Positions 1 to 64,000 of a DNA stretch of 64,000 nucleotides are shown here, one piece after another; the stretch's first letter is position 1, and each line of letters opens with the position of its first letter. Source of the DNA: Salinirubellus salinus (GTDB lineage: Archaea > Halobacteriota > Halobacteria > Halobacteriales > Haloarculaceae). Position numbers and translations under genes: made by a program. The stretch spans positions 2,852,001-2,916,000 of the forward strand of contig NZ_CP104003.1 in assembly GCF_025231485.1 (NCBI RefSeq), in the 5' to 3' direction. The notes beneath the pieces were generated by a model that saw only the letters and a program-made list of their open reading frames with translations, made no database searches and had not been told where the DNA came from.

Positions 1-522
1 GTAGGTGGCGAGGTCGGTGACGGCACGTTCCGTGGGGCCGACGTGGTGGAAGTCGAGGCAGGCGGGGTCTGCCTCGCCGCAGGCGGTACACCCAAGGGAG
101 GCCTTGTAGATGTCGAGCCAGTCACGGAGGCGGCGTCGGCGGTCGAGACTCCGCTGGGCGTTCTCCTCGTGGTGGCGGTAGTGCCAGCGCTGGTCGACCG
201 ACATGGCGACCCACTCGGCGTCCGAGACGTCGAGGTGGGCGGGCTTGGGACCGACACGGGAGCCACGGTCGGCGGTCGTCTGTAGTTCGGCCAGCTCTTT
301 GGCGGCGTTCCAGCCGTCGCAGATGCGGATGATGGTGGCCGACGCAGGTGTCAGCCCGAGGTCCTCGTACTGGGCTTTGCTGGGGGACTCACCGAGGTGG
401 TCGGCGGCTCGTCTGAGGGCGGCCGCGCACTCGGCGGGAGTGTAGCTGTAGCGCGCGGTCCGGGCCTGTGTGGTGGTCGTAGTCGATGCGTCGCTCTGGA
501 CGAACCCCGGCGAACCCCGCAG
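1..522 (-). pseudogene. HNH endonuclease-like protein, 5'-truncated and cut by the window edge
   Basis: The minus strand has an open frame from about 580 to base 1, without a stop. It encodes a segment matching the homing-endonuclease-associated repeat (YTPAECAAALRRAA ... SPSKAQYEDLGL ... ICDGWNAAKELAEL). This is followed by an HNH-like zinc segment with CTACGEADP and LDFHHVGP, typical of archaeal HNH proteins. There is no in-frame ATG, GTG or TTG between the internal Met at 204 and base 616. The natural start therefore seems to have been lost where repeat DNA (540-566) and the IS right end (581) abut it. A rare start such as CTG near 522 cannot be excluded. The C-terminus lies beyond the window. 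Confidence 0.7.
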
Positions 523-539
523 AAGGTGATAGAGATGGG

Positions 540-566
540 CTGCTGGATACAGAGGGTGTATCGGTC
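540..566 (+). repeat. Dispersed repeat, copy R1 (right end only)
   Basis: Contains GCTGGATACAGAGGGTGTA, identical to the same part of copy R5 near 9431-9449. It lies between the broken HNH gene and the right end of the IS200/IS605 element. No left half is present. Confidence 0.7.
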
Positions 567-700
567 GTCTCTCGTCCCTATTGACCTCCTCCCGCGCCTG
601 AAGACGCGGGAATCCCACCACGGGATTTCAGGCCGAGCGTGGCCCTACGGTTTCAAGACGCATACGTTCCAAGCGTCTCTTGCTTGGTAGCATCGGCTTG
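565..700 (-). ncRNA. Predicted omega RNA (reRNA) of the TnpB at 653-1888
   Basis: In this family the guide RNA of TnpB is made from the 3' end of tnpB and the right end, and the guide is the DNA just outside the element. Here the two hairpins at 591-627 follow the tnpB stop. The guide would begin at base 580 on the minus strand and read toward 561, next to repeat copy R1. This is placement by family rule; no direct evidence of the transcript is visible. Confidence 0.35.
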
Positions 701-1888
701 GCTGTCTTGTGGGGCGGTCAAACGCCCCCCATCCTCAGCCGAGTCATCGTCGTTCTCGTGTTCTCTGAAACGACTCTCTCCGCTGAGGTAGCGGTCTGCG
801 ATGTTCACCGCCCCGTTCACGTCCGCTTGGTACTCACCCATCCAACACGCATCGTTCGTACACTTGAACGTCGCCTGTCGTGGGCGGTATCCTACCTCAC
901 CGCACGCATGACACTCTTTCGAGGTGTTGCGCGGGTTCACCGTTTCGACAGGGATGCCCTTCTCGACGGCTTTGTAGCGTATCTGCGCGTGAAGTTTGGC
1001 GAATCCCCATCCGTGGAGACGGCGGTTCATGTACTCGCCGTAGTCCATCGACTCCCGTATATACGTCAGGTCTTCCAGAACAAGAACGGGATTCTCGACG
1101 GACTCGGCGTACTCCACGACTTCGCGGGTGACGCGGTGGAACACGTCGTCTATCTGGTTCCACAGGTCGTCCCCAAAGGACTCCGCGATGCACTCACTTC
1201 CGCGTGTCTGGAGTCGCCGTGTAGCGGTGAAGTATGTCTTACGGAGCCGACGGACGGTTTTGCCCTCGTCGGCCCACAGTTCGGGAGCGGTCGGAGAACC
1301 GTGCCTGTCGCGGTGACACACCGTGACGAGTGACGCTTCTCCAATATCGACTCCGATGGGCGTCCGTTCTTCGGCGGACACCTCGGAACCATCCTCTACG
1401 TCGCGGGTCGTGGTGACGTGGAGATACCACGTCCCATCTCGCTCGAATAGCCGACTCTCCCCCATCGTGGCGTCTCCCGCGTTCAACGCTTCCAACCAGT
1501 CCCGCTGTTCGGGATTCGGTTGTGCTGGCATCCAGAGGTGGTAGTCCTCGTGGTGCGGGATTTTGACGTACCACTCGATTGCGTTCTCGGGCTTGTGGTC
1601 GAGCCGTAGCCCTTCGTTCGTGAAGCGAACAGGGTGGTCGTCGTGAAGTTCGCCCGCGTTGTATGTCGTCGTGAGTTGCGGGACGTACTGTTTGAGCGCA
1701 TTCTTCGCGTACCCGCTCAGGTCGTAGTTGATCACTACGTCGTTCGCTTGGGTCTGCGTGGTGCATCGGGCGTTGAACGCATCGTGAAGGGCCTGTTGGT
1801 ACGCCTCTCGCGTCTCTCGGAGTTTCCTCCGCTTGTGCGCGTTCGGCTCTACCAGTTTGAGTTCCAGCGTCTTCGTGAGTTCAGTCAC
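653..1888 (-). CDS. tnpB: TnpB, RNA-guided RuvC-like nuclease of an IS200/IS605 element
   Basis: This 411-residue protein starts at GTG 1888, whose GTGA overlaps the tnpA stop. A longer frame upstream exists but would run through tnpA. RuvC catalytic residues are visible: Asp in GVDIGE (about residue 181), Glu in LVLEDL (about 272) and Asp in QADVNGA (about 356). A zinc finger lies between the last two (CHACG and CTNDAC, about 326-348). All catalytic positions are intact, so the nuclease is probably functional. TnpB cleaves DNA at donor sites and helps the element persist. Confidence 0.93.
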   Translation of the reverse strand: MTELTKTLELKLVEPNAHKRRKLRETREAYQQALHDAFNARCTTQTQANDVVINYDLSGYAKNALKQYVPQLTTTYNAGELHDDHPVRFTNEGLRLDHKPENAIEWYVKIPHHEDYHLWMPAQPNPEQRDWLEALNAGDATMGESRLFERDGTWYLHVTTTRDVEDGSEVSAEERTPIGVDIGEASLVTVCHRDRHGSPTAPELWADEGKTVRRLRKTYFTATRRLQTRGSECIAESFGDDLWNQIDDVFHRVTREVVEYAESVENPVLVLEDLTYIRESMDYGEYMNRRLHGWGFAKLHAQIRYKAVEKGIPVETVNPRNTSKECHACGEVGYRPRQATFKCTNDACWMGEYQADVNGAVNIADRYLSGESRFREHENDDDSAEDGGRLTAPQDSQADATKQETLGTYAS

Positions 1889-2274
1889 GAATCGTCCTCC
1901 TCGTGCCTCTGAATGTAGTTCATGACCGTTTCGCTGGATACGTGTCCCGCCGTTCCTGCGTAGTACCCGCGCGCCCATCCGATTTTCTCTCCGTCGTCGT
2001 CGGCGTAGCGGTGGTTGTACTTCCGCGAGGAAATACCCTTGAACCAGTTGGCGAGGAGAGATGGGGCGTGCTTCGGCGGGCTACTAACAAACAGGTGGAT
2101 GTGATCGGGCTGAACGGTCAGGTCGAGTATTTCAAGACCCTTGTCGTCGGCTATTTCGTGGAGGATGGTTCGCACACGGTCTGCGACCTCGTTGACGAGT
2201 ACCGACTGTCGGTACTTCGGCAACCACACGAGATGGTAGTTGAGATTGTAGGTCGCGTGACGTGTGGTCTTCAT
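1885..2274 (-). CDS. tnpA: TnpA, Y1 HUH transposase
   Basis: This 129-residue protein has the normal length for IS200/IS605 TnpA. The HUH motif is H58-I-H60 within PDHIHLF and the catalytic tyrosine is Y120 in MNYIQRH. The N-terminal YNLNYHLVWLPKYR is characteristic. It excises and inserts single-stranded element DNA using the end hairpins. It is upstream of tnpB and overlaps it by four bases, so both are expected from one transcript. It appears intact, so the element may be mobile. Confidence 0.95.
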   Translation of the reverse strand: MKTTRHATYNLNYHLVWLPKYRQSVLVNEVADRVRTILHEIADDKGLEILDLTVQPDHIHLFVSSPPKHAPSLLANWFKGISSRKYNHRYADDDGEKIGWARGYYAGTAGHVSSETVMNYIQRHEEDDS

Positions 2275-2406
2275 CCGTGTTGCACACTATGGGGTAACGT
2301 ATCTTAATAATGGCGGTGAGTCGGTGGGAAATCCAGCCGTAGCGTCGTTGTCAGAGATGTACGCTATTGTCCGCTTGACCCCCGCCTAAAGACGGGGGTA
2401 TGCGCT

Positions 2407-2952
2407 CGTAACTCTATCAACGTCAACACAGCGAGCTTCGACCTGCCGTAGCCGCTCTCGTCGTACGCGAAACCCGACTTCGACAACCTGGACTTCGAGA
2501 CCAGCAGTTACAACGGGATGAAGGCGTACTTGCGTTCGAAAACGGCAAACCTCATGTGGACCTATGAACTCGCCCGGCGTCTCGAGGGAACGGGTATCAC
2601 CGTCAACGCGGTCAACCCCGGCGACGCAGACACCCAACTCCAGCAGGAGTCACTGTCCGCAGCACCGCTCCCGATGCGAGTAATAGGTATCGTCATGACA
2701 CCGCTGATGAGGCTTCTCATGGACGTGTCCCCCGAGAGCGCGGCGTACTCGTCGGTCCACGCAGCCACGTCGAACGAACTCACTGGGATGACTGGTCTCT
2801 ACCTCGATACGAAGGGAAAACCCGACTCGTCGTCGTCGATCTCACGAGACGAAGGCCTGGCAGCCGACCTCTGGGAGATTGCCGCGAACCGGGTTGGCGT
2901 CGACTTGTATGGTGAACCGAGCGAAACTATGACCGGGGACGTGGTCACATAA
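2407..2952 (+). pseudogene. Short-chain dehydrogenase/reductase, C-terminal remnant
   Basis: The reading frame begins at the left end of the IS element with an SDR-like strand (INVNTASFDLP), hits TAG at 2449, then continues to 2952. The later part has YNGMKAYLRSKTAN, the SDR catalytic YxxxK region, and ITVNAVNPGD, the segment after it. The N-terminal Rossmann part with the TGxxxGxG dinucleotide motif is missing and is not on the other side of the IS. The usable open frame from ATG 2518 would lack the cofactor site. This is a decayed gene, most likely destroyed by the IS insertion and a later rearrangement. Confidence 0.8.
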
Positions 2953-3048
2953 TATCCATTCGTTCACTGACCCGAACTGACCGCTCGCGAGAACAGTAGG
3001 CACGCTGTACCCGACTCAGGAATCGACGATATCGATTCGATTTATCTC

Positions 3049-3311
3049 CTAGTCGAAGGTTGGGATTTTTTCGACCCACTCACAGATGGCATCAAACTCG
3101 TGCACTCCGGCGCTTTCGGCGATACCTCGGAGTGTTCCGATACGGAGTTCGCTATGCAGCGGCACAGTCACCGGCGGTCTCCTTGATTCGTCGGATGTTC
3201 GTAGTGCAGTTTGGCGTGGTCGCCGGTCGTTCGTCGCCACTCGAACCTACCGACGTTGGCCAGTATCTTCAGTACCTCAATTCGAGAGAACGTTCGCCGC
3301 CCCGTCGATTC
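3049..3311 (-). pseudogene. hicA: HicA-like mRNA interferase, frameshifted
   Basis: Two overlapping minus frames together spell one HicA: RTFSRIEVLKILANVGRF then the double-stranded-RNA-binding-like core with DHAKLHYEHP in the first frame, and VTVPLHSELRIGTLRGIAE to VEKIP in the second. The expected catalytic His (GDHAKLH) is present. The first frame ends at TGA 3168-3170 in CGGTGACTGTG; restoring one G would rejoin it as R-V-T-V-P. It sits directly after a HicB remnant without an intervening stop. A sequencing indel is possible, but the damaged HicB favours real decay. Confidence 0.8.
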
Positions 3312-3490
3312 GTTGAGTACATCCGGCGGTTCTTGGTCGCCAGTGGTGTTGTTGGCGGGGTCGATACCCAGTGCACGAAGTTCCTCGTCTGTCGGTCCGT
3401 GTCGACGCCTTTCGCGATCCAACAGCCGTCCTCTTGGCAGAGACGAACCTCGCCATCGTCGGCGTCGCCATTCCGAACCGAACTGGCCAT
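3312..3490 (-). pseudogene. hicB: HicB-like antitoxin, internally deleted and frameshifted
   Basis: From ATG 3490 the frame reads MASSVRNGDADDGEVRL then EDGCWIAKGVDT, like the start of haloarchaeal HicB. A different frame continues with HGPTDEELRALGIDP and PPDVL, the usual HicB end. The roughly 30 residues expected between (the segment with repeated EALANLDEA) are absent. So an internal deletion changed the frame. Both the antitoxin and the following HicA are unlikely to work. Confidence 0.75.
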
Positions 3491-3583
3491 TTCACTCGTA
3501 GTTCCGGATGAACTGATACGCAGTCGGCATACCCCTCTCGCAGCGAAGACGAACACGAAACCTCTCCAGGCAGACGCTCATCT

Positions 3584-3690
3584 CGGGTGATTGGTGACCG
3601 GCTCGCGCACTCGATACAGCGCGGTCGCCGGAACCTACTCGAACTCTGCCAGTAGCGACGTGAGCGATACAGAGGGCAGATTCCTCGAAC
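3584..3690 (+). repeat. Dispersed repeat, copy R2
   Basis: Left part GTGATTGGTGACCGGCTCGC (shared with R4), diverged left core CACTCGATACAGCGCGG, central CTGCCAGTAGCGACGTG, right core GAGCGATACAGAGGG. It lies between the HicBA remnant and the 3' end of the cupin gene. Confidence 0.75.
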
Positions 3691-3708
3691 TCGGGTGGTT
3701 GCTGTCGT

Positions 3709-4287
3709 TTAGGGGGGCATCGTGGGTCTGTTGCCGTCCTGGTCGTCGAACTCGTTGTGAGGGTAGGGGTGGGGAGATTTCAGACCTGCGGCCCGGCCAA
3801 TCGCAGCGAGAACGGGAAACAGGACACGCTGGAGAGATCGTGGCGGTTGCGCTGGAACGACTACGTCCGGATACGTCTGGGCTAACAGGACCGTCTGAAG
3901 AAGACCGGTCACGCCGGATAGTTCACCGACCGCATGGACGGCAGCAAACCGCGCGGTCAGAGCCTCCCGCCAGTGGCCGGGCGGTGTCACTTCGCGTCTG
4001 AAGTGGGCCGTCTCCGACTCGGTGTACGACACGTGAGGTGTCCCCGGTGGAATGACTACTTCCTCTCCGGCTCTGACAGTATGCTTCTCCCCGTCTCTTT
4101 CGACGATCAGCCGTCCCGCACGAACCTCGAACCGTTCCTCGGTGTCGGGGTGATAGTGTATCGGTGGTGGATCGAGTTTCGCCGGCCGCGTTTCGTCCCA
4201 GACCAGCCGCTCATCGTTGGACGCGGACTCGTCAAACTCGATTCGCTCACCGGTCACCGGGTTCTCGATCTCCGGGGGAAGATACAT
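3709..4287 (-). CDS. Cupin-domain protein
   Basis: This 192-residue protein has a single cupin beta barrel in its first ~100 residues. Metal-site residues are visible in PPPIHYHPDTEERFEV (motif 1, HxHxxxxE) and in EEVVIPPGTPHV (motif 2, PGxxH). The C-terminal third has a hydrophobic stretch near residues 115-150 (GELSGVTGLLQTVLL ... VLFPVLAAIGRAAG) that may be membrane-associated. The substrate is unknown. It stands alone between repeat copies R2 and R3, and the 5' flank to 4689 contains only R3 and no other gene. Confidence 0.88.
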   Translation of the reverse strand: MYLPPEIENPVTGERIEFDESASNDERLVWDETRPAKLDPPPIHYHPDTEERFEVRAGRLIVERDGEKHTVRAGEEVVIPPGTPHVSYTESETAHFRREVTPPGHWREALTARFAAVHAVGELSGVTGLLQTVLLAQTYPDVVVPAQPPRSLQRVLFPVLAAIGRAAGLKSPHPYPHNEFDDQDGNRPTMPP

Positions 4288-4342
4288 AACACGTACTCTG
4301 ACTGGGGCGTGTTAGCTATTGGCATTGCAGGCGCCGAGGACT

Positions 4343-4437
4343 ACGCACCCTCTATTCAACACGGCCTCAGAAACCCACTCATTTCCTGTCAAAAGAAGGG
4401 GCACAACATACAGAGACCCTACTCAGCACCGAGGGTA
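4343..4437 (+). repeat. Dispersed repeat, copy R3 (diverged)
   Basis: Left core CACCCTCTATTCAACACGG, central CCTGTCAAAAGAAGGGG, right core CATACAGAGACCCTACTCAGCACC. It lies in the 402-base interval between the divergently transcribed cupin and Cys-rich lipoprotein genes. Nothing else is recognised in that interval. Confidence 0.6.
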
Positions 4438-4689
4438 TCGTCACAAGACAGGCGGTACAAGTAGTCAGACCGCATGAAGAGGCTCAGAACTCAGAATAAC
4501 AGTACGAGCAGCAAAGCGATGGAAATTCCTAATCACCCAGATATGTGGTCTGTGAGACAACACATACACTTATGTGTCATTCCAATTAGAAGAGTTCACA
4601 GCCACGTTCTGGATGAAAGGAGAACCCGTCCACGAGACAGCTCGTGTCTGGGATACGGCCCACTGCCGAGCACGATACCCAGAGAACAC

Positions 4690-5358
4690 ATGATGATGGA
4701 TAAAACCGCACGGCTCGACGGCATCTCGCGCAGAAAACTACTGAAAGCTAGTGCGGTCGGCGTCGGCTCGCTGGGGCTGGCAGGGTGCACGAGTGCCAAC
4801 ACTCCACAGGACGTTCCAACTCTGGCAGGTTCTGTCCCAGAATTGGACCTCGACACGTTGCAGGCTGAAACGCCTGCAGGGACCATCACGGCTGAGCAGA
4901 TTTGGGCGGAGAACACGTACGTCGGCGCAGTTGACGAAGAACTGTACATCGGGATTTCGTTTCCAGAGGACCCCAAGACGGCACAGGAGGCCACAGTCTA
5001 CCTGTGCGATGGTGAAATGGCCGAGTACCTGACTGGTGAGGTCAGGGCCGGGACGAATATGCTCGAGGGGGAATTGCTGGACATCGAGTTGTCGTTCGAT
5101 GATGGTGTTGTGAGCGGGGTGGTGATCCAAGACGGCGAGGAGCCCCGGCCGTTCGTCGCGAACGAAGCCACCGGCGATGCAGGTCTATACTCGGCAGAGT
5201 TCACCTTCGAAAGCGATGAATATCGACCGTACTGGATCGTCCTCGCCGACGGCAGCCAACGAGGGCAGGCTTGCTGGCGGTGCTGTGGCCGGATCTGCAC
5301 TATCTGTTGTTGTGCTCCCGGCTCGTGCTTAGTCCAGAAGTCAGTGACCCACGACTGA
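4690..5358 (+). CDS. Tat-secreted lipoprotein with Cys-rich C-terminus
   Basis: The start at ATG 4690 places a twin-arginine signal (ISRRKLL) and lipobox LAGC (Cys about 33) at the N-terminus; an earlier in-frame ATG at 4474 would bury it. The mature part is an acidic, beta-rich domain of about 160 residues of unknown function. The C-terminus carries eight Cys in 19 residues (CWRCCGRIC then TICCC, then GSC), suggesting metal binding or disulfides outside the cell. The last residues QKSVTHD and the stop lie in the right end of the tnpB-only IS, so the original C-terminus was altered by that insertion. Confidence 0.8.
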   Translation: MMMDKTARLDGISRRKLLKASAVGVGSLGLAGCTSANTPQDVPTLAGSVPELDLDTLQAETPAGTITAEQIWAENTYVGAVDEELYIGISFPEDPKTAQEATVYLCDGEMAEYLTGEVRAGTNMLEGELLDIELSFDDGVVSGVVIQDGEEPRPFVANEATGDAGLYSAEFTFESDEYRPYWIVLADGSQRGQACWRCCGRICTICCCAPGSCLVQKSVTHD

Positions 5359-6765
5359 ACTCGTGGGCTTGTCAGTGGACTCCCCTTCTGCCGTCGCTTT
5401 GACGGAGGCGTGGAAATCGCCATTCAGGTTCAACATCCCTGACGTCAGCGCACACTGACAGGGTGCGCCTCCACCCGAAGACGTCTGCCCCGAGTGGAGT
5501 CGCTTGAGCAGTTTCCGAGCAATGTTCTTGCTCGCATTATAATCCGCGTTCAGTTCATACTCGCACTTCTGACACACGAACTGGTGTTTCGACCGCCGAT
5601 TGCTCTCGTGGGTAAACCCACACGACGAACACCGCTGCGACGTGTACGCAGGACTCACCTGCTCGACCTCGATGCCGTACATCTCGGCTTTGTATTCGAC
5701 GTACTGGTAGAGACGTCGAAATGTCCATGCGTGGAATCGCTTCGCACCAGCCATCCGCTTGCGAATATCAGTCAAGTTCTCGAACGCAACGTGGGTGCAG
5801 TCGTGGGCGTGGGCTTCTTCGAGAATCTTGTTCGAGGCGCGGTGCAGTTCGTCTTGCATCCAGCGGTGCTCACGGTCGTTCATCGACTGAATCGATAAGT
5901 GTGCCGACCGCGTTCCTGCCTGTTGCATCGACCCGCGAGTCTTCTCATACTCTCGGCGTCGATGATTCATCTCGTCGGCGTTCCCAACGAACGCGCCCGT
6001 GGAAGTCACGGCGAGCGAGCCGTCCACGTTCAGGTCAACACCAAGGACTGTTCTGTGCTTGGCGTCTTCAGAAGGAGTCGTGGACTGCTCTTGCTCACTC
6101 GTTCGGCGCATCCGTGCGTGGAGGTAGAACGACTCTGTGGAGCGGTCGTACTGCAACGTGGACATCCGGAACTCGTAGTCTTCGTTCAGTAGGTACTCAC
6201 CAATCGGTGTCTCCTCGGCTTCGGCGGGAAGCACGTAGTCACACTCGACGCGACCGTTCACTGTCGAGAGCGAGACGTGGTCGCGGTGGAACGTCGCACT
6301 TCGCTTGTCGTAGACGACGCTCCACGCATCGAAGTGTGGCTGACTTGTCTTCTCACCTTTCTTGAGTCGGGCGACACCGCTTTTTGTGGCCTCGATAGCA
6401 CGCCGAATCCCTTTCTGGACGAGGTTCGCAGTCAACGCCGTCTCGTTGCGGAGTTGGTCGTAGAGGGCGTTCTCGGCTGTCTGTTTCGAGGTCACGCAGT
6501 GGTCGTTCGGGTATCGCCACGCCCACTCTGCGGTGGTGTTCGCACAGTGGAGGAACTGGGTTTTGGTCTGATGGAGGTCGTCGCACCGCTCGTCAGGTAC
6601 ATCGAGTTTGACCTTGACGGTGCGAATCACGTCCATCGTTAGTTCACATATCGAAGTGCTTCTTTAATATAATTCGGGTTAGCGTGGGGGAGTCGGACTA
6701 CTATCGCTCGTGGGTTGTTTCGAGCCTTGTCGGATTCCTCCCACGGCTCAAGCCGTGGGCTTCCT
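5335..6765 (-). mobile_element. IS200/IS605 family, tnpB-only (IS1341-type) element
   Basis: The element has one gene, tnpB, with no tnpA. Both ends carry similar hairpins: CCCACG/CGTGGG at 5348-5367 (right end) and a perfect 9-bp stem CCCACGGCT/AGCCGTGGG at 6740-6759 (left end). Elements of this type depend on a TnpA elsewhere. The right end enters the 3' end of the Cys-rich lipoprotein gene. Exact termini are uncertain by about 10-15 bases. Confidence 0.85.
5341..6636 (-). CDS. tnpB: TnpB, RNA-guided RuvC-like nuclease (IS1341 type)
   Basis: This 431-residue protein is full length for the family. RuvC residues are Asp201 in LGVDLN, Glu286 in VAFENL and Asp365 in NADYNASKN. A four-cysteine zinc finger is at about 336-358 (CSSCG, CQKC). 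ATG 6636 begins the conserved TnpB N-terminus (VIRTVKVKLDVPD). The C-terminal ~50 residues extend into the right-end hairpin, where the omega RNA should be formed. Sequence is clearly different from the TnpB at 653-1888, so this is a separate element. Confidence 0.93.
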   Translation of the reverse strand: MDVIRTVKVKLDVPDERCDDLHQTKTQFLHCANTTAEWAWRYPNDHCVTSKQTAENALYDQLRNETALTANLVQKGIRRAIEATKSGVARLKKGEKTSQPHFDAWSVVYDKRSATFHRDHVSLSTVNGRVECDYVLPAEAEETPIGEYLLNEDYEFRMSTLQYDRSTESFYLHARMRRTSEQEQSTTPSEDAKHRTVLGVDLNVDGSLAVTSTGAFVGNADEMNHRRREYEKTRGSMQQAGTRSAHLSIQSMNDREHRWMQDELHRASNKILEEAHAHDCTHVAFENLTDIRKRMAGAKRFHAWTFRRLYQYVEYKAEMYGIEVEQVSPAYTSQRCSSCGFTHESNRRSKHQFVCQKCEYELNADYNASKNIARKLLKRLHSGQTSSGGGAPCQCALTSGMLNLNGDFHASVKATAEGESTDKPTSSVVGH

Positions 6766-7385
6766 CCTTGCATCTATGTGAAGGTGCCTGCGTATCTTCC
6801 ATGAGCGTGTATTCCTCTTCGAATCAGGATACCCGATTCATCGGCATGCAAGTGGTCCAGACTCCACGAACCACATGATGTACGCGGATTGAATGCCCTC
6901 TACGGCGAGCGAACGGTCCACAATAGTAGCTCGGCGTGATTGGTGACCACTCGCGCCCTCTATGCAGCACGGGGCGACCCAACCATTCAGGGCCTGACAG
7001 TCTCGACGTGACCGACACAGAGGCTGCAGATAGTGGTGCGGAGACGTTTTTGTGTCCTCTTCGAACTATTCCGGGAGCCGAGGTCGGTGTTCAGCGTGAA
7101 AGATTGCATCTCGCTATTCGTGAGGAACTCGTCGGGAACTCCGGTTGAACTCCACCGTTACGACTCCCCTCAGCGCACCGTCTCGATAATTATTAACGGA
7201 TGCTGGTGCGCATCCCGGCGTTTGCCGTCCGCACACGCCGAGATATATGAAATAATAATGTTCGGTAATGTTAAGTCAGGCAATTTACACACACAATACA
7301 TGAGCGCTGGTGGCGGGCACGGGATGAGACTGAGTGCGTGGACGAACACCGTCGCTGGGCGTGTAGATAGCACGGTGGGACAGTC
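6766..7385. other. Gene-free interval with repeat copy R4
   Basis: 620 bases of lower GC with no convincing coding frame. Apart from repeat R4, it has AT-rich stretches at about 7185-7300 (TAATTATTAACGG; GAAATAATAATG) that could hold the promoter of the following lipoprotein gene, but no TATA box sits 25-32 bases before ATG 7386. Confidence 0.5.
6933..7032 (+). repeat. Dispersed repeat, copy R4
   Basis: Left part GTGATTGGTGACCACTCGC then core CCCTCTATGCAGCACG; central GCCTGACAGTCTCGACGTG; right part CGACACAGAGGCTGCAG (diverged). One of the best left ends. Confidence 0.75.
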
Positions 7386-9230
7386 ATGAGTGACCAACTG
7401 CCATCTCGGCGGCGGGTCCTCCAGCTGGTCGGTGCTGGCGCTGTCGGAGGGTTCGCTGGGTGTAGTCAGACGAGTTCGACCGAGACGCCCAGCGCTACCC
7501 CGCGGGGAGCGACAGACACGCCGACCGACACACCGACGAGCGCGCCGACGGACACCCCGACGGAGACGCCCACCGAGACGTCGTCACCGACGCCCGAGGA
7601 GTGCACTGAGGTCGGCGGCACCGTCGAGGCGGGGACCACGTTCGACGGCTGTTACCTCGTCACCGACACGCTCGACGTCGCCTCGGGGACGCTAACAATC
7701 ACGGCCGGTTCGGAACTGGTGTTCACCCGTGGGACCGGGATGGAGGTGCGCTCGAAGGGTGTCCTCGTGGCGCAGGGAACCGAGAGTGACCCCGTCACGA
7801 TGCGCGGTGAGACCGAGGACAAGGGGTACTGGGACGGCGTCGCGATCCACTCACGGAAGCCCGCGAACACGATGCAGTACGTCGAACTCTCGTCGGCCGG
7901 AGGGAGTCGCTGGGACCCGTGCTGCCCGCGGGCGACCAGTAAGGCTGGCCTCAACGTCTGGGACGACGGCATCGTGACCGTCCAGCACTGCACGTTCGCC
8001 GGCAACGCACGCTACGGGCTCGCGGCGACGTCGAGTGCAGACCTCCGGGACTTCTCCGCGAACACGTTCGCCGACAACGGTCGGGCACCGATGGCGACGA
8101 CGACCGACAACCTCGACGCGCTCGACACCGAGACGGAGTACGGCGATGGACCGGTCGACGTCCGGGCCAGGAACGTGTCGGACTCCGGAACCTGGCGGCA
8201 CATCGGCACCGCGTACCGGATGTATGGCCGCCCGGAGATCGTCGACGACGCCGTCGTCACGGTCGAGGCCGGATCCGTGTTCACCTTCGCCGAAGACGCT
8301 GGCATCCGGGTGGCTTCGGGGACACTCTCCGTTGAGGGGAGTGAGGATGCGCCGGTAGTGATGCGTGGGACGACGCCAGTCTCCGGTTTCTGGCGTGGTC
8401 TCTCGATCCAGTCGAAGAAACCGGACAATCGGCTGCAGTTCCTCGACATCGCCCACGGTGGCTCCGGGAACTGGGACCCGTGCTGTCCCAACAACTCCGC
8501 CCCGGCGAACGTCAACGTCTTCGACGACGCCATCGCCTCGATCGTGAACGTGACTTTCTCCGACAGTTCGAACTACGGCATGCTCCTCTCTTCGGGCAGT
8601 GAACTCGTGGAGTTCGCGCGCAACACGTTCCGGAACAACGAGGAGGCGAGCGTCTGGCTCACGGCGAACAACCTCGGCGTACTCGACGCGGCGACCTCCT
8701 ACGACGGCGACGACGACGCACCGGTCGTCGTCCGGGGCAACGACGTGACCGAGGACGCGACCTGGAAGTCTCTCGACACGAACCACGTGGTCGAGAAGAA
8801 CTCGACCATCACCGTCACCGGCGACGCCAGCGTCACGGTCGATGTCGGCGCGGACTTCCACTTCCGAGAGGACGCGGGCCTGCTCGTCGAGGATGGGGCC
8901 AGCCTCTCGGCGATCGGTGACCCGGCGGACCTCATCGTCTTCGAGGGAACCACCGAAGCAGCCGGGTGGTGGAAGGGTATCGCCTTCACCTCGCCCAGCA
9001 CCGGGAACGAGATAGCGCACACGACGATCGAAGACGGCGGCAGCGGCAAGTGGGACCCCTGCTGTCCCAACCAGAGCCGCAACGCGTGCATCAACGTCTT
9101 CGACGGCGGCTACCTGAACCTCCACGACTCGTTCGTTGTCAACTCCGAGAACTACGCCACGTGGGTCGACGGGAGCTCCACGCTCGACAGAAGCGACAAC
9201 ACGCTGATGGACCCGGCCGGCTCGGCCTGA
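7386..9230 (+). CDS. Tat lipoprotein with three beta-helix-type repeats
   Basis: This 614-residue protein has a twin-arginine signal (SRRRVLQLVGAG) and lipobox FAGC (Cys26). A Thr/Pro-rich linker follows to about residue 70 (TDTPTDTPT-type). Three units of about 190 residues then repeat, each with a hydrophobic strand, a G-W/Y/F-W-x-G-hydrophobic turn, an N-T-hydrophobic rung pattern and a strictly kept WDPCCP at about residues 176, 363 and 556. The rung pattern suggests a right-handed parallel beta helix outside the cell. The paired Cys suggest disulfide or metal binding. Function is unknown; it stands alone between repeats R4 and R5. Confidence 0.88.
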   Translation: MSDQLPSRRRVLQLVGAGAVGGFAGCSQTSSTETPSATPRGATDTPTDTPTSAPTDTPTETPTETSSPTPEECTEVGGTVEAGTTFDGCYLVTDTLDVASGTLTITAGSELVFTRGTGMEVRSKGVLVAQGTESDPVTMRGETEDKGYWDGVAIHSRKPANTMQYVELSSAGGSRWDPCCPRATSKAGLNVWDDGIVTVQHCTFAGNARYGLAATSSADLRDFSANTFADNGRAPMATTTDNLDALDTETEYGDGPVDVRARNVSDSGTWRHIGTAYRMYGRPEIVDDAVVTVEAGSVFTFAEDAGIRVASGTLSVEGSEDAPVVMRGTTPVSGFWRGLSIQSKKPDNRLQFLDIAHGGSGNWDPCCPNNSAPANVNVFDDAIASIVNVTFSDSSNYGMLLSSGSELVEFARNTFRNNEEASVWLTANNLGVLDAATSYDGDDDAPVVVRGNDVTEDATWKSLDTNHVVEKNSTITVTGDASVTVDVGADFHFREDAGLLVEDGASLSAIGDPADLIVFEGTTEAAGWWKGIAFTSPSTGNEIAHTTIEDGGSGKWDPCCPNQSRNACINVFDGGYLNLHDSFVVNSENYATWVDGSSTLDRSDNTLMDPAGSA

Positions 9231-9379
9231 GCGCCGGACGGAACGAAGCGACCGTAGGCCAGCGTTCGTCTGGCCGCTCGCTTCCGTCGACGTCGCTCTC
9301 ACTACACGAGCCAGGTCCGAGAGCGCGTTCGACCTCCCGAAACGGTCGACGTGGTGGGGCACCAGATCGTAATGGAATA

Positions 9380-9478
9380 GAATCGCGCCCTCTATCCAGC
9401 ACGGTCGCCAGAACTTGGTCGGATCCTGGCAGCAACACCCTGCTGGATACAGAGGGTGTATTCAGCAGCCCGGACATC
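9380..9478 (+). repeat. Dispersed repeat, copy R5
   Basis: Left core TCGCGCCCTCTATCCAGCACGG, central CTGGCAGCAACACCCTG, right core GGATACAGAGGGTGTATTCAGCAG followed by CGGACATCTT (also seen in R10). It lies in the 303-base gap between the beta-helix lipoprotein and the sensor kinase genes. Confidence 0.8.
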
Positions 9479-9533
9479 TTATTGGAAATTCAGAAAATAG
9501 TGTTATCAGACCCCGTATCCACGGAACTAACGA

Positions 9534-11186
9534 GTGGTACCTCCAGTTGGCGGCTTCGTGGCACTCTTCGGCTTGGCAGCATTCGCTTGCTTTGGCTCTC
9601 TGTGGCGTGTTCACCGCCTCGAAAATCCCGAAATCCGCCGAGGGCTCGCTGGGCTCCTCGTCACAAGCGGCCTCTGGGCTGCCATCGAAACCGTCCGTCT
9701 GATGATCGCTGCGCCAGAACTCAAGATCGGGCTTTATACTGTCGGTCTCGCCATCGGGCTCGCCACTGTCGGGGCATGGTTGTACTTCTGTTCGGCCTAC
9801 GCCGGCCACGACTATCACCGACAGTCGCTGCTCCGAACGGGAGCGCTCAGTCTCTATCTCACCGTCGTCGTCGTCAAGCTCACCAACCCGCTCCACCAGC
9901 AGTATTTCTCCGCGAGCGTCCTCGAGATGCCGTACCCTCATCTCGTCGTCGAACTCCTGCCTCCTCACTGGATCGTCACCGGTATCGCGTATGCGCTCTC
10001 TGCCGTCGGGCTCTACATGTTGTACGATACCTTGCACACGTCCAGATACGCGACCGCCTCACTCGGGGTGGTCGTGTCACTGACGGCGTTGCCGGTCGGC
10101 CTGACTCTGGCGGGCCACATCTGGTCGACAGTCCTCCTCGAACTCAGCTACGAACCTGTCGGAGTCGCAGCATTCGCCGTCGGCGTGGTCTACTTCGTCG
10201 AGGAGAAATTCGTCGCAGTGCCCACGTTTGGTCGCCAGCAGGTTATCGACAATCTGTCCGACCCGGTGGTGCTGCTGGATCGGGAAGGAGAGGTTCAGGA
10301 CTACAACCCTGCCGCTATACGGGCGTTTCCAGCGCTCGACGGTGAAGTTGGTCGGAGGCTCGAGATGGTTGCACCGGACCTCCTCGCGGCCAGCGACGAG
10401 AGAGGCGTTCTGACACTCACTCGCGACAGCCGCGACCGGTACTACGTGCGCAACGAGAGTCCAATCACCGTCGGGTCAGCTGCACTCGGGCGAGCACTCG
10501 TGTTCGTGAACGTGACAGACGTTGAGCAGCAACGTCAGGAGCTGGAGCGACAGAACGAGCAACTCGACGGGTTTGCAGATGCTATCAATCACGAGCTTCG
10601 GAACACGCTCGCCATCGTTCAAGGGAGTAACGAACTGGCGGCAACACGCCTCCCGCAGGATGCTGATCCAGTCGTGGCGGAGATGCTGGAGACGGTCGAC
10701 CGGACGGCAGATCGGATGGCACGGGTCGTCGGGGACTTGTCGTTGCTCGCCCGTCACGGTCAGAGTTTGGATGCCGTGAGCGACTGTCCGTTTCAGGAGA
10801 CGGTCGAGCGAGCGTGGCGAGATGTAGCCGTTGAGGGGCTCACACTGACGACCGACGGGGACGGTATCATCGAGGCGGATTATGATCGTCTCGTGGCGTT
10901 GCTAACGGAGGCGTTCCAATTCGCGGCGACGACGGACTCGACGACGGTGGCTATCAAATTACGCAATGACCAGGTCGTCGTAACGACCGACGGTGAGTCG
11001 ATTCCAGCCAGAAAGAGCGCGGAGGCGTTCGAGTACAACGCCGCGGTACCCAGTGCCCAAGCAGGCATGGCACTGCCGAATATCATGATGTTGGCCCGCG
11101 TGCACGGATGGAGTGCCAACATCGATGCCGCGTACGAGGAGGGGGTGCGTCTCGTGGTCCGAGGCCTGTCGACTGAACGGGTATGA
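9534..11186 (+). CDS. Membrane sensor histidine kinase, degenerate ATP-binding domain
   Basis: This 550-residue protein has about seven N-terminal membrane segments (to ~residue 225, the 7TM sensor type common in haloarchaea). A PAS domain follows at about 235-335, then a HisKA helix with phospho-acceptor His353 in INHELRN. The catalytic domain lacks key residues: the N-box Asn is missing in the helix LLTEAFQFAATT, the G1 box reads TDGESIP rather than DxGxGIP, and the G2 box (AQAGMALPN) lacks GxGxGL. ATP binding is doubtful. No response regulator is adjacent. The start is GTG 9534. Confidence 0.85.
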   Translation: MVPPVGGFVALFGLAAFACFGSLWRVHRLENPEIRRGLAGLLVTSGLWAAIETVRLMIAAPELKIGLYTVGLAIGLATVGAWLYFCSAYAGHDYHRQSLLRTGALSLYLTVVVVKLTNPLHQQYFSASVLEMPYPHLVVELLPPHWIVTGIAYALSAVGLYMLYDTLHTSRYATASLGVVVSLTALPVGLTLAGHIWSTVLLELSYEPVGVAAFAVGVVYFVEEKFVAVPTFGRQQVIDNLSDPVVLLDREGEVQDYNPAAIRAFPALDGEVGRRLEMVAPDLLAASDERGVLTLTRDSRDRYYVRNESPITVGSAALGRALVFVNVTDVEQQRQELERQNEQLDGFADAINHELRNTLAIVQGSNELAATRLPQDADPVVAEMLETVDRTADRMARVVGDLSLLARHGQSLDAVSDCPFQETVERAWRDVAVEGLTLTTDGDGIIEADYDRLVALLTEAFQFAATTDSTTVAIKLRNDQVVVTTDGESIPARKSAEAFEYNAAVPSAQAGMALPNIMMLARVHGWSANIDAAYEEGVRLVVRGLSTERV

Positions 11187-11277
11187 TTGTCACTTAGTCT
11201 GTTGCTGGATGCTACGATATTGTGGGTTGTTTCGGCTACCTCGTTCGATTTGACCAGCTCTCGACTGATTTGGTATC

Positions 11278-11316
11278 GTGGCCGACTCACGCTCTCTATG
11301 CAGCACGACTGCCACA
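11278..11316 (+). repeat. Dispersed repeat, copy R6 (left half)
   Basis: GACTCACGCTCTCTATGCAGCACGAC matches the left end. No recognisable right end follows. It lies between the convergent 3' ends of the sensor kinase and the phosphonate operon. Confidence 0.65.
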
Positions 11317-11426
11317 ATGTACCCTCCACTGAGGAGCTCGACAGTGCCGGGTATCCCTGTTCACTTCGACGTATCCGCCGGTGTCTATGATCGCTGAAGC
11401 ATGTCGACGCTGGCGGTGAATCTTGG

Positions 11427-11669
11427 TCAGGTCAGCGCCGTGGCCGAGTCAAGGCCGCCAGCGGTGACGCCCCGTGGGGATCCCGTCCGGTCGACCGGCT
11501 TGTCCGTCGACGCCACCGGCGTTAGCGTCGGGGTCGCTGTGAGCCCTCCGGCCTCCGATGGCCCCGTGAGCGCCACCGGAACACCGGGGGTTGCGACCAG
11601 AAATAGGAGGCCGAGGAGGAAGGCGACGACTGCCCCCGCGACGACGAGACGCCCGACAGGTCGGGCCAT
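11427..11669 (-). CDS. Small single-span membrane protein
   Basis: This 80-residue frame begins at ATG 11669, five bases after the HAD gene stop. It has one hydrophobic helix near residues 8-30 (VAGAVVAFLLGLLFLVA) and a Thr/Pro-rich hydrophilic tail. It is the last gene of the phosphonate-type operon. No family is recognised. It may be an anchored extracellular peptide. Confidence 0.55.
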   Translation of the reverse strand: MARPVGRLVVAGAVVAFLLGLLFLVATPGVPVALTGPSEAGGLTATPTLTPVASTDKPVDRTGSPRGVTAGGLDSATALT

Positions 11670-11673
11670 CGGC

Positions 11674-12345
11674 TCAGCCTCCAAGCAACGTCTCGAGGTC
11701 GGCCAGCGAGTCGAGCTCGGCAGCCGGATCGACAGCCGGGTCGATGTCGGCGTTGTGCTCGCGTCGTAGCAGCACCCCGTCGAGCCCGGCCCGCTCTGCG
11801 GCGAGCAGGTCGGTCTCGCGGTCGCCGACGTACAAGCCGTGGTCGGCACCGAGCGCCGCCACGGCCGCCTTCAGGTAGTGGGGATCGGGCTTGCGCCTGT
11901 GGAACCCCTCGACGCCGGGGTCCCGGCCGCGGACGAACGCGAACGGTGGCAGGTCGTGGTGGTCGACGACCGTCCGGACCACGCCGTCGTAGTTGTTGCT
12001 GACCAAGCCGAGTTGGTGGCGCTCTGCGAGCCCAGAGAGCGTCGCCACGTCGGCATAGCGCGTCCTCACGCCGGCTTCGACACGCTCGGCGAACCAGCGC
12101 TCGCTGTGACGCTCGCGGGTGTCGTAGAACGCCACCGGATCGACGCCGACGGCCTCACAGGCCTCGACGAACGCGCGATCGTACTCGTAGCCGGCGAGTC
12201 CCGCCCGCTCGGCGTCGGTGACCGTGAGGTCGTACTCCTCGAGCGTTCGCGTCAGTCCCGCCTCGTACCCGGTGGTGTCGTTGGCGTGCCCTTCCAGCAA
12301 CACGCCGTCCATATCGAACAGGACGACGCGGTCCTCGCTCGTCAC
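11674..12345 (-). CDS. HAD-superfamily hydrolase
   Basis: The gene starts at GTG 12345, whose GTGA overlaps the stop of the upstream permease. The 223-residue product has HAD motif I (VVLFDMDGVLLEG, with the DxD pair), a motif II region (LGLVSNNYDG), Lys in HRRKPDP (motif III) and motif IV (LYVGDRETDLLAAERAG). The helical cap between motifs I and II fits phosphoglycolate-phosphatase-like members. Cotranscription with a phosphonate-type transporter suggests it dephosphorylates an imported or derived organophosphorus compound. This role is inferred from context. Confidence 0.9.
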   Translation of the reverse strand: MTSEDRVVLFDMDGVLLEGHANDTTGYEAGLTRTLEEYDLTVTDAERAGLAGYEYDRAFVEACEAVGVDPVAFYDTRERHSERWFAERVEAGVRTRYADVATLSGLAERHQLGLVSNNYDGVVRTVVDHHDLPPFAFVRGRDPGVEGFHRRKPDPHYLKAAVAALGADHGLYVGDRETDLLAAERAGLDGVLLRREHNADIDPAVDPAAELDSLADLETLLGG

Positions 12346-13136
12346 CGTACCAGCGCCCTCGTGTACGCCGAGAGGCTCTCGGTCGCGACGACCACGCCGA
12401 GGATGACGAGTAGCACCGTCGCGACCGACTGCCACGCGAAGGCGTTGACCGCCCGAAACAGCTGGACGCCGATCCCGCCCGCGCCGACGAACCCGAGGAC
12501 GGTCGAGTCGCGGATGTTGATATCCCACCGGTAGATCGAGAGCCCGACCAGCGCGGGTTTCACCTGCGGGAGGATGCCGTAGAGCAACACCTGGACCGAG
12601 GACGCCCCGGCCGCACGAACCGCTTCCACCTGGCCGAAGTCGATCTCCTCGATCTCCTCGCCCAGCAGCTTTCCGAGGAAGCCGATCGAGCGGAAGGCGA
12701 TGGCGACCGCCCCCGCCAGCGGTCCCGACCCGAACAGCACGACGAAGAACAGCGCCCAGATGATGGTGTTGACCGACCGGCTCACGGTCACGACGAGCTT
12801 TCCGAGCCAGAACGTTGCGGCGTTCGGCGTCGTGTTCTCGGCAGCGAGCAGCGCCACCGGAATCGAGAGCACCAGCGCGCCGATGGTCCCCAGCGCGGCG
12901 ATCTGGATCGTCTCGATCAGCGGCCCGACGATTCGAGTGGTGTACGCCACGTCCGGCGGGTACATCCGGACGAGGAGGTCGCCGACCTCTCGGGGGATCG
13001 TCTCCGGTCTGACGATACCGATATCCATGAACTGCCAGGACCCGACCACGGCGACGGCGGCGACCACCGTGAGGACGAAGCGGCCGAGTCGCCGCCGGCG
13101 GTCGAACCGTTCCCAGCGGCGCTCGTCGGTCGCCAT
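12342..13136 (-). CDS. phnE: Phosphonate/phosphite-type ABC transporter permease
   Basis: This 264-residue membrane protein has about six hydrophobic segments. It carries the PhnE-type cytoplasmic loop that docks the ATPase (VEAVRAAGASSVQVLLYGILPQ) and the conserved end region IYRWDINIRDSTVLGFVGAGG. It is closely similar to the adjacent upstream permease, consistent with a duplication giving a heterodimeric channel. ATG 13136 overlaps the upstream stop by one base. Confidence 0.93.
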   Translation of the reverse strand: MATDERRWERFDRRRRLGRFVLTVVAAVAVVGSWQFMDIGIVRPETIPREVGDLLVRMYPPDVAYTTRIVGPLIETIQIAALGTIGALVLSIPVALLAAENTTPNAATFWLGKLVVTVSRSVNTIIWALFFVVLFGSGPLAGAVAIAFRSIGFLGKLLGEEIEEIDFGQVEAVRAAGASSVQVLLYGILPQVKPALVGLSIYRWDINIRDSTVLGFVGAGGIGVQLFRAVNAFAWQSVATVLLVILGVVVATESLSAYTRALVR

Positions 13137-13936
13137 CAGTTGTACCTCCGTCGGACGACTGCGCTCACGCCTTCAGCTACCAGCACGACCGCGATGATCG
13201 ACAGCAGGATGGCCGTGACGTACTGGTAGTCGTACCGGTTGAACGCGGTCAGAAGGACCGACCCGATCCCACCCGCACCGACGATACCGATGATGGTCGA
13301 CGTGCGGATGTTGATGTCCCACCGGTACACCGAGAGCCCGGCGAACCGCGGGATGATCTGCGGGACGACCCCGTACAACAGCGTCTGCACCGGCGACGCT
13401 CCGGAGGCACGCACCGCGTCGACCGACCCCATATCGATGTCTTCCAAGTCCTCGGCCAGCAGCTTCGAGAAGAAGCCGACCGTCTTGAACGTAATCGTGA
13501 GGATGCCCGCGAGCGGCCCGAACCCGATGGCCTTGACCGCGATGATGGCGACGATGATGGCGTTGAACGCCCGGGAGACCGATATGAATCCTCGGTTGAT
13601 CGCGTACAGCGGCTTCGGGGACAGGTTCTCCGCGGCCATGAACGCGATCGGGACGCTGAGGACGATGCCGGTGAGCGTCGAGACCATCGCCATCGCGACG
13701 CTCTCGAGCATCTTCTCGAGAATCCGCTCGGTCTGTCGCGGGGTCGCCGACGGGGGGAGAAAATCGCCCACCAGGGAGACGGCGCTCCCGAGCCCCTGTG
13801 CGATCCGTCCTGGGTCGGCGCCGACCCCGAACCCAGACCACACGAAGAAGCCGAGAATCCCCGCGTAGACCGCCCACTTGAGCTCTCGACGCCGAAAGAC
13901 GGTCGGGCGCTCCCAGGTGCGTTCGCCGGCCGCCAC
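13136..13936 (-). CDS. phnE: Phosphonate/phosphite-type ABC transporter permease
   Basis: This 266-residue permease is paralogous to the next gene. It shows the same docking loop (VDAVRASGASPVQTLLYGVVPQ) and YRWDINIRTSTIIGIVGAGG. It starts at GTG 13936, one base after the stop of the ATPase gene. With PhnC and PhnD it should form the importer in the cytoplasmic membrane. Confidence 0.93.
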   Translation of the reverse strand: MAAGERTWERPTVFRRRELKWAVYAGILGFFVWSGFGVGADPGRIAQGLGSAVSLVGDFLPPSATPRQTERILEKMLESVAMAMVSTLTGIVLSVPIAFMAAENLSPKPLYAINRGFISVSRAFNAIIVAIIAVKAIGFGPLAGILTITFKTVGFFSKLLAEDLEDIDMGSVDAVRASGASPVQTLLYGVVPQIIPRFAGLSVYRWDINIRTSTIIGIVGAGGIGSVLLTAFNRYDYQYVTAILLSIIAVVLVAEGVSAVVRRRYN

Positions 13937-13937
13937 G

Positions 13938-14777
13938 TCAGCTCTCCCCCTTCAGCGATCGATCGGCCTCCGCGAGGACCCTCTCGTCTTCGTCCGTCTC
14001 GGCGGACGTGTCCGCCTTCCTGCCAGTGTTGTCGGGGATCTCCGCGCCACGGTACACCTGATCCAACCCTCGCTCGTCGAGTGCGGCCGGCGGCCCTTCG
14101 AAGACGAGCTCACCGTCGTGGAGGCCGACGATACGATCGGCGTGCTCGATCGCGAGGTCGACCTCGTGGATGTTGATCAGCACCGGCACCTCGCGCTCGG
14201 CGGCGATGTCGGTCAACAGCCGCATCACCGTGTTCGACGTCTCGGGGTCGAGACTCGACGTCGGCTCGTCGACCAGCAGAATCTTGGGCTGTTGGATCAC
14301 GGCCCGCGCGATGCCGACCCGCTGGCGCTGGCCGCCGGAGAGTTCGTCGACGCGTTTGTTCTCCATGTCGCCGAGGCCGACCCGCTCGAGGATCTCGTAG
14401 GCCCGCTCGATGTCCTCCGCCGGGAACGACCGGCGGAACGCCTTCCAGGCCGATACGTACCCCAGCCGGCCCGTGAGGACGTTCTCCATCACGGTCAGCC
14501 GCTCGACCAGGTTGTACTCCTGAAATATCATCCCGATGTCCCGGCGGGCCGACCGAAGCGCGTCGTCACCGAGGGACGTCAACTCCGTGTCGTCGAGGTG
14601 GACCTCGCCGCCGGTGGGCTCGGTCAACCGGTTGATACACCGGATGAACGTGCTCTTGCCGGCCCCGCTGGGACCGATCATGGCGACGGTCTCGCTCCCC
14701 TCGACGGACGTCGTGACGCCTTTCAGCGCCTCGTCGCCCGTCGGGTAGGTCTTCTGCAGGTCGGTTACCCGGAGCAT
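13938..14777 (-). CDS. phnC: Phosphonate/phosphite-type ABC transporter ATPase
   Basis: This 279-residue ATPase has Walker [10 protein letters not shown] (about 35-43), Q-loop [11 protein letters not shown], signature LSGGQRQR, Walker [13 protein letters not shown] and an H-loop (INIHEVDLA). The order and the Q-loop wording are typical of PhnC. It begins immediately after the phnD stop. A ~40-residue charged C-terminal extension follows the domain. Confidence 0.95.
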
Positions 14778-15965
14778 CTACGATCCCAGCGCGCTCTCGG
14801 TGTACTCGACGCCGTTGTAGCCCTGGATGATCATGATGTCCTTGAATACCGTCCGGTAGTCGATCGGAACGAACTGGTCGTAGCCGGTTCGCTCCTGGAA
14901 GGCCGTCCCGGCGAAGTCAGACTCGAGGTACGCACGCTCGATTCCCGCCTGGATTTCGGGTTTGAGATTGTACCGGTAGGCAACCGGTCCGTTCGGGAAC
15001 GGTGCCGACGCCCAGACGACTTTGAAGTCGTCGAAGCTCAGATCGCTCTGTGCCTCGACGGTGTCGACCATACAGGTCGAACAGATGGGGCCGGCGTCGT
15101 AGTCGCCAGCCGCGATGCCGCGGGTCGTGTTGCCGTGGCCGCCCGAGAAGTTGACCTCGTAGTCCTCCTCGGCAGTCACATCGAAGTACTGGTCGAACAG
15201 AGCCGACGGAGCCTGGTGGCCGGAGTTCGACGCGGGCTCGGAGTGGCCGACTGTCACCTCGTCACGGGCGAAGTCCTCGACGCTCTGGATGTCGTCGGCG
15301 TCGGCGCGCGTGGTCGCGAACAGCCGGTACCCGAAGAGCTTGTCGGGCGTGAGGCCGGCCGCGAACGGGACCGCCCCAGCCAAGTTGACGGCGAAGGCCG
15401 TCGTCCCGGTCGAGAAGTTCGCGATGTGGGCCCGTTCCGAGCGCATCGCCTCGACCGACGCCGCGTAGCTGTTGACCTTGCTGAACTCGACGGGCTTGCC
15501 AGTCTCCTCCTCGATGCGGTCGAAGACGGCCTGGAAGTCCTCCTCGAACCGACCCTGGACGTCCTCGCTCGGGCTCTCGGTGAACACGAGGGTGTCGGGG
15601 TCGAGCAGTTCGTCCTCGTTGTCGGGCGTCTCCCGGACCGGCTCACCGTGGGGAACCTCGTCGACCTCGCGGTTGCGCATGTTCTCGAGGTCGACCGTCG
15701 ACCCGCGCTGGTAGTCCGCGTCGACCAGCGCCGACGACAGGTAGTTGTTCTCCTCCCAGGCCGGACTCGCCGGTTCGAAACTGCCCGAGTCCGCGAGCAT
15801 CGGGTCACCGCTGGAACCGCCAGAGCCGCCCGAGCCGCCGGAACTGCCCGCCCCCGAGTCCCCGGAACTCAAGTTCCCCATACACCCGGCGAGTCCGGCC
15901 GCCAGTGCGGCCGCGGAACCCTTCAGAAACACACGCCGTCTGTTATCGCGTCCGTCGTCAGACAT
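14778..15965 (-). CDS. phnD: Phosphonate/phosphite-type substrate-binding lipoprotein
   Basis: The product of about 395 residues has a Tat-like signal (NRRRVFLKGSAAAL) and lipobox LAGC, followed by a Ser/Gly linker. The body matches PhnD-type binding proteins: FTESPSEDVQGRFEEDF, NSYAASVEAMRSERAHIANF and GHSEPASNSGHQAPS. ATG 15965 is preferred; a GTG three bases earlier is in frame. Phosphonate, phosphite or phosphate esters are all possible ligands. It is the first gene of the operon, behind a promoter with overlapping palindromes at 15991-16020. Confidence 0.93.
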   Translation of the reverse strand: MSDDGRDNRRRVFLKGSAAALAAGLAGCMGNLSSGDSGAGSSGGSGGSGGSSGDPMLADSGSFEPASPAWEENNYLSSALVDADYQRGSTVDLENMRNREVDEVPHGEPVRETPDNEDELLDPDTLVFTESPSEDVQGRFEEDFQAVFDRIEEETGKPVEFSKVNSYAASVEAMRSERAHIANFSTGTTAFAVNLAGAVPFAAGLTPDKLFGYRLFATTRADADDIQSVEDFARDEVTVGHSEPASNSGHQAPSALFDQYFDVTAEEDYEVNFSGGHGNTTRGIAAGDYDAGPICSTCMVDTVEAQSDLSFDDFKVVWASAPFPNGPVAYRYNLKPEIQAGIERAYLESDFAGTAFQERTGYDQFVPIDYRTVFKDIMIIQGYNGVEYTESALGS

Positions 15966-15990
15966 CACCTGAGTGGTAGGATTTCCACTT

Positions 15991-16020
15991 TAATATTCTG
16001 TCGAATATTATATATATTCG
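15991..16020 (-). promoter_or_regulatory. Palindromic operator and TATA region of the phnD operon
   Basis: Two perfect inverted repeats overlap. TAATATTC (15991-15998) pairs with GAATATTA (16003-16010). CGAATAT (16002-16008) pairs with ATATTCG (16014-16020). They share the middle half-site and cover the AT-rich promoter 25-55 bases before phnD. A dimeric repressor competing with TBP is the simplest reading. A further small hairpin (ACCGGA/TCCGGT) follows at about 16039-16057. Confidence 0.65.
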
Positions 16021-16172
16021 GCACAATATGTGTGTTTTACCGGATTTTTTCTCCGGTCCGTTGGTCACCCTCCTGTTGCCGGATTGTAGATATATAGGCA
16101 TAGGCGCGGGTCGGGTGAGCCCTCTTCCCTATCGCAGCAAGCGGTTTCATCAAGGGCTTCCCTGCGTTGGGT

Positions 16173-16976
16173 ATGGCCCGTCGCTCGCCCCTGGCTCGGC
16201 TCCGACAGCCGAACTACACCGGGGAGAACCGGTGTCTGCCCTGTACCGTCGTAAACCTCGTCCTCGTCGCCGTCGTGGCCGCCGCGGCCGGCCTGTTCGC
16301 ACCCCTCGCCGGGCTCACCGTGGCGACGCTCGGGGCCGGGGCGGTCTGGCTGCGGGGGTACGTCGTCCCTGGGACCCCGGAGCTGACGAAACGATACCTC
16401 TCCTCGCGGGTGCTCGCGTGGTTCGGCAAGGCCCCGACGACCCCCACCGAGCCGCCCGAGGGCGACCCGGTCGAGAAGCTGGTCGCCCTCGGCGTGCTCG
16501 AGGACGACGAGACAGCCCTCGCCCCTGCGTTCGAGCGTCGGTGGCACGACACGTCCGCCGGAATCGCCGCGGACCCCGACCAGCTCCGGGCGACCGCCGG
16601 CGCAGTGCTCTCGGTCGACGCCGACGCGGTCGCCGTCGACCGCTCATCGGGGGGCGGCGTGACGCTCACCGTCAACGACGGGTGGACCGGCAGTTGGCCC
16701 TCCCGCGGGGCGCTAGCAGCCGACCTGGCGACCGAACGGCTCCTCGCCGACCGTGGGTTCGCCGAACTGGACCGGCTCGATAGAACCGACCTCGCCGCCC
16801 GGGTTCGGGGGCTGACTGAGCGCTGTCCAGTCTGTGACTCGCCTACCGACGTCACCGACGACACCGTGGAGTCCTGCTGTGGGTCGGCCGAGGTCGTCGC
16901 CGTCGCGTGTACGGGCTGTGGTACCCGGATGGCCGAGTTTGACCCCTCGCCGGCGGTGTTCGCCCCCGGGTCGTGA
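16173..16976 (+). CDS. Membrane-anchored protein with C-terminal zinc ribbon
   Basis: The 267-residue product starts at ATG 16173 (a TTG six bases earlier is less likely). It has an N-terminal CLPC motif, a hydrophobic hairpin at about 25-60 (VNLVLVAVVAAAAGL, VATLGAGAVWL), an acidic middle domain, and a four-cysteine ribbon at the end (CPVCDS and CTGCG, with a CC pair between). This layout is seen in uncharacterised haloarchaeal proteins. It diverges from the phnD operon. Confidence 0.8.
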   Translation: MARRSPLARLRQPNYTGENRCLPCTVVNLVLVAVVAAAAGLFAPLAGLTVATLGAGAVWLRGYVVPGTPELTKRYLSSRVLAWFGKAPTTPTEPPEGDPVEKLVALGVLEDDETALAPAFERRWHDTSAGIAADPDQLRATAGAVLSVDADAVAVDRSSGGGVTLTVNDGWTGSWPSRGALAADLATERLLADRGFAELDRLDRTDLAARVRGLTERCPVCDSPTDVTDDTVESCCGSAEVVAVACTGCGTRMAEFDPSPAVFAPGS

Positions 16977-17159
16977 ACAGAGCGGCGCGAAGCGGAGAGT
17001 ACCGAGCGGTGGGGCGTCTCACATTCCCACCGGGTTTGCGAGGGATCGAGACTGTTGTCGGAAGCCCCATCGAGTCCGTCTGCGAGACTAGTCGTCGCGC
17101 CCTGGGACACCGCGCTGCCGTACGGTTCCCGCCGTGTGGCCAGACCAGTAAGTGCCCAA

Positions 17160-17255
17160 GATGCGCCATCCATGCAGCACGCTCGCAGGAACCTGCTCAG
17201 ATTCTGGCAGTAACAGCGTGCGAGATAGAGAGGGTGTGTGCAGCACGGAGATGCT
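17160..17255 (+). repeat. Dispersed repeat, copy R7
   Basis: Left core GCCATCCATGCAGCACGC, central CTGGCAGTAACAGCGTG, right core CGAGATAGAGAGGGTGTGTGCAGCAC. It lies in the 329-base interval between two convergent genes; the rest of the interval holds nothing recognised. Confidence 0.8.
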
Positions 17256-17305
17256 GTTCCCGTAATCTGACTGACACCGCGAGTGCAACGAAACCGTACA
17301 GACAA

Positions 17306-19210
17306 TCAGTTCACGCTCTTCGACAACTCAGCCCCTGCTTTGAACTTCACATCGGCTGACGCACGCCCGGCGTTCACCAGATGCAGGGTCGGTACGTCCA
17401 CCACGACGTGCGACAGCAGGACGCTGCCCACGTCCTCGCTTGTACGGCCGGGGCGCTTCCGAAGTAGTGCGTCAACCCCCTCGCGCCCACCCTCCGAGAG
17501 CATGTACCCGATGAACGTATGGAACGGAGCGGAGTATATCCGCGTCCCTTGACTGGCACGGGCATTCAATTGCTGTCTCGCCATCACATCCGCGAACCCG
17601 TCACCATCCGAATCCAGATCGTCGAGGTCAACGCCGACGATTTGTGCCGCGCTCTCCATCGTCAAGACGGTCACTGAACCCGTGTAGAGCGCCCCATCGT
17701 CGATCACCCAGCCGCCGCTATGGACGAGTTGGCCATCGCTCACTCCCCTGCTCACGTACAGCAACGCTGGGAACGGGTGTGGACATCCCTGCGGTTGCAC
17801 CATCACCTGCGAGACCAGCAGTCGCCCCTGCGATCCGATTACCACCGGCACTCCGCCCCCACGTTCCCACTCGTCAAGCCTGTCTAATTCAGACGCCTCT
17901 CCCTCAGGCGGGACACCCAGTATCGGCGCTCCACCCTCTGCCTGCGGTGGGTTGTTCACGACCACGACCGTTCCGTCACTCCCACGGGCCGAGCGAAGCC
18001 CACCGACCGTCGCCGTCGGCCCCGATACCGCAGCCGACAGGTGCGGTGCCCCACACACGTCACCCGGGCGGGTGGCTTCGTCCGTATCGTCGCAGTCACC
18101 CGTCTCGTCTCCCGCCGCGGTCTCCGCGTTCCCCCACGCATAGACGTTGCCGTCGCCGGCAGTTCGACCCGTCATGTAGTCGATGAACCGCTGTGGGGTC
18201 GCCTCGTCTCTGAGACGCCCGTTCCCACCCGGCACCTCCGCGTCGGGGATGCACACGGTGAACCGCTCACCTGAGGTCGTTTCGCCATCCAGATAGCGGA
18301 ACAACGCTGCCTGCTCTTCGGCACTGAACAACCCCGATGGGTCAAACCCGACTGGTGGAAGCAGGTAGTCTCCGACGATGATGTCGTCCCCGCCCGCACC
18401 GCTGAGACCGAACGCTCCCCATTGGCCGTCCTGAGCGTACTCCTGTGCCCGGCGAACGTCTGCCTCCCTGTCCGCGACGTTCGCCAGTGCCGCGACACAG
18501 GACTCCTCGGAGCAGCGTTCCAACTCGGCCCGCATCTCTGCCAGCACCGATTCCATCTCGTCTAACGCAGCGGTAATCTCCTTCTCAGTCTCCGGGTTTC
18601 GACCCGTTCGCGCACTTCGCTTCGAAATCGCCGTGATAGCCGTCGTCGTCGCCGCTTCGAGCTGTGCATCGAGCTGCGAGACACGCCGGAACGTCTCGTC
18701 GTCCTCGTCGATATCGTCGTCGAACAAGTCACTCGGCCGCGCAATACTCCGATTACTCCGGGGCGTGTTGTAGTCCTCACCGCGAACGTCGTCGTCGACG
18801 CCATCGGCATCTGAATCTCCATCGGGAGCCCGGATTGTCGACTTGTTACTCCGGGAGTTGTTGTAGTTCGCAGCGACGAGCGCGGTCGAGGTGACCCATC
18901 CCTCCAGTTCGACCTCGCTGGACAGTATTCCCGAGCCAGCCTCCAGTGTCGGGGTCAGCCGGCTCGTGTGTGGTTCGTCCGTCGTAGCCGAAACCCCGAC
19001 TTCAGTCTCGTCGTCGTTCCAGTTATCGCCTGCTCCTGCGAACACCGCAGCGGGTGTCGCCGTCGTGTTCGTGACCGACGAGGCGACCCGATTCAAACAC
19101 CCACTCAGCGCGCCGATTGCGACGGCACCGCTCGCTGTGAGTAGCGCCCGCCGACTCATGGTAGCACGTCGCACGCTGTCTGCGTGACTATCCCGTCTCC
19201 GTGGACTCAT
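17306..19210 (-). CDS. Large Tat lipoprotein with EF-hand-like Asp loops
   Basis: ATG 19210 gives 634 residues; a TATA box 28 bases upstream fits a leaderless start there. A second Met (19159) begins the twin-arginine signal SRRALLTASGAV with lipobox LSGC (Cys38). Asp-rich loops DSDADGVDDD and DLDSDGDGFAD resemble calcium-binding loops. A short repeat YN(N/T)xRSN(K/R)S occurs twice near residues 115-160. A helical segment (about 180-260) and a beta-rich second half follow. The family is not recognised. It is the only gene between repeats R7 and R8. Confidence 0.82.
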   Translation of the reverse strand: MSPRRRDSHADSVRRATMSRRALLTASGAVAIGALSGCLNRVASSVTNTTATPAAVFAGAGDNWNDDETEVGVSATTDEPHTSRLTPTLEAGSGILSSEVELEGWVTSTALVAANYNNSRSNKSTIRAPDGDSDADGVDDDVRGEDYNTPRSNRSIARPSDLFDDDIDEDDETFRRVSQLDAQLEAATTTAITAISKRSARTGRNPETEKEITAALDEMESVLAEMRAELERCSEESCVAALANVADREADVRRAQEYAQDGQWGAFGLSGAGGDDIIVGDYLLPPVGFDPSGLFSAEEQAALFRYLDGETTSGERFTVCIPDAEVPGGNGRLRDEATPQRFIDYMTGRTAGDGNVYAWGNAETAAGDETGDCDDTDEATRPGDVCGAPHLSAAVSGPTATVGGLRSARGSDGTVVVVNNPPQAEGGAPILGVPPEGEASELDRLDEWERGGGVPVVIGSQGRLLVSQVMVQPQGCPHPFPALLYVSRGVSDGQLVHSGGWVIDDGALYTGSVTVLTMESAAQIVGVDLDDLDSDGDGFADVMARQQLNARASQGTRIYSAPFHTFIGYMLSEGGREGVDALLRKRPGRTSEDVGSVLLSHVVVDVPTLHLVNAGRASADVKFKAGAELSKSVN

Positions 19211-19231
19211 AATCGAACAGTAGAGGTAACA

Positions 19232-19243
19232 CGTTAATATAAA
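19232..19243 (-). promoter_or_regulatory. TATA box of the 634-residue lipoprotein gene
   Basis: TTTATATTAACG on the minus strand is centred about 28 bases before ATG 19210, the spacing expected for a leaderless haloarchaeal transcript. This supports 19210 over downstream starts. Confidence 0.6.
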
Positions 19244-19285
19244 CCTGTTTATATTTACGGTATTCATATGAATTAGTGGTTGGCT

Positions 19286-19380
19286 GATTCGCGCTATGTA
19301 TTCAGCAGCCGGTGGAGAGCGTGGCTGAATGCTGTCGGGAGCGTCGTGCGAGATAGAGAGGGTGTACACAGATAGCAACC
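19286..19380 (+). repeat. Dispersed repeat, copy R8
   Basis: Left core TCGCGCTATGTATTCAGCAGCC, central GCTGTCGGGAGCGTCGTG, right core CGAGATAGAGAGGGTGTACACAG. It lies between two divergently transcribed genes. Confidence 0.7.
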
Positions 19381-19420
19381 CGCTGAGATTGCTCCAGTAA
19401 GACGAGCGTAATACCAGCGT

Positions 19421-19705
19421 ATGGCTGAAGCAACTACGGGGGCAAACGGTGATGGCGAGATTGTCACGGTGAATTTCAGAGTCACACAGTCGTTTCTCGA
19501 CGAGATAGACAGCACACGGCAGGGACGTGGGTTCAACAGCCGAAGCGAATTCATCCGCTACACCCTCCGAAACGCGACCGAATTCCCGGCTTTCGACCGC
19601 GATGAACTCATCGCTCTCCTCCAAGCAGAGGAGGATATCCGTGAAGGACGGACGGTGAGTGCCGACGAAGCCCGCGAGCAGTTCGGAACGGACAGGGATG
19701 AGTGA
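19421..19705 (+). CDS. Ribbon-helix-helix antitoxin-like protein
   Basis: This 94-residue protein has a CopG/ParD-type fold: beta strand VTVNFRVTQSFLDEID, then helices around SRSEFIRYTLRNA (about 20-52), and an acidic C-terminus with EEDIREGRTVSADEAREQF typical of antitoxins paired with RelE-like toxins. The expected toxin gene begins eight bases before its stop but is only a stub. It may now be an orphan DNA-binding protein. Confidence 0.85.
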   Translation: MAEATTGANGDGEIVTVNFRVTQSFLDEIDSTRQGRGFNSRSEFIRYTLRNATEFPAFDRDELIALLQAEEDIREGRTVSADEAREQFGTDRDE

Positions 19706-19733
19706 GGGGGACTGGACGTGGGAACTAACCCGT
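19698..19733 (+). pseudogene. RelE-like toxin, N-terminal stub
   Basis: ATG 19698 overlaps the antitoxin stop and reads MSEGDWTWELT, which matches the usual first residues of haloarchaeal RelE-type toxins. The similarity then ends. The frame continues without a stop into the downstream HTH regulator, so the toxin body has been deleted. The identification rests on only about 11 residues plus gene order. Confidence 0.5.
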
Positions 19734-19823
19734 CATTGCGAGATGGGATCACCATCTGGGTCGACCACGGGTATGAATCTCGGACCATTGTCGATTAGGT
19801 CGTTCGGCACCATCTACCCGGTT

Positions 19824-20501
19824 ATGGCAATCGTCGCAGAAATTCTACTCGCCGACCCCTCGTTGCCCCTGGTCGGCCTCGCGCAAGCGCTTCCGAGTCG
19901 TGAGATTTCGGTCGCCAACGCGGTTCGACTCGAAGACGGTCAGCATCTCGTTACTATCAGTGTCGATGATGAGTCGAAAGACGTCTTCGAGCGAGAACTG
20001 GACGCACAATCCGAGATCGTTCACGTCGAGACGATCGGAAAGACGACAGACGGGTGGTTCTACCAGGTGACTATCGACGGGGGATCTGAACTGTTCGATT
20101 CTCACGACCCGGCGGAAGTCGAGGGGACGCTGATCGAGGCCGCAATGACCGGCGAGGGACTGCGGGAACTGAAGGTGTTCTCGGACTACGAAGCGTTCAG
20201 TACGCTTCGAGACAGATGTAAGGTACACGGGATTCCGTTCGAACTGTTAAACATCGCGTCGGACCCCGAAAATCCTGGCGAGCGCGACCAGTTCGGACTC
20301 ACGGACAAGCAGTACCGAGCACTTTCTATCGCACTTGATGGAGGGTATTATGACTCCCCGCGGGACATGTCGACCAAGGACCTCGCTGCAGAACTGGGCA
20401 TCAGTGCCCCAGCCGCGTCAGACCTCCTCCGCCGTGCAGAACGGCAACTCATCAGTCAGACGCTCGGTCCGGAACAGTACTTAAACACACTTACTGATTA
20501 G
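19824..20501 (+). CDS. Bat-like HTH_10 transcriptional regulator
   Basis: The 225-residue protein starts at ATG 19824; the open frame continues upstream into the toxin stub. The first ~150 residues form a sensor-like alpha/beta domain (AIVAEILLADPSLPLV ... REISVANAVRLEDGQH). The C-terminal part has the HTH_10 signature: LTDKQYRALSIALDGGYYDSPR then the recognition region LAAELGISAPAASDLLRRAE. Such proteins are DNA-binding activators related to Bat. The target may be the following SDR gene. Confidence 0.9.
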   Translation: MAIVAEILLADPSLPLVGLAQALPSREISVANAVRLEDGQHLVTISVDDESKDVFERELDAQSEIVHVETIGKTTDGWFYQVTIDGGSELFDSHDPAEVEGTLIEAAMTGEGLRELKVFSDYEAFSTLRDRCKVHGIPFELLNIASDPENPGERDQFGLTDKQYRALSIALDGGYYDSPRDMSTKDLAAELGISAPAASDLLRRAERQLISQTLGPEQYLNTLTD

Positions 20502-20539
20502 TATCACTTTCTCCTCTCTGCTGGGCGTCTGTTACGGTG

Positions 20540-21379
20540 ATGACGAACACTACGAACCGCGTTGCCATCATCACAGGCGCATCGTCTGGAATCGGCAAAG
20601 TGACGGCCGAAACCCTCGCCAAAGACGGACTCACAATCGTTCTCAGTGCCCGTCGCGCCGAGAAACTCGACGCACTCGCAGAGCGTATCGAATCGAATGG
20701 CGGCGATGCTCTCGTCGTTCCAGCGGATGTGACCGACGACGACGACCTCGTCTCGCTCGTCAAGACGGTCGAAGACGAGTTCGGGCGGATCGACGTACTC
20801 GTCAACGCTGCTGGGTTCGGTCTCTACGGCAGCGTCGAAGAGACGCTGATCGACGAGGCTCGCTACCAGTTCGACGTCAACGTGTTTGGCCTCGCCCGCC
20901 TCACCCAGCTCGTCATCCCCGTCATGCGCGAACAGCACAGTGGCACAATCATCAACATCAGTAGCATGGGCGGAAAGGTCTGGACGCCGATGGGTGCGTG
21001 GTATCACGCCACGAAACACGCGCTGGAGGGGTGGAGCGACTGTCTGCGCTACGAACTCGCACCCCATGGTATCGACGTTGTCGTCGTCGAACCCGGTGCT
21101 GTCAACACGGAATGGGGAGACATCATGGTGGACGGGTTACTCGAGCGCAGCGGGGACGGCCCCTACGCGGAGATGGCCCAGGACGTCGCTGACACGTCCC
21201 GTGAGAACAGTTCGGACGGGTCAGATCCCGAAGTCATCGCCACTGCAATCAGCAACGCCGTCCGTTCCGACGCTCCCAAGAACCGATATGTTGCAGGGAA
21301 ATACGCCAGACCCATGATCGCCCTCCGGCGATTTGGCGGTGACCGCGTCTACGACCGTGTCGTCGACTACATGGTTTGA
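20540..21379 (+). CDS. Short-chain dehydrogenase/reductase
   Basis: This complete SDR of 279 residues has the cofactor motif TGASSGIG, NAAG after strand 4, catalytic Ser in ISSMGG and the YHATK catalytic pair. SARR after strand 2 suggests NADP(H) preference. ATG 20540 is chosen over a GTG three bases before it. It follows the HTH regulator by 38 bases in the same direction and may be its target. Substrate unknown. Confidence 0.92.
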   Translation: MTNTTNRVAIITGASSGIGKVTAETLAKDGLTIVLSARRAEKLDALAERIESNGGDALVVPADVTDDDDLVSLVKTVEDEFGRIDVLVNAAGFGLYGSVEETLIDEARYQFDVNVFGLARLTQLVIPVMREQHSGTIINISSMGGKVWTPMGAWYHATKHALEGWSDCLRYELAPHGIDVVVVEPGAVNTEWGDIMVDGLLERSGDGPYAEMAQDVADTSRENSSDGSDPEVIATAISNAVRSDAPKNRYVAGKYARPMIALRRFGGDRVYDRVVDYMV

Positions 21380-21407
21380 GAGAAAGGGGACACCGTGAGC
21401 GCTGTGA

Positions 21408-21505
21408 CCGGTACGTACCCTGTATGCAGCAGCACCTAGACGACCTACCGAGGATCTGGCAGTAGTGGCGTGAGCGATAGCGAGTGTGTAGACAGCAGAT
21501 ATCCG
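21408..21505 (+). repeat. Dispersed repeat, copy R9
   Basis: Left core TACCCTGTATGCAGCAGCAC, central CTGGCAGTAGTGGCGTG, right core GAGCGATAGCGAGTGTGTAGACAGCAG. It lies between the SDR and VapBC-like genes. Confidence 0.75.
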
Positions 21506-21538
21506 GTCCACCAGTAAGTCCGGTAGCAAACTTTACCC

Positions 21539-21554
21539 AGTAGTATGTTCTACT
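21539..21554. promoter_or_regulatory. Candidate autoregulatory operator of the VapBC-like operon
   Basis: Perfect inverted repeat AGTAG (21539-21543), six-base spacer, CTACT (21550-21554). It sits between a TATA-like ACTTTACC (about 21529-21536) and the antitoxin ATG 21562, where the RHH antitoxin would be expected to repress. Confidence 0.5.
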
Positions 21555-21561
21555 CGACGGT

Positions 21562-21837
21562 ATGACCACGTCGGTGAAGATGGACGACGATACGAAGTCC
21601 CGTCTTGAACGGTTACAGGCCGAGATTCGGCTACAGGCCGGGAGACGAGTGACGCAACAGGAGATTCTCGCACGACTCGTTGAGCATGCCATCGAGTCCA
21701 AGGCAGACCTCATCGACTCGTTCCGGGAGAAACGTGTCCCCCTTGCAGAATCCGAACGCGAGAGGTTCCACGATGGGATGGTCTCGTCCGGAGTCACGAC
21801 GACCGAGGAAGACATCGACGACGTACTGTACGGATGA
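21562..21837 (+). CDS. VapB-like ribbon-helix-helix antitoxin
   Basis: The 91-residue product has an N-terminal strand TTSVKMDDDTKSRLERLQ and helix with TQQEILARLVEHAIES, the archaeal RHH type. The acidic C-terminus (GVTTTEEDIDDVLYG) should bind the toxin. Its stop overlaps the PIN gene start (ATGA), the classic antitoxin-toxin arrangement. Confidence 0.88.
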   Translation: MTTSVKMDDDTKSRLERLQAEIRLQAGRRVTQQEILARLVEHAIESKADLIDSFREKRVPLAESERERFHDGMVSSGVTTTEEDIDDVLYG

Positions 21838-22262
21838 GTGTCTTCGTCGATACAGGCGTGTTCTTCGCGCACCACGATACGGATGCCGACCGGCACGACC
21901 AGGCCGTCAACGCCCTCGATAGACTGTTCGATGGGGAGTTCGGACAACCGTACACGAATGACTACGTTTTCGACGAGACTGTGACGCTCACGCGTGCTCG
22001 AACGGGCTCGTTCGATGCTGCGGACACTGTCGCCAGTCGCATCCTCGGCGAAGACCCGTTTCCTCGTGTCTTCGAGATGGTCCACGTCGAACCAGACGAT
22101 GTTCGGGCGTCGCTGGAGACGTTTCGTCGCTACGAGGACCACGACCTCAGTTTCACTGACGCGTCGATCGTTACCTTGTGTGAGTCACGTGGTATTGACG
22201 CCGTGTTGAGTTTCGACACAGATTTTGACGGACTCGTTGACCGTATCGAACCAGGACGCTAA
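21834..22262 (+). CDS. vapC: VapC-like PIN-domain ribonuclease toxin
   Basis: This 142-residue PIN domain has the acidic metal-binding residues in place: Asp in VFVDTGVFF (residue 6), Asp/Glu in YVFDETVTL, Asp in SFTDASIVTL and Asp in VLSFDTDFD. It starts four bases inside the antitoxin gene. PIN toxins of this type cut tRNA or rRNA; the target here is unknown. Confidence 0.92.
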   Translation: MSVFVDTGVFFAHHDTDADRHDQAVNALDRLFDGEFGQPYTNDYVFDETVTLTRARTGSFDAADTVASRILGEDPFPRVFEMVHVEPDDVRASLETFRRYEDHDLSFTDASIVTLCESRGIDAVLSFDTDFDGLVDRIEPGR

Positions 22263-22307
22263 AGGGGTGATTCACACGGAGTGACCGGCGCAGCCCATAC
22301 GGAAGCT

Positions 22308-22356
22308 ATCAGAGATGGCGTACAACACTCAGAGTGTGTATGCAGCAGCGGACATC
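22308..22356 (+). repeat. Dispersed repeat, copy R10 (right half)
   Basis: Central GATGGCGTACAACACTC, right core CAGAGTGTGTATGCAGCAG followed by CGGACATCTTG, the same continuation as in R5. A left end is not clear. Confidence 0.7.
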
Positions 22357-22447
22357 TTGTCGACACCGTCACGGCCTCCATGCGTGCCAGCACGCCCGAT
22401 AGCAAGCTGGCGGTACAACTATGCCGAGCGCTGTTCTGCGCTCGGTT

Positions 22448-22804
22448 ATGGGCACCAAGGAGTCGTTACTCGAACTGGAGCGCCAGTTGTGGAACGCCGA
22501 CGAGGAGTTCTATCGGGACACGCTCTCGGAGGATGCCGTGATGGTGTTCCCAGAGCCCACCGGCATACTGGAACGGTCCGCCGTGCTGGAGGCACTGGGT
22601 GGAGCGGACAGGTGGCGATGTATCGAGTTCGACGACGAGCGGCTGGTCGAAGTCGACGATACCGTCGTTCAACTGGTCTATCGAGCGGTTGCAGAACGCA
22701 GTGGGGACGGGTCCGAATACACGGCGTTCATCACCACGACATATGTCCAGGCAGACGGGTCGTGGCGACTCAGCTCTCATCAACAGACGCCCATCGACGA
22801 GTGA
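22448..22804 (+). CDS. SnoaL/NTF2-like protein
   Basis: The 118-residue protein from ATG 22448 has the DUF4440/NTF2 pattern: helix ESLLELERQLWNADEEFYRDTLSEDAVMVF, then PTGILERSAVLEAL, and strands ending in ITTTYVQADGSWRLSSHQQTPI. These barrels are small enzymes or binding domains; no catalytic role can be assigned. It sits alone between R10 and R11. Confidence 0.85.
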   Translation: MGTKESLLELERQLWNADEEFYRDTLSEDAVMVFPEPTGILERSAVLEALGGADRWRCIEFDDERLVEVDDTVVQLVYRAVAERSGDGSEYTAFITTTYVQADGSWRLSSHQQTPIDE

Positions 22805-22830
22805 GCCGCAGCCCGCCGTTGCTGCCCCAG

Positions 22831-22925
22831 ACGCATCCTCTGTGCAGCACGGCTCTGGACAACTACCCGATAGCCGTCAGTAGTGATGTGCGAGATACAG
22901 AGGATGTGTTTAGCACTGCGAATCC
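22831..22925 (+). repeat. Dispersed repeat, copy R11
   Basis: Left core GCATCCTCTGTGCAGCACGG, central CCGTCAGTAGTGATGTG, right core CGAGATACAGAGGATGTGTTTAGCAC. Nothing else is recognised between 22805 and 23025 except a TATA-like CATATA at 22997-23002, 26 bases before the next gene. Confidence 0.75.
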
Positions 22926-23025
22926 GTGTATTCAGGCACGGAGTTCCGGACTACCTGTTAGGGAATTCCTGTGATTAATACAGCATCTTCCAAAAGCATA
23001 TACACCGAGACACGATGCTGAACAT

Positions 23026-23544
23026 ATGCCCTCCCGCCGCAGCTACCTCGCTGGACTCGCCACTGCTGGAGTCGTGGGTCTTGTTGGCTGTGCCGACGAA
23101 TCCGACCGGACGACTGGGACCGTATTCAGGAAAAGTGTTCGCGCTGCCGTTCCCTCCGGACAGGAGGATTCTAACTGGACGGGTATCGCGTCCATGAGCG
23201 GTGGTGTCCACGACCAGACAGCACTGATCGAGTACGACCCAATGTACGTGACCGTCGACATCGATGCCGTCGAGATGACGCTCACGGACGAACAGCAGGA
23301 TCTGTTGGACCGCAACTTCAGAGATTTCGAGCTTTCGTTCACTGTTGTTCCTGACGGTGCCGATGGGGGACCGGTTCGACAGGCACGTCGACCCGATTTC
23401 AACGAAGTACATGTCGGTGGTGAGGCGACGGTGAGCGCGTTCACTGGCGACGATGGAGCGTACTATCACCGACTTCATGAAACTGGTCCACGGTCAGCAG
23501 AGCTTTCGATTTCTCAGCTCCGGACTGATGAGGCCGCACAATAG
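23026..23544 (+). CDS. Small Tat lipoprotein
   Basis: The 172-residue product has the signal PSRRSYLAGLATAGVVGLVGC (lipobox VGC, Cys22), then a beta-rich acidic domain with IEYDPMYVTVDIDAVEMTL and FELSFTVVPDG. No family is recognised. The TATA-like box 26 bases upstream supports a leaderless start. It is a single gene between R11 and R12. Confidence 0.8.
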   Translation: MPSRRSYLAGLATAGVVGLVGCADESDRTTGTVFRKSVRAAVPSGQEDSNWTGIASMSGGVHDQTALIEYDPMYVTVDIDAVEMTLTDEQQDLLDRNFRDFELSFTVVPDGADGGPVRQARRPDFNEVHVGGEATVSAFTGDDGAYYHRLHETGPRSAELSISQLRTDEAAQ

Positions 23545-23597
23545 ACCGCGGTCTGCATGTTTCACCTCGTTCGGTCGCTACACGACGAGCGACCATC

Positions 23598-23695
23598 GAC
23601 CGACTCGCGCCCTCTATGCAGCACGACCACAGAGACCCCCCCAAGTCCTGTCAGGTGTGGCGTGCAACACTCAGAGGGTGTATGCAGCAGTTTGC
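23598..23695 (+). repeat. Dispersed repeat, copy R12
   Basis: Left core ACTCGCGCCCTCTATGCAGCAC, central CCTGTCAGGTGTGGCGTG, right core CAACACTCAGAGGGTGTATGCAGCAG. It is one of the most complete copies. The remaining bases between 23545 and 23967, where two genes converge, show no other feature. Confidence 0.82.
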
Positions 23696-23967
23696 CGCCC
23701 TTCGTTTCGTCTCCGAGTAAGCGAACTGGTCAGTAGAGACAGAGAGCGTATCTTCCGATCGAGTCTGTCTACTGGTGCTGTACGAGAGGGATACGGCTCG
23801 GTGAAGCAATCGACAGTTGGGCGATGTACCGAAGCAATAATGCCGAACACATCCAGGCGGTAGTGCTACTCCCGAGCGACCGCGCCGAGGCCGACGGCCC
23901 CGAGCTGGACTGCCCGACGCGGAGGCGGCCGTCGAAACGGCGGATCGAGTGGAGCCGGAGCGGGCGC

Positions 23968-24756
23968 TCATTTCGGCGGGCGCAGCCGGTAGTAGCGGCG
24001 GTTCAGTTCGAACATGTAGCCCTCGCGCATCGACTTGAACACCGCGTAGCTGATGAACCCGGCCACGAACGGCAGCAGGAACGTCAGGTCGAACAGCAGC
24101 TGTGGGGTGATGGGCACGAGATTCTTCGCGGAGTACGCGGCGATGGTGAACGCGAAGGTGACGCCGAAGACGCCGACGGCCGCCCAGAACGGCTGCTCGA
24201 CGGGTCGCCGTGCGCTCCCCTTGTTGAGGAACGGGACGATGGCGATGGCCCCGACGACGGCGAGGTTGGCGATGACGCCGTACGTCCGGTCCGCCAGCAA
24301 CTTCGAGCCGCCCAGCAGGGTGAGCTCGGGGTTGAGCGGGCCGAGCTTCAGTAGCCCGAACGACCAGTAGAGGTACCAGTCGGGGAGGATGATCGCGGGC
24401 GTCTGGTTCGGGTTGGCCGGTGCGCCGATGTGAGGTGGGAGCGCCGCCGCGAGGAAGACGAGGATGCCGACGAAGAAGCTCGTCAACGCGAGGTTGCGGA
24501 CCATCTCGTGGGGCCACGCCGGGAACGCGAGCACGTCGCGTTCCACGTAGTCGGACTCCATCCGCAGGTCCTGGTCCTCGCGTCGCGCCCGCTCGAAGTA
24601 CTCGTAGGTCAGCCGGGGGAGCCCCTGTGCGCGCTCCTTGCGCTCGCGCCACGTGGGCGTCTCGCCGTCCGGCGCGACGATACCCGCGCCGTCGGCCCGC
24701 GGTTCGCCGTCGTCGGTCTGTCCGTCGGTGTCGTCCGTCTCGGTGTCGTCGGTCAT
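23968..24756 (-). CDS. PetD-like cytochrome b C-terminal subunit
   Basis: The 262-residue protein has an acidic ~50-residue N-terminal extension and about four hydrophobic segments. ILPDWYLYWSFGLLKL contains the PDWY motif (the PEWY quinol-site motif of cytochrome b/subunit IV). HEMVRNLALTSFFVGILVFLAA and PITPQLLFDLTFLLPFV are other membrane segments. It corresponds to the C-terminal half of cytochrome b. No heme-binding N-terminal half, Rieske protein or other bc-complex gene is in the window, so it is an isolated copy here. Confidence 0.85.
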   Translation of the reverse strand: MTDDTETDDTDGQTDDGEPRADGAGIVAPDGETPTWRERKERAQGLPRLTYEYFERARREDQDLRMESDYVERDVLAFPAWPHEMVRNLALTSFFVGILVFLAAALPPHIGAPANPNQTPAIILPDWYLYWSFGLLKLGPLNPELTLLGGSKLLADRTYGVIANLAVVGAIAIVPFLNKGSARRPVEQPFWAAVGVFGVTFAFTIAAYSAKNLVPITPQLLFDLTFLLPFVAGFISYAVFKSMREGYMFELNRRYYRLRPPK

Positions 24757-24977
24757 TCGTTGGAGGGGAGGGATGGTCTCGGTCGATGCAGGTCCGGTAC
24801 GGTGGGCGTTCGGTCGGGGCGACAGCGAGCCACGACGGTATCATCCCGGGGCCACCAGTTGGGCGGGGACACGCGCTCCGGGTGCGGTGGACGGGACTTC
24901 CGTCGGCGATCAGTCCGCTGTCACGACCCGACGTACGGGGGGCGGGGAGAACGCCCTGATGGAGGTCATCCACACCT

Positions 24978-24985
24978 CTTTAAGT
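24978..24985 (+). promoter_or_regulatory. TATA box of the Bat-type regulator gene
   Basis: CTTTAAGT is centred about 28 bases before ATG 25009, consistent with a leaderless transcript. The 252-base interval to the divergent PetD-like gene holds no other gene. Confidence 0.6.
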
Positions 24986-25008
24986 CGGCCACGTGGCTAG
25001 GTGGGACG

Positions 25009-25665
25009 ATGCGGTACCTGACGCTCCGCATGGTCCCCCGAGATGGCGACGGATTCCACCCCCTCGGACGGCGGTTGGCCGAGGAACCGTCCCTGCAGCG
25101 CGAGGCGGTCCACCACTTCGAACACCTCGACGACGGGACCGTCCTGTTGCTCGCGGAGGGGAGCGGCGACCGCGACCGCTACGAGGAGATCATGTCCTCC
25201 GAGCCCACCGTCCGCGACTACATGGTCTCGGGCGAGGACCGCTGGATGGCGGTCAGTCAGTTCGAGTCGAACGGGACCCTCCGGGAGATCCTCGAGTGGC
25301 AGCGGCGCGAGGACATCGTCGTCGAGACGCCGTTGCGGTTCCAGCAGGACGGGAGCCAGCAGATGACGGTCATCGGCGACGACGCGTCGTTCCGGGCGCT
25401 GTACGAGGAGGCGACATCGCTGGATTCGTTCGACATCGAGGTCGTCGAGACCGGCGAGTACACCCCGGATGCCGACCAACTGGCACGGACGCTCACCACC
25501 CGTCAACAGGAGATCCTGTCCGCGGCGGTCGAACTCGGCTACTACCGGGAGCCACGCGAGGCGACACACGAGGACGTCGCCACGGCACTCGACCTGTCGT
25601 CGTCCGCCGTCGGCACGCACCTGCGCCGAATCGAGGAACGCGTGTTCGGCGCGTTGGCCGGGTGA
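25009..25665 (+). CDS. Bat-like HTH_10 transcriptional regulator
   Basis: The 218-residue protein begins MRYLTLRMVP and has a sensor-like domain of ~150 residues typical of haloarchaeal Bat relatives (FQQDGSQQMTVIGDDASFRALYEE). The C-terminal HTH_10 reads LTTRQQEILSAAVELGYYREPREATHEDVATAL followed by LSSSAVGTHLRRIE. It diverges from the PetD-like gene, which is a possible target. A frameshifted small membrane gene overlaps its stop (GTGA). Confidence 0.92.
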   Translation: MRYLTLRMVPRDGDGFHPLGRRLAEEPSLQREAVHHFEHLDDGTVLLLAEGSGDRDRYEEIMSSEPTVRDYMVSGEDRWMAVSQFESNGTLREILEWQRREDIVVETPLRFQQDGSQQMTVIGDDASFRALYEEATSLDSFDIEVVETGEYTPDADQLARTLTTRQQEILSAAVELGYYREPREATHEDVATALDLSSSAVGTHLRRIEERVFGALAG

Positions 25666-25848
25666 GGCTCGCCCCGGTCGACTGCCGAGACCTCGGGGCA
25701 CTCGTTGCCCTCCTCGCGATCGTCGGCTACACTGTGTTCGACTGGCGGTTCGGAGAGACTGGCGGAACCATCCCCTTTGTGCTCGGGGGCAGCCGTAGCT
25801 ATTCTCGCGGTTGGGTGGACGCTCTATCAGCGGCTCTCGTCGAGTTGA
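25662..25848 (+). pseudogene. Small two-span membrane protein, frameshifted
   Basis: GTG 25662 overlaps the regulator stop and reads a first hydrophobic helix (LGALVALLAIVGYTVFDW), then GTIPFVLGG. At a run of five G (about 25788-25793) the continuation is in another frame: AAVAILAVGWTLYQRLSSS and TGA 25846-25848. Removing one G gives a normal ~61-residue two-helix protein. A sequencing error in the G run or true inactivation would look alike. Confidence 0.6.
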
Positions 25849-25976
25849 ACACCGCTCCCTCTCCGCGCATCTCTCCTGCAAAGTACAGCCCCTGTATCAC
25901 GCACGCCGCTACCGAGAGTCCTTCAGCAGTGCTCTCGGTGGTTGGTGGATACTCTGCCCGAACTGAGCGCCGGTCG

Positions 25977-26111
25977 CTAGTGCCAGTCCCCGCTGGTGAG
26001 ACTCCGATCACAACTCGTACAGTAGTACGGGGCCGATGGACCGGCCATCGGCGTTGAGATCACTGCTCGCTGTGCGCAGTACGGGCACCACTGGTCGAAC
26101 TGACCCATCAT
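25977..26111 (-). CDS. Small zinc-ribbon protein
   Basis: The 44-residue frame from ATG 26111 has CPYC and CTSC about 25 residues apart, fitting one zinc site. Small zinc-finger proteins of this type are common in haloarchaea. ATGA overlap with the upstream small frame (26108-26302) suggests translational coupling. There is no homologue I can name, so the call depends on the Cys pattern and the overlap. Confidence 0.5.
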   Translation of the reverse strand: MMGQFDQWCPYCAQRAVISTPMAGPSAPYYCTSCDRSLTSGDWH

Positions 26112-26302
26112 CCCCACCAGACCGAGGTGGGCGGGTCGCTGTCCCCCGTGTTCGTCTCCGAGTACTGCCGTCGAACAGCCCGGTGGTCGATGACGAGGGA
26201 GAGCATCCGGTCGATGCTCGCCACTGGTTTTCCATTTGCCGTCTGTTGGAGGGCACTGCGGAACGATGCGGCGGCCGTGTCGTGAGGGTATGTGTTCTCC
26301 AT
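26108..26302 (-). CDS. Small protein of unknown function
   Basis: This 64-residue frame from ATG 26302 reads a helical segment (DTAAASFRSALQQTANGK ... SIDRMLSLVIDHRAVRRQY) and a polar tail. It precedes the small zinc-ribbon frame with ATGA overlap on the same strand. The function is not recognised and it might not be real. Confidence 0.35.
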   Translation of the reverse strand: MENTYPHDTAAASFRSALQQTANGKPVASIDRMLSLVIDHRAVRRQYSETNTGDSDPPTSVWWG

Positions 26303-26499
26303 CGAGACACCGCTGGAGGTGCGCCAGCGATGGGAAACCACAAAGCAGTGGCAGATTCACTACTGAGAGGTTCGTTTGCGCGGGCGTACAACCCAGAGTT
26401 CCAAGCCCACTTACACTTATCGTCCGTTCCGAGTCGCTATCGCCCGTAGTTTATGTTCACCCAGCATCATTATTGTCAGCGCCGCGTAGACGTCCGAAC

Positions 26500-27445
26500 G
26501 TGCCCGCGAACGAGCGTTCGATGGTTCGACGGGTCCTGTACGGGCGTCGCGACGAGCGCCTCCGAGCGACGTGGCCGGTGCTGGTATCGTTCGCCGTGTT
26601 CCTCGGCACGCTCGTCGGCGCCTCCACGTTGCTCCGGGGGGTGCCGTTTCCCGAGGTGTTCGTCAACGCCGGCACCACGTTGGCCGTGTTCCTCGCCGTG
26701 GCCGTCCTGCTGTTCGTGGGGACACGGGCCGTCGAGCGGCGGTCAGTGGCTGGCTACGGGCTCGCACTCGACCGCCGCTGGTGGCGTGCTCGTCGGGTTC
26801 CTGTTCCAAGGACTCGTCACGGCGCTCCTGTTCGCGTTCGGGTCGGCGCGGCTGGTGGACACGCTCTCGCCGGGCATCGGCGACGGACCGGTGACCGTGG
26901 CGGTGGCCCTCGGGGCGACGGTGTCCGCGTTGCTCGCCGTGGCGCTCTGGGAGGGGTTGCTGTTCCGGGGAGCCCTCGTGCAGAACACACTGGAGGACCT
27001 GGCCGCCCGCGGGGTCGAGCGACGTACCGCCGTCGGCGTCGCGCTCGTCGGCAGCGCACTCGTGTTCGGTCTCCCGCACGCGACCGCTACTGGCGAGGGG
27101 GCGTCGGTCGGCTTCGCCGTCTTCCAGGCGGTAGTCGCGGGCCTGTACTTCGGTCTCGCGTACCTGCTGACGGACAGCCTCGCGTTCCCCATCGGGCTCC
27201 ACCTCTCGACGAACCTCCGGGTCGCGTCCGTGTTCGGCCAGCCGGACAGCGCCTTCCCGGCGCTCCTGCGTCTTGAGCGCGACCTCCAGACCACCCCGGA
27301 GGGCGTCGTGATCGTGCTCGGCCCGGGGCTCGTGCTCGTCGGACTCGTGGTCGGCTGGGTGCGACTCACCCGCGACGAACTCGCGGTCGCCGACTCGCTC
27401 TCACGGCCACCGGGCCGGACCCCGGACGAGACGGCCGCCGACTGA
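26500..27445 (+). pseudogene. CPBP-family intramembrane protease, frameshifted
   Basis: From GTG 26500 (or ATG 26521) one frame encodes VLVSFAVFLGTLVGASTLL and LAVFLAVAVLLFVGTRAVERRSVAGYGLALDRRWW. At about 26785 the match moves to another frame: LVGFLFQGLVTALLFAF to the end, with the CPBP motifs WEGLLFRG, FGLPHA and GLHLSTN. A one-base loss restores one protein of about 310 residues. The second Glu of the usual EE-LLFRG motif is Gly. A sequencing indel is an alternative to inactivation. Confidence 0.8.
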
Positions 27446-27573
27446 CCTGCTCGCACCGCCGTACCCTAGACGGTACGAGCAGGAGTCGCGCAGACGCCGC
27501 CAGTTCCAGTCGAAGCCGTGCCGTCTCCCGTCCGTCCGGGTACGTGTGGGACGGGCGAGACGCGTGTACCTGA

Positions 27574-28128
27574 CTACTCCTCCACGCTATCGACCGCCAG
27601 CAGGTCGTCGATGGTGACGACGTCCCGGTCGGTATCGACGGTGGCGGCCACGCGATTCCCCGGTGTCACCTGTTCGAGCTGGCCGAGCGTGACTCGGTAG
27701 CCGTAGCTGTTCCCCTTCGGAACCTCGTTGTGGGGGTCGTCGTTGTACAGAGTCAGGACGACCACTCCGTACGGGTCGTCGTAGCCGTCTTGAATGCGTT
27801 CGACGGTCTCGGAATCGAGTTCCATCGCCCCGTCCCCGGAGAGATCGACGACGGCCGTGTCGTAGGCGACCGTACGAACCTCCAGATCGGTCGGTGCAGA
27901 ATCGACCACGGAGGAGTCGGTGGGGGTGGTCTCGGCCACCTTCCGGTTCGTGCCGTCTCGGACGCCGCGGACGAGTGTCGACTCTACCCCACCGACGATC
28001 TGGTAGGGTGCGTCACGTGGCACGAGTGCCGAACAGCCAGCGACCGCCGTGGTACCGAGCACGGCCAAGACGCCACGCCGGGTGGCTGATGGGCGGGGAT
28101 CGCTCGTCGTGGAGAGCGGAGCGGTCAT
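27574..28128 (-). CDS. Tat lipoprotein of unknown function
   Basis: The 184-residue protein has a twin-arginine signal (ATRRGVLAVLGTTAV) and lipobox VAGC. The mature domain is beta-rich and acidic (VRTVAYDTAVVDLSGDGAMELDSE, YGVVVLTLYNDD). No family is recognised. It is transcribed toward the CPBP pseudogene. Confidence 0.82.
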   Translation of the reverse strand: MTAPLSTTSDPRPSATRRGVLAVLGTTAVAGCSALVPRDAPYQIVGGVESTLVRGVRDGTNRKVAETTPTDSSVVDSAPTDLEVRTVAYDTAVVDLSGDGAMELDSETVERIQDGYDDPYGVVVLTLYNDDPHNEVPKGNSYGYRVTLGQLEQVTPGNRVAATVDTDRDVVTIDDLLAVDSVEE

Positions 28129-28233
28129 CGTCGATCACACCGTCGGAGAGGAGAACACAAAGTGACGCTGGAGGCCCAAAGGCTGATTTGTGCTTTCAAC
28201 ATCATTTTGTGGCCCTCGAGCGTCGCTGCTCGT

Positions 28234-28500
28234 ATGAGTGATACGGAGTCCGCTGTTGCTGTACCGAACGTCGCAGACGACCCCGTCGTCGCCGGTGCGC
28301 TGCTCGGGCTGGCCCTCGGGGTGCTCGAGCGGTTCCTCGTCCACTTCGAACTGACGACGCTCGCCGTCGGGTTCGTGGTCGTCGGTGCCGTCCTCGCGGG
28401 GTTCGGCGACCGCTCGTCGGCCGATGTCGGGCGGGCGTTGACCGCCGTCGGTGCGGCGAGCTTCGTCGCCTTCCAGGCGCTCAGCCTGGTTTTCGGGTGA
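28234..28500 (+). CDS. Small membrane protein, three hydrophobic segments
   Basis: The 88-residue product from ATG 28234 has hydrophobic segments at about 18-32, 43-60 and 68-87 (VVAGALLGLALGVLERFL; TLAVGFVVVGAVLAGF; ALTAVGAASFVAFQALSLVF). The next membrane gene starts inside its stop (GTGA), so they are coupled. Unknown function. Confidence 0.75.
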   Translation: MSDTESAVAVPNVADDPVVAGALLGLALGVLERFLVHFELTTLAVGFVVVGAVLAGFGDRSSADVGRALTAVGAASFVAFQALSLVFG

Positions 28501-28769
28501 ACTCCGTGGCGGTCCCAGATGGCGAGACGGTGACGCTCCTCCGGTCGATCCGCCGCTGGCTCCTCGTCCTCGTCTCACTCTTCGGCGTCCTGCTCGTGGC
28601 GCTCGCGGCGGTGGGCTACGAGGTCAGCGGTGCAACCGACGGGGCGCTCTACGCTGTGATTGGACTGGCTGGGGGACTCGTCGCGCTCGTCGCCGGTCTC
28701 CGGGCGCTGACGACCTTGGCCGCCGGTGTGTCGCCCGAGGCCGCGGACGAGTCGACGCCCGCCGAGTGA
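28497..28769 (+). CDS. Small membrane protein, two hydrophobic segments
   Basis: The 90-residue product starts at GTG 28497 overlapping the previous stop. Two strong helices (WLLVLVSLFGVLLVALAAVGY and ALYAVIGLAGGLVALVAGL) are followed by an acidic tail. It has no recognised family and is paired with the preceding small membrane protein. Confidence 0.7.
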   Translation: MNSVAVPDGETVTLLRSIRRWLLVLVSLFGVLLVALAAVGYEVSGATDGALYAVIGLAGGLVALVAGLRALTTLAAGVSPEAADESTPAE

Positions 28770-28902
28770 ACCGTTCTCGGACACCACCGCGACTCGTGTC
28801 ACCCTCACCGGCTACCGGTGCCGTGTGAGAGGGGCTCGCACAAACCGACGTTTCAGCGTAACGACCACTTATGCTGGCAGACCATCACGATTCCGACGAC
28901 TC

Positions 28903-29625
28903 ATGTCGACGAACAGGACACAGTCGACGGCCCGATCGACCGCTGCCCTCCGGCGCGTCGTCGGCGCTCCGTTCCGAGGACAGACGTACCGCAACCTGCT
29001 GTACCTCGCACTGGCGTTCCCGCTCGGTCTCGGCTACTTCGTCGGGCTGGTGACCGGCGCCGCACTCGGTGTCGGCCTCCTGATCACGCTGGTCGGCCTC
29101 CCCGTTCTGCTTGTGACGCTGAGCGCGACGACGTTCGCGGCCAGCCTCGAGGCGTGGCTCGCGACCAGGCTGGGTGGCGTCGAGGCGTCGGTGCCGGCCA
29201 TCCTCCGTGAGAGCACGCTCGAGGGAGGACTCGTCCTGCCGGGTGACGGATTCCTCGATGCCGTCCGCCACCTCCTGACCGCCTCCTCGACGTGGACGAG
29301 CGTGGTGCTCGTCCTGTCGAAGTTCGCGTTCGGCATCGTCTCGTTCGTCGCGCTGGTGACCAGCGTGGCGGTCACGGCGACGATGGTGGCGGCCCCGCTG
29401 GTCTACGACAGCGCGACGGTGAACCTCGGGCTGACGGGTGAGGCGGGCATCGACGCCTACAGCGTCGGACCGTGGGTGGTCGACACGCTCCCCGAGGCGC
29501 TTGTCGTCGCGGCCGGTGGCCTCGTCCTCGTCGTGCTGGCGCTGAACCTCCTGAACCTGCTGGCACAGATGCAGGCGCGATACACCGCCGCCCTGCTGCG
29601 TGTCGACGCCGAGGTGACCGAGTGA
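28903..29625 (+). CDS. Sensor-domain membrane protein
   Basis: This 240-residue protein from ATG 28903 matches the standalone putative sensor domain found in haloarchaea: TYRNLLYLALAFPLGLGYFV near the start, ITLVGLPVLLVTLSATTFAASLEAWLATRLGG, a soluble central part and a C-terminal membrane pair (LNLLNLLAQMQARYTAALL). There are about four transmembrane segments. It heads an operon with a small membrane protein and an ABC transporter and may act as its input or accessory subunit. Confidence 0.85.
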   Translation: MSTNRTQSTARSTAALRRVVGAPFRGQTYRNLLYLALAFPLGLGYFVGLVTGAALGVGLLITLVGLPVLLVTLSATTFAASLEAWLATRLGGVEASVPAILRESTLEGGLVLPGDGFLDAVRHLLTASSTWTSVVLVLSKFAFGIVSFVALVTSVAVTATMVAAPLVYDSATVNLGLTGEAGIDAYSVGPWVVDTLPEALVVAAGGLVLVVLALNLLNLLAQMQARYTAALLRVDAEVTE

Positions 29626-29822
29626 CCGTGTCCTCGCTCGGTCTCCGAGTGCAGCTGTTCGGCGTCGTGCTCGTGCTCGTCGGGGCCTCCCGCGACCTCC
29701 AGATGGCGGTGTGGGGCTACTCACAGGGGAGTCCGAGCCTCGGGAGCCTGCTCGTCGTCGCTGGCCTCCTCGCGGCCGGGGGCGGACTCGTCGGGCCAGC
29801 GCTCACCGCAGGGGGTGCGTGA
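29622..29822 (+). CDS. Small membrane protein in ABC operon
   Basis: GTG 29622 overlaps the preceding stop. The 66-residue product has two hydrophobic helices (LRVQLFGVVLVLVGAS and SLLVVAGLLAAGGGLVG). The ABC ATPase gene begins six bases after it, so it belongs to the same transcript. Function unknown. Confidence 0.65.
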   Translation: MTVSSLGLRVQLFGVVLVLVGASRDLQMAVWGYSQGSPSLGSLLVVAGLLAAGGGLVGPALTAGGA

Positions 29823-29828
29823 GCGGCC

Positions 29829-30830
29829 GTGACGCGAACCGACTCGTCGCCCGACGACCGCTCGGGCGACAGGACGGGAGCGGCGGCTCGTCTCGAGGTG
29901 GACTCTCTCACCAAACGATACGGCGAGGTGACCGCCGTCGATGGACTGAGCCTCCGGGTCGAGGCCGGCGAGGTGTTCGGCTTCCTCGGTCCGAACGGGG
30001 CCGGCAAGTCGACGACCATCGACGTCCTGCTCGACTTCGTCCGACCGACCAGCGGGTCCGTGCGCGTCTGCGGCCACGACCCACAGACCGCTCCTCGTGC
30101 GGTGCGCCGTCGGGTCGGTGTGCTCCCGGAGGCGACCGGTTACTACGAGCGGGCCAGCGCCCGTGAGCACCTCCGGTTCGCTGCCGACATGAAAGGCGCC
30201 GACCACACCCCAGAGCAGACGCTCGAACGGGTCGGACTCACCGACGCGGCCGACCGACCGGTCGGTGGGTTCTCGAAGGGGATGCGCCAGCGCATCGGGC
30301 TCGCGATGGCGCTGGTCGGCCAGCCGGACCTGCTCGTGCTCGACGAACCACTCGCGGGACTCGACCCTGCGGGTGCTCGCCGCGTCCGGACGCTGGTTCG
30401 CGAGGAGCGCGACCGGGGTGCGGCTGTGCTGCTCTCCAGTCACATCACCGAGCAGGTCGAGACGCTCTGTGACCGCGTCGGTATTCTCTCTGGTGGCGAC
30501 CTCGCAGTGGTCGACACCGTCGTCGGCCTCCGCGAGCGACTGGACGCCGACCGCTCGGTCGTCCTGACGCTCGCCGAGCGCCCAGCCAGCCTCGCGATCG
30601 AGTCGCTCGACGGCGTCTCCGGCGTAAGCGAGCGCGAGGCCGGTGTCCGGGTGACCTGCCGCGACCCGACCGCCGCCGGGCCTGTCGTCGCACAGCTGGA
30701 CGCGGCGGGTGCGACCCTTCTGGACATGAACAGCCGTGGGGGGTCGCTGGAGCATCTCTTCCTGACGCTGACCGACGACGAACGAGAGGCCACGGGGAGA
30801 CCGGCGACGGCCCGGGAGGCCGGCCGATGA
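29829..30830 (+). CDS. ABC-2 type transporter ATPase
   Basis: This 333-residue ATPase from GTG 29829 has Walker A GPNGAGKST, signature FSKGMRQR, Walker B LLVLDEPLAGLDP and H-loop SSHITEQ. FSKGM and the ~100-residue C-terminal domain are typical of ABC-2 exporters and NosF/CcmA-like ATPases. The permease overlaps its stop (ATGA). Substrate unknown. Confidence 0.93.
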   Translation: MTRTDSSPDDRSGDRTGAAARLEVDSLTKRYGEVTAVDGLSLRVEAGEVFGFLGPNGAGKSTTIDVLLDFVRPTSGSVRVCGHDPQTAPRAVRRRVGVLPEATGYYERASAREHLRFAADMKGADHTPEQTLERVGLTDAADRPVGGFSKGMRQRIGLAMALVGQPDLLVLDEPLAGLDPAGARRVRTLVREERDRGAAVLLSSHITEQVETLCDRVGILSGGDLAVVDTVVGLRERLDADRSVVLTLAERPASLAIESLDGVSGVSEREAGVRVTCRDPTAAGPVVAQLDAAGATLLDMNSRGGSLEHLFLTLTDDEREATGRPATAREAGR

Positions 30831-31648
30831 GCCGAGAGAGTCGGTCTCTCGGGGTCGCCCGGCGTGACCTCGCCGAGGCCCGACGGAGTCGACTGTTCTG
30901 GGGCGCGTTCGGCCTGATATTCCTGCTGGTCGTGCCGTCGTTCTGGTCGATGGTCGGGAGCCTCCACACCGTCGAGAACGCGGCCCCGGCAGCCGTCCGC
31001 GCGGTCGGACGCATCCCCGGCTACCTCTCGACGTACCTGTTCGTTCTCGTGGCGGCACTGGCGTACGCCGCGGTGGCGAGCGAGCGCGAGTCCGGCAGCG
31101 TCCGCCTGCTGCTGAGCCTCTCGGCCACGAGGTGGGACGTGCTGGTCGGGAAGCTCCTCGCCCGCGGCGTCCTGTTGACAGTGGTGGTCGGCGCTCTGCT
31201 GGCGCTCCTCGGTAGCCTCGTCGCGTTCGGCCGTGGAACGCTGCCCGTCGTCGGATTCGCCGTGGTCGCCGGCTGGGTCGTCGTCTACGCGCTCTGCTGG
31301 ACGGCGTTCGCAGCCGGGCTGTCGGCCGCGTTCGACTCGCAGTACCGCGCGCTGGCCGCCGTCGCCGGCACCTACGTCGTGTTGGCCTGGAACGCCCCGG
31401 TCTGGAAGGCGGTGCTGGAGCCTGGACTGCGGGCGGTACTTCCGGCGGCTCTCCACGGATACGTGCCCGCGCTCAACCCCACACTGTCACTCGGCGTCGT
31501 CGGCCAGTGGCTGCTGGCCGCTACGACGCCGGCGACGAGCGAGGCCGGAGTCGGGCCCGTGATCGTCTCTCTCGGGGGTATCGTGTTCGTGGCCGTGGTC
31601 GGCCCGGTCGTCGGGTACCGACTGTTCCGGGGTGCCGACCTCGGCTAA
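30827..31648 (+). CDS. ABC-2 type transporter permease
   Basis: The 273-residue protein has six hydrophobic segments. Its layout is ABC-2: N-terminal VARRDLAEARRSRLFWGAFGLIFLL, an extracellular loop, then AYAAVASERESGSVRLLLSLSATRWDVLVGKLLARG, the signature region of this permease class (NosY-like). It is cotranscribed with its ATPase. It ends the operon. Confidence 0.92.
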   Translation: MSRESRSLGVARRDLAEARRSRLFWGAFGLIFLLVVPSFWSMVGSLHTVENAAPAAVRAVGRIPGYLSTYLFVLVAALAYAAVASERESGSVRLLLSLSATRWDVLVGKLLARGVLLTVVVGALLALLGSLVAFGRGTLPVVGFAVVAGWVVVYALCWTAFAAGLSAAFDSQYRALAAVAGTYVVLAWNAPVWKAVLEPGLRAVLPAALHGYVPALNPTLSLGVVGQWLLAATTPATSEAGVGPVIVSLGGIVFVAVVGPVVGYRLFRGADLG

Positions 31649-31965
31649 CGCCGCGCTGCTGCGGCCCAGCCGAGCGGCGCGGCGAACGTTCCTCCAGCCG
31701 GGAGACGGCGACGGTGGGGGATAGTCTCTCGCCGGAGAGCCCTCCAGTCCGTGGGCGCGCTACTCGTGAGGGCCGGCACGGGATGTCTTGGCCAGTTCGG
31801 CCCGGCGTCGGAGCGGGTTCGCCGACGACGGCAGATCGGCGGGGAGCCTCACCTCGCCGACGGCGCACTGTACGCGACGGGTCGGCAGGGGGAGTTACGG
31901 GGAGTGCTCTGGCAGTACTGTTGCCGCATTCGACTACTAGCAGATGCTCGGTGGCTCGTCGAGGC

Positions 31966-31995
31966 TCTGTTGCATAGAGGGCGCGTATTCATCCG
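31966..31995 (-). repeat. Dispersed repeat, copy R13 (left end, inverted)
   Basis: On the minus strand: ATACGCGCCCTCTATGCAACAG. A CTGGCAGTA motif occurs at about 31910 on the plus strand but not in matching order. The interval 31649-32067 contains nothing else recognised, apart from a TATA-like CATATATGG at 32038-32046, 26 bases before the next start. Confidence 0.65.
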
Positions 31996-32067
31996 CCTGC
32001 ACCTTCCGCATAGCGACACCGTAACTCCCGGAATAACGCATATATGGCCTGGTTCGAAGGTATCCGT

Positions 32068-32526
32068 ATGTCCCCGACTCGTCGACAGTTCCTCCTTGCG
32101 AGCACTGGTTGGCTCACCGCGTGTGCCGGCTGTTCGGCACTCTCCGACCCGCAGCAGTCGCTTGTAATCGCGGTCAACAACTACAGCGATGTCCCTCGTC
32201 AGGGATTCGTGTACATCGAACGCGACGGCACGGAACTGGTCCGCCAGTACGTGGAGGTCGGTCCCGCCGGAGGGGACGGATGGACGACAGTTGAAACACG
32301 GGTCAACCTCGGTGAGATCCCCAACGGAGCCCGTCTCGGCGTGACAGCGTCGTTCGACGATGGGTTAGAGACCGACGGCTCGATCACGTTGGATTGTGCC
32401 AGTCAGTCCCTCGGCGATATCGTGTACGTTCAGCTCGATGCGGAGCTCGATCTGTATCTAAACGAGGCGTGTTACGACGAGTTTCCCTCGGACGAAGCCC
32501 GACAGGGGGGTATCAATCGATCGTAA
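32068..32526 (+). CDS. Small Tat lipoprotein
   Basis: The start at ATG 32068 is supported by a TATA-like box 26 bases upstream and gives the signal SPTRRQFLLASTGWLTACAGC (Cys21 or 22 region). The 152-residue product continues as a beta-sandwich-like domain (LVIAVNNYSDVPRQGFVYIERDG ... ARLGVTASFDDG), similar in style to domains in other haloarchaeal lipoproteins. No specific family is named. A single gene between R13 and R14. Confidence 0.82.
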   Translation: MSPTRRQFLLASTGWLTACAGCSALSDPQQSLVIAVNNYSDVPRQGFVYIERDGTELVRQYVEVGPAGGDGWTTVETRVNLGEIPNGARLGVTASFDDGLETDGSITLDCASQSLGDIVYVQLDAELDLYLNEACYDEFPSDEARQGGINRS

Positions 32527-32596
32527 CCAGAGGTGTACGCGCGCTGCCTCTCATCGCTCAGTCCACCTCCCGGAGAGAAGGTGCGGGGGTGACGAC

Positions 32597-32632
32597 TTGC
32601 TGGATACATCCTCCGTGTGCAGCACTCAGTTC
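32597..32632 (+). repeat. Dispersed repeat, copy R14 (partial)
   Basis: GCTGGATACATCCTCCGTG followed by TGCAGCACTCAG; the second part resembles the left end of R11. It overlaps the end of the DUF1616 remnant region. Confidence 0.55.
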
Positions 32633-32668
32633 CAATCGAGATCTGAGAGTTTCAACAGAGCCCGGTTG

Positions 32669-32773
32669 CCCGAAGACGGCCCAAAGGGGCATCTCCCGAA
32701 GGACAGGGAGGTACACGGCGAGGGTCGTCACGAGAACGGCGAGTGCCGATAGGTCGGCCGCGAGCCTCCGCAC
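32669..32773 (-). pseudogene. DUF1616-type membrane protein, N-terminal remnant
   Basis: The minus frame reads VRRLAADLSALAVLVTTLAVYLP then REMPLWAVFG, like the first helix and loop of haloarchaeal DUF1616 proteins, which should continue with LPFVLFVPGYAL. Instead the frame runs into unrelated residues and stops near repeat R14. It looks like a fragment left by recombination. The rest of 32527-33222 holds only R14 and R15. Confidence 0.45.
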
Positions 32774-33153
32774 GGGGGAAAGAGCAGCTACAGCCGCTGG
32801 TGGTCCATCCCCGTTCGAAGCAACCGTTGCTGAGAAAGGTCAGTGTCAGGCCGCCGAACATGCGACCGCCATCAGCGGCTGGAACCTGACACGTTCGTAC
32901 CGATACGCTCGCGAACAGAACTATATTCCCCAGTGACACATAGGCCGTGTGCCAACTACCGACCGCGAAGCGGGCCACCGCCTCGACCGACGGCTGGGCG
33001 ACAGAGGACCTTTCGAACGTACTGTTCCCGTAACCAGTTTTTTCCCATGGCTGCCTCGGCACGACTGCTCGGGAAGACACGAGACTGTTGTGCTGCGTAC
33101 ACCCGCTGTCTCGGTCACACCGCCCCCGACAGGAATCGGGCAGACGGCGAGTG

Positions 33154-33176
33154 CGTTGCTGTATAGAGGGTTCGAG
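33154..33176 (-). repeat. Dispersed repeat, copy R15 (left end, inverted)
   Basis: On the minus strand: CGAACCCTCTATACAGCAACG. It is the last copy seen; none was found from 33,200 to 64,000. Confidence 0.6.
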
Positions 33177-33222
33177 TCTCGTGGAGCGGGGCTCCGACGC
33201 AGTAGCAGTCGCGCTCCCCGGC

Positions 33223-34125
33223 TCAGGATTCCTCGGTCGGCCAGTCGCCCGGGACGTACTGCTCGAAGTTCGGTCGGGGAGACACCCCGGCGGGGTGGAA
33301 GGCTCGCTCGCCGCTCACCCGGAACGCCTCGATAGCCGACTGTCCCGGGCCGGTGAGGTATCCGACGAACGCCATGGCGAGCGCGTAGGCGCTGTCGTAG
33401 CGGGCAGGGTTCACGGGGATGACCGCGTACTCGTTGCGGAGCAAGGACGGTGGGTCGTCGAGTCCCCCGGCGACGTGGACGGCCAGCGGCCCGTCACGAC
33501 TCACGGCGAGGAACGTCCCTCGGTCGGAGAGTGTGTACGCGCCGGTCTGTTCGGCGGTGGTCAGGGTATCGCCCATCCCCTGGCCGGTCTCGCGGTACCA
33601 CGCCCCCGACGGCGTGACACCTGCTGCCTCCCACACCTGTCGTTCGCGGATGTGCGTTCCCGAGTTGTCACCCCGCGACAGGAAGGGGACTTCCTCGTCG
33701 ACAATCGCCCGAAAGGCTTCGACGGGCGAGCGACCGGCCACCCCTGCCGGGTCGTCGCCGGGGCCGACCAGCACGAAGTCGTTGACCATGAGCCGGCGGC
33801 GGTTGACACCGTGGCCGGCCCGGAGGAATTCGTCCTCGAGCGACCGGGCGTGGACGAGAACGACGTCGCAATCGCCGTCCCGCGCGGTGCGTAACGAGGC
33901 GCCCGTGCCTCGGACGAGCGACTTCACGGTCGTCTCGAACGTGGCTTCGAAGCCTGGAACCAGTTCGTCGAGCAGGCCGCTGTCGTAGGCCGTGGTCGCG
34001 GTGGCGAGCGTGAGGCTCGCCCGTGATGGCTCGCGCTCCGTCGTGGCACCTAGCTGTTCGGTACAGCCGGCGGCTGACAGCGAGCTGCCGCCCCCGAGCA
34101 GCTGGACGTATCTCCGGCGACGCAC
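33223..34125 (-). CDS. tupA: TupA-like tungstate-binding lipoprotein
   Basis: The 300-residue protein has a signal (RRRRYVQLLGGG ... AAGC) and the TupA/WtpA-type binding fold: TATTAYDSGLLDELVPGFE, then GTGASLRTARDGDCDVVLVHA, VNRRRLMVNDFVLVGPGDDPAG and FLSRGDNSGTHIRE. These are the oxyanion-contact segments of tungstate-binding proteins. No permease or ATPase gene is adjacent in the window. The upstream region has TAAAAATTAC and GTAG/CTAC elements (34128-34150). Start is GTG 34125. Confidence 0.85.
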   Translation of the reverse strand: MRRRRYVQLLGGGSSLSAAGCTEQLGATTEREPSRASLTLATATTAYDSGLLDELVPGFEATFETTVKSLVRGTGASLRTARDGDCDVVLVHARSLEDEFLRAGHGVNRRRLMVNDFVLVGPGDDPAGVAGRSPVEAFRAIVDEEVPFLSRGDNSGTHIRERQVWEAAGVTPSGAWYRETGQGMGDTLTTAEQTGAYTLSDRGTFLAVSRDGPLAVHVAGGLDDPPSLLRNEYAVIPVNPARYDSAYALAMAFVGYLTGPGQSAIEAFRVSGERAFHPAGVSPRPNFEQYVPGDWPTEES

Positions 34126-34263
34126 GCGGTAGTAATTTTTAGTGGCTACGTTATTGTCTCTTCGAAACCATATTTGGTTACCCTCTCCTCGGCAGGCTCT
34201 CGTTTCGACTCCTCGAGACGTCGAGCCGAGTCGTTCGGCAGGGGCACGTCGAGTGCGGCTCGC

Positions 34264-35943
34264 TCAGTCGACCAGTCCCTCCCGTTCGCGGAGGTTCCGG
34301 CGGCGCACCTTGCCGGTCGTGGTCCGCGGGAGTTCGTCGACGAACTCGACCTCGCGAGGGTACTCGTACTTCGCGAGGCGGTCCTTGACGTGTGACATCA
34401 ACGTCTCGCGGAGGTCGTCGCTCGGCCCGTGGCCGTCCGCGAGCAGGACGTACGCCTTGGGCACCTCGCCGCGCTCGTCGTGGGGGACGCCGATGACGGC
34501 GGCGTCGGCGACGGCCTCGTGGCTGGCGAGGGACTCCTCGATCTCCTCGGGGCCGATGCGGTAGCCAGAGGAGATGATGACGTCGTCCTTCCGGGACTCG
34601 AAGGCGAAGTAGCCGTCCGCGTCGACCGTCCCGAGGTCCTCCGTCAGGAGCCAGCCGTTCCGGACCTTCGCGTCGGTCTTCGCCGGTTTGTTCCAGTACT
34701 CCTCGAAGCAGACCGGGTCGCCCTCGTACCGGACGGCGATCTCGCCGACCTCGCCCGGTTCGACGGTCGGCTCGGCCGTCTCCGGGTCGACGATGGCGAC
34801 CTCGTGGCCGGGCACGGCCAGCCCCATGGTCCCGGGGCGCTGCTCGGCGAGTCTGGCGTTCTCGAGGACGGTCACGTTGGCCTCCGTCTGGCCGTAGCCC
34901 TCGTGGACCAGCGCGCCGTCGAACGTCGCTTCGGCCCACTGTGCGACCGACTCACCCAGCGACTCGCCGCCACTGCCGATGACCCGCAACGAGTCCACGT
35001 CGTACCCCTCGCTCGGCACCTGCATCATGAACCGCAACGCGGTGGGCGGGGCGAACAGCATCGTGACGTCGTAGCGGTCGAGTAGCTCGAAGGCCGTCGC
35101 AGGGTCGAACTCGCCGCCGTGATACGCGAGGACGGGCCGGCCGTAGAACAGCGCTGGCCAGACGATGTTGAACAGCGACGCGATCCACGCCCACTCCGCG
35201 GGCGTCCAGAACCGGGTCCCCTCGCCGAACTCGAAGTCGCCCACGATCTGGATGCCCGGCAGGTGGCCGAGCAACACCCGGTGGGCGTGCAGGACGCCCT
35301 TCGGGTCACCCGTCGTCCCGGAGGTGTAGATGAGCAACGCGTCGTCCTCGGCACTGGTCTCGACGGCCTCCCGACCCGCGTCCCGGTCGGCGACGGCGTC
35401 CTCGTACACGCGCCCGTCGCCCACGGGCTCCCCGTCGACGACGAGCACCGACGCCAGCCCGATGTCGTAGTCCTGTCGCGCCTCGTGGAGCGCCGCGGCG
35501 TTGCTGCCGTCGACGATGCAGGCGGTCGCGTCCGCGTCGGACAGCCGGTAGCCGAGCGCGTCCGGGCCGAACAGGGTCGACAGCGGCAACGAGACGGCCC
35601 CGAGCTTCCAGACGGCCACGTGGGCGATGGCCGTCTCGGGCTTCTGTGGCAGGTTCACCCCGACGCGGTCGCCGCGCCCGACGCCGTTGTCCGCGAGGTA
35701 GTTCGCCAGTCGACTCGCGGCGGCCTCGAACTCCGCGAACGTGTACGTGTCCGTCGCGCCGGCTGCGTCCTCGACGAACAGCGCCGTCTCGTCCGGTTTC
35801 TCCGCCGCCCACCGGTCGCAGACGTAGGCGGCGATGTTGAACTGGTCCGGGACCTCCCACTCGAACCACTCGCGCAACTCCTCGAAGCTCTCCCAGTCGT
35901 GTTCGTGGAACTGGTAGCGGTCCAGCCGCTCGGTCGTGGCCAT
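34264..35943 (-). CDS. AMP-forming acyl-CoA synthetase
   Basis: This 559-residue adenylate-forming enzyme starts at ATG 35943 (an earlier ATG adds nine residues). The P-loop is YTSGTTGDPKGVLHAH. Later motifs are GYGQTEAN, GWLLTEDLG, RKDDVIISSGYRIGPEEIE and the catalytic Lys in RTTTGKVRR near the end. The overall pattern fits medium-chain acyl-CoA synthetases. It activates a carboxylic acid with ATP and CoA in the cytoplasm. The next gene upstream, a kinase-like protein often linked to fatty-acid genes, is co-oriented. Confidence 0.93.
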   Translation of the reverse strand: MATTERLDRYQFHEHDWESFEELREWFEWEVPDQFNIAAYVCDRWAAEKPDETALFVEDAAGATDTYTFAEFEAAASRLANYLADNGVGRGDRVGVNLPQKPETAIAHVAVWKLGAVSLPLSTLFGPDALGYRLSDADATACIVDGSNAAALHEARQDYDIGLASVLVVDGEPVGDGRVYEDAVADRDAGREAVETSAEDDALLIYTSGTTGDPKGVLHAHRVLLGHLPGIQIVGDFEFGEGTRFWTPAEWAWIASLFNIVWPALFYGRPVLAYHGGEFDPATAFELLDRYDVTMLFAPPTALRFMMQVPSEGYDVDSLRVIGSGGESLGESVAQWAEATFDGALVHEGYGQTEANVTVLENARLAEQRPGTMGLAVPGHEVAIVDPETAEPTVEPGEVGEIAVRYEGDPVCFEEYWNKPAKTDAKVRNGWLLTEDLGTVDADGYFAFESRKDDVIISSGYRIGPEEIEESLASHEAVADAAVIGVPHDERGEVPKAYVLLADGHGPSDDLRETLMSHVKDRLAKYEYPREVEFVDELPRTTTGKVRRRNLREREGLVD

Positions 35944-35994
35944 GGTAGCCGTGACCGAGGCCAGATACATACTGCTTTGCCCGGAGGGCCTCGC

Positions 35995-37062
35995 TCAGAG
36001 CGGTTCCTCGCCGTCGACGATCCGTTTCGCCCGACGGGCCAGTTCCGGGACACCCTCTTCCAGTGCCGGATAGAGCGGGTCGTCGGCGTCGCCCTCCCGG
36101 TAGCGGTAGTACATCGCCTCGGCCGTGGTGGCGATCTTGTAGGCGGCGAGCCCCCGATAGAACCGCTCGTCGGTGAACGCCCGCCCGGTGCGGTCCTCGT
36201 ACCGGGCGACCAGTTCCGTCCGGGTCGGGTAGTCCTCGTGTTCCATGAACCGGGGGAGGAAGCGCCCGGGGAGTCCCGGATCGGGGTCGTGCGGCTCGCG
36301 CCAGAAGACCAGCATCCAGCCGAGGTCCGCGAGCGGGTCGCCCAGGGTACTCAACTCCCAGTCCAGCACCCCTGCGACCGTCGGCGGCGTCCCCGACTCG
36401 AACATGAGGTTGTCGAGTTTGTAGTCACCGTGGACGAGCGTGTGGTCGGACTCCTCGGGGAGGTTCTCGGCCAGCCAGTCGCCGACCTCGCGGAGGTGTG
36501 GCACCTCGCGGTCCTGTTCTGTCGTCGGGAGGAGCCACTCCAGTTGCTCGGTGAAGTTCTCGACCTGCCGTTCGAGGTACCCGTCCGGATAGCCGAACGT
36601 TCCCGCTTCCAGCCCGATGGCCTCGTAGTCGACCGCGTGGACGTCCGCGAGCGTCTCGACGAGCCGCTCGCCGACCGCTCGCCGGTGGGCGGCCGTGGCG
36701 AACCGGTCGGGCTCCTCGGCACGGAGGACGTCCCCATCGAGGCGCTCCATCAACACGAACGGGCTGCCGATCACGTCGGTATCGTCGCAGGTCGCCGCGA
36801 TCTCGGGCACCGGCACCTCCCCGGAGACAGCGTCCACGACCCGCGCCTCGCGGAGGACGTCGTGAGCACCCTCCGCGTGGTCGCCGGCGGGCGGGCGCCG
36901 CAGGACGAGGGCCCGGTCGTCCCACTCGACGAGCAGCGTCTCGTTGGAGAACCCTTCCCCGTGGCGCTCGACCCCGAGGGCCGCGTCCGGTGCGCCGCCG
37001 AGTGCCTCCCGACAGAACGTCGCCAGTGCAGCCTCGTCGACCAGTTCGCCCACGTCGGTCAC
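35995..37062 (-). CDS. Aminoglycoside-phosphotransferase-fold kinase
   Basis: The 355-residue protein is read from GTG 37062; the open frame upstream is low-complexity and not protein-like. It has HGEGFSNETLLVEW (ATP loop), FVLMERLDGDVL, catalytic loop VHGDYKLDNLMF and metal Asp in VLDWELSTLGDPLADLGWML. This is the ACAD10/11-like phosphotransferase group, which often neighbours acyl-CoA genes. It may phosphorylate a hydroxyacyl-CoA intermediate; that role is inferred from relatives. Confidence 0.9.
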   Translation of the reverse strand: MTDVGELVDEAALATFCREALGGAPDAALGVERHGEGFSNETLLVEWDDRALVLRRPPAGDHAEGAHDVLREARVVDAVSGEVPVPEIAATCDDTDVIGSPFVLMERLDGDVLRAEEPDRFATAAHRRAVGERLVETLADVHAVDYEAIGLEAGTFGYPDGYLERQVENFTEQLEWLLPTTEQDREVPHLREVGDWLAENLPEESDHTLVHGDYKLDNLMFESGTPPTVAGVLDWELSTLGDPLADLGWMLVFWREPHDPDPGLPGRFLPRFMEHEDYPTRTELVARYEDRTGRAFTDERFYRGLAAYKIATTAEAMYYRYREGDADDPLYPALEEGVPELARRAKRIVDGEEPL

Positions 37063-37230
37063 GCCACATCGCCTCGGTCCGCTCGGAGTTCCTGCTGCGG
37101 CATGGTGCCTCGGCCTATCGACCCCGGCCAGTATAGGGATTCGGGCGGACCGTGGCCGTTCACGGACGGGGCGGCCGACTGGAGCCGGCGTCACGGACGG
37201 ACGCGCGACGCTCGACGGCTCTCCTCGTTC

Positions 37231-37464
37231 GTGAGGCTCGTCGCACTCACGCTGATTGTCGTCGTCGGTATCCTCGCGTGGCGGTATCCCGACGACTTCG
37301 GTTCTGCTCCCCGCGCCGAGGCTGTCGCGCTGGCCGTCGCGTGGGTAGCGAGTGCCACGTTCGTGCTCTACTCGAGCCACTCGATCACGTACCCGGACGT
37401 TCTCACGTCCGAGACGCTGGCGAGCCGCCTAAGTAGTACTTCGACCCTCCTACGGATGGTGTAG
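37231..37464 (+). CDS. Small two-span membrane protein
   Basis: The 77-residue frame from GTG 37231 has two hydrophobic helices (LVALTLIVVVGILAW and AVALAVAWVASATFVLYSS). It ends five bases before the SRPBCC gene, which suggests coexpression. The start is uncertain because the frame is open upstream. Confidence 0.5.
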   Translation: MRLVALTLIVVVGILAWRYPDDFGSAPRAEAVALAVAWVASATFVLYSSHSITYPDVLTSETLASRLSSTSTLLRMV

Positions 37465-37469
37465 CGACC

Positions 37470-38246
37470 ATGTCAGCAACGGCACCCCCCGAGGAACCAA
37501 GACTCGCCGACCCAGTACCGCGTCGAGGGACGCGGCTCCGACGCCGCCTCCGCCCCGTGGCCGGTCTCGCGCTGCTGGGTGCGGGCTACTGGTTCGTGCT
37601 CAGACCGCGGCTGCTGGACTGGGGCACGACGCCAGACGAGGCCGCCCGGACGCTTCCCGGCGACGACCTGCTCGCGGACCCCGACGGCGAGTCGACGATG
37701 GCGATCAGCATCGAGGCCCCACCAGAGGACGTCTGGCCGTGGCTCCGCCAGCTCGGGCAGGAGCAGGGTGGGTTCTACAGCTACGAGTGGGCCGAGAACC
37801 TGGTCGGTCTCGACATCCACAACGCCGACGAGATCGTCCCCGAGTACCAGGACCTCGCCGTGGGCGATACGGTCCGTCTCGCCCGCGCGGACCGCTTCCC
37901 CGACACCAGACTGGAGGTCGCGGCGTTCACGCCGGCGCGGTCACTCGTCCTCCGGACGCCGGACGACCCGCCGTGGTGGGTCTGGGCGTTCGTGCTCGAC
38001 CCCGTCGACGAGACGACGACGCGACTCGTGGTCCGGTCACGGATCCGGCTCCCCCAGAACCCCGCGGTTCGGCTCGCCAGCGGGGGGGTGCTCGACCCCG
38101 TCACGTTCGTGATGACCCGTGGGATGCTCCGCGGCATCAGATCTCGCGTGGAGGCGACGGGCAGCACCGCCGAGGAGGTCGACGTAGACGTCGCCGAGCG
38201 TGGTGGGGTGGGCTCGCGGACCGAATCGGGCGTCCCCGGCGGATGA
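37470..38246 (+). CDS. Membrane-anchored SRPBCC-family protein
   Basis: This 258-residue protein has one N-terminal hydrophobic helix (PVAGLALLGAGYWFVL) followed by a SRPBCC/polyketide-cyclase-like domain: MAISIEAPPEDVWPWLRQLG, GFYSYEWAENLVGLDIHNAD, LVLRTPDDPPWWVWAFVLDP. The WxWLxQLG and ENL-GLDIHNA segments are typical of a conserved actinobacterial/haloarchaeal subgroup. Ligand unknown. Confidence 0.85.
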   Translation: MSATAPPEEPRLADPVPRRGTRLRRRLRPVAGLALLGAGYWFVLRPRLLDWGTTPDEAARTLPGDDLLADPDGESTMAISIEAPPEDVWPWLRQLGQEQGGFYSYEWAENLVGLDIHNADEIVPEYQDLAVGDTVRLARADRFPDTRLEVAAFTPARSLVLRTPDDPPWWVWAFVLDPVDETTTRLVVRSRIRLPQNPAVRLASGGVLDPVTFVMTRGMLRGIRSRVEATGSTAEEVDVDVAERGGVGSRTESGVPGG

Positions 38247-38338
38247 CCCCCGACTCGGCCGTGTTCTTCGGGCGCTCGGTGAGCGGGCATCCTTCGTTCA
38301 CCCGTTCCGCCGGCTGAACCCGGGGGTCGGCAGCGTCG

Positions 38339-38851
38339 CTACTCCGTCGCCTCTCGGAACGCTGGTCGGAAGGTGACGACACCGTCCACGCCGTCCAGCG
38401 CGCCGTCGTGCAACGGTCGCACCACGAACGCCTCGTCGGCGCCGAACTCGTTCCCGAGCCCGTAGTCGCTCGCCCGTTCGAAGCCGAAGCGAGCGTAGTA
38501 TCCGGGGTCGCCCAGCAGGACCACCGCGTCGGCGCCGGCCGCCCGGCAGATCGCCAGCCCTCGCCGGATCAGCGACGAGCCGACGCCCGCGTTCTGGTGT
38601 TCCGGGAGGACACCGACCGGGCCGAGCCCGACCAGTTCGACGTGCTCCCCGTGGCCGTCGACGGTCGTCGGCGAGAACAGGACGTGGCCCACGACCCGGC
38701 CGTCGACGACGGCCACGAGGGAGACCACGGCCTCGTCGGCGTCGTGTACTCGCTGGACGATGCGTGATTCGTCGGTCCGGCCGTCGAAGGCGCGTCGATG
38801 CACCTCGAAGACGGCCGCCGCATCACTCGCGGTGAACGGGCGTATCTCCAT
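38339..38851 (-). CDS. GNAT-family N-acetyltransferase
   Basis: The 170-residue protein from ATG 38851 has strand/helix order of GNAT enzymes, with the acetyl-CoA loop in LGPVGVLPEHQNAGVGSSLI (Q/RxxGxG/A form) and YYARFGFERA, the PhnO/YhbS-like substrate region. It probably acetylates a small-molecule or protein amine. Genes on either side are unrelated. Confidence 0.9.
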   Translation of the reverse strand: MEIRPFTASDAAAVFEVHRRAFDGRTDESRIVQRVHDADEAVVSLVAVVDGRVVGHVLFSPTTVDGHGEHVELVGLGPVGVLPEHQNAGVGSSLIRRGLAICRAAGADAVVLLGDPGYYARFGFERASDYGLGNEFGADEAFVVRPLHDGALDGVDGVVTFRPAFREATE

Positions 38852-39019
38852 GCGTCTCTGACGAGTGAGAGACACTCCGTCGTTGAAGGCGTCGTCGGTC
38901 GGACGTGGGCCCGTGTCAGTCAGGTCACGCTCACTCCAGCCCGGCCGTCGAGTTCGGCGTGGTGGCCACTGTCCTCGGCAGGCAGTTTCGATCCGAAACG
39001 AGGGGGAGACGGACCGGAT

Positions 39020-39469
39020 TCAGTCGTCGGCTCGCACGGCCGCGCTGAGTTCCTCGGGGCTCACGCCGAGTTGTCGCAGGAATCCGAGGAGGTCCGGTTG
39101 GACCCACCACTCGGCGACCTTCCCGCCCTCCAGACGGAGGAAGGCCATCGTCTGTATCTCGAACTCGTTACCCGTCGGCTCGATCCCCATGAACTCGCTG
39201 TCGTGGGTACCGCGCTCCGTCATTCGGACGGCGACGGTGTCACCCTCCGCGATCAGGTCGTGAATCGTCTCCGTATCGTCGGGGAACGCCTCGCGGTCCA
39301 TCGCGAACATCTCCCTGATCTCGTCCCGGCCACTGAAATCTCGCAGCAGACCGTGCACCACCGCGTCCTCGGCGAATATCTCGTCGACTGCGTCGAGATC
39401 GCCCTGCTCCTCGATGTCGTCGCGGATCCGACGGACGATACGCTTGTTCTCCTCGGGTGTTGATGTCAT
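39020..39469 (-). CDS. SnoaL-like ester cyclase-family protein
   Basis: The 149-residue protein has the pattern NKRIVRRIRDDIEEQGDLDAVDEIFAEDAVVH, GRDEIREMFAMDREAFPD, VAVRMTERGTHDSEFMGIEPTG and a final IAEWWVQPDLLGFLRQLG-like stretch, characteristic of the SnoaL/ester-cyclase NTF2 group. Substrate unknown. Confidence 0.88.
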   Translation of the reverse strand: MTSTPEENKRIVRRIRDDIEEQGDLDAVDEIFAEDAVVHGLLRDFSGRDEIREMFAMDREAFPDDTETIHDLIAEGDTVAVRMTERGTHDSEFMGIEPTGNEFEIQTMAFLRLEGGKVAEWWVQPDLLGFLRQLGVSPEELSAAVRADD

Positions 39470-39630
39470 CCTTGCTTCACTAGCGAGGGAGATCGCGATG
39501 GGGATTACCCTCTTCGGGAATTCCTACGTCCAGAGAACCGAAGGCCGCAACCAACCGCCCACGGTGCGCTCGACGTGTCGCTCTCGCTCAACGTCTCGTG
39601 CGGCGGTGTGTCTCGCGCACGGACCATCGC

Positions 39631-39637
39631 TTATATT
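39631..39637 (+). promoter_or_regulatory. TATA box of the small membrane protein gene at 39660
   Basis: TTATATT is centred about 26 bases before ATG 39660, supporting that start and a leaderless transcript. Confidence 0.55.
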
Positions 39638-39659
39638 CCGCATCGACGTACCGACGTGC

Positions 39660-39962
39660 ATGGCTCCGTCTGACCCGCGGGCGCGTCTCGTCTGGTTCGC
39701 TATCGCAACGCTGGTTATCCTCGGCCCGGCGTTGATCCTCGTCGCCACGCTGCAACTCCTCGTCGTCTTCGGGGATCTCGGTGAGGTGACCCTCGTCGAG
39801 TTCCTCGAACTGTACCTCCTCGACCTGGTCCTGTTCGTCGGCCTGTCGTACGGTATCTACCGCCTGGTCGTGTGGGTGGTGGAACACCGGCTTCCAGCAG
39901 CGGGGGAGACGGGAGACGGCCGCGACGCGACGGACGCGGACGAGGCCGGGAATCGCAGATAG
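39660..39962 (+). CDS. Small two-span membrane protein
   Basis: The 100-residue product from ATG 39660 has two hydrophobic helices (FAIATLVILGPALILVATLQLL and LLDLVLFVGLSYGIYRLVVW) and an acidic tail. No family is recognised. It is monocistronic. Confidence 0.75.
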   Translation: MAPSDPRARLVWFAIATLVILGPALILVATLQLLVVFGDLGEVTLVEFLELYLLDLVLFVGLSYGIYRLVVWVVEHRLPAAGETGDGRDATDADEAGNRR

Positions 39963-40053
39963 GAGTCGCACCGACCGTCCACGCTCGACGGGACGGGTGG
40001 TGGTGTGACGGGGCTAGATGGTGTCCCCACGTCCCAGTCCCCGGCTCCGCACG

Positions 40054-41025
40054 TCACTCGTACGGCCGTCCCTCGCTATCTTCCTCGGTGACGGGAACGT
40101 ACGACCGACCGACGAGGCTACCGAGGAACCACTCCCGAACCGAGAGCTGCCGCTCTGGGCCCTTGAACCGCGCCGACTTGAGCCGGTCCTTGGTCGTCTG
40201 GAAGTAGTTCACGGCCGTCACGAGAGCGACGCCACCCACGGTGTTCCCGAGCAGCACGGGGAGGACGAACTCTACCAGCCCGGTCGCGAGTGCGAGTTCA
40301 CCCAGGACGACGAGGTAGACGACCTCGGTGAACGACACGACGACGTGGTAGAGGTTGGCGAACGGGATGGCGAAGAACGCCAGATAGACGACGAGCAGGC
40401 GGGACGTCGTCTCACGGGAGGCGTAGTCCACCCAGACGACCCCGGCGACGATGAGCCCGGCGAACATCGCCTTGAAGAATAACGTCGTCCACGGCGTACG
40501 GACGCCGGCCAGGGCGATGTCCACGGCCACCCTGGCCGTCGACGACGAGAAGACCCCGGTCGTCGCGACCGCGACGGCGCCGAGGGCGCCGCCCGCGAAG
40601 TTCCCCACGAGGACCGTCAGCCACTTTCCGAGCAGTTTCGGGAGGCTGACGAGCCGTTCGAGCACCAGCGCGACCGGGGGTAACGTGTTCTCGGTGTAGA
40701 GCTGGTACCCGCCGAGGATGATGTAGATGAATCCGAGGGGGTACAGTACCTGACTCAGTATCGGGTCGCCCCCGGTCGCGGCGGTTCCGGACGCGTACAT
40801 CAGGAACGTGATCGTGACCGCGAACCCGGCCGCGAGGCCGCTGAAGAAGAGTTCACGTCGAGTGGCGGTGATCTCTTCGTCGGCGGCCGCGACGATCCGC
40901 TGGAAGACCTCGTCGGTGCTGAATCGGTCACGAACCACCGTCCCGGCCGCGGGTGCACCGCTCCGGGACCGATCGACCGCCTCGCGAACCATGTCGGGCG
41001 TGCTCTCACCAGAGTCGTCGGCCAT
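40054..41025 (-). CDS. Formate/nitrite transporter (FNT) family protein
   Basis: The product of about 323 residues starts at ATG 41025 (an in-frame ATG at 41043 is possible). After an N-terminal soluble segment it has six membrane segments in the FNT order, with ELFFSGLAAGFAVTITFLMY, LYPLGFIYIILGGYQLYTENTLPPV, VLVGNFAGGALGAV and LLGNTVGGVALV. The repeated N-F/T-x-G-G motifs match the two pore half-helices. Members move formate, nitrite or similar anions; some haloarchaeal ones are uncharacterised. Confidence 0.88.
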   Translation of the reverse strand: MADDSGESTPDMVREAVDRSRSGAPAAGTVVRDRFSTDEVFQRIVAAADEEITATRRELFFSGLAAGFAVTITFLMYASGTAATGGDPILSQVLYPLGFIYIILGGYQLYTENTLPPVALVLERLVSLPKLLGKWLTVLVGNFAGGALGAVAVATTGVFSSSTARVAVDIALAGVRTPWTTLFFKAMFAGLIVAGVVWVDYASRETTSRLLVVYLAFFAIPFANLYHVVVSFTEVVYLVVLGELALATGLVEFVLPVLLGNTVGGVALVTAVNYFQTTKDRLKSARFKGPERQLSVREWFLGSLVGRSYVPVTEEDSEGRPYE

Positions 41026-41308
41026 GTGCCGTGATGAGCGCATGGACAGGTGGTAATTGCGGTAGCAGAGCGGCCCGGCGGCTGGCGGCGTAGCGGTCGA
41101 CCTCGGGGGCGACTTCAGCGAGATCTCGAACGACGGCGTCACCCTGACGAACCCCGAGCGGACGGACGAGTCGCGCACCGGCCAGCTATGGAGACCGGGG
41201 CGAACCAGCTGACGGGGAGGGTCGAATCCGGCGACGGCGCGCTCTACCTACTCGACGACGAGCGAGGTCGTCGTGACGAGTCGACAGCCGTCGCACGGGC
41301 ACGCGGCA

Positions 41309-41809
41309 TCATCGACTCCGCTCGACGACCCGCCCGGGGTCGTCGCTCGTCAGGACGTCCTCGAGCGCCCGTTCCAGTTCGAGTTCCGTGAGCTCACCCG
41401 CGGCGTACTGCGTCTTCAGCTCGTCTATCGCCTCCCGCTCGCTCATCGACGCGCCCTCGTGGGTCGTCTCGTCGGAGCGGTCCCTCGCCGCGTCGATCAT
41501 CCGTTGCACCTCGGCGGGGACGTCGGTCCGGAAGTAGACGAAGCCGGCGACGGCGAGCGTCGTCACGAGGAGCCCCACGACCGCGAGCGACGCGAGGACG
41601 GCGACGGGGCCGACCGCGAACAGCAGGACCACCAGCGTCGCGAGCACCAGCAGGACCGTGAGGACGGCAGCGACGGCGGCCCCGAGCGCGAACGCGATGA
41701 GGAGCGGCTCCTCGAGGAAATCCTCCAGCAGCTCGTCCGGTTCCGCGATCTCCTCCACGATGTCTTCGATGTCGACGACCGCTTCGACGAGATCCTCGAG
41801 GTCGACCAC
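41309..41809 (-). CDS. Membrane protein with SHOCT-like tail
   Basis: The 166-residue protein has an acidic amphipathic N-terminus (LEDLVEAVVDIEDIVEEIAE), two long hydrophobic helices at about 35-95 and a C-terminal SHOCT-type motif (AIDELKTQYAAGELTELELERALEDVL). SHOCT domains usually end membrane or oligomerising proteins. Specific function unknown. Confidence 0.8.
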   Translation of the reverse strand: MVDLEDLVEAVVDIEDIVEEIAEPDELLEDFLEEPLLIAFALGAAVAAVLTVLLVLATLVVLLFAVGPVAVLASLAVVGLLVTTLAVAGFVYFRTDVPAEVQRMIDAARDRSDETTHEGASMSEREAIDELKTQYAAGELTELELERALEDVLTSDDPGRVVERSR

Positions 41810-41881
41810 GGTGGCCGTAGTCGCCCCGAGGCGATTGTGGTTTCGGTCGTCGGCCGGCCACGAGTCCCGGGTGCCGTCGGC

Positions 41882-42292
41882 TCAGGACGACGTTCGCTCC
41901 GAAGAGCGGGTCGCCAGCATGGAGAGCGGCGTGACACCCTTCCTGGCGAGTTCCTCGCGGACGCAGCGCGGGACCCGCTCGAGCGCCTCGTCGGTGCTCG
42001 GGTCCAGACTGACGCCGTCGACCTTGAGTGCGGCCACCTCACCACCGCCGTGGGCGTCCGCGGTGACCTCGAACTCGAACGGGCGTGCGCGCTCGTCGGT
42101 CGCACGGACCCAGACCGTCGTCCGACCGTCCAGGCGTTCCCACGCGGCGCTCTCCTCGACGGTGAGCCGACCAGCGGGCGCGACGCACGACTCACGACAC
42201 GACGGACACGTGGCCGGATGGGGCTCGGAGCCGACGTAGCCGTACTCGGCTCCACACCGGTAACAGCGGAGCGAAAGGACCGGCACGGTCAC
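41882..42292 (-). CDS. Zinc-ribbon protein
   Basis: This 136-residue protein from GTG 42292 begins LSLRCYRCGAEYGY and ATCPSCRESC, a CxxC...CxxC ribbon. A mixed domain with TTVWVRATDERARPFEFEV and an acidic helical end follow. The family is not recognised; a regulatory or nucleic-acid role is typical of the ribbon. Confidence 0.7.
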   Translation of the reverse strand: MTVPVLSLRCYRCGAEYGYVGSEPHPATCPSCRESCVAPAGRLTVEESAAWERLDGRTTVWVRATDERARPFEFEVTADAHGGGEVAALKVDGVSLDPSTDEALERVPRCVREELARKGVTPLSMLATRSSERTSS

Positions 42293-42735
42293 CTCGAGCC
42301 GGGCGGCGGCGTCCCGGTGGCCGCCCCCGTGAACACGCGCTCGAAGTGGCGCGAGACGTACCCCCCGCGGTGCGCACACTCAGCCACGAGCACACCTCCG
42401 GACGGGGCTGTGGACGCCGGGAGCGAACCGGCGCGCGAACGGAGCGGACGCACTGGTGCTGTCGATGGCCGTCGAAGGGCTGGTTCGTCGTGATTGCATC
42501 GGTCGTGGTTCCACCTGAACAATAATAATTTTGTCTAACGCTAACGCCAGTTCGTAACTGGTAGTGGTTGATTTTGGGTGACGGCAAATCGCTTGATCGT
42601 CGTACCAACCCACGGTTCACGTGGGTCGGGGCGACGTGCGCGGCGTCCGGCGAACGCGGCCACCCCTGCTCGGTGTCCGCGAGGCCAGCGAGCCGGTGTG
42701 CCCACCCGACAGCAGTCGCTCGGGTTCGATAGGAC
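42293..42735. other. Gene-poor interval
   Basis: 443 bases without a convincing gene. It has a perfect small hairpin CCAGTT/AACTGG at 42547-42561 and an AT-rich stretch (AATAATAATTTTG, about 42521-42535) that could be a promoter for the minus-strand zinc-ribbon gene. A short minus frame ending in the GTGA at 42289-42292 may be noise. Confidence 0.4.
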
Positions 42736-43554
42736 TCACCCCGGCGAGTCGCTCTCGCAGTGCTCCAGTTCCGCACAGAGCCACCCGGCCACCTCGTCCG
42801 CCAGCCGCCGGTGGGCTTCCGGCGTCGAGATTGTCGCCGGCTGCCCGCCACGCTGGCCGGTGTACCAGCCGGCCTGCGAGTGGTTCATCCCCTCGACGAA
42901 CACGACCCGTCGTGGCGTCGGGAGGTTCCCTCGCGTGGCCTCGAACTGCTCGCGGTCGAGGACGGCGTCGCGCGTCCCGACGACGGCGAGCCCGGGCATC
43001 CCCCGGACGGGCCGGTCGCAGTACGCCCCGACGATGAGGAGGCCGTCGACGCGGTCCGCGTTGTCGGCGGCGTAGCGACACGCCATCGCCCCGCCGAGTG
43101 AGTGGCCGCCCACGACCCACCGCGAGATCTGGGGCTCGCCGGCGACGACGGCGTCCGCACGCGACGGGTCGAAGACGGCGAGGTTGAGCGGCATCCCCGG
43201 CACGAACACGGTGGCGTTCGCCCGCGTCGCGATGGCCGCCGCCGACGGCAGGTACGCGTCGGGGGCGACCCGGCCGCCGGGGTAGAACACGATGCCGAGC
43301 GTCTCGGCCCCGGGATCGGCGTCGTGGACGACGTAGCCGCCGTAGGCCGTCTCGACGGTGACGTTCGGGTCCGCCCGGACCGCCTCCTCGACGCCCGGCG
43401 GCGCCTGGAGTCCGAGGACGCCGAAGTAGACGGAGAACGCGACGCCCGCGAGAACGAGGATGGCGACGAGGGTGCCGGCGACCAGCGCCAGTGCCCGACG
43501 GCGTGAGAGCTCCTCGAGCCACGTTCTGACGGCCGCGAGACGCCCGTCTCCCAT
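42736..43554 (-). CDS. Membrane-anchored alpha/beta hydrolase
   Basis: The 272-residue protein from ATG 43554 has an N-terminal helix (ALALVAGTLVAILVLAGVAFSVYF) and an alpha/beta hydrolase domain: oxyanion segment FYPGGRVAP, nucleophile elbow GGHSLGGAMA, GLLIVGAYCDRP, acid region VVGTRDAVLD and a His in EGMNHSQAGW. This matches the alpha/beta-hydrolase_5 group of predicted esterases. Substrate unknown. Confidence 0.9.
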   Translation of the reverse strand: MGDGRLAAVRTWLEELSRRRALALVAGTLVAILVLAGVAFSVYFGVLGLQAPPGVEEAVRADPNVTVETAYGGYVVHDADPGAETLGIVFYPGGRVAPDAYLPSAAAIATRANATVFVPGMPLNLAVFDPSRADAVVAGEPQISRWVVGGHSLGGAMACRYAADNADRVDGLLIVGAYCDRPVRGMPGLAVVGTRDAVLDREQFEATRGNLPTPRRVVFVEGMNHSQAGWYTGQRGGQPATISTPEAHRRLADEVAGWLCAELEHCESDSPG

Positions 43555-43791
43555 CGTCACCGTGGTCGAGCCTCGAGATTGTCAAGACTCCGGTGGGTCT
43601 CGGTGCACCGCCGGCGTCGGCGAGTGGGCGGGTGCGGTCGTCCACGGGCCGAGCAGTCCCGCCGCGTCACGGCCCCGGCCACTCACGACGGGTCCCCCTT
43701 GGTACAGTCCTGGCGGACCGCTGTATGAGCCCCCGACAGTTCGGAATCCATGACACGGGACTATCAGCGTGCGGCGCCGTTCTAGTCGGTC

Positions 43792-44811
43792 ATGAGGCCA
43801 GACTGGACTCGGTGGACCGTCGGCGGAGCCAGCCTCCTCCTCGGTGCGGGAGGTGCCGCGCTCTGGGGGTGGAAGCGGCGCCGACTGGCCGAGCTGGCCG
43901 CCGGCAGCGAACTCGTCGCGACCGACCGCGGACAGGTCGAGGTCGCCCGCCGTGGCTCGGGCGAGGCGGTCCTGATCCTCCACGGTAACCCCGGCGGCTA
44001 CGACCAGAGCATCCTCCTCGGCGAGGCGCTGTTCGGCAACGAGATGGACATCATCGCCCCGTCGCGTCCGGGCTATCTGCGGACGCCGCTCGACGACACG
44101 CTGACGTTCGAGGACCAAGCCGCCCTGCTGGTGGCGTTGCTCGACGAACTCGACGTGCAGGAGGCGCTGGTCGTCGGACTCTCCGGCGGCGGGCCGCACG
44201 CGCTCCAGCTCGCGGCCGACTACCCGGAGCGGGTCTCGGGGCTGGTCCTCGGTGGCGCGGTCACCGTCGAGTACGACGAGCGCCTGTTCGACACCGGCAA
44301 CCCGGTCCTCGACCCGCTGCTCACGTCGACGCCGGTGCTCGACGTCCGCTCGGGCGTGTTCGCCGCGCTCCGAGGGGTCGCTCCGGACCGCTTCGTCGCG
44401 TCACTCCACGCCCAACTGTCCACGCTGGAGGGTGACGACCTCGACCGGTACGTCGAGTTCGTCCTGACGAGTCCGGACCACCGCGAGCGGGTGCTCGAGT
44501 TCGCACCGACCGTCCTGCCGGTGAGTGCACGCATCGACGGGACGCTCCACGACGAGCGCCTGTTCCGCGACCTGCCGCACGTGGACTACGGGACCATCGA
44601 GTGTCCGACGCTCGTGGTCCACGGCGAGTTCGACGCGGCCGTCCCTATCGACCACGCGGAGTACGTGGCCGAGGCACTCCCGGAGGCCGAACTCGTCCGG
44701 GTCGAGGCCGACCACCTCGCCTGGGTCGGGCCCGACGCCGACCGGGCCGGACGGGCCGTTCAGCGGTTCACCGAGTCGGTCGTCGCGCCCGACGGTCGGC
44801 CGAATCCGTAG
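43792..44811 (+). CDS. Alpha/beta hydrolase
   Basis: The 339-residue protein has a short N-terminal hydrophobic helix (VGGASLLLGAGGAALWGW) and a canonical fold: VLILHGNPGGYDQ, SRPGYLRTP, nucleophile elbow VVGLSGGGPHAL, acid VVHGEFDAAVP and His in EADHLAWVG. It is a likely esterase or epoxide-hydrolase-type enzyme. It precedes the enolase-superfamily gene on the same strand by 66 bases. Confidence 0.92.
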   Translation: MRPDWTRWTVGGASLLLGAGGAALWGWKRRRLAELAAGSELVATDRGQVEVARRGSGEAVLILHGNPGGYDQSILLGEALFGNEMDIIAPSRPGYLRTPLDDTLTFEDQAALLVALLDELDVQEALVVGLSGGGPHALQLAADYPERVSGLVLGGAVTVEYDERLFDTGNPVLDPLLTSTPVLDVRSGVFAALRGVAPDRFVASLHAQLSTLEGDDLDRYVEFVLTSPDHRERVLEFAPTVLPVSARIDGTLHDERLFRDLPHVDYGTIECPTLVVHGEFDAAVPIDHAEYVAEALPEAELVRVEADHLAWVGPDADRAGRAVQRFTESVVAPDGRPNP

Positions 44812-44877
44812 GAGCCGGCCCACGACACCGCTCGCCGGGGGCGACAGAGTGAATATCCGAGCCAGGGCAGGTCTGCC

Positions 44878-46023
44878 ATGCAGATAACGAGCCTCGAGGC
44901 CACCCCGGTGCAGGTCGAGATCAGGTCCCGTGAGGAGCCGTACGGCGTCGCCCCGTACGTCGCCGGCTACCACACCTTCGAGCACGTCCTGCGGCTGGTC
45001 GTCCGCATCGAGACCGACGACGACGTCGTCGGGTGGGGCGAGACGATGGTCGACCCCGAGCCGAACGTGGCACGGGCGGTGATGGAGCACGTCGTCGGTC
45101 CCGAGGCGCTCGGCCGGGAGGTCTGGGAGGTGGAGTCCTTCCTCGATTCCTTCGAGTACCCGTACATGCACGTCCGGCCGTACGTCGCCGGCGTCGAGAT
45201 GGCGATGTGGGACGCGCTGGGCAAGACGAAGGACGTCCCGCTCCACCAGCTGTTCGGCGGCAAGCGGATGGACGAGGTGCCCATCGCGTACTGTCTCGGC
45301 ATCACCGACCCCGAGGAGGCGGCCGAGCAGGCGCGCTGGGCCCGCGAGGAGGGGTTCGGGGTCATCAAGACGAAGAGTGGATTGGACGTGGACGCGGACG
45401 TCGAGCGGCTGACCGCGATGCACGAGGCCGTCGACGGCGACCTGAAGTTCCGACTCGACGGGAACCAGACGATGAGCTACGGCGAGGCGACGGAGACCGC
45501 CGCTCGGCTCGAGGCCAACGGCGTCTACCTCCAGTACTTCGAGCAGCCGTTACGGACCGACAGCGTCGGTGGGTACACACGCCTCCGCCAGCGGCTCCGG
45601 ACCCCCATCGCCGTCAACGAGGACACCTACCACCGGCGGAACCTGTTCGAGCTCGTCCGCGAGGACGCCATCGACGCCGCCGTCGTCGACATGGTTCCCG
45701 TCGGCGGATTGCTGGCGACCAAGAAACTGATGGGGCTCTGTGACGAGGCGAACCTCTCGGTCGCCCACCACTCCAGTTTCGACCTCGGCATCAAGAACGC
45801 CGCCGTCCTGCACTTCGTCGCCAGCGAGCCGGCGATGGACCTCCCGCCGGACCGGGTCAACTACGCGCTGGCGGACGACGTGGTCGAGGAGCGCTTCGAG
45901 GTCACCGACGGCTGTATGAGCGTCCCCGACGGACCGGGGCTGGGGGTCGAGGTGGACGAGAAGAAGGTTGAGGCGCTGCGGGTCACGGAGGGGAAGGGTA
46001 TCAGCTACGAGGTCACGCTCTGA
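44878..46023 (+). CDS. Enolase-superfamily enzyme (mandelate racemase/muconate-lactonizing type)
   Basis: The 381-residue protein has the N-terminal capping domain and the barrel residues: KTKSG (KxK base), metal ligands Asp in RLDGNQ, Glu in YFEQPL and Glu in AVNEDTY, and a late HHSSFDLG. The DMVPVGG strand is typical. Substrate cannot be read from sequence; the family racemises, cyclo-isomerises or dehydrates acids or sugars. A hydrolase lies upstream; RidA and a creatininase-type enzyme lie 1.5-2 kb downstream. Confidence 0.93.
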   Translation: MQITSLEATPVQVEIRSREEPYGVAPYVAGYHTFEHVLRLVVRIETDDDVVGWGETMVDPEPNVARAVMEHVVGPEALGREVWEVESFLDSFEYPYMHVRPYVAGVEMAMWDALGKTKDVPLHQLFGGKRMDEVPIAYCLGITDPEEAAEQARWAREEGFGVIKTKSGLDVDADVERLTAMHEAVDGDLKFRLDGNQTMSYGEATETAARLEANGVYLQYFEQPLRTDSVGGYTRLRQRLRTPIAVNEDTYHRRNLFELVREDAIDAAVVDMVPVGGLLATKKLMGLCDEANLSVAHHSSFDLGIKNAAVLHFVASEPAMDLPPDRVNYALADDVVEERFEVTDGCMSVPDGPGLGVEVDEKKVEALRVTEGKGISYEVTL

Positions 46024-46197
46024 GGCGGTAGGGGGGCTCAGCGTTCGCGTACCCGGCTCCCGTGGACGGCGACGTCGACACCGCAGGTAGCAGTTCGCGA
46101 CGACAGTTCCCGGCCGACCCGCTCGGCGCGTGGTCGTCGGGCGCCGCGGCCGCCCGAGACGCGTGGCAGGTCGATCGCGGACTGGCCGCTGGCACGC

Positions 46198-47187
46198 TTA
46201 CGAGGGTGACCGCCGGTGTGGAGGCGACCCCGGCCGGGGGCGCGTCTCCGAGGTCCGCTCCGGAAGCGGGGGGGTCGAGACCTGGATGGTCGTGCCAGCG
46301 CGTACCGTCTCCAGAGGGACGAACACGTCCGTGTCGACCGTCCGTGACGCGCCCGGGCGGACCGTCCCGACCCGACAGGTGCGACTGGAGATGGCCGCGC
46401 CACTGGCGTCGTAGAACTGGACGACGACGTCGACGTCGACCGCCTCCCCTTCGTTGCCGACGGTGAGTTCGACGCGGCCGAGCTGGTTCCGCACCGCCTC
46501 CACCTCGACCTCCTCGCCCGCGGCGTCGTAGAACACGATGCGGCCCAGGCTGACGTGTTCGGCGTCGGCGTCGATGTACCGGAAGAGCCGCTCGCCGATC
46601 TGTTCGTAGAGCTCGTGGCCCTCGGTTCCCTCCTGGAAGAGCGCGCCGATGGGGTTGAGGTCGGCCCGCAGGTCGCTCGCGATGGTCCGTCGGTTGCCGG
46701 TGTTGACCTTCAGCCGCCGGTAGTCCTCGATGAACGGGTCGAACTGCTTCGGGAGGTCGCCGTCGTACATGTCGGCGTAGGCTCGGAGTTCGTCGTCGAA
46801 GTTGACTATCGGGGGGAGCGGCGTCGACGGCCTGTTCGCGGGCACCCACGGCTGGGCGGACATCGCCGACTTGCCGGTCGAGTCGCTGGTCGACGCTTCG
46901 TCCACGTCGCCGGCTGTCGCCTCGAAGTACCCGAGGGAATCGAGCACCAACGCGAAGATGGCGCTGAGTACGGTGACGAAGAGTACACCGGCGGTCAGCA
47001 GATAGGAGATGGGGTCCGGAATCGTGAGCTGGAACAGCGCGATGAACACGCACGTCACTAGCCCGATGACGAGCAGGAGCGACCCGAGGTTGGCACCCGG
47101 GCCGGTGACGAACTCGATGCTCTTGAGGAATCCAGAGTCTGATTCCGGCTCCGCACGCTCGGTTGGTCTTGTATCAGTCGTGTTCAT
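46198..47187 (-). CDS. Membrane protein of unknown function
   Basis: The 329-residue product has two N-terminal membrane segments (LGSLLLVIGLVTCVFIALF and YLLTAGVLFVTVLSAIFALVL), a helical middle domain (FDDELRAYADMYDGDLPKQFDPF) and a C-terminal beta-sandwich-like domain that may resemble a FxLYD/CARDB-type fold (VELTVGNEGEAVDVDVVVQFYDASG). The small membrane protein gene ends three bases upstream, so they form an operon. Confidence 0.75.
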   Translation of the reverse strand: MNTTDTRPTERAEPESDSGFLKSIEFVTGPGANLGSLLLVIGLVTCVFIALFQLTIPDPISYLLTAGVLFVTVLSAIFALVLDSLGYFEATAGDVDEASTSDSTGKSAMSAQPWVPANRPSTPLPPIVNFDDELRAYADMYDGDLPKQFDPFIEDYRRLKVNTGNRRTIASDLRADLNPIGALFQEGTEGHELYEQIGERLFRYIDADAEHVSLGRIVFYDAAGEEVEVEAVRNQLGRVELTVGNEGEAVDVDVVVQFYDASGAAISSRTCRVGTVRPGASRTVDTDVFVPLETVRAGTTIQVSTPPLPERTSETRPRPGSPPHRRSPS

Positions 47188-47190
47188 GGC

Positions 47191-47430
47191 TTAGTCGGCC
47201 GGCGTGGCATTGGCCTCGTTCCTGGTCGCCTCGATCGCCCGCTGGAGCACCTGGACGAGGTGGGACACCCACAGCCCGGCGGTGAACCCGAACAGGGTGC
47301 CGACGACGGTGATCCGGATGGGGTCCTGGAGCGGGGAGAGAGCGGTGACGATACACAGCGAGCCGAACACGACCATCAGGCCGTACTGGACGCGTGTGTC
47401 TCGGTTGGCGCGCCGTATCTCTGCGAGCAT
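47191..47430 (-). CDS. Small two-span membrane protein
   Basis: The 79-residue product has two hydrophobic helices (YGLMVVFGSLCIVTAL and ITVVGTLFGFTAGLWVSHLV). It lies directly before the 329-residue membrane protein gene and is likely its partner. No family is recognised. Confidence 0.75.
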   Translation of the reverse strand: MLAEIRRANRDTRVQYGLMVVFGSLCIVTALSPLQDPIRITVVGTLFGFTAGLWVSHLVQVLQRAIEATRNEANATPAD

Positions 47431-47597
47431 TAGACCCTATATAGGTCTCTCACCGGATTAAGCTCGCCGGCTGCGCCAGCTCAGCACGGTGCTCGAACCG
47501 CCCGAGCCGCGGTCGGTCGGCACGTCGATATCGATCACGCCCACTGGCTCCAGGCCACGCAACGATATTCCCGGTGGAGACCGTGGGTCGGCCACAC

Positions 47598-47975
47598 ATG
47601 GAGCAGATATCCACCGACGAGGCACCGGGTGCTATCGGCCCGTACTCGCAGGCGATCCGACACGGCGACACCGTCTACACCGCCGGGCAGGGACCGCTCG
47701 ACCCGGAGACCGGCGAGGTGGTCGACGGCGACATCGGGGCACAGACCGCACGGACGATGGAGAACCTCGCGGCGGTGCTGGAGGCCGCCGGCACCTCGCT
47801 CGACAACGTCGTGAAGGCGACGGTATACCTCGGCGACATGGCCGACTACGCCGCGGTCAACGACGTCTACGAGGAGTACGTGAGCGCGCCGTTCCCGGCC
47901 CGGACCGCGGTCGAGGTCGGCGAGTTCCCGGTCGACCTCGGGGTCGAGATCGAGGTGGTCGCGGCCGTCGAGTAG
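47598..47975 (+). CDS. ridA: RidA-family enamine/imine deaminase
   Basis: The 125-residue protein from ATG 47598 has the RidA core: APGAIGPYSQAIRHGDTVYTAGQ, LDNVVKATVYLGDMADYAAVNDVYEEY and the conserved Arg in FPARTAVEVGEFP. It trimerises and hydrolyses reactive enamines made by PLP enzymes. It lies 66 bases before the creatininase-type gene in the same direction. Confidence 0.94.
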   Translation: MEQISTDEAPGAIGPYSQAIRHGDTVYTAGQGPLDPETGEVVDGDIGAQTARTMENLAAVLEAAGTSLDNVVKATVYLGDMADYAAVNDVYEEYVSAPFPARTAVEVGEFPVDLGVEIEVVAAVE

Positions 47976-48041
47976 CGGGAGCGAGGCCACGTCGGGTGCC
48001 CCCAGCGGTGGCTATTTCCCACCGTTCGGCCTACCGGGGCT

Positions 48042-48836
48042 ATGCGACTCACCGACACCGCGTGGGCGACCCGCCCCTACGGCGCGGTCCTCGACCTCGC
48101 GTCGCGAGACGGCTCGCTGCTGGTCGTCCCCGTCGGCAGCCTCGAACAGCACGGCTATCACCTCCCGACGGCGACGGACACGCTGCTCGCCGACGCGGTG
48201 GCACACGGTGCCGCGGAAGCGACCGACGCCCCGGTGCTGATCACCCCGCCGGTCTGGACCGGGCTCTCGCCACACCACCTGCCGTTCGGCGGGACGGTGA
48301 GCCTCGAACGCGAGACGCTGGCGACGCTGCTCGAGGGCATCGCCGACACGGCGCTCGAGAACGGCTTCGACGCACTCCTGTTCCTGAACGGGCACGGCGG
48401 GAACGCCGCGCTCGTCGACGCCGTCGCGGTCTCGGTCGGGGCCGACCACCCCGACGTGGAGGTGTCGGCGTTGACCTACTTCACCCTCGCCGCCGACATC
48501 GCCGACGAGGTCCGGGACTCCGACGTGGGCGGGACGGGCCACGGCGGGGAGTTCGAGACCTCGCTCGTCCTCCACCTCTACCCAGACCTCGTCGACGTGG
48601 ACCGCGCGGAGGGGACGATGATGGACGAGCCGTACGACCGCGTCCGGCAGGACCTGTTCGTCGGCGGGTCGATGGCGGTCTACCGGCCGTTCACCGCCTA
48701 CACCGAGTCGGGGGCCATCGGCGACCCGACACTCGCCACCGCCGAGAAAGGCGAGCGACTCTTCACCCACCTCTGCGCGGAGCTGGCGGGGCTCTACGAG
48801 GCCATCCACGGGCACACCTGCGAGCGGGACGACTGA
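48042..48836 (+). CDS. Creatininase-family amidohydrolase
   Basis: The 264-residue protein has the metal-binding signatures VPVGSLEQHGYHLPTATDT, FLNGHGGNAALV and TGHGGEFETSLVLHL. The family cleaves cyclic amides such as creatinine and, in archaea, a formamide in riboflavin/F420 synthesis. Which one applies is not decided by the sequence. It is probably cotranscribed with ridA. Confidence 0.92.
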   Translation: MRLTDTAWATRPYGAVLDLASRDGSLLVVPVGSLEQHGYHLPTATDTLLADAVAHGAAEATDAPVLITPPVWTGLSPHHLPFGGTVSLERETLATLLEGIADTALENGFDALLFLNGHGGNAALVDAVAVSVGADHPDVEVSALTYFTLAADIADEVRDSDVGGTGHGGEFETSLVLHLYPDLVDVDRAEGTMMDEPYDRVRQDLFVGGSMAVYRPFTAYTESGAIGDPTLATAEKGERLFTHLCAELAGLYEAIHGHTCERDD

Positions 48837-49018
48837 GCGCGAGCGTCGAGTGGGCCCGGCTCACGCAACTGGGACCCACGAACGCCCACGGTGGAGCCAC
48901 CGCTGACCCTCACTCGTCCACTACCGACCCGATTCTACAACACATCCAGATACCTTATACAGTTTCTACACCCTGATTCAGAAACTTTATCAGCTATCCT
49001 CGAAACGTTCGTACTGTA

Positions 49019-49153
49019 ATGTCTGCGAGTTCACCACCGTTCGTCCGGTGCGCCAGCTACAGTTCCTGTCCCGCCTGCGGCGAGGGGTCGCTCGCGTGGG
49101 ACACCTCGGTGGACGGGTCGCGGTGCACGGCCTGCCGGGAGGTGGTGAACTGA
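49019..49153 (+). CDS. Small zinc-finger protein
   Basis: A 44-residue frame from ATG 49019 contains CPACGEG and CTAC 22 residues apart, the two halves of a CPxCG-type zinc finger. A TATA-like CTTTATC at about 48984-48990 lies ~30 bases upstream, so a leaderless transcript is expected. Such tiny zinc fingers are frequent and expressed in haloarchaea. Confidence 0.7.
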   Translation: MSASSPPFVRCASYSSCPACGEGSLAWDTSVDGSRCTACREVVN

Positions 49154-49566
49154 GTCCGGTCCACCGAACGTCGGCGATCAGGTCGGGACGCAGGGAACGG
49201 TCCCGCGTCCACACTGCGCCACATCGAAGTTACCATGGCCGACCCGTCGTGCCGGCCGCGGGGCACGACGGCTCCATAGCGACGGCGGCCACATCGGCCG
49301 CCCACCCGCGGTATCGGTTTCTGTCGAGCGTCACCTCCATCATCAGCGGCCGGTCCGGAGTGTCGCCGGGTGGAGCTCGGCCCGATCACGGAACGGTACG
49401 CTCACCCGCGGGCTCGGCGTCGCCGCTCGCGGGGAAGCGAGTGCCCACGACGGCCGACACCGAGTCGGGGTCACCGGGGTGTTTCGGCGCGTAGCGCCGC
49501 TCGTGCGACTCACGGACGGCTTCGGAATCCGTGAGTCGAGACGACCCGTGGGCCCGGAGACTCGGG
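49154..49566. other. Gene-free interval
   Basis: 413 bases downstream of the small zinc-finger gene and of the DUF4397 gene; no coding frame, repeat or clear regulatory site was recognised. Confidence 0.5.
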
Positions 49567-50532
49567 TTAGGCTTCCTCGGTAGTCTCCGTCTCTGTCTCG
49601 GTCTCCGTCTCTGTCTCGGTCTCCGTCTCTGTCTCGGTCTCCTCAGTCTCCGTCTCCGTCTCCGTCTCCGTCTCAGTCTCCGTCTCAGTCTCAGTCTCCG
49701 TCTCAGTCTCCGTCTCCGTCGGCATCGGTGTCTCCGTCGGCGTCGGCGTCTCATCCGACGGGATGGTGATCGTCGTCTCGGCGTCCTCGGTCAGCAGCAC
49801 CTCGAACGGCGTGTCGGCCGGGGCCGAGGCGGGGTCAAGGTAGCCGACGGCCATCGCGGAGTAGACAGTCTCACCTTCGAGCGGGACGTCGACGGAGGTG
49901 ACTACCGTGCCGTTGTTCGCCGCTGTCGCCGCGCGGATGTCCACGGTGTAGTTGCCGGCGGGAACGGTCACGTACGACGAGGCGTTCTGGAACGTGACGT
50001 TGTCGGCGAGCACGACCGTCTCGTTACCCTCCCCGACGGTCACGTCGACCGCGGGCGCGTCGGGCGAGAGGTGGACGACCCGGACGGCCGACTCGTTCTC
50101 CCCGACCGCGAGCGCGTCGTCACTGAACGCGACCGGCGCGAACGTGGTGTTGGCAGTCTCACTGATCTCACCGCTGGCGGCCACGGTGGTCGCCGACCGC
50201 GGCTCGAACGTCACCTGGTCGTCGAACACGACCGTCTCGGGGTCGTCCGCGGCGGTGATGGTGACGTTGTACGTCCCCGCAGCCAGCTCCAGATAGTCGG
50301 TCACGTCACCGAACGAGGCGTTCGCGACCACCGTCTCGTTCTCGACGAGGACGTCCACGGCGGGGGCGTCCGGCGACGCGTGAGCCACACGGACGTACGT
50401 GGTCTCCTGTGATGTCAGCGCTTCTGATTCCTCCTGTACGAACAGCGAGCCGGTCGCCCCGCCGACGACCGCGACCGACCCGACGACGACGGCCAGAGCG
50501 ATGGCCATCGCCACTATCGATTTATTCGACAT
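49567..50532 (-). CDS. Secreted DUF4397 protein with Glu-Thr repeat tail
   Basis: The 321-residue protein has a signal-like helix (IVAMAIALAVVVGSVAVVGG), then two DUF4397 domains, each opening with VRVAHASPDAPAVDVLVEN / VRVVHLSPDAPAVDVTVGE. The rest is a tail of about 60 residues, almost only Glu and Thr. Such tails usually span the cell wall or S-layer glycoprotein zone and are O-glycosylated in haloarchaea. No C-terminal membrane anchor follows. Confidence 0.9.
   Translation of the reverse strand: MSNKSIVAMAIALAVVVGSVAVVGGATGSLFVQEESEALTSQETTYVRVAHASPDAPAVDVLVENETVVANASFGDVTDYLELAAGTYNVTITAADDPETVVFDDQVTFEPRSATTVAASGEISETANTTFAPVAFSDDALAVGENESAVRVVHLSPDAPAVDVTVGEGNETVVLADNVTFQNASSYVTVPAGNYTVDIRAATAANNGTVVTSVDVPLEGETVYSAMAVGYLDPASAPADTPFEVLLTEDAETTITIPSDETPTPTETPMPTETETETETETETETETETETETETEETETETETETETETETETETTEEA
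49575..49732. repeat. Simple repeat encoding (Glu-Thr)n
   Basis: Imperfect 6-base repeat of the type GTCTCG/GTCTCC/GTCTCT, coding ET pairs on the minus strand. Repeat number can change by slippage. Confidence 0.85.
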
Positions 50533-50879
50533 TGCGGCCGATAAGTGGACAGAATCGGCCTTCGTTATGGTTCTAGTAGTCTATTTCTCCACGAACGGAC
50601 AGTCTCGCCGGAGTCACGGTCACGGTCGCGGTGAGGTGCCGTGCTCACTCCGTGGGGGCGGCGGGCCGGTCGCTCGGAAGGTACTGCATAACTCCCGAAT
50701 CACCGACCGTCTCGGCCGCTCCGTTCGGGCCCGAGATTACGGAAACCATGTCGTTCGTCCAGCCCTGACTGTCCCCACGCACGGTCCGTGTCGTCTTCGG
50801 GAGTCACCGACAACGACCCTCTACCCGACCGCTCGAACTCGACCACAAGACACCTACGTCCACCTCCGAACGCCGAGCC
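50533..50879. other. Divergent intergenic region
   Basis: 347 bases between the DUF4397 gene and a membrane protein gene in the other direction. No gene was recognised; AT-rich TTATGG/TAGTCTATTTC at 50565-50588 may be promoter DNA. Confidence 0.4.
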
Positions 50880-51419
50880 ATGGGGCTCCGTCTCCTCACC
50901 TACGGGTCGGCAGGCGTGGTCGGGCTGCTCCTCGTCGTCGTCCTCGCCGGCGTGTTCCTCCTCGGCGGCCCGACCGACGGGCTGCCCGGCGGGACAGCGG
51001 CCGACGAGGCGAGCGTCGCGACCGACGACCTCGACCTCCGGCTGAACGACGAGTTCTCGCCGCCGTCGACGAACGGGACCGTCCAGACGTGCATCGCGAG
51101 CGGGACGCCCGGCGACAGCGTGAGCCTACTCGGCGACGCGCTCGTGACGCTCCCGCAGGAACGCGGCCTCGAACTCGGCGCCGCCGACGCGCGGGTCGTG
51201 TTCACGTTGCGGGCGCTCGACGCGACACGGACCGAGCGGGTCGACCCGGAGGGGACGACGGACGTCTCGCTGTTCTGGATACTGGAGGACGACGAGACGC
51301 TCTCGGTCGGCGAGGAGACGACACTGGGCATCCGCGTCGAGATGGCCGACGGCGAGTTGCTGCTGGAGACGAGCCGGACGCTCACGGTCCGTGAGGGGAC
51401 GCGGCGATACGACTGCTGA
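50880..51419 (+). CDS. Membrane-anchored protein of unknown function
   Basis: The 179-residue product has one N-terminal helix (SAGVVGLLLVVVLAGVFLLGG) and an extracellular acidic domain with ARVVFTLRALDATRTERVD and a C-terminal Cys pair position (CIASG ... RRYDC) that could form a disulfide. Family not recognised. The DMT transporter gene follows 72 bases later. Confidence 0.75.
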   Translation: MGLRLLTYGSAGVVGLLLVVVLAGVFLLGGPTDGLPGGTAADEASVATDDLDLRLNDEFSPPSTNGTVQTCIASGTPGDSVSLLGDALVTLPQERGLELGAADARVVFTLRALDATRTERVDPEGTTDVSLFWILEDDETLSVGEETTLGIRVEMADGELLLETSRTLTVREGTRRYDC

Positions 51420-51491
51420 GGGGGTGGCCGCCGGGCGACCCGGTCGACGGGAAACGACACCCTCACCACCCGGCTGTCCCTACGCCCGCTC

Positions 51492-52376
51492 GTGATTCAG
51501 GCCGGGGTACCGACGGCGCTGGCCGCCGCGCTCGTCTTCGGGGCCTACCTCTACGTCTACAAGCGCTCGTTCGACGCGCTCCCGGCGACGGTCTACACGG
51601 CGGTCAACGAGACGGCGGGCTTCGGCTGGTACCTCCTCATCGCGGCGCTGACGTGGCCGGCGGGCGCCGCCGTGGTCCCGGCGGAGACGACGCTCGCCGA
51701 CGTGGCGCTGCTCTGTGGCGTGGGGCTGGTCATCGCGGCCGCCAACCTCGTCTCCGTCCGCGCGTTCAAGCTCGGCGACGTCTCCTACATCGCGCCGCTG
51801 AACAAGCTCGTCCCCGTGTTCGTCCTCCCCATCGAACTGCTCGTCCTGACGACCGACCTCGGCAGCCTGCAGGTCCTCGGGGTGGGACTCGCCGGCGTGG
51901 CCATCTACGTCGCGAACTACGAGACCGACTCGGCGCTCGCGCCCCTACGGCGGGTGGTCGTCTACCGGCCGGCACAGCTCGCGCTGCTGGGTGCGGTGCT
52001 GTTCGCGATGGCCGACGTGGGGACGCGCGCGGTGCTGTCGACCACCCCGTTCACGACGCAGGCGGTCGCGCTGTTCAGTTTCGTCGCCGTCGCGGCCGTC
52101 GCGCTCCCGTTCGCGATACCGCGGGTGGAGTGGTCGCGGCTCCGCCCGGCGCTCCCCGGCGCGGTCGCGCTGAGCGCCGTGTTCGCGGTCGGCGTCCACC
52201 TCGCCACGGTCTCGTTCGCCGCGGCGCCGGCGAGCGTCGTCTCGCCGCTCGTCAACACGCAGGCCATCGTCGCGGTGCTGCTCGGGAGCGTCCTGCTGGA
52301 CGAGGGGTTGCTCGGGCGTCGGCTCACGGCGGCGGTCGTCGCGGTGGCGGGCATCGCGCTGGTCGCGAGCGGGTGA
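51492..52376 (+). CDS. DMT superfamily (EamA-type) transporter
   Basis: The 294-residue protein from GTG 51492 has about ten hydrophobic segments in two homologous halves (YLYVYKRSFDALPATVYTAVN; VRAFKLGDVSYIAPLNKLVPVFVLPIELLVL; VSFAAAPASVVSPLVNTQAIVAVLLGSVLLDEGL). The duplicated EamA layout is clear. Exported metabolite unknown. Confidence 0.9.
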   Translation: MIQAGVPTALAAALVFGAYLYVYKRSFDALPATVYTAVNETAGFGWYLLIAALTWPAGAAVVPAETTLADVALLCGVGLVIAAANLVSVRAFKLGDVSYIAPLNKLVPVFVLPIELLVLTTDLGSLQVLGVGLAGVAIYVANYETDSALAPLRRVVVYRPAQLALLGAVLFAMADVGTRAVLSTTPFTTQAVALFSFVAVAAVALPFAIPRVEWSRLRPALPGAVALSAVFAVGVHLATVSFAAAPASVVSPLVNTQAIVAVLLGSVLLDEGLLGRRLTAAVVAVAGIALVASG

Positions 52377-52393
52377 GCCGCGTGTCGCTCCGC

Positions 52394-53632
52394 TCAGGTC
52401 ATGTCGAGGTCGGAGTCGAACTCGACGACGTTCTCCATGTCCGCGTCGTAGACGTCCTCGAAGGCGTCGCGGGCGATGGTCCGGCGGTGGACCTCGTCGG
52501 CCCCGTCGACGATGCGGAACGGCCGGACGGCCTCGTAGAAGTGCGCGACCGGGAGGTCCTTGCTGATGCCGCTGCCGCCGAGACACTGGACCGCGAGGTC
52601 CATGATCTCGTTCGTGACGTTCGCGGTGTACATCTTCGCCATCGCCACCTCGATGCGGGCGTCGCTCTCGTCGAGTTCGCGGGCCGCGTGGCGCACCATC
52701 GTCCGCGCGGCGTGGAGTTCGGTCTCCGCGTCGGCGATACGGTGGCGGAGCGCCTGCTTCTCCGAGAGCGACTCGTCGAACCCGTGGCGCGTCTGGAGGT
52801 ACGCCTTCGAGATCTCGAGGGCGCGCTCGGCCATCCCGGAGTAGCGCATGCAGTGGGTGAGCCGGCCGCCGCCGAGGCGGAGCTGGGCGAGGCGGAAGCC
52901 GCCGTTCAGCTCACCGAGCAGCGCCTCCTCGGGGACGCGCACGTCGCGGTACTTGATCTCGGCGTGGCCGCGCTCGATGTCGACGATGCCGTGCCCGCCG
53001 AGGTGCGGGATGTTCCGGACGATCTCCACGCCGTCCGCGTCGGTCGGTACGAGGAAGATGGAGGTCCCCGCGTACGGGTGGGCGTCCATATCGGTGCGGG
53101 CCATCACCAGCAGGAGGTCGGCGGCGTAGCCGTCCGAGGTCCACCACTTGTGCCCGTTGATGACCCACTCGTCGCCCTCCTTGCGGGCCGTGGTCTTCAG
53201 CATCTTCGGGTCCGAGCCGCCGCCGTCCATCGGCTCGGTCATCGAGAAACCGGTCTGTATCTCTCCCTGGACGAGCGGCCGGAGGTACTCCTCTTTCTGC
53301 TGTTCGGTGCCCGCTATCTCGAGGGTGTGCATGTTCCCCTCCTGCGGCGCGTTCGCGCGGATTGAGAGCGCGCCGAACAGCGAGCGGCCGACCTGCTCGA
53401 ACGACGGGAGCATGTCGCGGAAGTTCAGCCCCTGGCCGCCGTACTCCTCGGGTACTTGCGGGGCGAACAGGTCGCGCTCCTTCGCCATCTCCCAGAGGTC
53501 GTGTATCTCGTCCTCGGAGACGAGTTCACGCGTCCGCAGCGCCTCTCGCTCCCGCGGGAGCACTTCCTCTTCCATGAACGCCTCGACGCGGGAGGCCACT
53601 TCGACCGCCTTCTCGGAGTCGTGGTAATCCAT
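52394..53632 (-). CDS. Acyl-CoA dehydrogenase
   Basis: The 412-residue flavoenzyme begins MDYHDSEKAVEVASRVEAFMEEEVLPRE. It contains the signature FSMTEPMDGGGSDPKMLKTTA, INGHKWWTSDG, the FAD segment LRLGGGRLTHCMRYSGMAERALEI and a C-terminal catalytic region QCLGGSGISKDLPVA. It resembles ACAD10/11-like dehydrogenases. It oxidises an acyl-CoA using an electron-transfer flavoprotein. The kinase at 35995 is of the type often linked with these enzymes. Confidence 0.94.
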   Translation of the reverse strand: MDYHDSEKAVEVASRVEAFMEEEVLPREREALRTRELVSEDEIHDLWEMAKERDLFAPQVPEEYGGQGLNFRDMLPSFEQVGRSLFGALSIRANAPQEGNMHTLEIAGTEQQKEEYLRPLVQGEIQTGFSMTEPMDGGGSDPKMLKTTARKEGDEWVINGHKWWTSDGYAADLLLVMARTDMDAHPYAGTSIFLVPTDADGVEIVRNIPHLGGHGIVDIERGHAEIKYRDVRVPEEALLGELNGGFRLAQLRLGGGRLTHCMRYSGMAERALEISKAYLQTRHGFDESLSEKQALRHRIADAETELHAARTMVRHAARELDESDARIEVAMAKMYTANVTNEIMDLAVQCLGGSGISKDLPVAHFYEAVRPFRIVDGADEVHRRTIARDAFEDVYDADMENVVEFDSDLDMT

Positions 53633-53704
53633 AGCGAGTCACAGGGGGAAGGGGGATGTAAATCCCCGGGAGGCGCCGGGGGTGAACTCGGGGGGCGTGC
53701 AGCC

Positions 53705-54466
53705 CTATCCGCAGGTGAACCCCCCGTCGACGACGAGTTCGTGACCGGTGACGAACGAGGCGTCGTCGCTGGCGAGGAAGCAGATGGCCGCGGCGATCTC
53801 CTCGGGGTCGCCGAGCCGTTTCAGCGCGTAACGCCGCTCGAGCGCCTCGCGGGCGGCCTCGGGGTCGTCCCGCTCTTCGAGTCCGCCCTGGACCATCGGC
53901 GTGTCGGTGAACCCCGGACAGACCGCGTTGGCCCGCACGCCGTGGCGGCCCAGCTCCCACGCGATGGAGCGCGTCATCTTCGCGACCCCACCCTTCGTCA
54001 TCGCGTAGGCCGCCGACCACGGCTGACCGACGACGCCCGCCAGCGACGCGACGTTGACGATGGCGCCCGACCCCTGCGCCTTCAGGTGTGGGATGGCCGC
54101 CCGACAGCCGTTCCAGACGCCGTTCGCGTTGACGTCGACGATACGGTCACGCTCTTCGAGGGAGACCTCCTCGAGCGGGTCGTTGGACTGGGCGATGCCG
54201 GCGTTGTTGACCATCACGTCGAGGCCGTGGGTGTCGGCCGCAGCGTCCACCGCGTCGCGGACGGCGTCGGCGTCGGTCACGTCCAGTTCGACGGCGTCGG
54301 CGTCGCCTGCGAGGTCCTCGATGGCCGCCACCGTCTCCTCGCCGCCCTCGCGGTCCACGTCGGCGACGACGACGGTCGCGCCCTCGCGCGCGCAGCGCAG
54401 GGCCGTCTCGCGGCCGATACCGGAGCCGCCACCAGTGACGAACACGGTCTGGTTCTCGAATCGCAT
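53705..54466 (-). CDS. Short-chain dehydrogenase/reductase
   Basis: The 253-residue SDR from ATG 54466 has TGGGSGIG, VVADVD (Asp after strand 2, NAD preference), NNAG, catalytic Ser in NVASLAG, YAMTK and VCPGFTDTPM. It is a classical SDR. It lies next to the acyl-CoA dehydrogenase on the same strand, so a role in beta-oxidation-like metabolism is possible. Confidence 0.92.
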   Translation of the reverse strand: MRFENQTVFVTGGGSGIGRETALRCAREGATVVVADVDREGGEETVAAIEDLAGDADAVELDVTDADAVRDAVDAAADTHGLDVMVNNAGIAQSNDPLEEVSLEERDRIVDVNANGVWNGCRAAIPHLKAQGSGAIVNVASLAGVVGQPWSAAYAMTKGGVAKMTRSIAWELGRHGVRANAVCPGFTDTPMVQGGLEERDDPEAAREALERRYALKRLGDPEEIAAAICFLASDDASFVTGHELVVDGGFTCG

Positions 54467-54648
54467 GGGACACGCTCGGCGGCCTGTGGGATAACTGGTC
54501 GCCCGTCGACACCCAGTCCGACACACGACAGGCGGAGAGTCGCTCGTCTCGCGCCCCCCGGCACTGCACGTATCGGCGCACGCTTATATCTCCTCGAACC
54601 GTGTTATTCTGTGCCACATCGAGCACACGGGTGTGGCGGTGTCACATC

Positions 54649-55404
54649 ATGGACGGAATACAGGACGGCGTGGCCGTCGTGACCGGAGCCGGGTCGGGCA
54701 TCGGTCGCGAGACGGCACGCCGGTTCGCACGGGAGGGAGCGAGCGTCGTCGTCGCGGACGTCGACGAGGACGGTGGCCACGACACCGTCGAGATGATCGG
54801 GGACGACGGCGGCGAGGCGACGTTCGTCCGGACGGACGTCTCCGACCAGGGCGAGGTCGACCGGATGGTACAGACGGCACTCGACGAGTACGGTGGGCTC
54901 GACTTCGCGCACAACAACGCCGGCATCGAGGGAGACAACGCGCCGCTCGCGGACGATACCGAGGAGAACTGGGATGCAGTCATCGACGTCAACCTGAAGG
55001 GCGTCTGGCGGTGTATGCAGGCGGAGATCCCCGCGATGCTCGAGCGGGGTGGCGGCCGCATCGTCAACACCGCGTCCATCTCCGGACAGACCGGGAGCGG
55101 TGGCGCACCGTACGTGGCGAGCAAGCACGGCGTCATCGGATTGACGCGGAAGGCCGCGGTCGACTACTCCGGCGAGAACATCCGCGTCAACGCCGTCTGT
55201 CCGGGTATCATCCAGACGCCGATGATAGACCGCGCGCAGGAGGACAGTGCCGAGTTGCTGGAGCAGATGACCGCCGCGACCCCGGCCGGGCGGCTGGGCC
55301 AGCCCGAGGAGATCGCGAGCGCAGTCGTCTGGCTCTGTTCGGACGGCGCCTCGTACGTGATGGGCCACCCGTTCACCATCGACGGTGCGTTGACGGTCCA
55401 GTAG
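54649..55404 (+). CDS. Short-chain dehydrogenase/reductase
   Basis: The 251-residue SDR from ATG 54649 has TGAGSGIG, VVVADVDED (NAD type), NNAG, NTASISG, YVASK and VCPGIIQTPM. It diverges from the other SDR, sharing 183 intergenic bases. The two are related but not near-identical, so this is not a recent duplication. Confidence 0.92.
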   Translation: MDGIQDGVAVVTGAGSGIGRETARRFAREGASVVVADVDEDGGHDTVEMIGDDGGEATFVRTDVSDQGEVDRMVQTALDEYGGLDFAHNNAGIEGDNAPLADDTEENWDAVIDVNLKGVWRCMQAEIPAMLERGGGRIVNTASISGQTGSGGAPYVASKHGVIGLTRKAAVDYSGENIRVNAVCPGIIQTPMIDRAQEDSAELLEQMTAATPAGRLGQPEEIASAVVWLCSDGASYVMGHPFTIDGALTVQ

Positions 55405-55477
55405 AGCGACAGAGCCGTCACCGGGGCCGGGGGGTGGGGCCGAGGGACTTTTCTTCGGCGACCCTCGACCTCCATCC

Positions 55478-55684
55478 GTGTCCCGCACCGACACCTGCCC
55501 CGACTGTGGCGGCGCGCTCGAACGGATGACCCTCCAGGGGACCGACGCGTTCGGCGACCTCACTATCGTCGACGAGGGCGACGACGACGGGTTCCTCGGC
55601 AGCGTGCGTGCCGACGAGATACTCGAACCCGTGCCGTACGTGTGTGTCGAGTGCCGGCGCGTGCTCTGGTACGCCGAGAGGTGA
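55478..55684 (+). CDS. Small zinc-ribbon protein
   Basis: The 68-residue product from GTG 55478 has CPDCGG at its start and CVECRR near the end, giving one zinc site, with an acidic middle (VDEGDDDGFLG). Haloarchaea encode many similar proteins. Function unknown. Confidence 0.75.
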   Translation: MSRTDTCPDCGGALERMTLQGTDAFGDLTIVDEGDDDGFLGSVRADEILEPVPYVCVECRRVLWYAER

Positions 55685-55726
55685 GACGGAGCCGGTCCGG
55701 CCACGGTCGGCGCCGCCCGGTTCAGT

Positions 55727-57133
55727 TCACTCCAGTTTTCCGGCCAGCACCTTCGCCGCGGTGAGCACCGGGTCCCAGACGGGACTGAACGGCGGGGCGT
55801 ACGAGAGATCGAGCATCGACACGCGCTCGACGCTCAGTTCCGTGTGGAGCGCGGTGGCGACGGTGTCGATGCGCTTGGCGACGCCCTCGCGGCCCACCAT
55901 GGAGGCGCCGAGCAGGCGGCCCGTCCCGCGGTCGCCCAGCATCGTCACCTGGATGCTCGAGCCGCCGGGGTAGTAGTGCGCACGCGACTCGGCCTCGATG
56001 GTGATCGAGACGGGGTCGAAGCCCGCCTCGCGTGCTTCCGCCTCGTCGACGAGGCCCGCGCGGGCGACCTCGAGGTCGAACGCCTTGACGACGGCCGTCC
56101 CGACGATCTCGCCGACGGGCGTCGGCTCGCCCCCGAGCGTCGCACCGATGGCCCGCCCGGCCCGGTTCGCGGTCAGCGCCAGCGGGACGTGGTCCGGCTC
56201 GCCCGTGACCGCGTTGGTCGCCTCGGCCACGTCGCCCGCGGCGTAGACGTGGTCCACGTTCGTCCGGCCGTACTGGTCCGTGGCGATGGCGCCGGTCGGC
56301 CCGGTCTCGATACCGGCCGCCTCGGCGAGTTCGACGTTCGGCCGCACGCCGACGCCCACCAGCACGAGGTCGACCGGCACCTCCTCGTCACCGACGGCGA
56401 CGGCCTCGACCCGCTCGTCGCCGACGAACCCGTCGACGGCCGTGTCGAGGTGGAGGTCGACCCCCTGCTCGACGAGGTGCTCCTCGACCGTCGCGGCCGC
56501 CTCGGCCCCGAACGGCTGGAGCGTGTGCGGCAACATCTCGAACACGTGGACGTCGAGGTCGTGTTCCCGGAACGCCTCGGCCATCTCGATGCCGATGTAG
56601 CCACCGCCGACGATGGCGACGGACTCGGGGGCGCCGTCGGCACTCGCGTCGCCGCGCGGGCCGTCACCCTCCTGCCGGGAGCCCGGTGCGTCGAGCCCGA
56701 GCGCACGCCGGACCGAGGCCGCCATCTCCATGTCGTGGAGCGTGAACACGCCGTCGAGGCCCATCCCCTCGAACGGGGGCTCGACCGCGCGGGCGCCCGT
56801 CGCCACCAGCAGGTCGCCGTAGGACTGCTCGAACTCGCCGTCCGGGCCGGCGACGGTCACGGTCCTCGCCTCGGTGTCGATGCTCGTCACCTCGTGGTTC
56901 GTCCGCAGGTCGATGCCGCGCTCCTCGACGAACGACTCGGCCGGCACCGAGACGAGATCCTCGAGACTCTCGATGTCGCCCTTGACGTAGTACGGCAGCC
57001 CACACGCCCCGTACGAGACCCACTCGCCCTTCTCGAAGACGATGACCTCGCGGTCGGGGTCGTCGCGCTTCGTCTTGCTCGCCGCGCTCATCCCCGCCGC
57101 GTCGCCACCGATCACTACCAGGGGTTCGGTCAT
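55727..57133 (-). CDS. FAD-dependent pyridine nucleotide-disulfide oxidoreductase (CoA-disulfide-reductase-like)
   Basis: The 468-residue protein from ATG 57133 has an FAD motif (VVIGGDAAGMSAASKTKR), an active-site Cys in SYGACGLPYYVKG, NAD motif VAIVGGGYIGIEMAEAF, FAD-binding HVYAAGDVAEATN and a C-terminal dimerisation domain. SYGACGLPY is characteristic of CoA-disulfide reductases and NADH oxidases with a single Cys. It likely maintains thiol redox balance. An odd Gly/Asp-rich insertion (SRQEGDGPRGDASADG) precedes the NAD motif. Confidence 0.92.
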   Translation of the reverse strand: MTEPLVVIGGDAAGMSAASKTKRDDPDREVIVFEKGEWVSYGACGLPYYVKGDIESLEDLVSVPAESFVEERGIDLRTNHEVTSIDTEARTVTVAGPDGEFEQSYGDLLVATGARAVEPPFEGMGLDGVFTLHDMEMAASVRRALGLDAPGSRQEGDGPRGDASADGAPESVAIVGGGYIGIEMAEAFREHDLDVHVFEMLPHTLQPFGAEAAATVEEHLVEQGVDLHLDTAVDGFVGDERVEAVAVGDEEVPVDLVLVGVGVRPNVELAEAAGIETGPTGAIATDQYGRTNVDHVYAAGDVAEATNAVTGEPDHVPLALTANRAGRAIGATLGGEPTPVGEIVGTAVVKAFDLEVARAGLVDEAEAREAGFDPVSITIEAESRAHYYPGGSSIQVTMLGDRGTGRLLGASMVGREGVAKRIDTVATALHTELSVERVSMLDLSYAPPFSPVWDPVLTAAKVLAGKLE

Positions 57134-57713
57134 ATCCGGCCGTTCGAGCGCGAGCCTGATAAAGAATTGCGTGAGTGGCACACGATTAGAATCGGCGAGT
57201 CCGTCGGCGTCGCCGGACCGGCCGGCGTTCGTCGTCCTCCGAACGGAGGATTACGTTCCCCACGCGCCTACCGTCTGGCGACGGGACGCCGGCTCGGCCG
57301 AGTCCCTGTCAGCCAAGCGGGTTGCGCGAGTCGTCTCGAGCGGCCGATCACTACCCACCTCTCCTGCCTCGGACCGAGTCGGACCGACCCGAGCCGCAGG
57401 TATCGCCCGATACCGGGTCGTCGCCGCGCGCCGCGGACGCCGTGTCACCCGTGTGGCGGTCGGCGGGAGATGGGGACGACGGCTCGTCGCGACGCCGGCG
57501 AACGGTGACCCACTGACCCACGCGAGCGTTCGCCGTCGTCCGAACCACGATATTGTGTCTCGGACGCAATACAACCGAGTGCGGACGCGAGCGGGGGCGT
57601 GCGGCGACTCGCGTCCGATGCTCGACCCGTCGGGGGGCGGCGAGTGCTCGCCCAGCCTCCGTGCACTCGGAGAGCTGGAATCCACGCCCGGTCACCCGGT
57701 CGCGCCCGCCCGT
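57134..57713. other. Gene-free interval
   Basis: 580 bases between the oxidoreductase start and the serine-hydrolase stop. Several shadow frames exist, but none has the residue composition or motifs of a gene. An AT-rich ATATTGTG occurs at 57550-57557. Confidence 0.45.
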
Positions 57714-59645
57714 TCAGAGCCCGACGAACCGCCAGTAGACGAACTCCCAGACGACGAGCAGGGCGACGAGCGCGAGGAGCGTGTAGTGGAGCCGGTTGCC
57801 GACGCTCCACGCGCGGGTCCGCCAGCTGTAGACGGTGACCCCGACGAGCCCGAGCGTGAGCAGAGCCACGACGTACGGGACCAGCAGCGTGACCTGGACG
57901 AGTCCCGACGCGCCGGCGAACACCGCGTACGGGTCGCTCGCGACGCTCGCGAGGCCCCCGAGGAAGACCAGCAGGAGGACGCCGACGAGCGCGACGAGGC
58001 CACGGGCCGCCCACGTGCGACGCGACCACGGCGGCTCGCCGGTCCGCCAGCGATAACCCGCGAGGACGAGCCAGAGGAGGGCGGCCGAGAGGAACAGGGC
58101 GACGCTCCCGACGACCACGAGGAGGGTCACGTTCGAGGTCTCGTACCACGCGAGCCGTTCGTACGCCGCGGCCGGGTTGCTCCCGAAGAACGCGCGCAGC
58201 TGGCCCGCGTCCTCGCGGAAGACGAGCGTGTCGTCGCCGCCGGCCTCGCGGTAGACCATCGGTTCGACCTCGACCCAGTGAGTCGGGCCGATGCCGAACT
58301 GCTCGCCACCCGGGAGCGCCGTGACGAGGTCGCCCTGCGGCGTCGCCTGCACCTGCACGACCTGCTGGAGCGCGGCGAACTTCCACCACGTCGTGTACGG
58401 GACGCGGGTCGAGCGGTACTCGCCGGTCAGGCTGGCGGCGCGCTCGGCGGCGCCCTCGGGCGTGGCGAGCGTGGCGTCCTCGCCGGGGAAGTACCGGTCG
58501 AGGAACGCCTCGACGAACTCCGTCCCGGCGATGCCACCACCGGGGGCGTTGTAGGAGACGAACAGCCCGACGTCGTGTTCGGGGAGGAGGACGAGCTGGG
58601 TGTGGAACAGTTCGGTCGCCCCGCCGTGGCCGATCACGCGCTCGCCGTTCTGGTCCTGCTCGACGAAGCCGTAGGCCATCCCGTTCAGCCTCGGGTCGTG
58701 CGCGAACTGCTGGCTGTGCATCGTCTGCGCGGTCGTCGTGTTCAGGATGCGTGCGCCGTCGTACGTGCCAGCGCCGAGGTGGGCGAGCATGAACCGGCTC
58801 ATGTCGGTCGCCGTCGCGCTCATCGACCCCGCGGGCGGGATGCCGACGTACTCGAACCGGCCGGCCTCGAACGCGCCGTTCCGGTAGCGGTAGCCGGTCG
58901 CGAGGTCCGCCTCGAGACTGGAGGGGACCGGCTGGCGGAACGTCGAACGCTCCATCCCGAGCGGGTCGAACACGTTCGCCTCGACGTACTCGTCGAAGGG
59001 GGTACCGGCCTGCTCGGCGACGACGTGCCCGGCGAGCGCCGCCCCCCAGTTCGAGTACGCGGCGTACGCACCCGGCGGGCGGACCCGTGCGGGCCGCGTC
59101 TCGGCGAGCGCCTCACCGAGCGGACGGAGGTCGGCCTCGTCGTAGAGGAACAGCCCCTCGTACCGGTCCTCGAAGCCGGCGGTGTGGGTGCCGAGATGCC
59201 GGAGCGTGACCGGGTCGTCGTCGGTGTCCGGAATCGTCACGGGCGAGTCCCCGAGGTAGTCGTTCACGTCGGCATCGAGGGCGAGGTCGCCCGACTCGGC
59301 CCCCTGCATCACGGTGGTGAAGGTGACGAGTTTCGAGACCGAACCGATCCGGAAGAGCGTGCGGTCGGCGCGAACCGGGGTCCGTGCCTCGACGTCGGCG
59401 TAGCCGTAGCCCTTCGCGAAGAACAGTTCACCGTCCTTCACGACGGCCACGGTCGCCCCCGGGATGTGGTGACTCTCCATGTGGCTGGCCATCACGCCGT
59501 CGACGAAGGATTCGAGCTCGTCGGGGTCGGAGAGGTCGTGTGTCTGGGTCTGCGGAGCGGCGAAGGCCGCTGGCGTGACCGCTTGTGCCACCACCACCGC
59601 GAGGAGGACGGTGAGGAGGAGCGGCGTCCATCGGGAGGGTGTCAT
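57714..59645 (-). CDS. Membrane-anchored serine hydrolase (class C beta-lactamase fold)
   Basis: The 643-residue protein has a signal helix, a class-C-beta-lactamase/D-Ala-D-Ala-peptidase-type domain with SVSK (SxxK) in FRIGSVSKLVTF, YSN in AYSNWG and HGG in GHGGATELF, then a linker domain and about four to five C-terminal membrane segments (LLVVVGSVALFLSAALLWLVLAG to the end). Such fusions occur in bacteria and archaea. With no murein here, a peptidase or esterase role outside the cell is more likely. Confidence 0.9.
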   Translation of the reverse strand: MTPSRWTPLLLTVLLAVVVAQAVTPAAFAAPQTQTHDLSDPDELESFVDGVMASHMESHHIPGATVAVVKDGELFFAKGYGYADVEARTPVRADRTLFRIGSVSKLVTFTTVMQGAESGDLALDADVNDYLGDSPVTIPDTDDDPVTLRHLGTHTAGFEDRYEGLFLYDEADLRPLGEALAETRPARVRPPGAYAAYSNWGAALAGHVVAEQAGTPFDEYVEANVFDPLGMERSTFRQPVPSSLEADLATGYRYRNGAFEAGRFEYVGIPPAGSMSATATDMSRFMLAHLGAGTYDGARILNTTTAQTMHSQQFAHDPRLNGMAYGFVEQDQNGERVIGHGGATELFHTQLVLLPEHDVGLFVSYNAPGGGIAGTEFVEAFLDRYFPGEDATLATPEGAAERAASLTGEYRSTRVPYTTWWKFAALQQVVQVQATPQGDLVTALPGGEQFGIGPTHWVEVEPMVYREAGGDDTLVFREDAGQLRAFFGSNPAAAYERLAWYETSNVTLLVVVGSVALFLSAALLWLVLAGYRWRTGEPPWSRRTWAARGLVALVGVLLLVFLGGLASVASDPYAVFAGASGLVQVTLLVPYVVALLTLGLVGVTVYSWRTRAWSVGNRLHYTLLALVALLVVWEFVYWRFVGL

Positions 59646-59779
59646 GCGAGTAGTAGGAATCGAGTGACAGATATATCGGGACGCTGGGTCTCACGGTGCT
59701 GGACACTCACCGCCGAGGCAGACGGTGGGGTGTGCCGACGGGGCAGGAGGCGCCGTCGTCGGTCTGCGGCCAGCAGTCC

Positions 59780-61684
59780 TCAGTCGTCCGTCCGTTCTGC
59801 CGGCGGCTCGGCGGCCGCCGCTCGTGGGTCGCCGCTGTCGGTCGCCACCGCGTCCGCGTCGACCTCGCCACCGTCGGAGACGAGTTCCGACGAGGCTCGG
59901 CTCGCTTCGCTCGCCTCGCCACCGTCCGCGCGGGCGAGCTTCGCCTCGAACCACTGGAAATCGCGGCCGAACATGCCGTCGTCCTTCAGGTTCCACGGGT
60001 CGCCGTCCTCGACGGTCGGGCCGTCGTAGTACGACGAGAGCATGTTCCAGAGCCAGATGAGCTGGCCGAGCGTGAGTATCAGCGCGCCGACCGTGGCGAT
60101 CTGGTGGAGGCTCGTCACCTCGGCCAGCGGCGCGACGGCGGCGTCGAAGTTGTACGTCGCGTACCGCCGGGGCATGCCGAGGTAGCCGAGCAACAGCATC
60201 GCGAAGAACGTGATATTCGTCCCGATGGTCGTCAGCCAGAAGTGCCACTTCGCCAGCGTCCGCTGGTACATCTTGCCGGTGACGAGCGGGTACCAGTAGT
60301 AGATGCCCGAGAACACCGCGAACACCGTCCCGCCCATCAGGAAGTAGTGGAAGTGCCCGACGACGTAGTAGGTGTCGTGGAGCACGAGGTCGATGGGGAT
60401 GGCCGCGAGGAAGACGCCGGTCACCCCACCGATGACGAGGTTGGCGACGAAGCCGACGCTGAACAGCATCGGCGCGTTGAGCCGTATCTTCCCGTTCCAG
60501 AGCGTGGTGATCCAGTTGAACGTCTTCACCGCCGTCGGGATGGCGATGGCGAGCGTCACCGCCATGAACGAGGCGCGGATGCGTGGGTCCACCCCCGAGG
60601 AGAACATGTGGTGCGCCCAGACCCCGAACGAGAGCACCCCGATGGCCAGCGTGGAGTAGACGACGAACTTGAAGCCGAAGAGCTTGCGGCCCGCGAACTT
60701 GGGGAGGATCCACGACACCAGCCCCATCGCCGGGAGGATGAGGATGTAGACCTCCGGGTGCCCCCAGAACCAGAACAGGTGCTGGTAGAGGATGGGGCCG
60801 CCCCCCTCGACGGTGAAGAACGTCGTCCCGAAGTTCCGGTCGAAGATGAGCATCACCAGCACGCTCCCGAGCAGCGGGAACGCGAACAGGATCTGGGCGG
60901 ACTGGACCAGCACGGTCCACGAGAAGATGTCGAGGTTGGCCCAGTTGACCTTCTCCGAGCGCTCGGTGAAGATGGTCGCGATGAAGTTGATGGCGCCCAT
61001 CGTAGCCGAGACGCCGGTCAGGTGCAGGCCGAGCAGCATCAGGTCGACACCGGGGTTCGTCTGCTCGATGGAGAGCGGCGCGTACATCGTCCAGCTCGTC
61101 TGGGCCGGTCCGATGTCACCCTGCGTGAGCGGCGCGAGGAAGAACCCGGCCCACACCAGGAGGGCACCCGGCGGGAGCAACCAGAACGCGATGGCGTTGA
61201 TACGCGGGAACGCCATGTCGTCCGCGCCGATGAGGAGCGGGATGAAGTAGTTCGAGAACGCCGCCAGCACGGGCGTCCCGAACAGGATGAGCATCGTCAG
61301 CCCGTGGCTCGTCAGCAGGCTGTTGTAGAACTGCGCCTGCATGAGGTCGAAGCCCGGGCCGAGCAGTTCGAGCCGCATCAGCATCGCGGCCCCACCGGCC
61401 CAGACGAACATCAGCACCGAGTAGACGCCGTAGAGGATGCCGATGTCCTTGTGGTCGACCGTCGTCACCCAGCGGCGCAGCCCGCCGGGCTTCTCCGTCC
61501 GTGTCACCGTCGTGCCGCCGCCGAGCGGGGTCGGCACCCCGGCACGGAGCGTCCCGGTCCGGGCCGCGAGCGCCGCCACCCCGACCAGCACCACGCCGGC
61601 GACGACGGTCAGCGCGAGGAGTTCACCTGCCATCGCCCGAAGAACGGGAACCGTGACGTTGAGGGTCCGTTCGGACACGTCCAA
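59780..61684 (-). CDS. coxA: Heme-copper oxidase subunit I
   Basis: The product of 634 residues (or 617 from a Met at 61633) has an extra N-terminal helix and about 12 further membrane segments. Heme and copper ligands are visible: His in LTSHGLTM, the crosslinked His-Tyr pair in WGHPEVYILILP, the HH pair in VWAHHMFSSG and the His pair in YVVGHFHYFL. The ~60-residue acidic Ala-rich C-terminus is unusual. It is the proton-pumping oxidase catalytic subunit (type A). Subunit II is not adjacent in the window. Confidence 0.95.
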   Translation of the reverse strand: MDVSERTLNVTVPVLRAMAGELLALTVVAGVVLVGVAALAARTGTLRAGVPTPLGGGTTVTRTEKPGGLRRWVTTVDHKDIGILYGVYSVLMFVWAGGAAMLMRLELLGPGFDLMQAQFYNSLLTSHGLTMLILFGTPVLAAFSNYFIPLLIGADDMAFPRINAIAFWLLPPGALLVWAGFFLAPLTQGDIGPAQTSWTMYAPLSIEQTNPGVDLMLLGLHLTGVSATMGAINFIATIFTERSEKVNWANLDIFSWTVLVQSAQILFAFPLLGSVLVMLIFDRNFGTTFFTVEGGGPILYQHLFWFWGHPEVYILILPAMGLVSWILPKFAGRKLFGFKFVVYSTLAIGVLSFGVWAHHMFSSGVDPRIRASFMAVTLAIAIPTAVKTFNWITTLWNGKIRLNAPMLFSVGFVANLVIGGVTGVFLAAIPIDLVLHDTYYVVGHFHYFLMGGTVFAVFSGIYYWYPLVTGKMYQRTLAKWHFWLTTIGTNITFFAMLLLGYLGMPRRYATYNFDAAVAPLAEVTSLHQIATVGALILTLGQLIWLWNMLSSYYDGPTVEDGDPWNLKDDGMFGRDFQWFEAKLARADGGEASEASRASSELVSDGGEVDADAVATDSGDPRAAAAEPPAERTDD

Positions 61685-61747
61685 CTCCGCTTTCGGTTCC
61701 GGCGAGCCGGCCGGGGCTCGGTTCGGTCGTCGCTGGACGCCTGCAGC

Positions 61748-62215
61748 TCAGTCGTCGCTGTACTCCTTCTCGAACCCGCGGAACTCCGTCCGGTGGGCCT
61801 CCTCGTCGCCGAGGATCTCGACCGCGAGGTCCTCGGTGACGGGGTCGTCGGCCGCTTCGGCCTGGTCGACGAGGCTCCGGTAGGTGGCGATGGCGTCCTC
61901 CTCGGCGTCGAGCACCCCGCGGATGACCGAGAGCACGTCCGTCGAGTCCTCGGGGGGCTGGAGCGACTCCTGCTGGGCGACGAACTCCGCCGACGCCGGC
62001 GGCCGCGCGCCGAGCTGTTTCAGCCGCTGGCCCAGCCGTTCGGCGTGCATCAGCTCCTCCTGGATGTCGGCCTGCAGGCTCTCTTTGATCTCCTGGGCGC
62101 GCACCCCGTCGAGGACGATGGCGTTCGTCTGGTAGTTCATCACCGTCTCCATCTCGTCGAGGTAGGCTCGCTTCAGCGTCTCCACGACCGCCTCGGCTGC
62201 GTCGCTGTCTGACAT
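61748..62215 (-). CDS. Ferritin-like/rubrerythrin-type protein
   Basis: The 155-residue protein from ATG 62215 has four-helix-bundle diiron residues: LDEMETVMNYQTNA (ExxY), EELMHAERLGQRL (ExxxH), EDAIATYRSLV and LGDEEAHRTEF (ExxH). It likely stores or oxidises iron or removes peroxide. It lies between oxidase genes of the two respiratory types. Confidence 0.9.
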   Translation of the reverse strand: MSDSDAAEAVVETLKRAYLDEMETVMNYQTNAIVLDGVRAQEIKESLQADIQEELMHAERLGQRLKQLGARPPASAEFVAQQESLQPPEDSTDVLSVIRGVLDAEEDAIATYRSLVDQAEAADDPVTEDLAVEILGDEEAHRTEFRGFEKEYSDD

Positions 62216-62347
62216 CGGCGGGTGTAGGACCGCCGACGACTTCAGTCGTGTGTCGCCGCAGTCCAACCCCGACCGGGTGACACCCGACGGCCGCGTTCGT
62301 CGCCGTCCAACCGGGGGGCTACGTCGCTCCGGCCCCACCGTCCGAGC

Positions 62348-62527
62348 ATGGAGACACGACACGCGGTGCTGGCGCTGGTGCTGGTCGTGACGACCGTGAT
62401 GGCGGTCCGGGGCGCGGTCGCGGTCGGGAACGGCGAGTTCGGGACCGTCGCGCGACAGGGAGCCGTGGGCGCCATCGTCCTCGCGTTCGGCGTGGCGCTC
62501 TACCGCCGGTGGGACACGCTCGGCTGA
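62348..62527 (+). CDS. Small membrane protein
   Basis: The 59-residue product from ATG 62348 has two hydrophobic helices (HAVLALVLVVTTVMAVRGAVAV and GAVGAIVLAFGVALY). It lies between the ferritin-like gene and cydA. Small membrane proteins near oxidase genes are common in haloarchaea, but a subunit role is not shown. Confidence 0.6.
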   Translation: METRHAVLALVLVVTTVMAVRGAVAVGNGEFGTVARQGAVGAIVLAFGVALYRRWDTLG

Positions 62528-62623
62528 GCGGGCGACCGACAGCCGGGTTGGACTGGTACAAGCGTGGGCTTACCGCCGGAAGGTCCCGACCATCGAGCAT
62601 GCATTGGCTGCGTACCAGGCGCG

Positions 62624-64000
62624 GTGACGGTGGTGGTCGGCGTGGTTGACCCGGTCATCGCCAGTCGACTCCAGTTCGCGGTGACGACCATCGTGCACAT
62701 CATCTTCCCCGTGATGAGCATGGGGCTCGCGCCGTTCCTCGTCTACTTCACGTGGAAGGACATCCGGACCGACGAGCCGCGCTACGAGCAGCTGCGCCGG
62801 TTCTGGACGAAGATATTCGCCGTCTCGTTCGTCGTCGGGACGGTGACCGGCATCGTGCTCGAGTTCGAGTTCGGGACGAACTTCGCGGCGTTCTCGACGA
62901 CCGCCGGCGAACTGTTCGGCGGCCCGCTGGCCATCGAGGGGATGATGGCGTTCATGCTCGAGGCGACGTTCCTCGGCGTGTTCGTCTTCGGGCGCGAGCG
63001 GGTCTCCGACGCGCTCTACTTCGTCTCCAGCGTCGCCGTCGGGCTGGGGACGTGGCTCTCGGCGGTCTGGATCCTCATCGCGAACTCGTGGATGCAGACG
63101 CCCCGGGGCTACGAGCTCGCCACAGAGAACGGCCAGCCCATCGTCCACCTCGTCGACCCGGTGGCGGCGTACTTCACCCCGCGGTTCACGTACATGTACG
63201 TCCACATGCAGAACTCGGCGGTGCTGTCGGTCTCGCTGTTCATGGCCGGCGTCGCCGCCTACTACGTCTTCCGCCACCACGTCTGGGGCTACTCCGTCGC
63301 GAACGTGGGGTTCTGGGAGGCGACCCTGAAGATCGCGCTCGTCGCGCTGCTCGTCACCGCGCCGCTGCAGGTCGTCCACGGCGACCAGTACGCCCAGCAC
63401 GTCTACGAGACCCAGCCCCAGAAGTTCGCCGCGATGGAGGCCGTCTGGGACACCGAGCGGTACGTCCCCGAGTACATCGTGGCGTTCCCGACCAGCCCGG
63501 ACCAGTTGACGGACCCACGCGCGAAGGAGCTGTTCGGGCTGGGTATCCCCGGCGGGGCCTCGTGGCTCGCCAGCGGGGGTGACCCGAACGCGGAGATACG
63601 CGGGTTGAACGAGTTCGATACCGAGCCCCCGCCGGTCGCCATCGTCTTCTGGTCGTTCCGCGCGATGGTGGGCCTCGGGTTCTGGTTCATCCTGCTCGCG
63701 TTCTGGGGCGGCTACCGCTGGTGGCGGGGGCAGTTGCTCGAGGACGACCTGCTGCACAAGGCGCTGATGGGCTCCTCGCTGCTCGGCATCGTCGCCGTCG
63801 AACTCGGCTGGATCGTCACCGAGGTCGGCCGCCAGCCGTGGGTCATCCAGGGGGTGATGAAGACCAGCGAGGGGGTCTCACCGGGCCTCACCGGGGCCGA
63901 GGCGACGGTCACGCTCGCCGGGTTCGTCCTCGTCTACACCACCCTGCTCGGGCTCTACACCTACGTCGTCGCCCGGATCATCCGGGCCGGCCCGCCCGGT
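62624..64000 (+). CDS. cydA: Cytochrome bd-type quinol oxidase subunit I, 3' end beyond window
   Basis: The frame is open from GTG 62624 to the window edge (459 codons). It has the low-spin and high-spin heme ligands: His25 in TIVHIIFPVMSMG and His194 in MYVHMQNSA; conserved Glu in LEFEFGTNFA and EGMMAFMLEATFLGVFVFG; and GWIVTEVGRQPW late in the sequence. The Q-loop is short (CioA-type). This oxidase works at low oxygen and pumps no protons. The partner CydB should follow outside the window. Confidence 0.95.
   Translation, partial: MTVVVGVVDPVIASRLQFAVTTIVHIIFPVMSMGLAPFLVYFTWKDIRTDEPRYEQLRRFWTKIFAVSFVVGTVTGIVLEFEFGTNFAAFSTTAGELFGGPLAIEGMMAFMLEATFLGVFVFGRERVSDALYFVSSVAVGLGTWLSAVWILIANSWMQTPRGYELATENGQPIVHLVDPVAAYFTPRFTYMYVHMQNSAVLSVSLFMAGVAAYYVFRHHVWGYSVANVGFWEATLKIALVALLVTAPLQVVHGDQYAQHVYETQPQKFAAMEAVWDTERYVPEYIVAFPTSPDQLTDPRAKELFGLGIPGGASWLASGGDPNAEIRGLNEFDTEPPPVAIVFWSFRAMVGLGFWFILLAFWGGYRWWRGQLLEDDLLHKALMGSSLLGIVAVELGWIVTEVGRQPWVIQGVMKTSEGVSPGLTGAEATVTLAGFVLVYTTLLGLYTYVVARIIRAGPPG

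Follow-up and report, generated by a model that had tools for sequence, protein, structure and literature searches.

In a haloarchaeal family of surface-type lipoproteins built from tandem beta-helix units, one loop of the unit varies between proteins, whereas the repeats within one protein tend to have similar loops; once overall divergence is matched, no other position of the unit shows this pattern as sharply. The position was recognised through a Salinirubellus salinus protein encoded at 7386-9230 (+) of the 64,000-nucleotide stretch of DNA analysed here (the window; NZ_CP104003.1, positions 2,852,001 to 2,916,000), in which every unit carries the motif WDPCCP. In this protein the repeat-matched variable loop takes the form WDPCCP.

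The open reading frame was checked against the sequence and encodes 614 amino acids. The N-terminus (RRRVLQLVGAGAVGGFAGC26) contains a twin-arginine signal and a lipobox (7386-7463, +), for which most relatives have RR...(L/A/F)AGC; the match to TIGR01409 was sub-threshold only. The lipobox is real, in agreement with the lipoprotein of the initial annotation, and membrane anchoring is predicted. A Thr/Pro/Ser/Glu-rich linker of about 46 residues follows (7464-7601, +), resembling the linkers found after other lipoboxes in the genome, and then an N-cap (7602-7652, +) with Cys73 and Cys89, probably joined by a disulfide. The cap pair is widespread in relatives, where it lies about 34-36 and 13-16 residues ahead of unit 1. 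The three repeat units, each assigned by a match to the unit profile, are located at 7686-8045 (residues 101-220), 8250-8606 (residues 289-407) and 8826-9185 (residues 481-600), and their WDPCCP loops at 7911-7928 (residues 176-181), 8472-8489 (residues 363-368) and 9051-9068 (residues 556-561), all on the forward strand. Besides the adjacent pair, unit 1 contains Cys202 (7989-7991, +), where several relatives also have a cysteine (in an NCT motif), and unit 3 contains Cys568 (9087-9089, +), 8 residues past the CC pair; unit 2 has no other cysteine.

A triplication with units of about 190 residues that diverged broadly and kept WDPCCP at the same place had been proposed from the sequence, and both parts of this description were confirmed. 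The motif occurs exactly three times, with spacings of 187 and 193 residues, and unit 3 is cut short by the end of the protein. Over the 124 columns of the unit alignment 27 were identical in all three units, with a pairwise framework identity of 24-36%. The longest run of columns identical in all three units was WDPCCP itself (6 columns), a length reached in 0.6% of column shuffles, and the average identity within the protein was 32% for the framework versus 56% for the loop. At the nucleotide level the units were 48-54% identical, and the codons of the motif differ synonymously (CCG/CCC, TGC/TGT). Both the synonymous differences and the saturation of the flanks speak against a recent copying from repeat to repeat. 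Given that the motif was retained without recent copying while the rest diverged, this comparison supports the view that WDPCCP has been kept by selection inside this protein. In the roughly called genes of the window cysteine accounts for about 0.76% of residues, and only two of these genes encode CC dipeptides, the 7386-9230 protein and the lipoprotein at 4474-5358.

The beta-helix suggested by the initial annotation was corroborated by the match to Pfam PF13229 Beta_helix (48.8 bits against a curated cut-off of 25.9 bits, E 7.5e-13; residues 377-606, which take in unit 3), and the relatives tested also exceeded this cut-off. PF13229 is a very broad family, and in contrast to these proteins it includes neither the three- or four-unit lipoprotein architecture nor the cap cysteine pair nor the loop. 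Structure prediction, one of the checks proposed for the motif, was carried out on unit 2 (residues 259-479) with units 1 and 3 supplied as alignment. The resulting model was a strand-rich solenoid of modest quality (mean pLDDT 57.9, about 70-83 in the beta-strand core) that aligned at Z 8-11.7 with right-handed beta-helix proteins of solved structure, a group in which polysaccharide lyases, epimerases and tailspikes were frequent. Among these, the AlgG epimerase (4nk6/4ozy), pectate lyase family 3 and PARMER_00599 (4mxn) gave Z 10.7-11.7 at about 9-13% identity to the unit, a likeness of fold that shows no function. WDPCCP occupies residues 105-110 of the model, within a loop that connects two strands and has a pLDDT below 50. 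A Foldseek search with the unit model gave no match at E <= 0.001, a sequence search of solved structures returned chance-level matches only, and no Pfam lyase or hydrolase model matched the protein; the full-length prediction from the single sequence reached a mean pLDDT of 40.6. The predicted beta-helix fold is thus well supported by sequence family and moderately by structure.

Relatives were found in 12 other genomes among the 146 searched from the same taxonomic family, and further ones came from profile searching in 391 genomes of the class Halobacteria. One relative was found in another family of the order (36-genome subset), and outside the order 295 genomes drawn from the phylum gave a single further, weaker match (G466). 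No relatives turned up in a first protein-based scan that covered a collection of bacterial and archaeal genomes as well as viral contigs. Full-length identity to the window protein was 29-33% over an alignment of 650 columns, and most relatives have a twin-arginine lipobox and 3 or 4 units plus cap. The family was defined here by at least two tandem units plus cap, full-length similarity and a twin-arginine lipobox, all of which are found in the window protein. The relatives resemble it in unit length, number and order as well as in cap and lipobox; they differ in that their loops lack cysteine and instead read W-N-P-N-Y-S-P, F-T-W-A, I-F-A-P or E-Y-W-S-A-D, or are absent. Across the family, the cysteines that recur widely are that of the lipobox and the two of the cap. 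The unit profile yielded 73 units from 25 proteins, the window protein included, a set that also contains weak matches with one or two units each (G166, G201 and G315). One relative (G316; L042 / L143) is split into two overlapping frames of 470 and 535 aa, and its sequence suggests a four-unit protein interrupted by a frameshift or a sequencing error. In the libraries searched there was no family name for haloarchaeal three- or four-unit twin-arginine beta-helix lipoproteins, and in the literature no description of haloarchaeal beta-helix lipoproteins built this way was found; the variable surface proteins with parallel beta-helix repeats described in a Haloquadratum paper are large membrane proteins.

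Loop matching was examined by comparing unit pairs within proteins with unit pairs between proteins at equal framework identity, a matching that controls roughly for the common descent of units in one protein. In a sliding comparison along the unit, the excess of within-protein identity peaked at +0.30 (0.42 vs 0.13 expected) at the position of WDPCCP, and for segments that neither overlap nor adjoin this loop it ranged from -0.10 to +0.10. When the loops were aligned pairwise, the identity was 0.485 within proteins vs 0.27 (0/5000 resamplings, a figure that is no true probability since the unit pairs are not independent). The result did not depend on the window protein, without which the values were 0.48 vs 0.273. 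Two control loops gave 0.425 vs 0.38 and 0.40 vs 0.367, an excess of 0.03-0.05. The tendency is not uniform, and five proteins (G144, G079, G078, G316 and G090) showed little loop matching. In the framework tree the first units of the relatives G019 and G404 were placed together (support 95), as were the last units of G078, G090, G256, G144 and G049 (support 88), and the units of the window protein formed one group with moderate internal support (82 for units 1 and 2). For G019 and G404 the loops follow the protein (GDRFTWAPAAG with GDRFTWAQEPA; GDSFIFAPARA with GDDWIFAPARA) although the first units are orthologous by framework.

We propose that the 7386-9230 product is a lipid-anchored, right-handed beta-helix at the cell surface, composed of three diverged units of about 190 residues, each of which would expose one loop between the same two strands. 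The solenoid would then show the same ligand-contacting loop once per unit, and recognition could be multivalent, with weak contacts adding up along a repetitive target such as a cell-wall or environmental polysaccharide or a glycosylated S-layer. The Trp of WDPCCP occupies the site of the aromatic residue that is common near the loop start among relatives. Outside the cell the adjacent cysteines probably form a vicinal disulfide, a rigid non-polar patch beside the Trp, and the two together might make up a sugar-contacting patch. Among the possible roles of vicinal disulfides is contact with the undecorated face of sugar rings; they can also stabilise structure, act as switches and work on mobile loops (PMC12102755). 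The ligand sites described there (e.g. arabinofuranosidase 1wd4) share the adjacent cysteine pair with WDPCCP; they have no homology to the window protein, whose own disulfide is putative. The explanation as a whole, a surface solenoid presenting matched loops for multivalent binding, is the likeliest of those considered and is put forward tentatively. More doubtful is the wider proposal that a haloarchaeal beta-helix scaffold serves as a binding array through a loop diversified between and uniform within proteins, with the Trp and vicinal-disulfide loop as the variant in the window; a loop of the WDPCCP type was found in no other repeat-unit protein of the 25-protein set.

The initial annotation had taken the conserved Cys pairs to indicate a structural, metal or redox function, and for the family this was not supported. 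Only 3/73 units have CC in the loop, all of them from the window protein. That the CC pair varies freely in homologues, which had been named beforehand as evidence against such a function, was indeed found: none of the 70 units in the 24 relatives carries it. CC is therefore not a family-level site, and a family-wide metal or redox site was ruled out as a candidate. At the position of WDPCCP the relatives have loops such as FTWA, IFAP, EYWSAD, YHHS and LWHG; two loops, WNPNYSP and WNPNHEP, have W-(N/D)-P in common with the window protein, and in some relatives the loop is shortened or absent (GGDWA, RESDG). From the sequence comparison, a function of the CC pairs that is private to the window protein is possible. 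A search for other WDPCCP proteins, also proposed as a check, found none that matches the unit profile outside the window protein. The codon pattern of the motif was present in 2/391 haloarchaeal genomes, three times in this genome and once in G003 at a locus without a match to the unit profile. Across about 85,000 bacterial and archaeal species there were 58 WDPCCP places, none in a protein matching the unit profile, and those in frame look like chance frames. WDPCCP as a motif common to other organisms was accordingly rejected.

A private function could be that the six loop cysteines bind soft metal ions (Cu, Zn or Hg) or cycle between thiol and disulfide. We regard this as unlikely, even though the adjacent pair is kept in 3/3 units and the protein has a weak similarity to the copper-binding family NosD (PF05048; E 0.0073, 16.2 bits vs a cut-off of 23.6 bits) that overlaps the general beta-helix signal. 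The likeness to NosD is one of fold, with the unit model matching 7o0y and 7osf at Z 10.0 and 8.7, and differs in that no nos genes were recognised among the neighbours examined. In two genomes (G047 and G049) the gene next to the relative encodes a heavy-metal P-type ATPase that carries an HMA domain; however, the loop cysteines are absent in all relatives, these two included, no His/Cys/Met cluster is kept near the CC pair, and the window gene is flanked by a 7TM histidine kinase gene and a transposon.

Alternatively, the CC pair might staple the loop to the helix body, or one molecule to another, with no ligand involved. The solvent outside the cell is oxidising, and units 1 and 3 each have one extra cysteine (C202 and C568) as a possible partner of the loop. 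Against this, relatives fold with no staple at all and C202 is probably not a dedicated partner, because relatives without loop cysteines also have a cysteine there. Unit 2 moreover has no third cysteine, and its CC would therefore be, within the unit, a vicinal disulfide, a thiol pair or a metal site, of which the vicinal disulfide would be the simplest state in an oxidising exterior. A staple as the sole role of the pairs thus seems improbable. Least probable is that the loops are alike without any function, through gene conversion or recent duplication, as might be suggested by the clustering of the window protein's units in the framework tree, the generality of within-protein loop matching and the concerted evolution known from other repeat proteins; the nucleotide identity of 48-54% and the synonymous differences in the motif leave no recent copying visible, and the excess is limited to one loop and not spread over the unit.

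The genes surrounding the family were compared as well. Upstream of the window gene lies a transposon with a TnpB-like gene (5341-6636, -) and downstream a gene for a histidine kinase whose sensor region is of the 7TM type (9534-11186, +). The relatives in G047 and G049 (L144, L145) lie between the HMA-domain ATPase and PAS/response-regulator histidine kinases; the neighbours of other relatives include MutS, a leucyl-tRNA synthetase-like gene, ThiC and TBP. Histidine kinases recur near the relatives in G047, G049 and G316 and near the window gene, and are common genes in haloarchaea. No conserved gene neighbourhood was found across the relatives examined, and there was no pointer to a pathway or to polysaccharide metabolism. 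The CC-rich lipoprotein noted in the neighbouring module exists (4474-5358, +, start probably near 4690) but belongs to a family unrelated to the 7386-9230 protein. This lipoprotein is of the twin-arginine type and has a C-terminal tail rich in Cys, CWRCCGRICTICCCAPGSC; Pfam matched nothing in the protein beyond the signal. Its relatives L136 and L137 (47-52% identity) end in GCACLPPFVSPCCMLGL and GCACVIPYTGPCCTCCLLE, and the CC tail is therefore a feature of that small family. The TnpB-like gene encodes a Cas12f1-like TNB domain, has no adjacent TnpA and is accompanied by palindromes at about 5348-5367 and 6741-6765. The end of this gene overlaps the last codons of the lipoprotein, so that the insertion may have replaced its natural C-terminus. 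Elsewhere in the window there is an IS200/IS605-type pair at 653-2274 (-), consisting of a Y1 transposase (1885-2274) and a TnpB-like gene (653-1978), and at 12342-15968 (-) a phosphonate-type ABC transporter (substrate-binding lipoprotein, ATPase and permease) beside a HAD-like hydrolase gene.

Taken together, the observation of the repeated motif and the beta-helix interpretation are sound, and a metal or redox role is unsupported at the family level. The case illustrates that a motif which resembles a conserved active site within a single protein may belong to that protein alone. The repeat-matched variable loop is a more interesting result than the CC pairs, WDPCCP being its cysteine-containing instance, a variant that would be a rare example of an archaeal surface protein with repeated vicinal disulfides. 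If the loop matching holds, it provides a testable handle on archaeal surface proteins that have had no assigned role: one loop per unit would set the specificity, and a change made in all units should shift the target.
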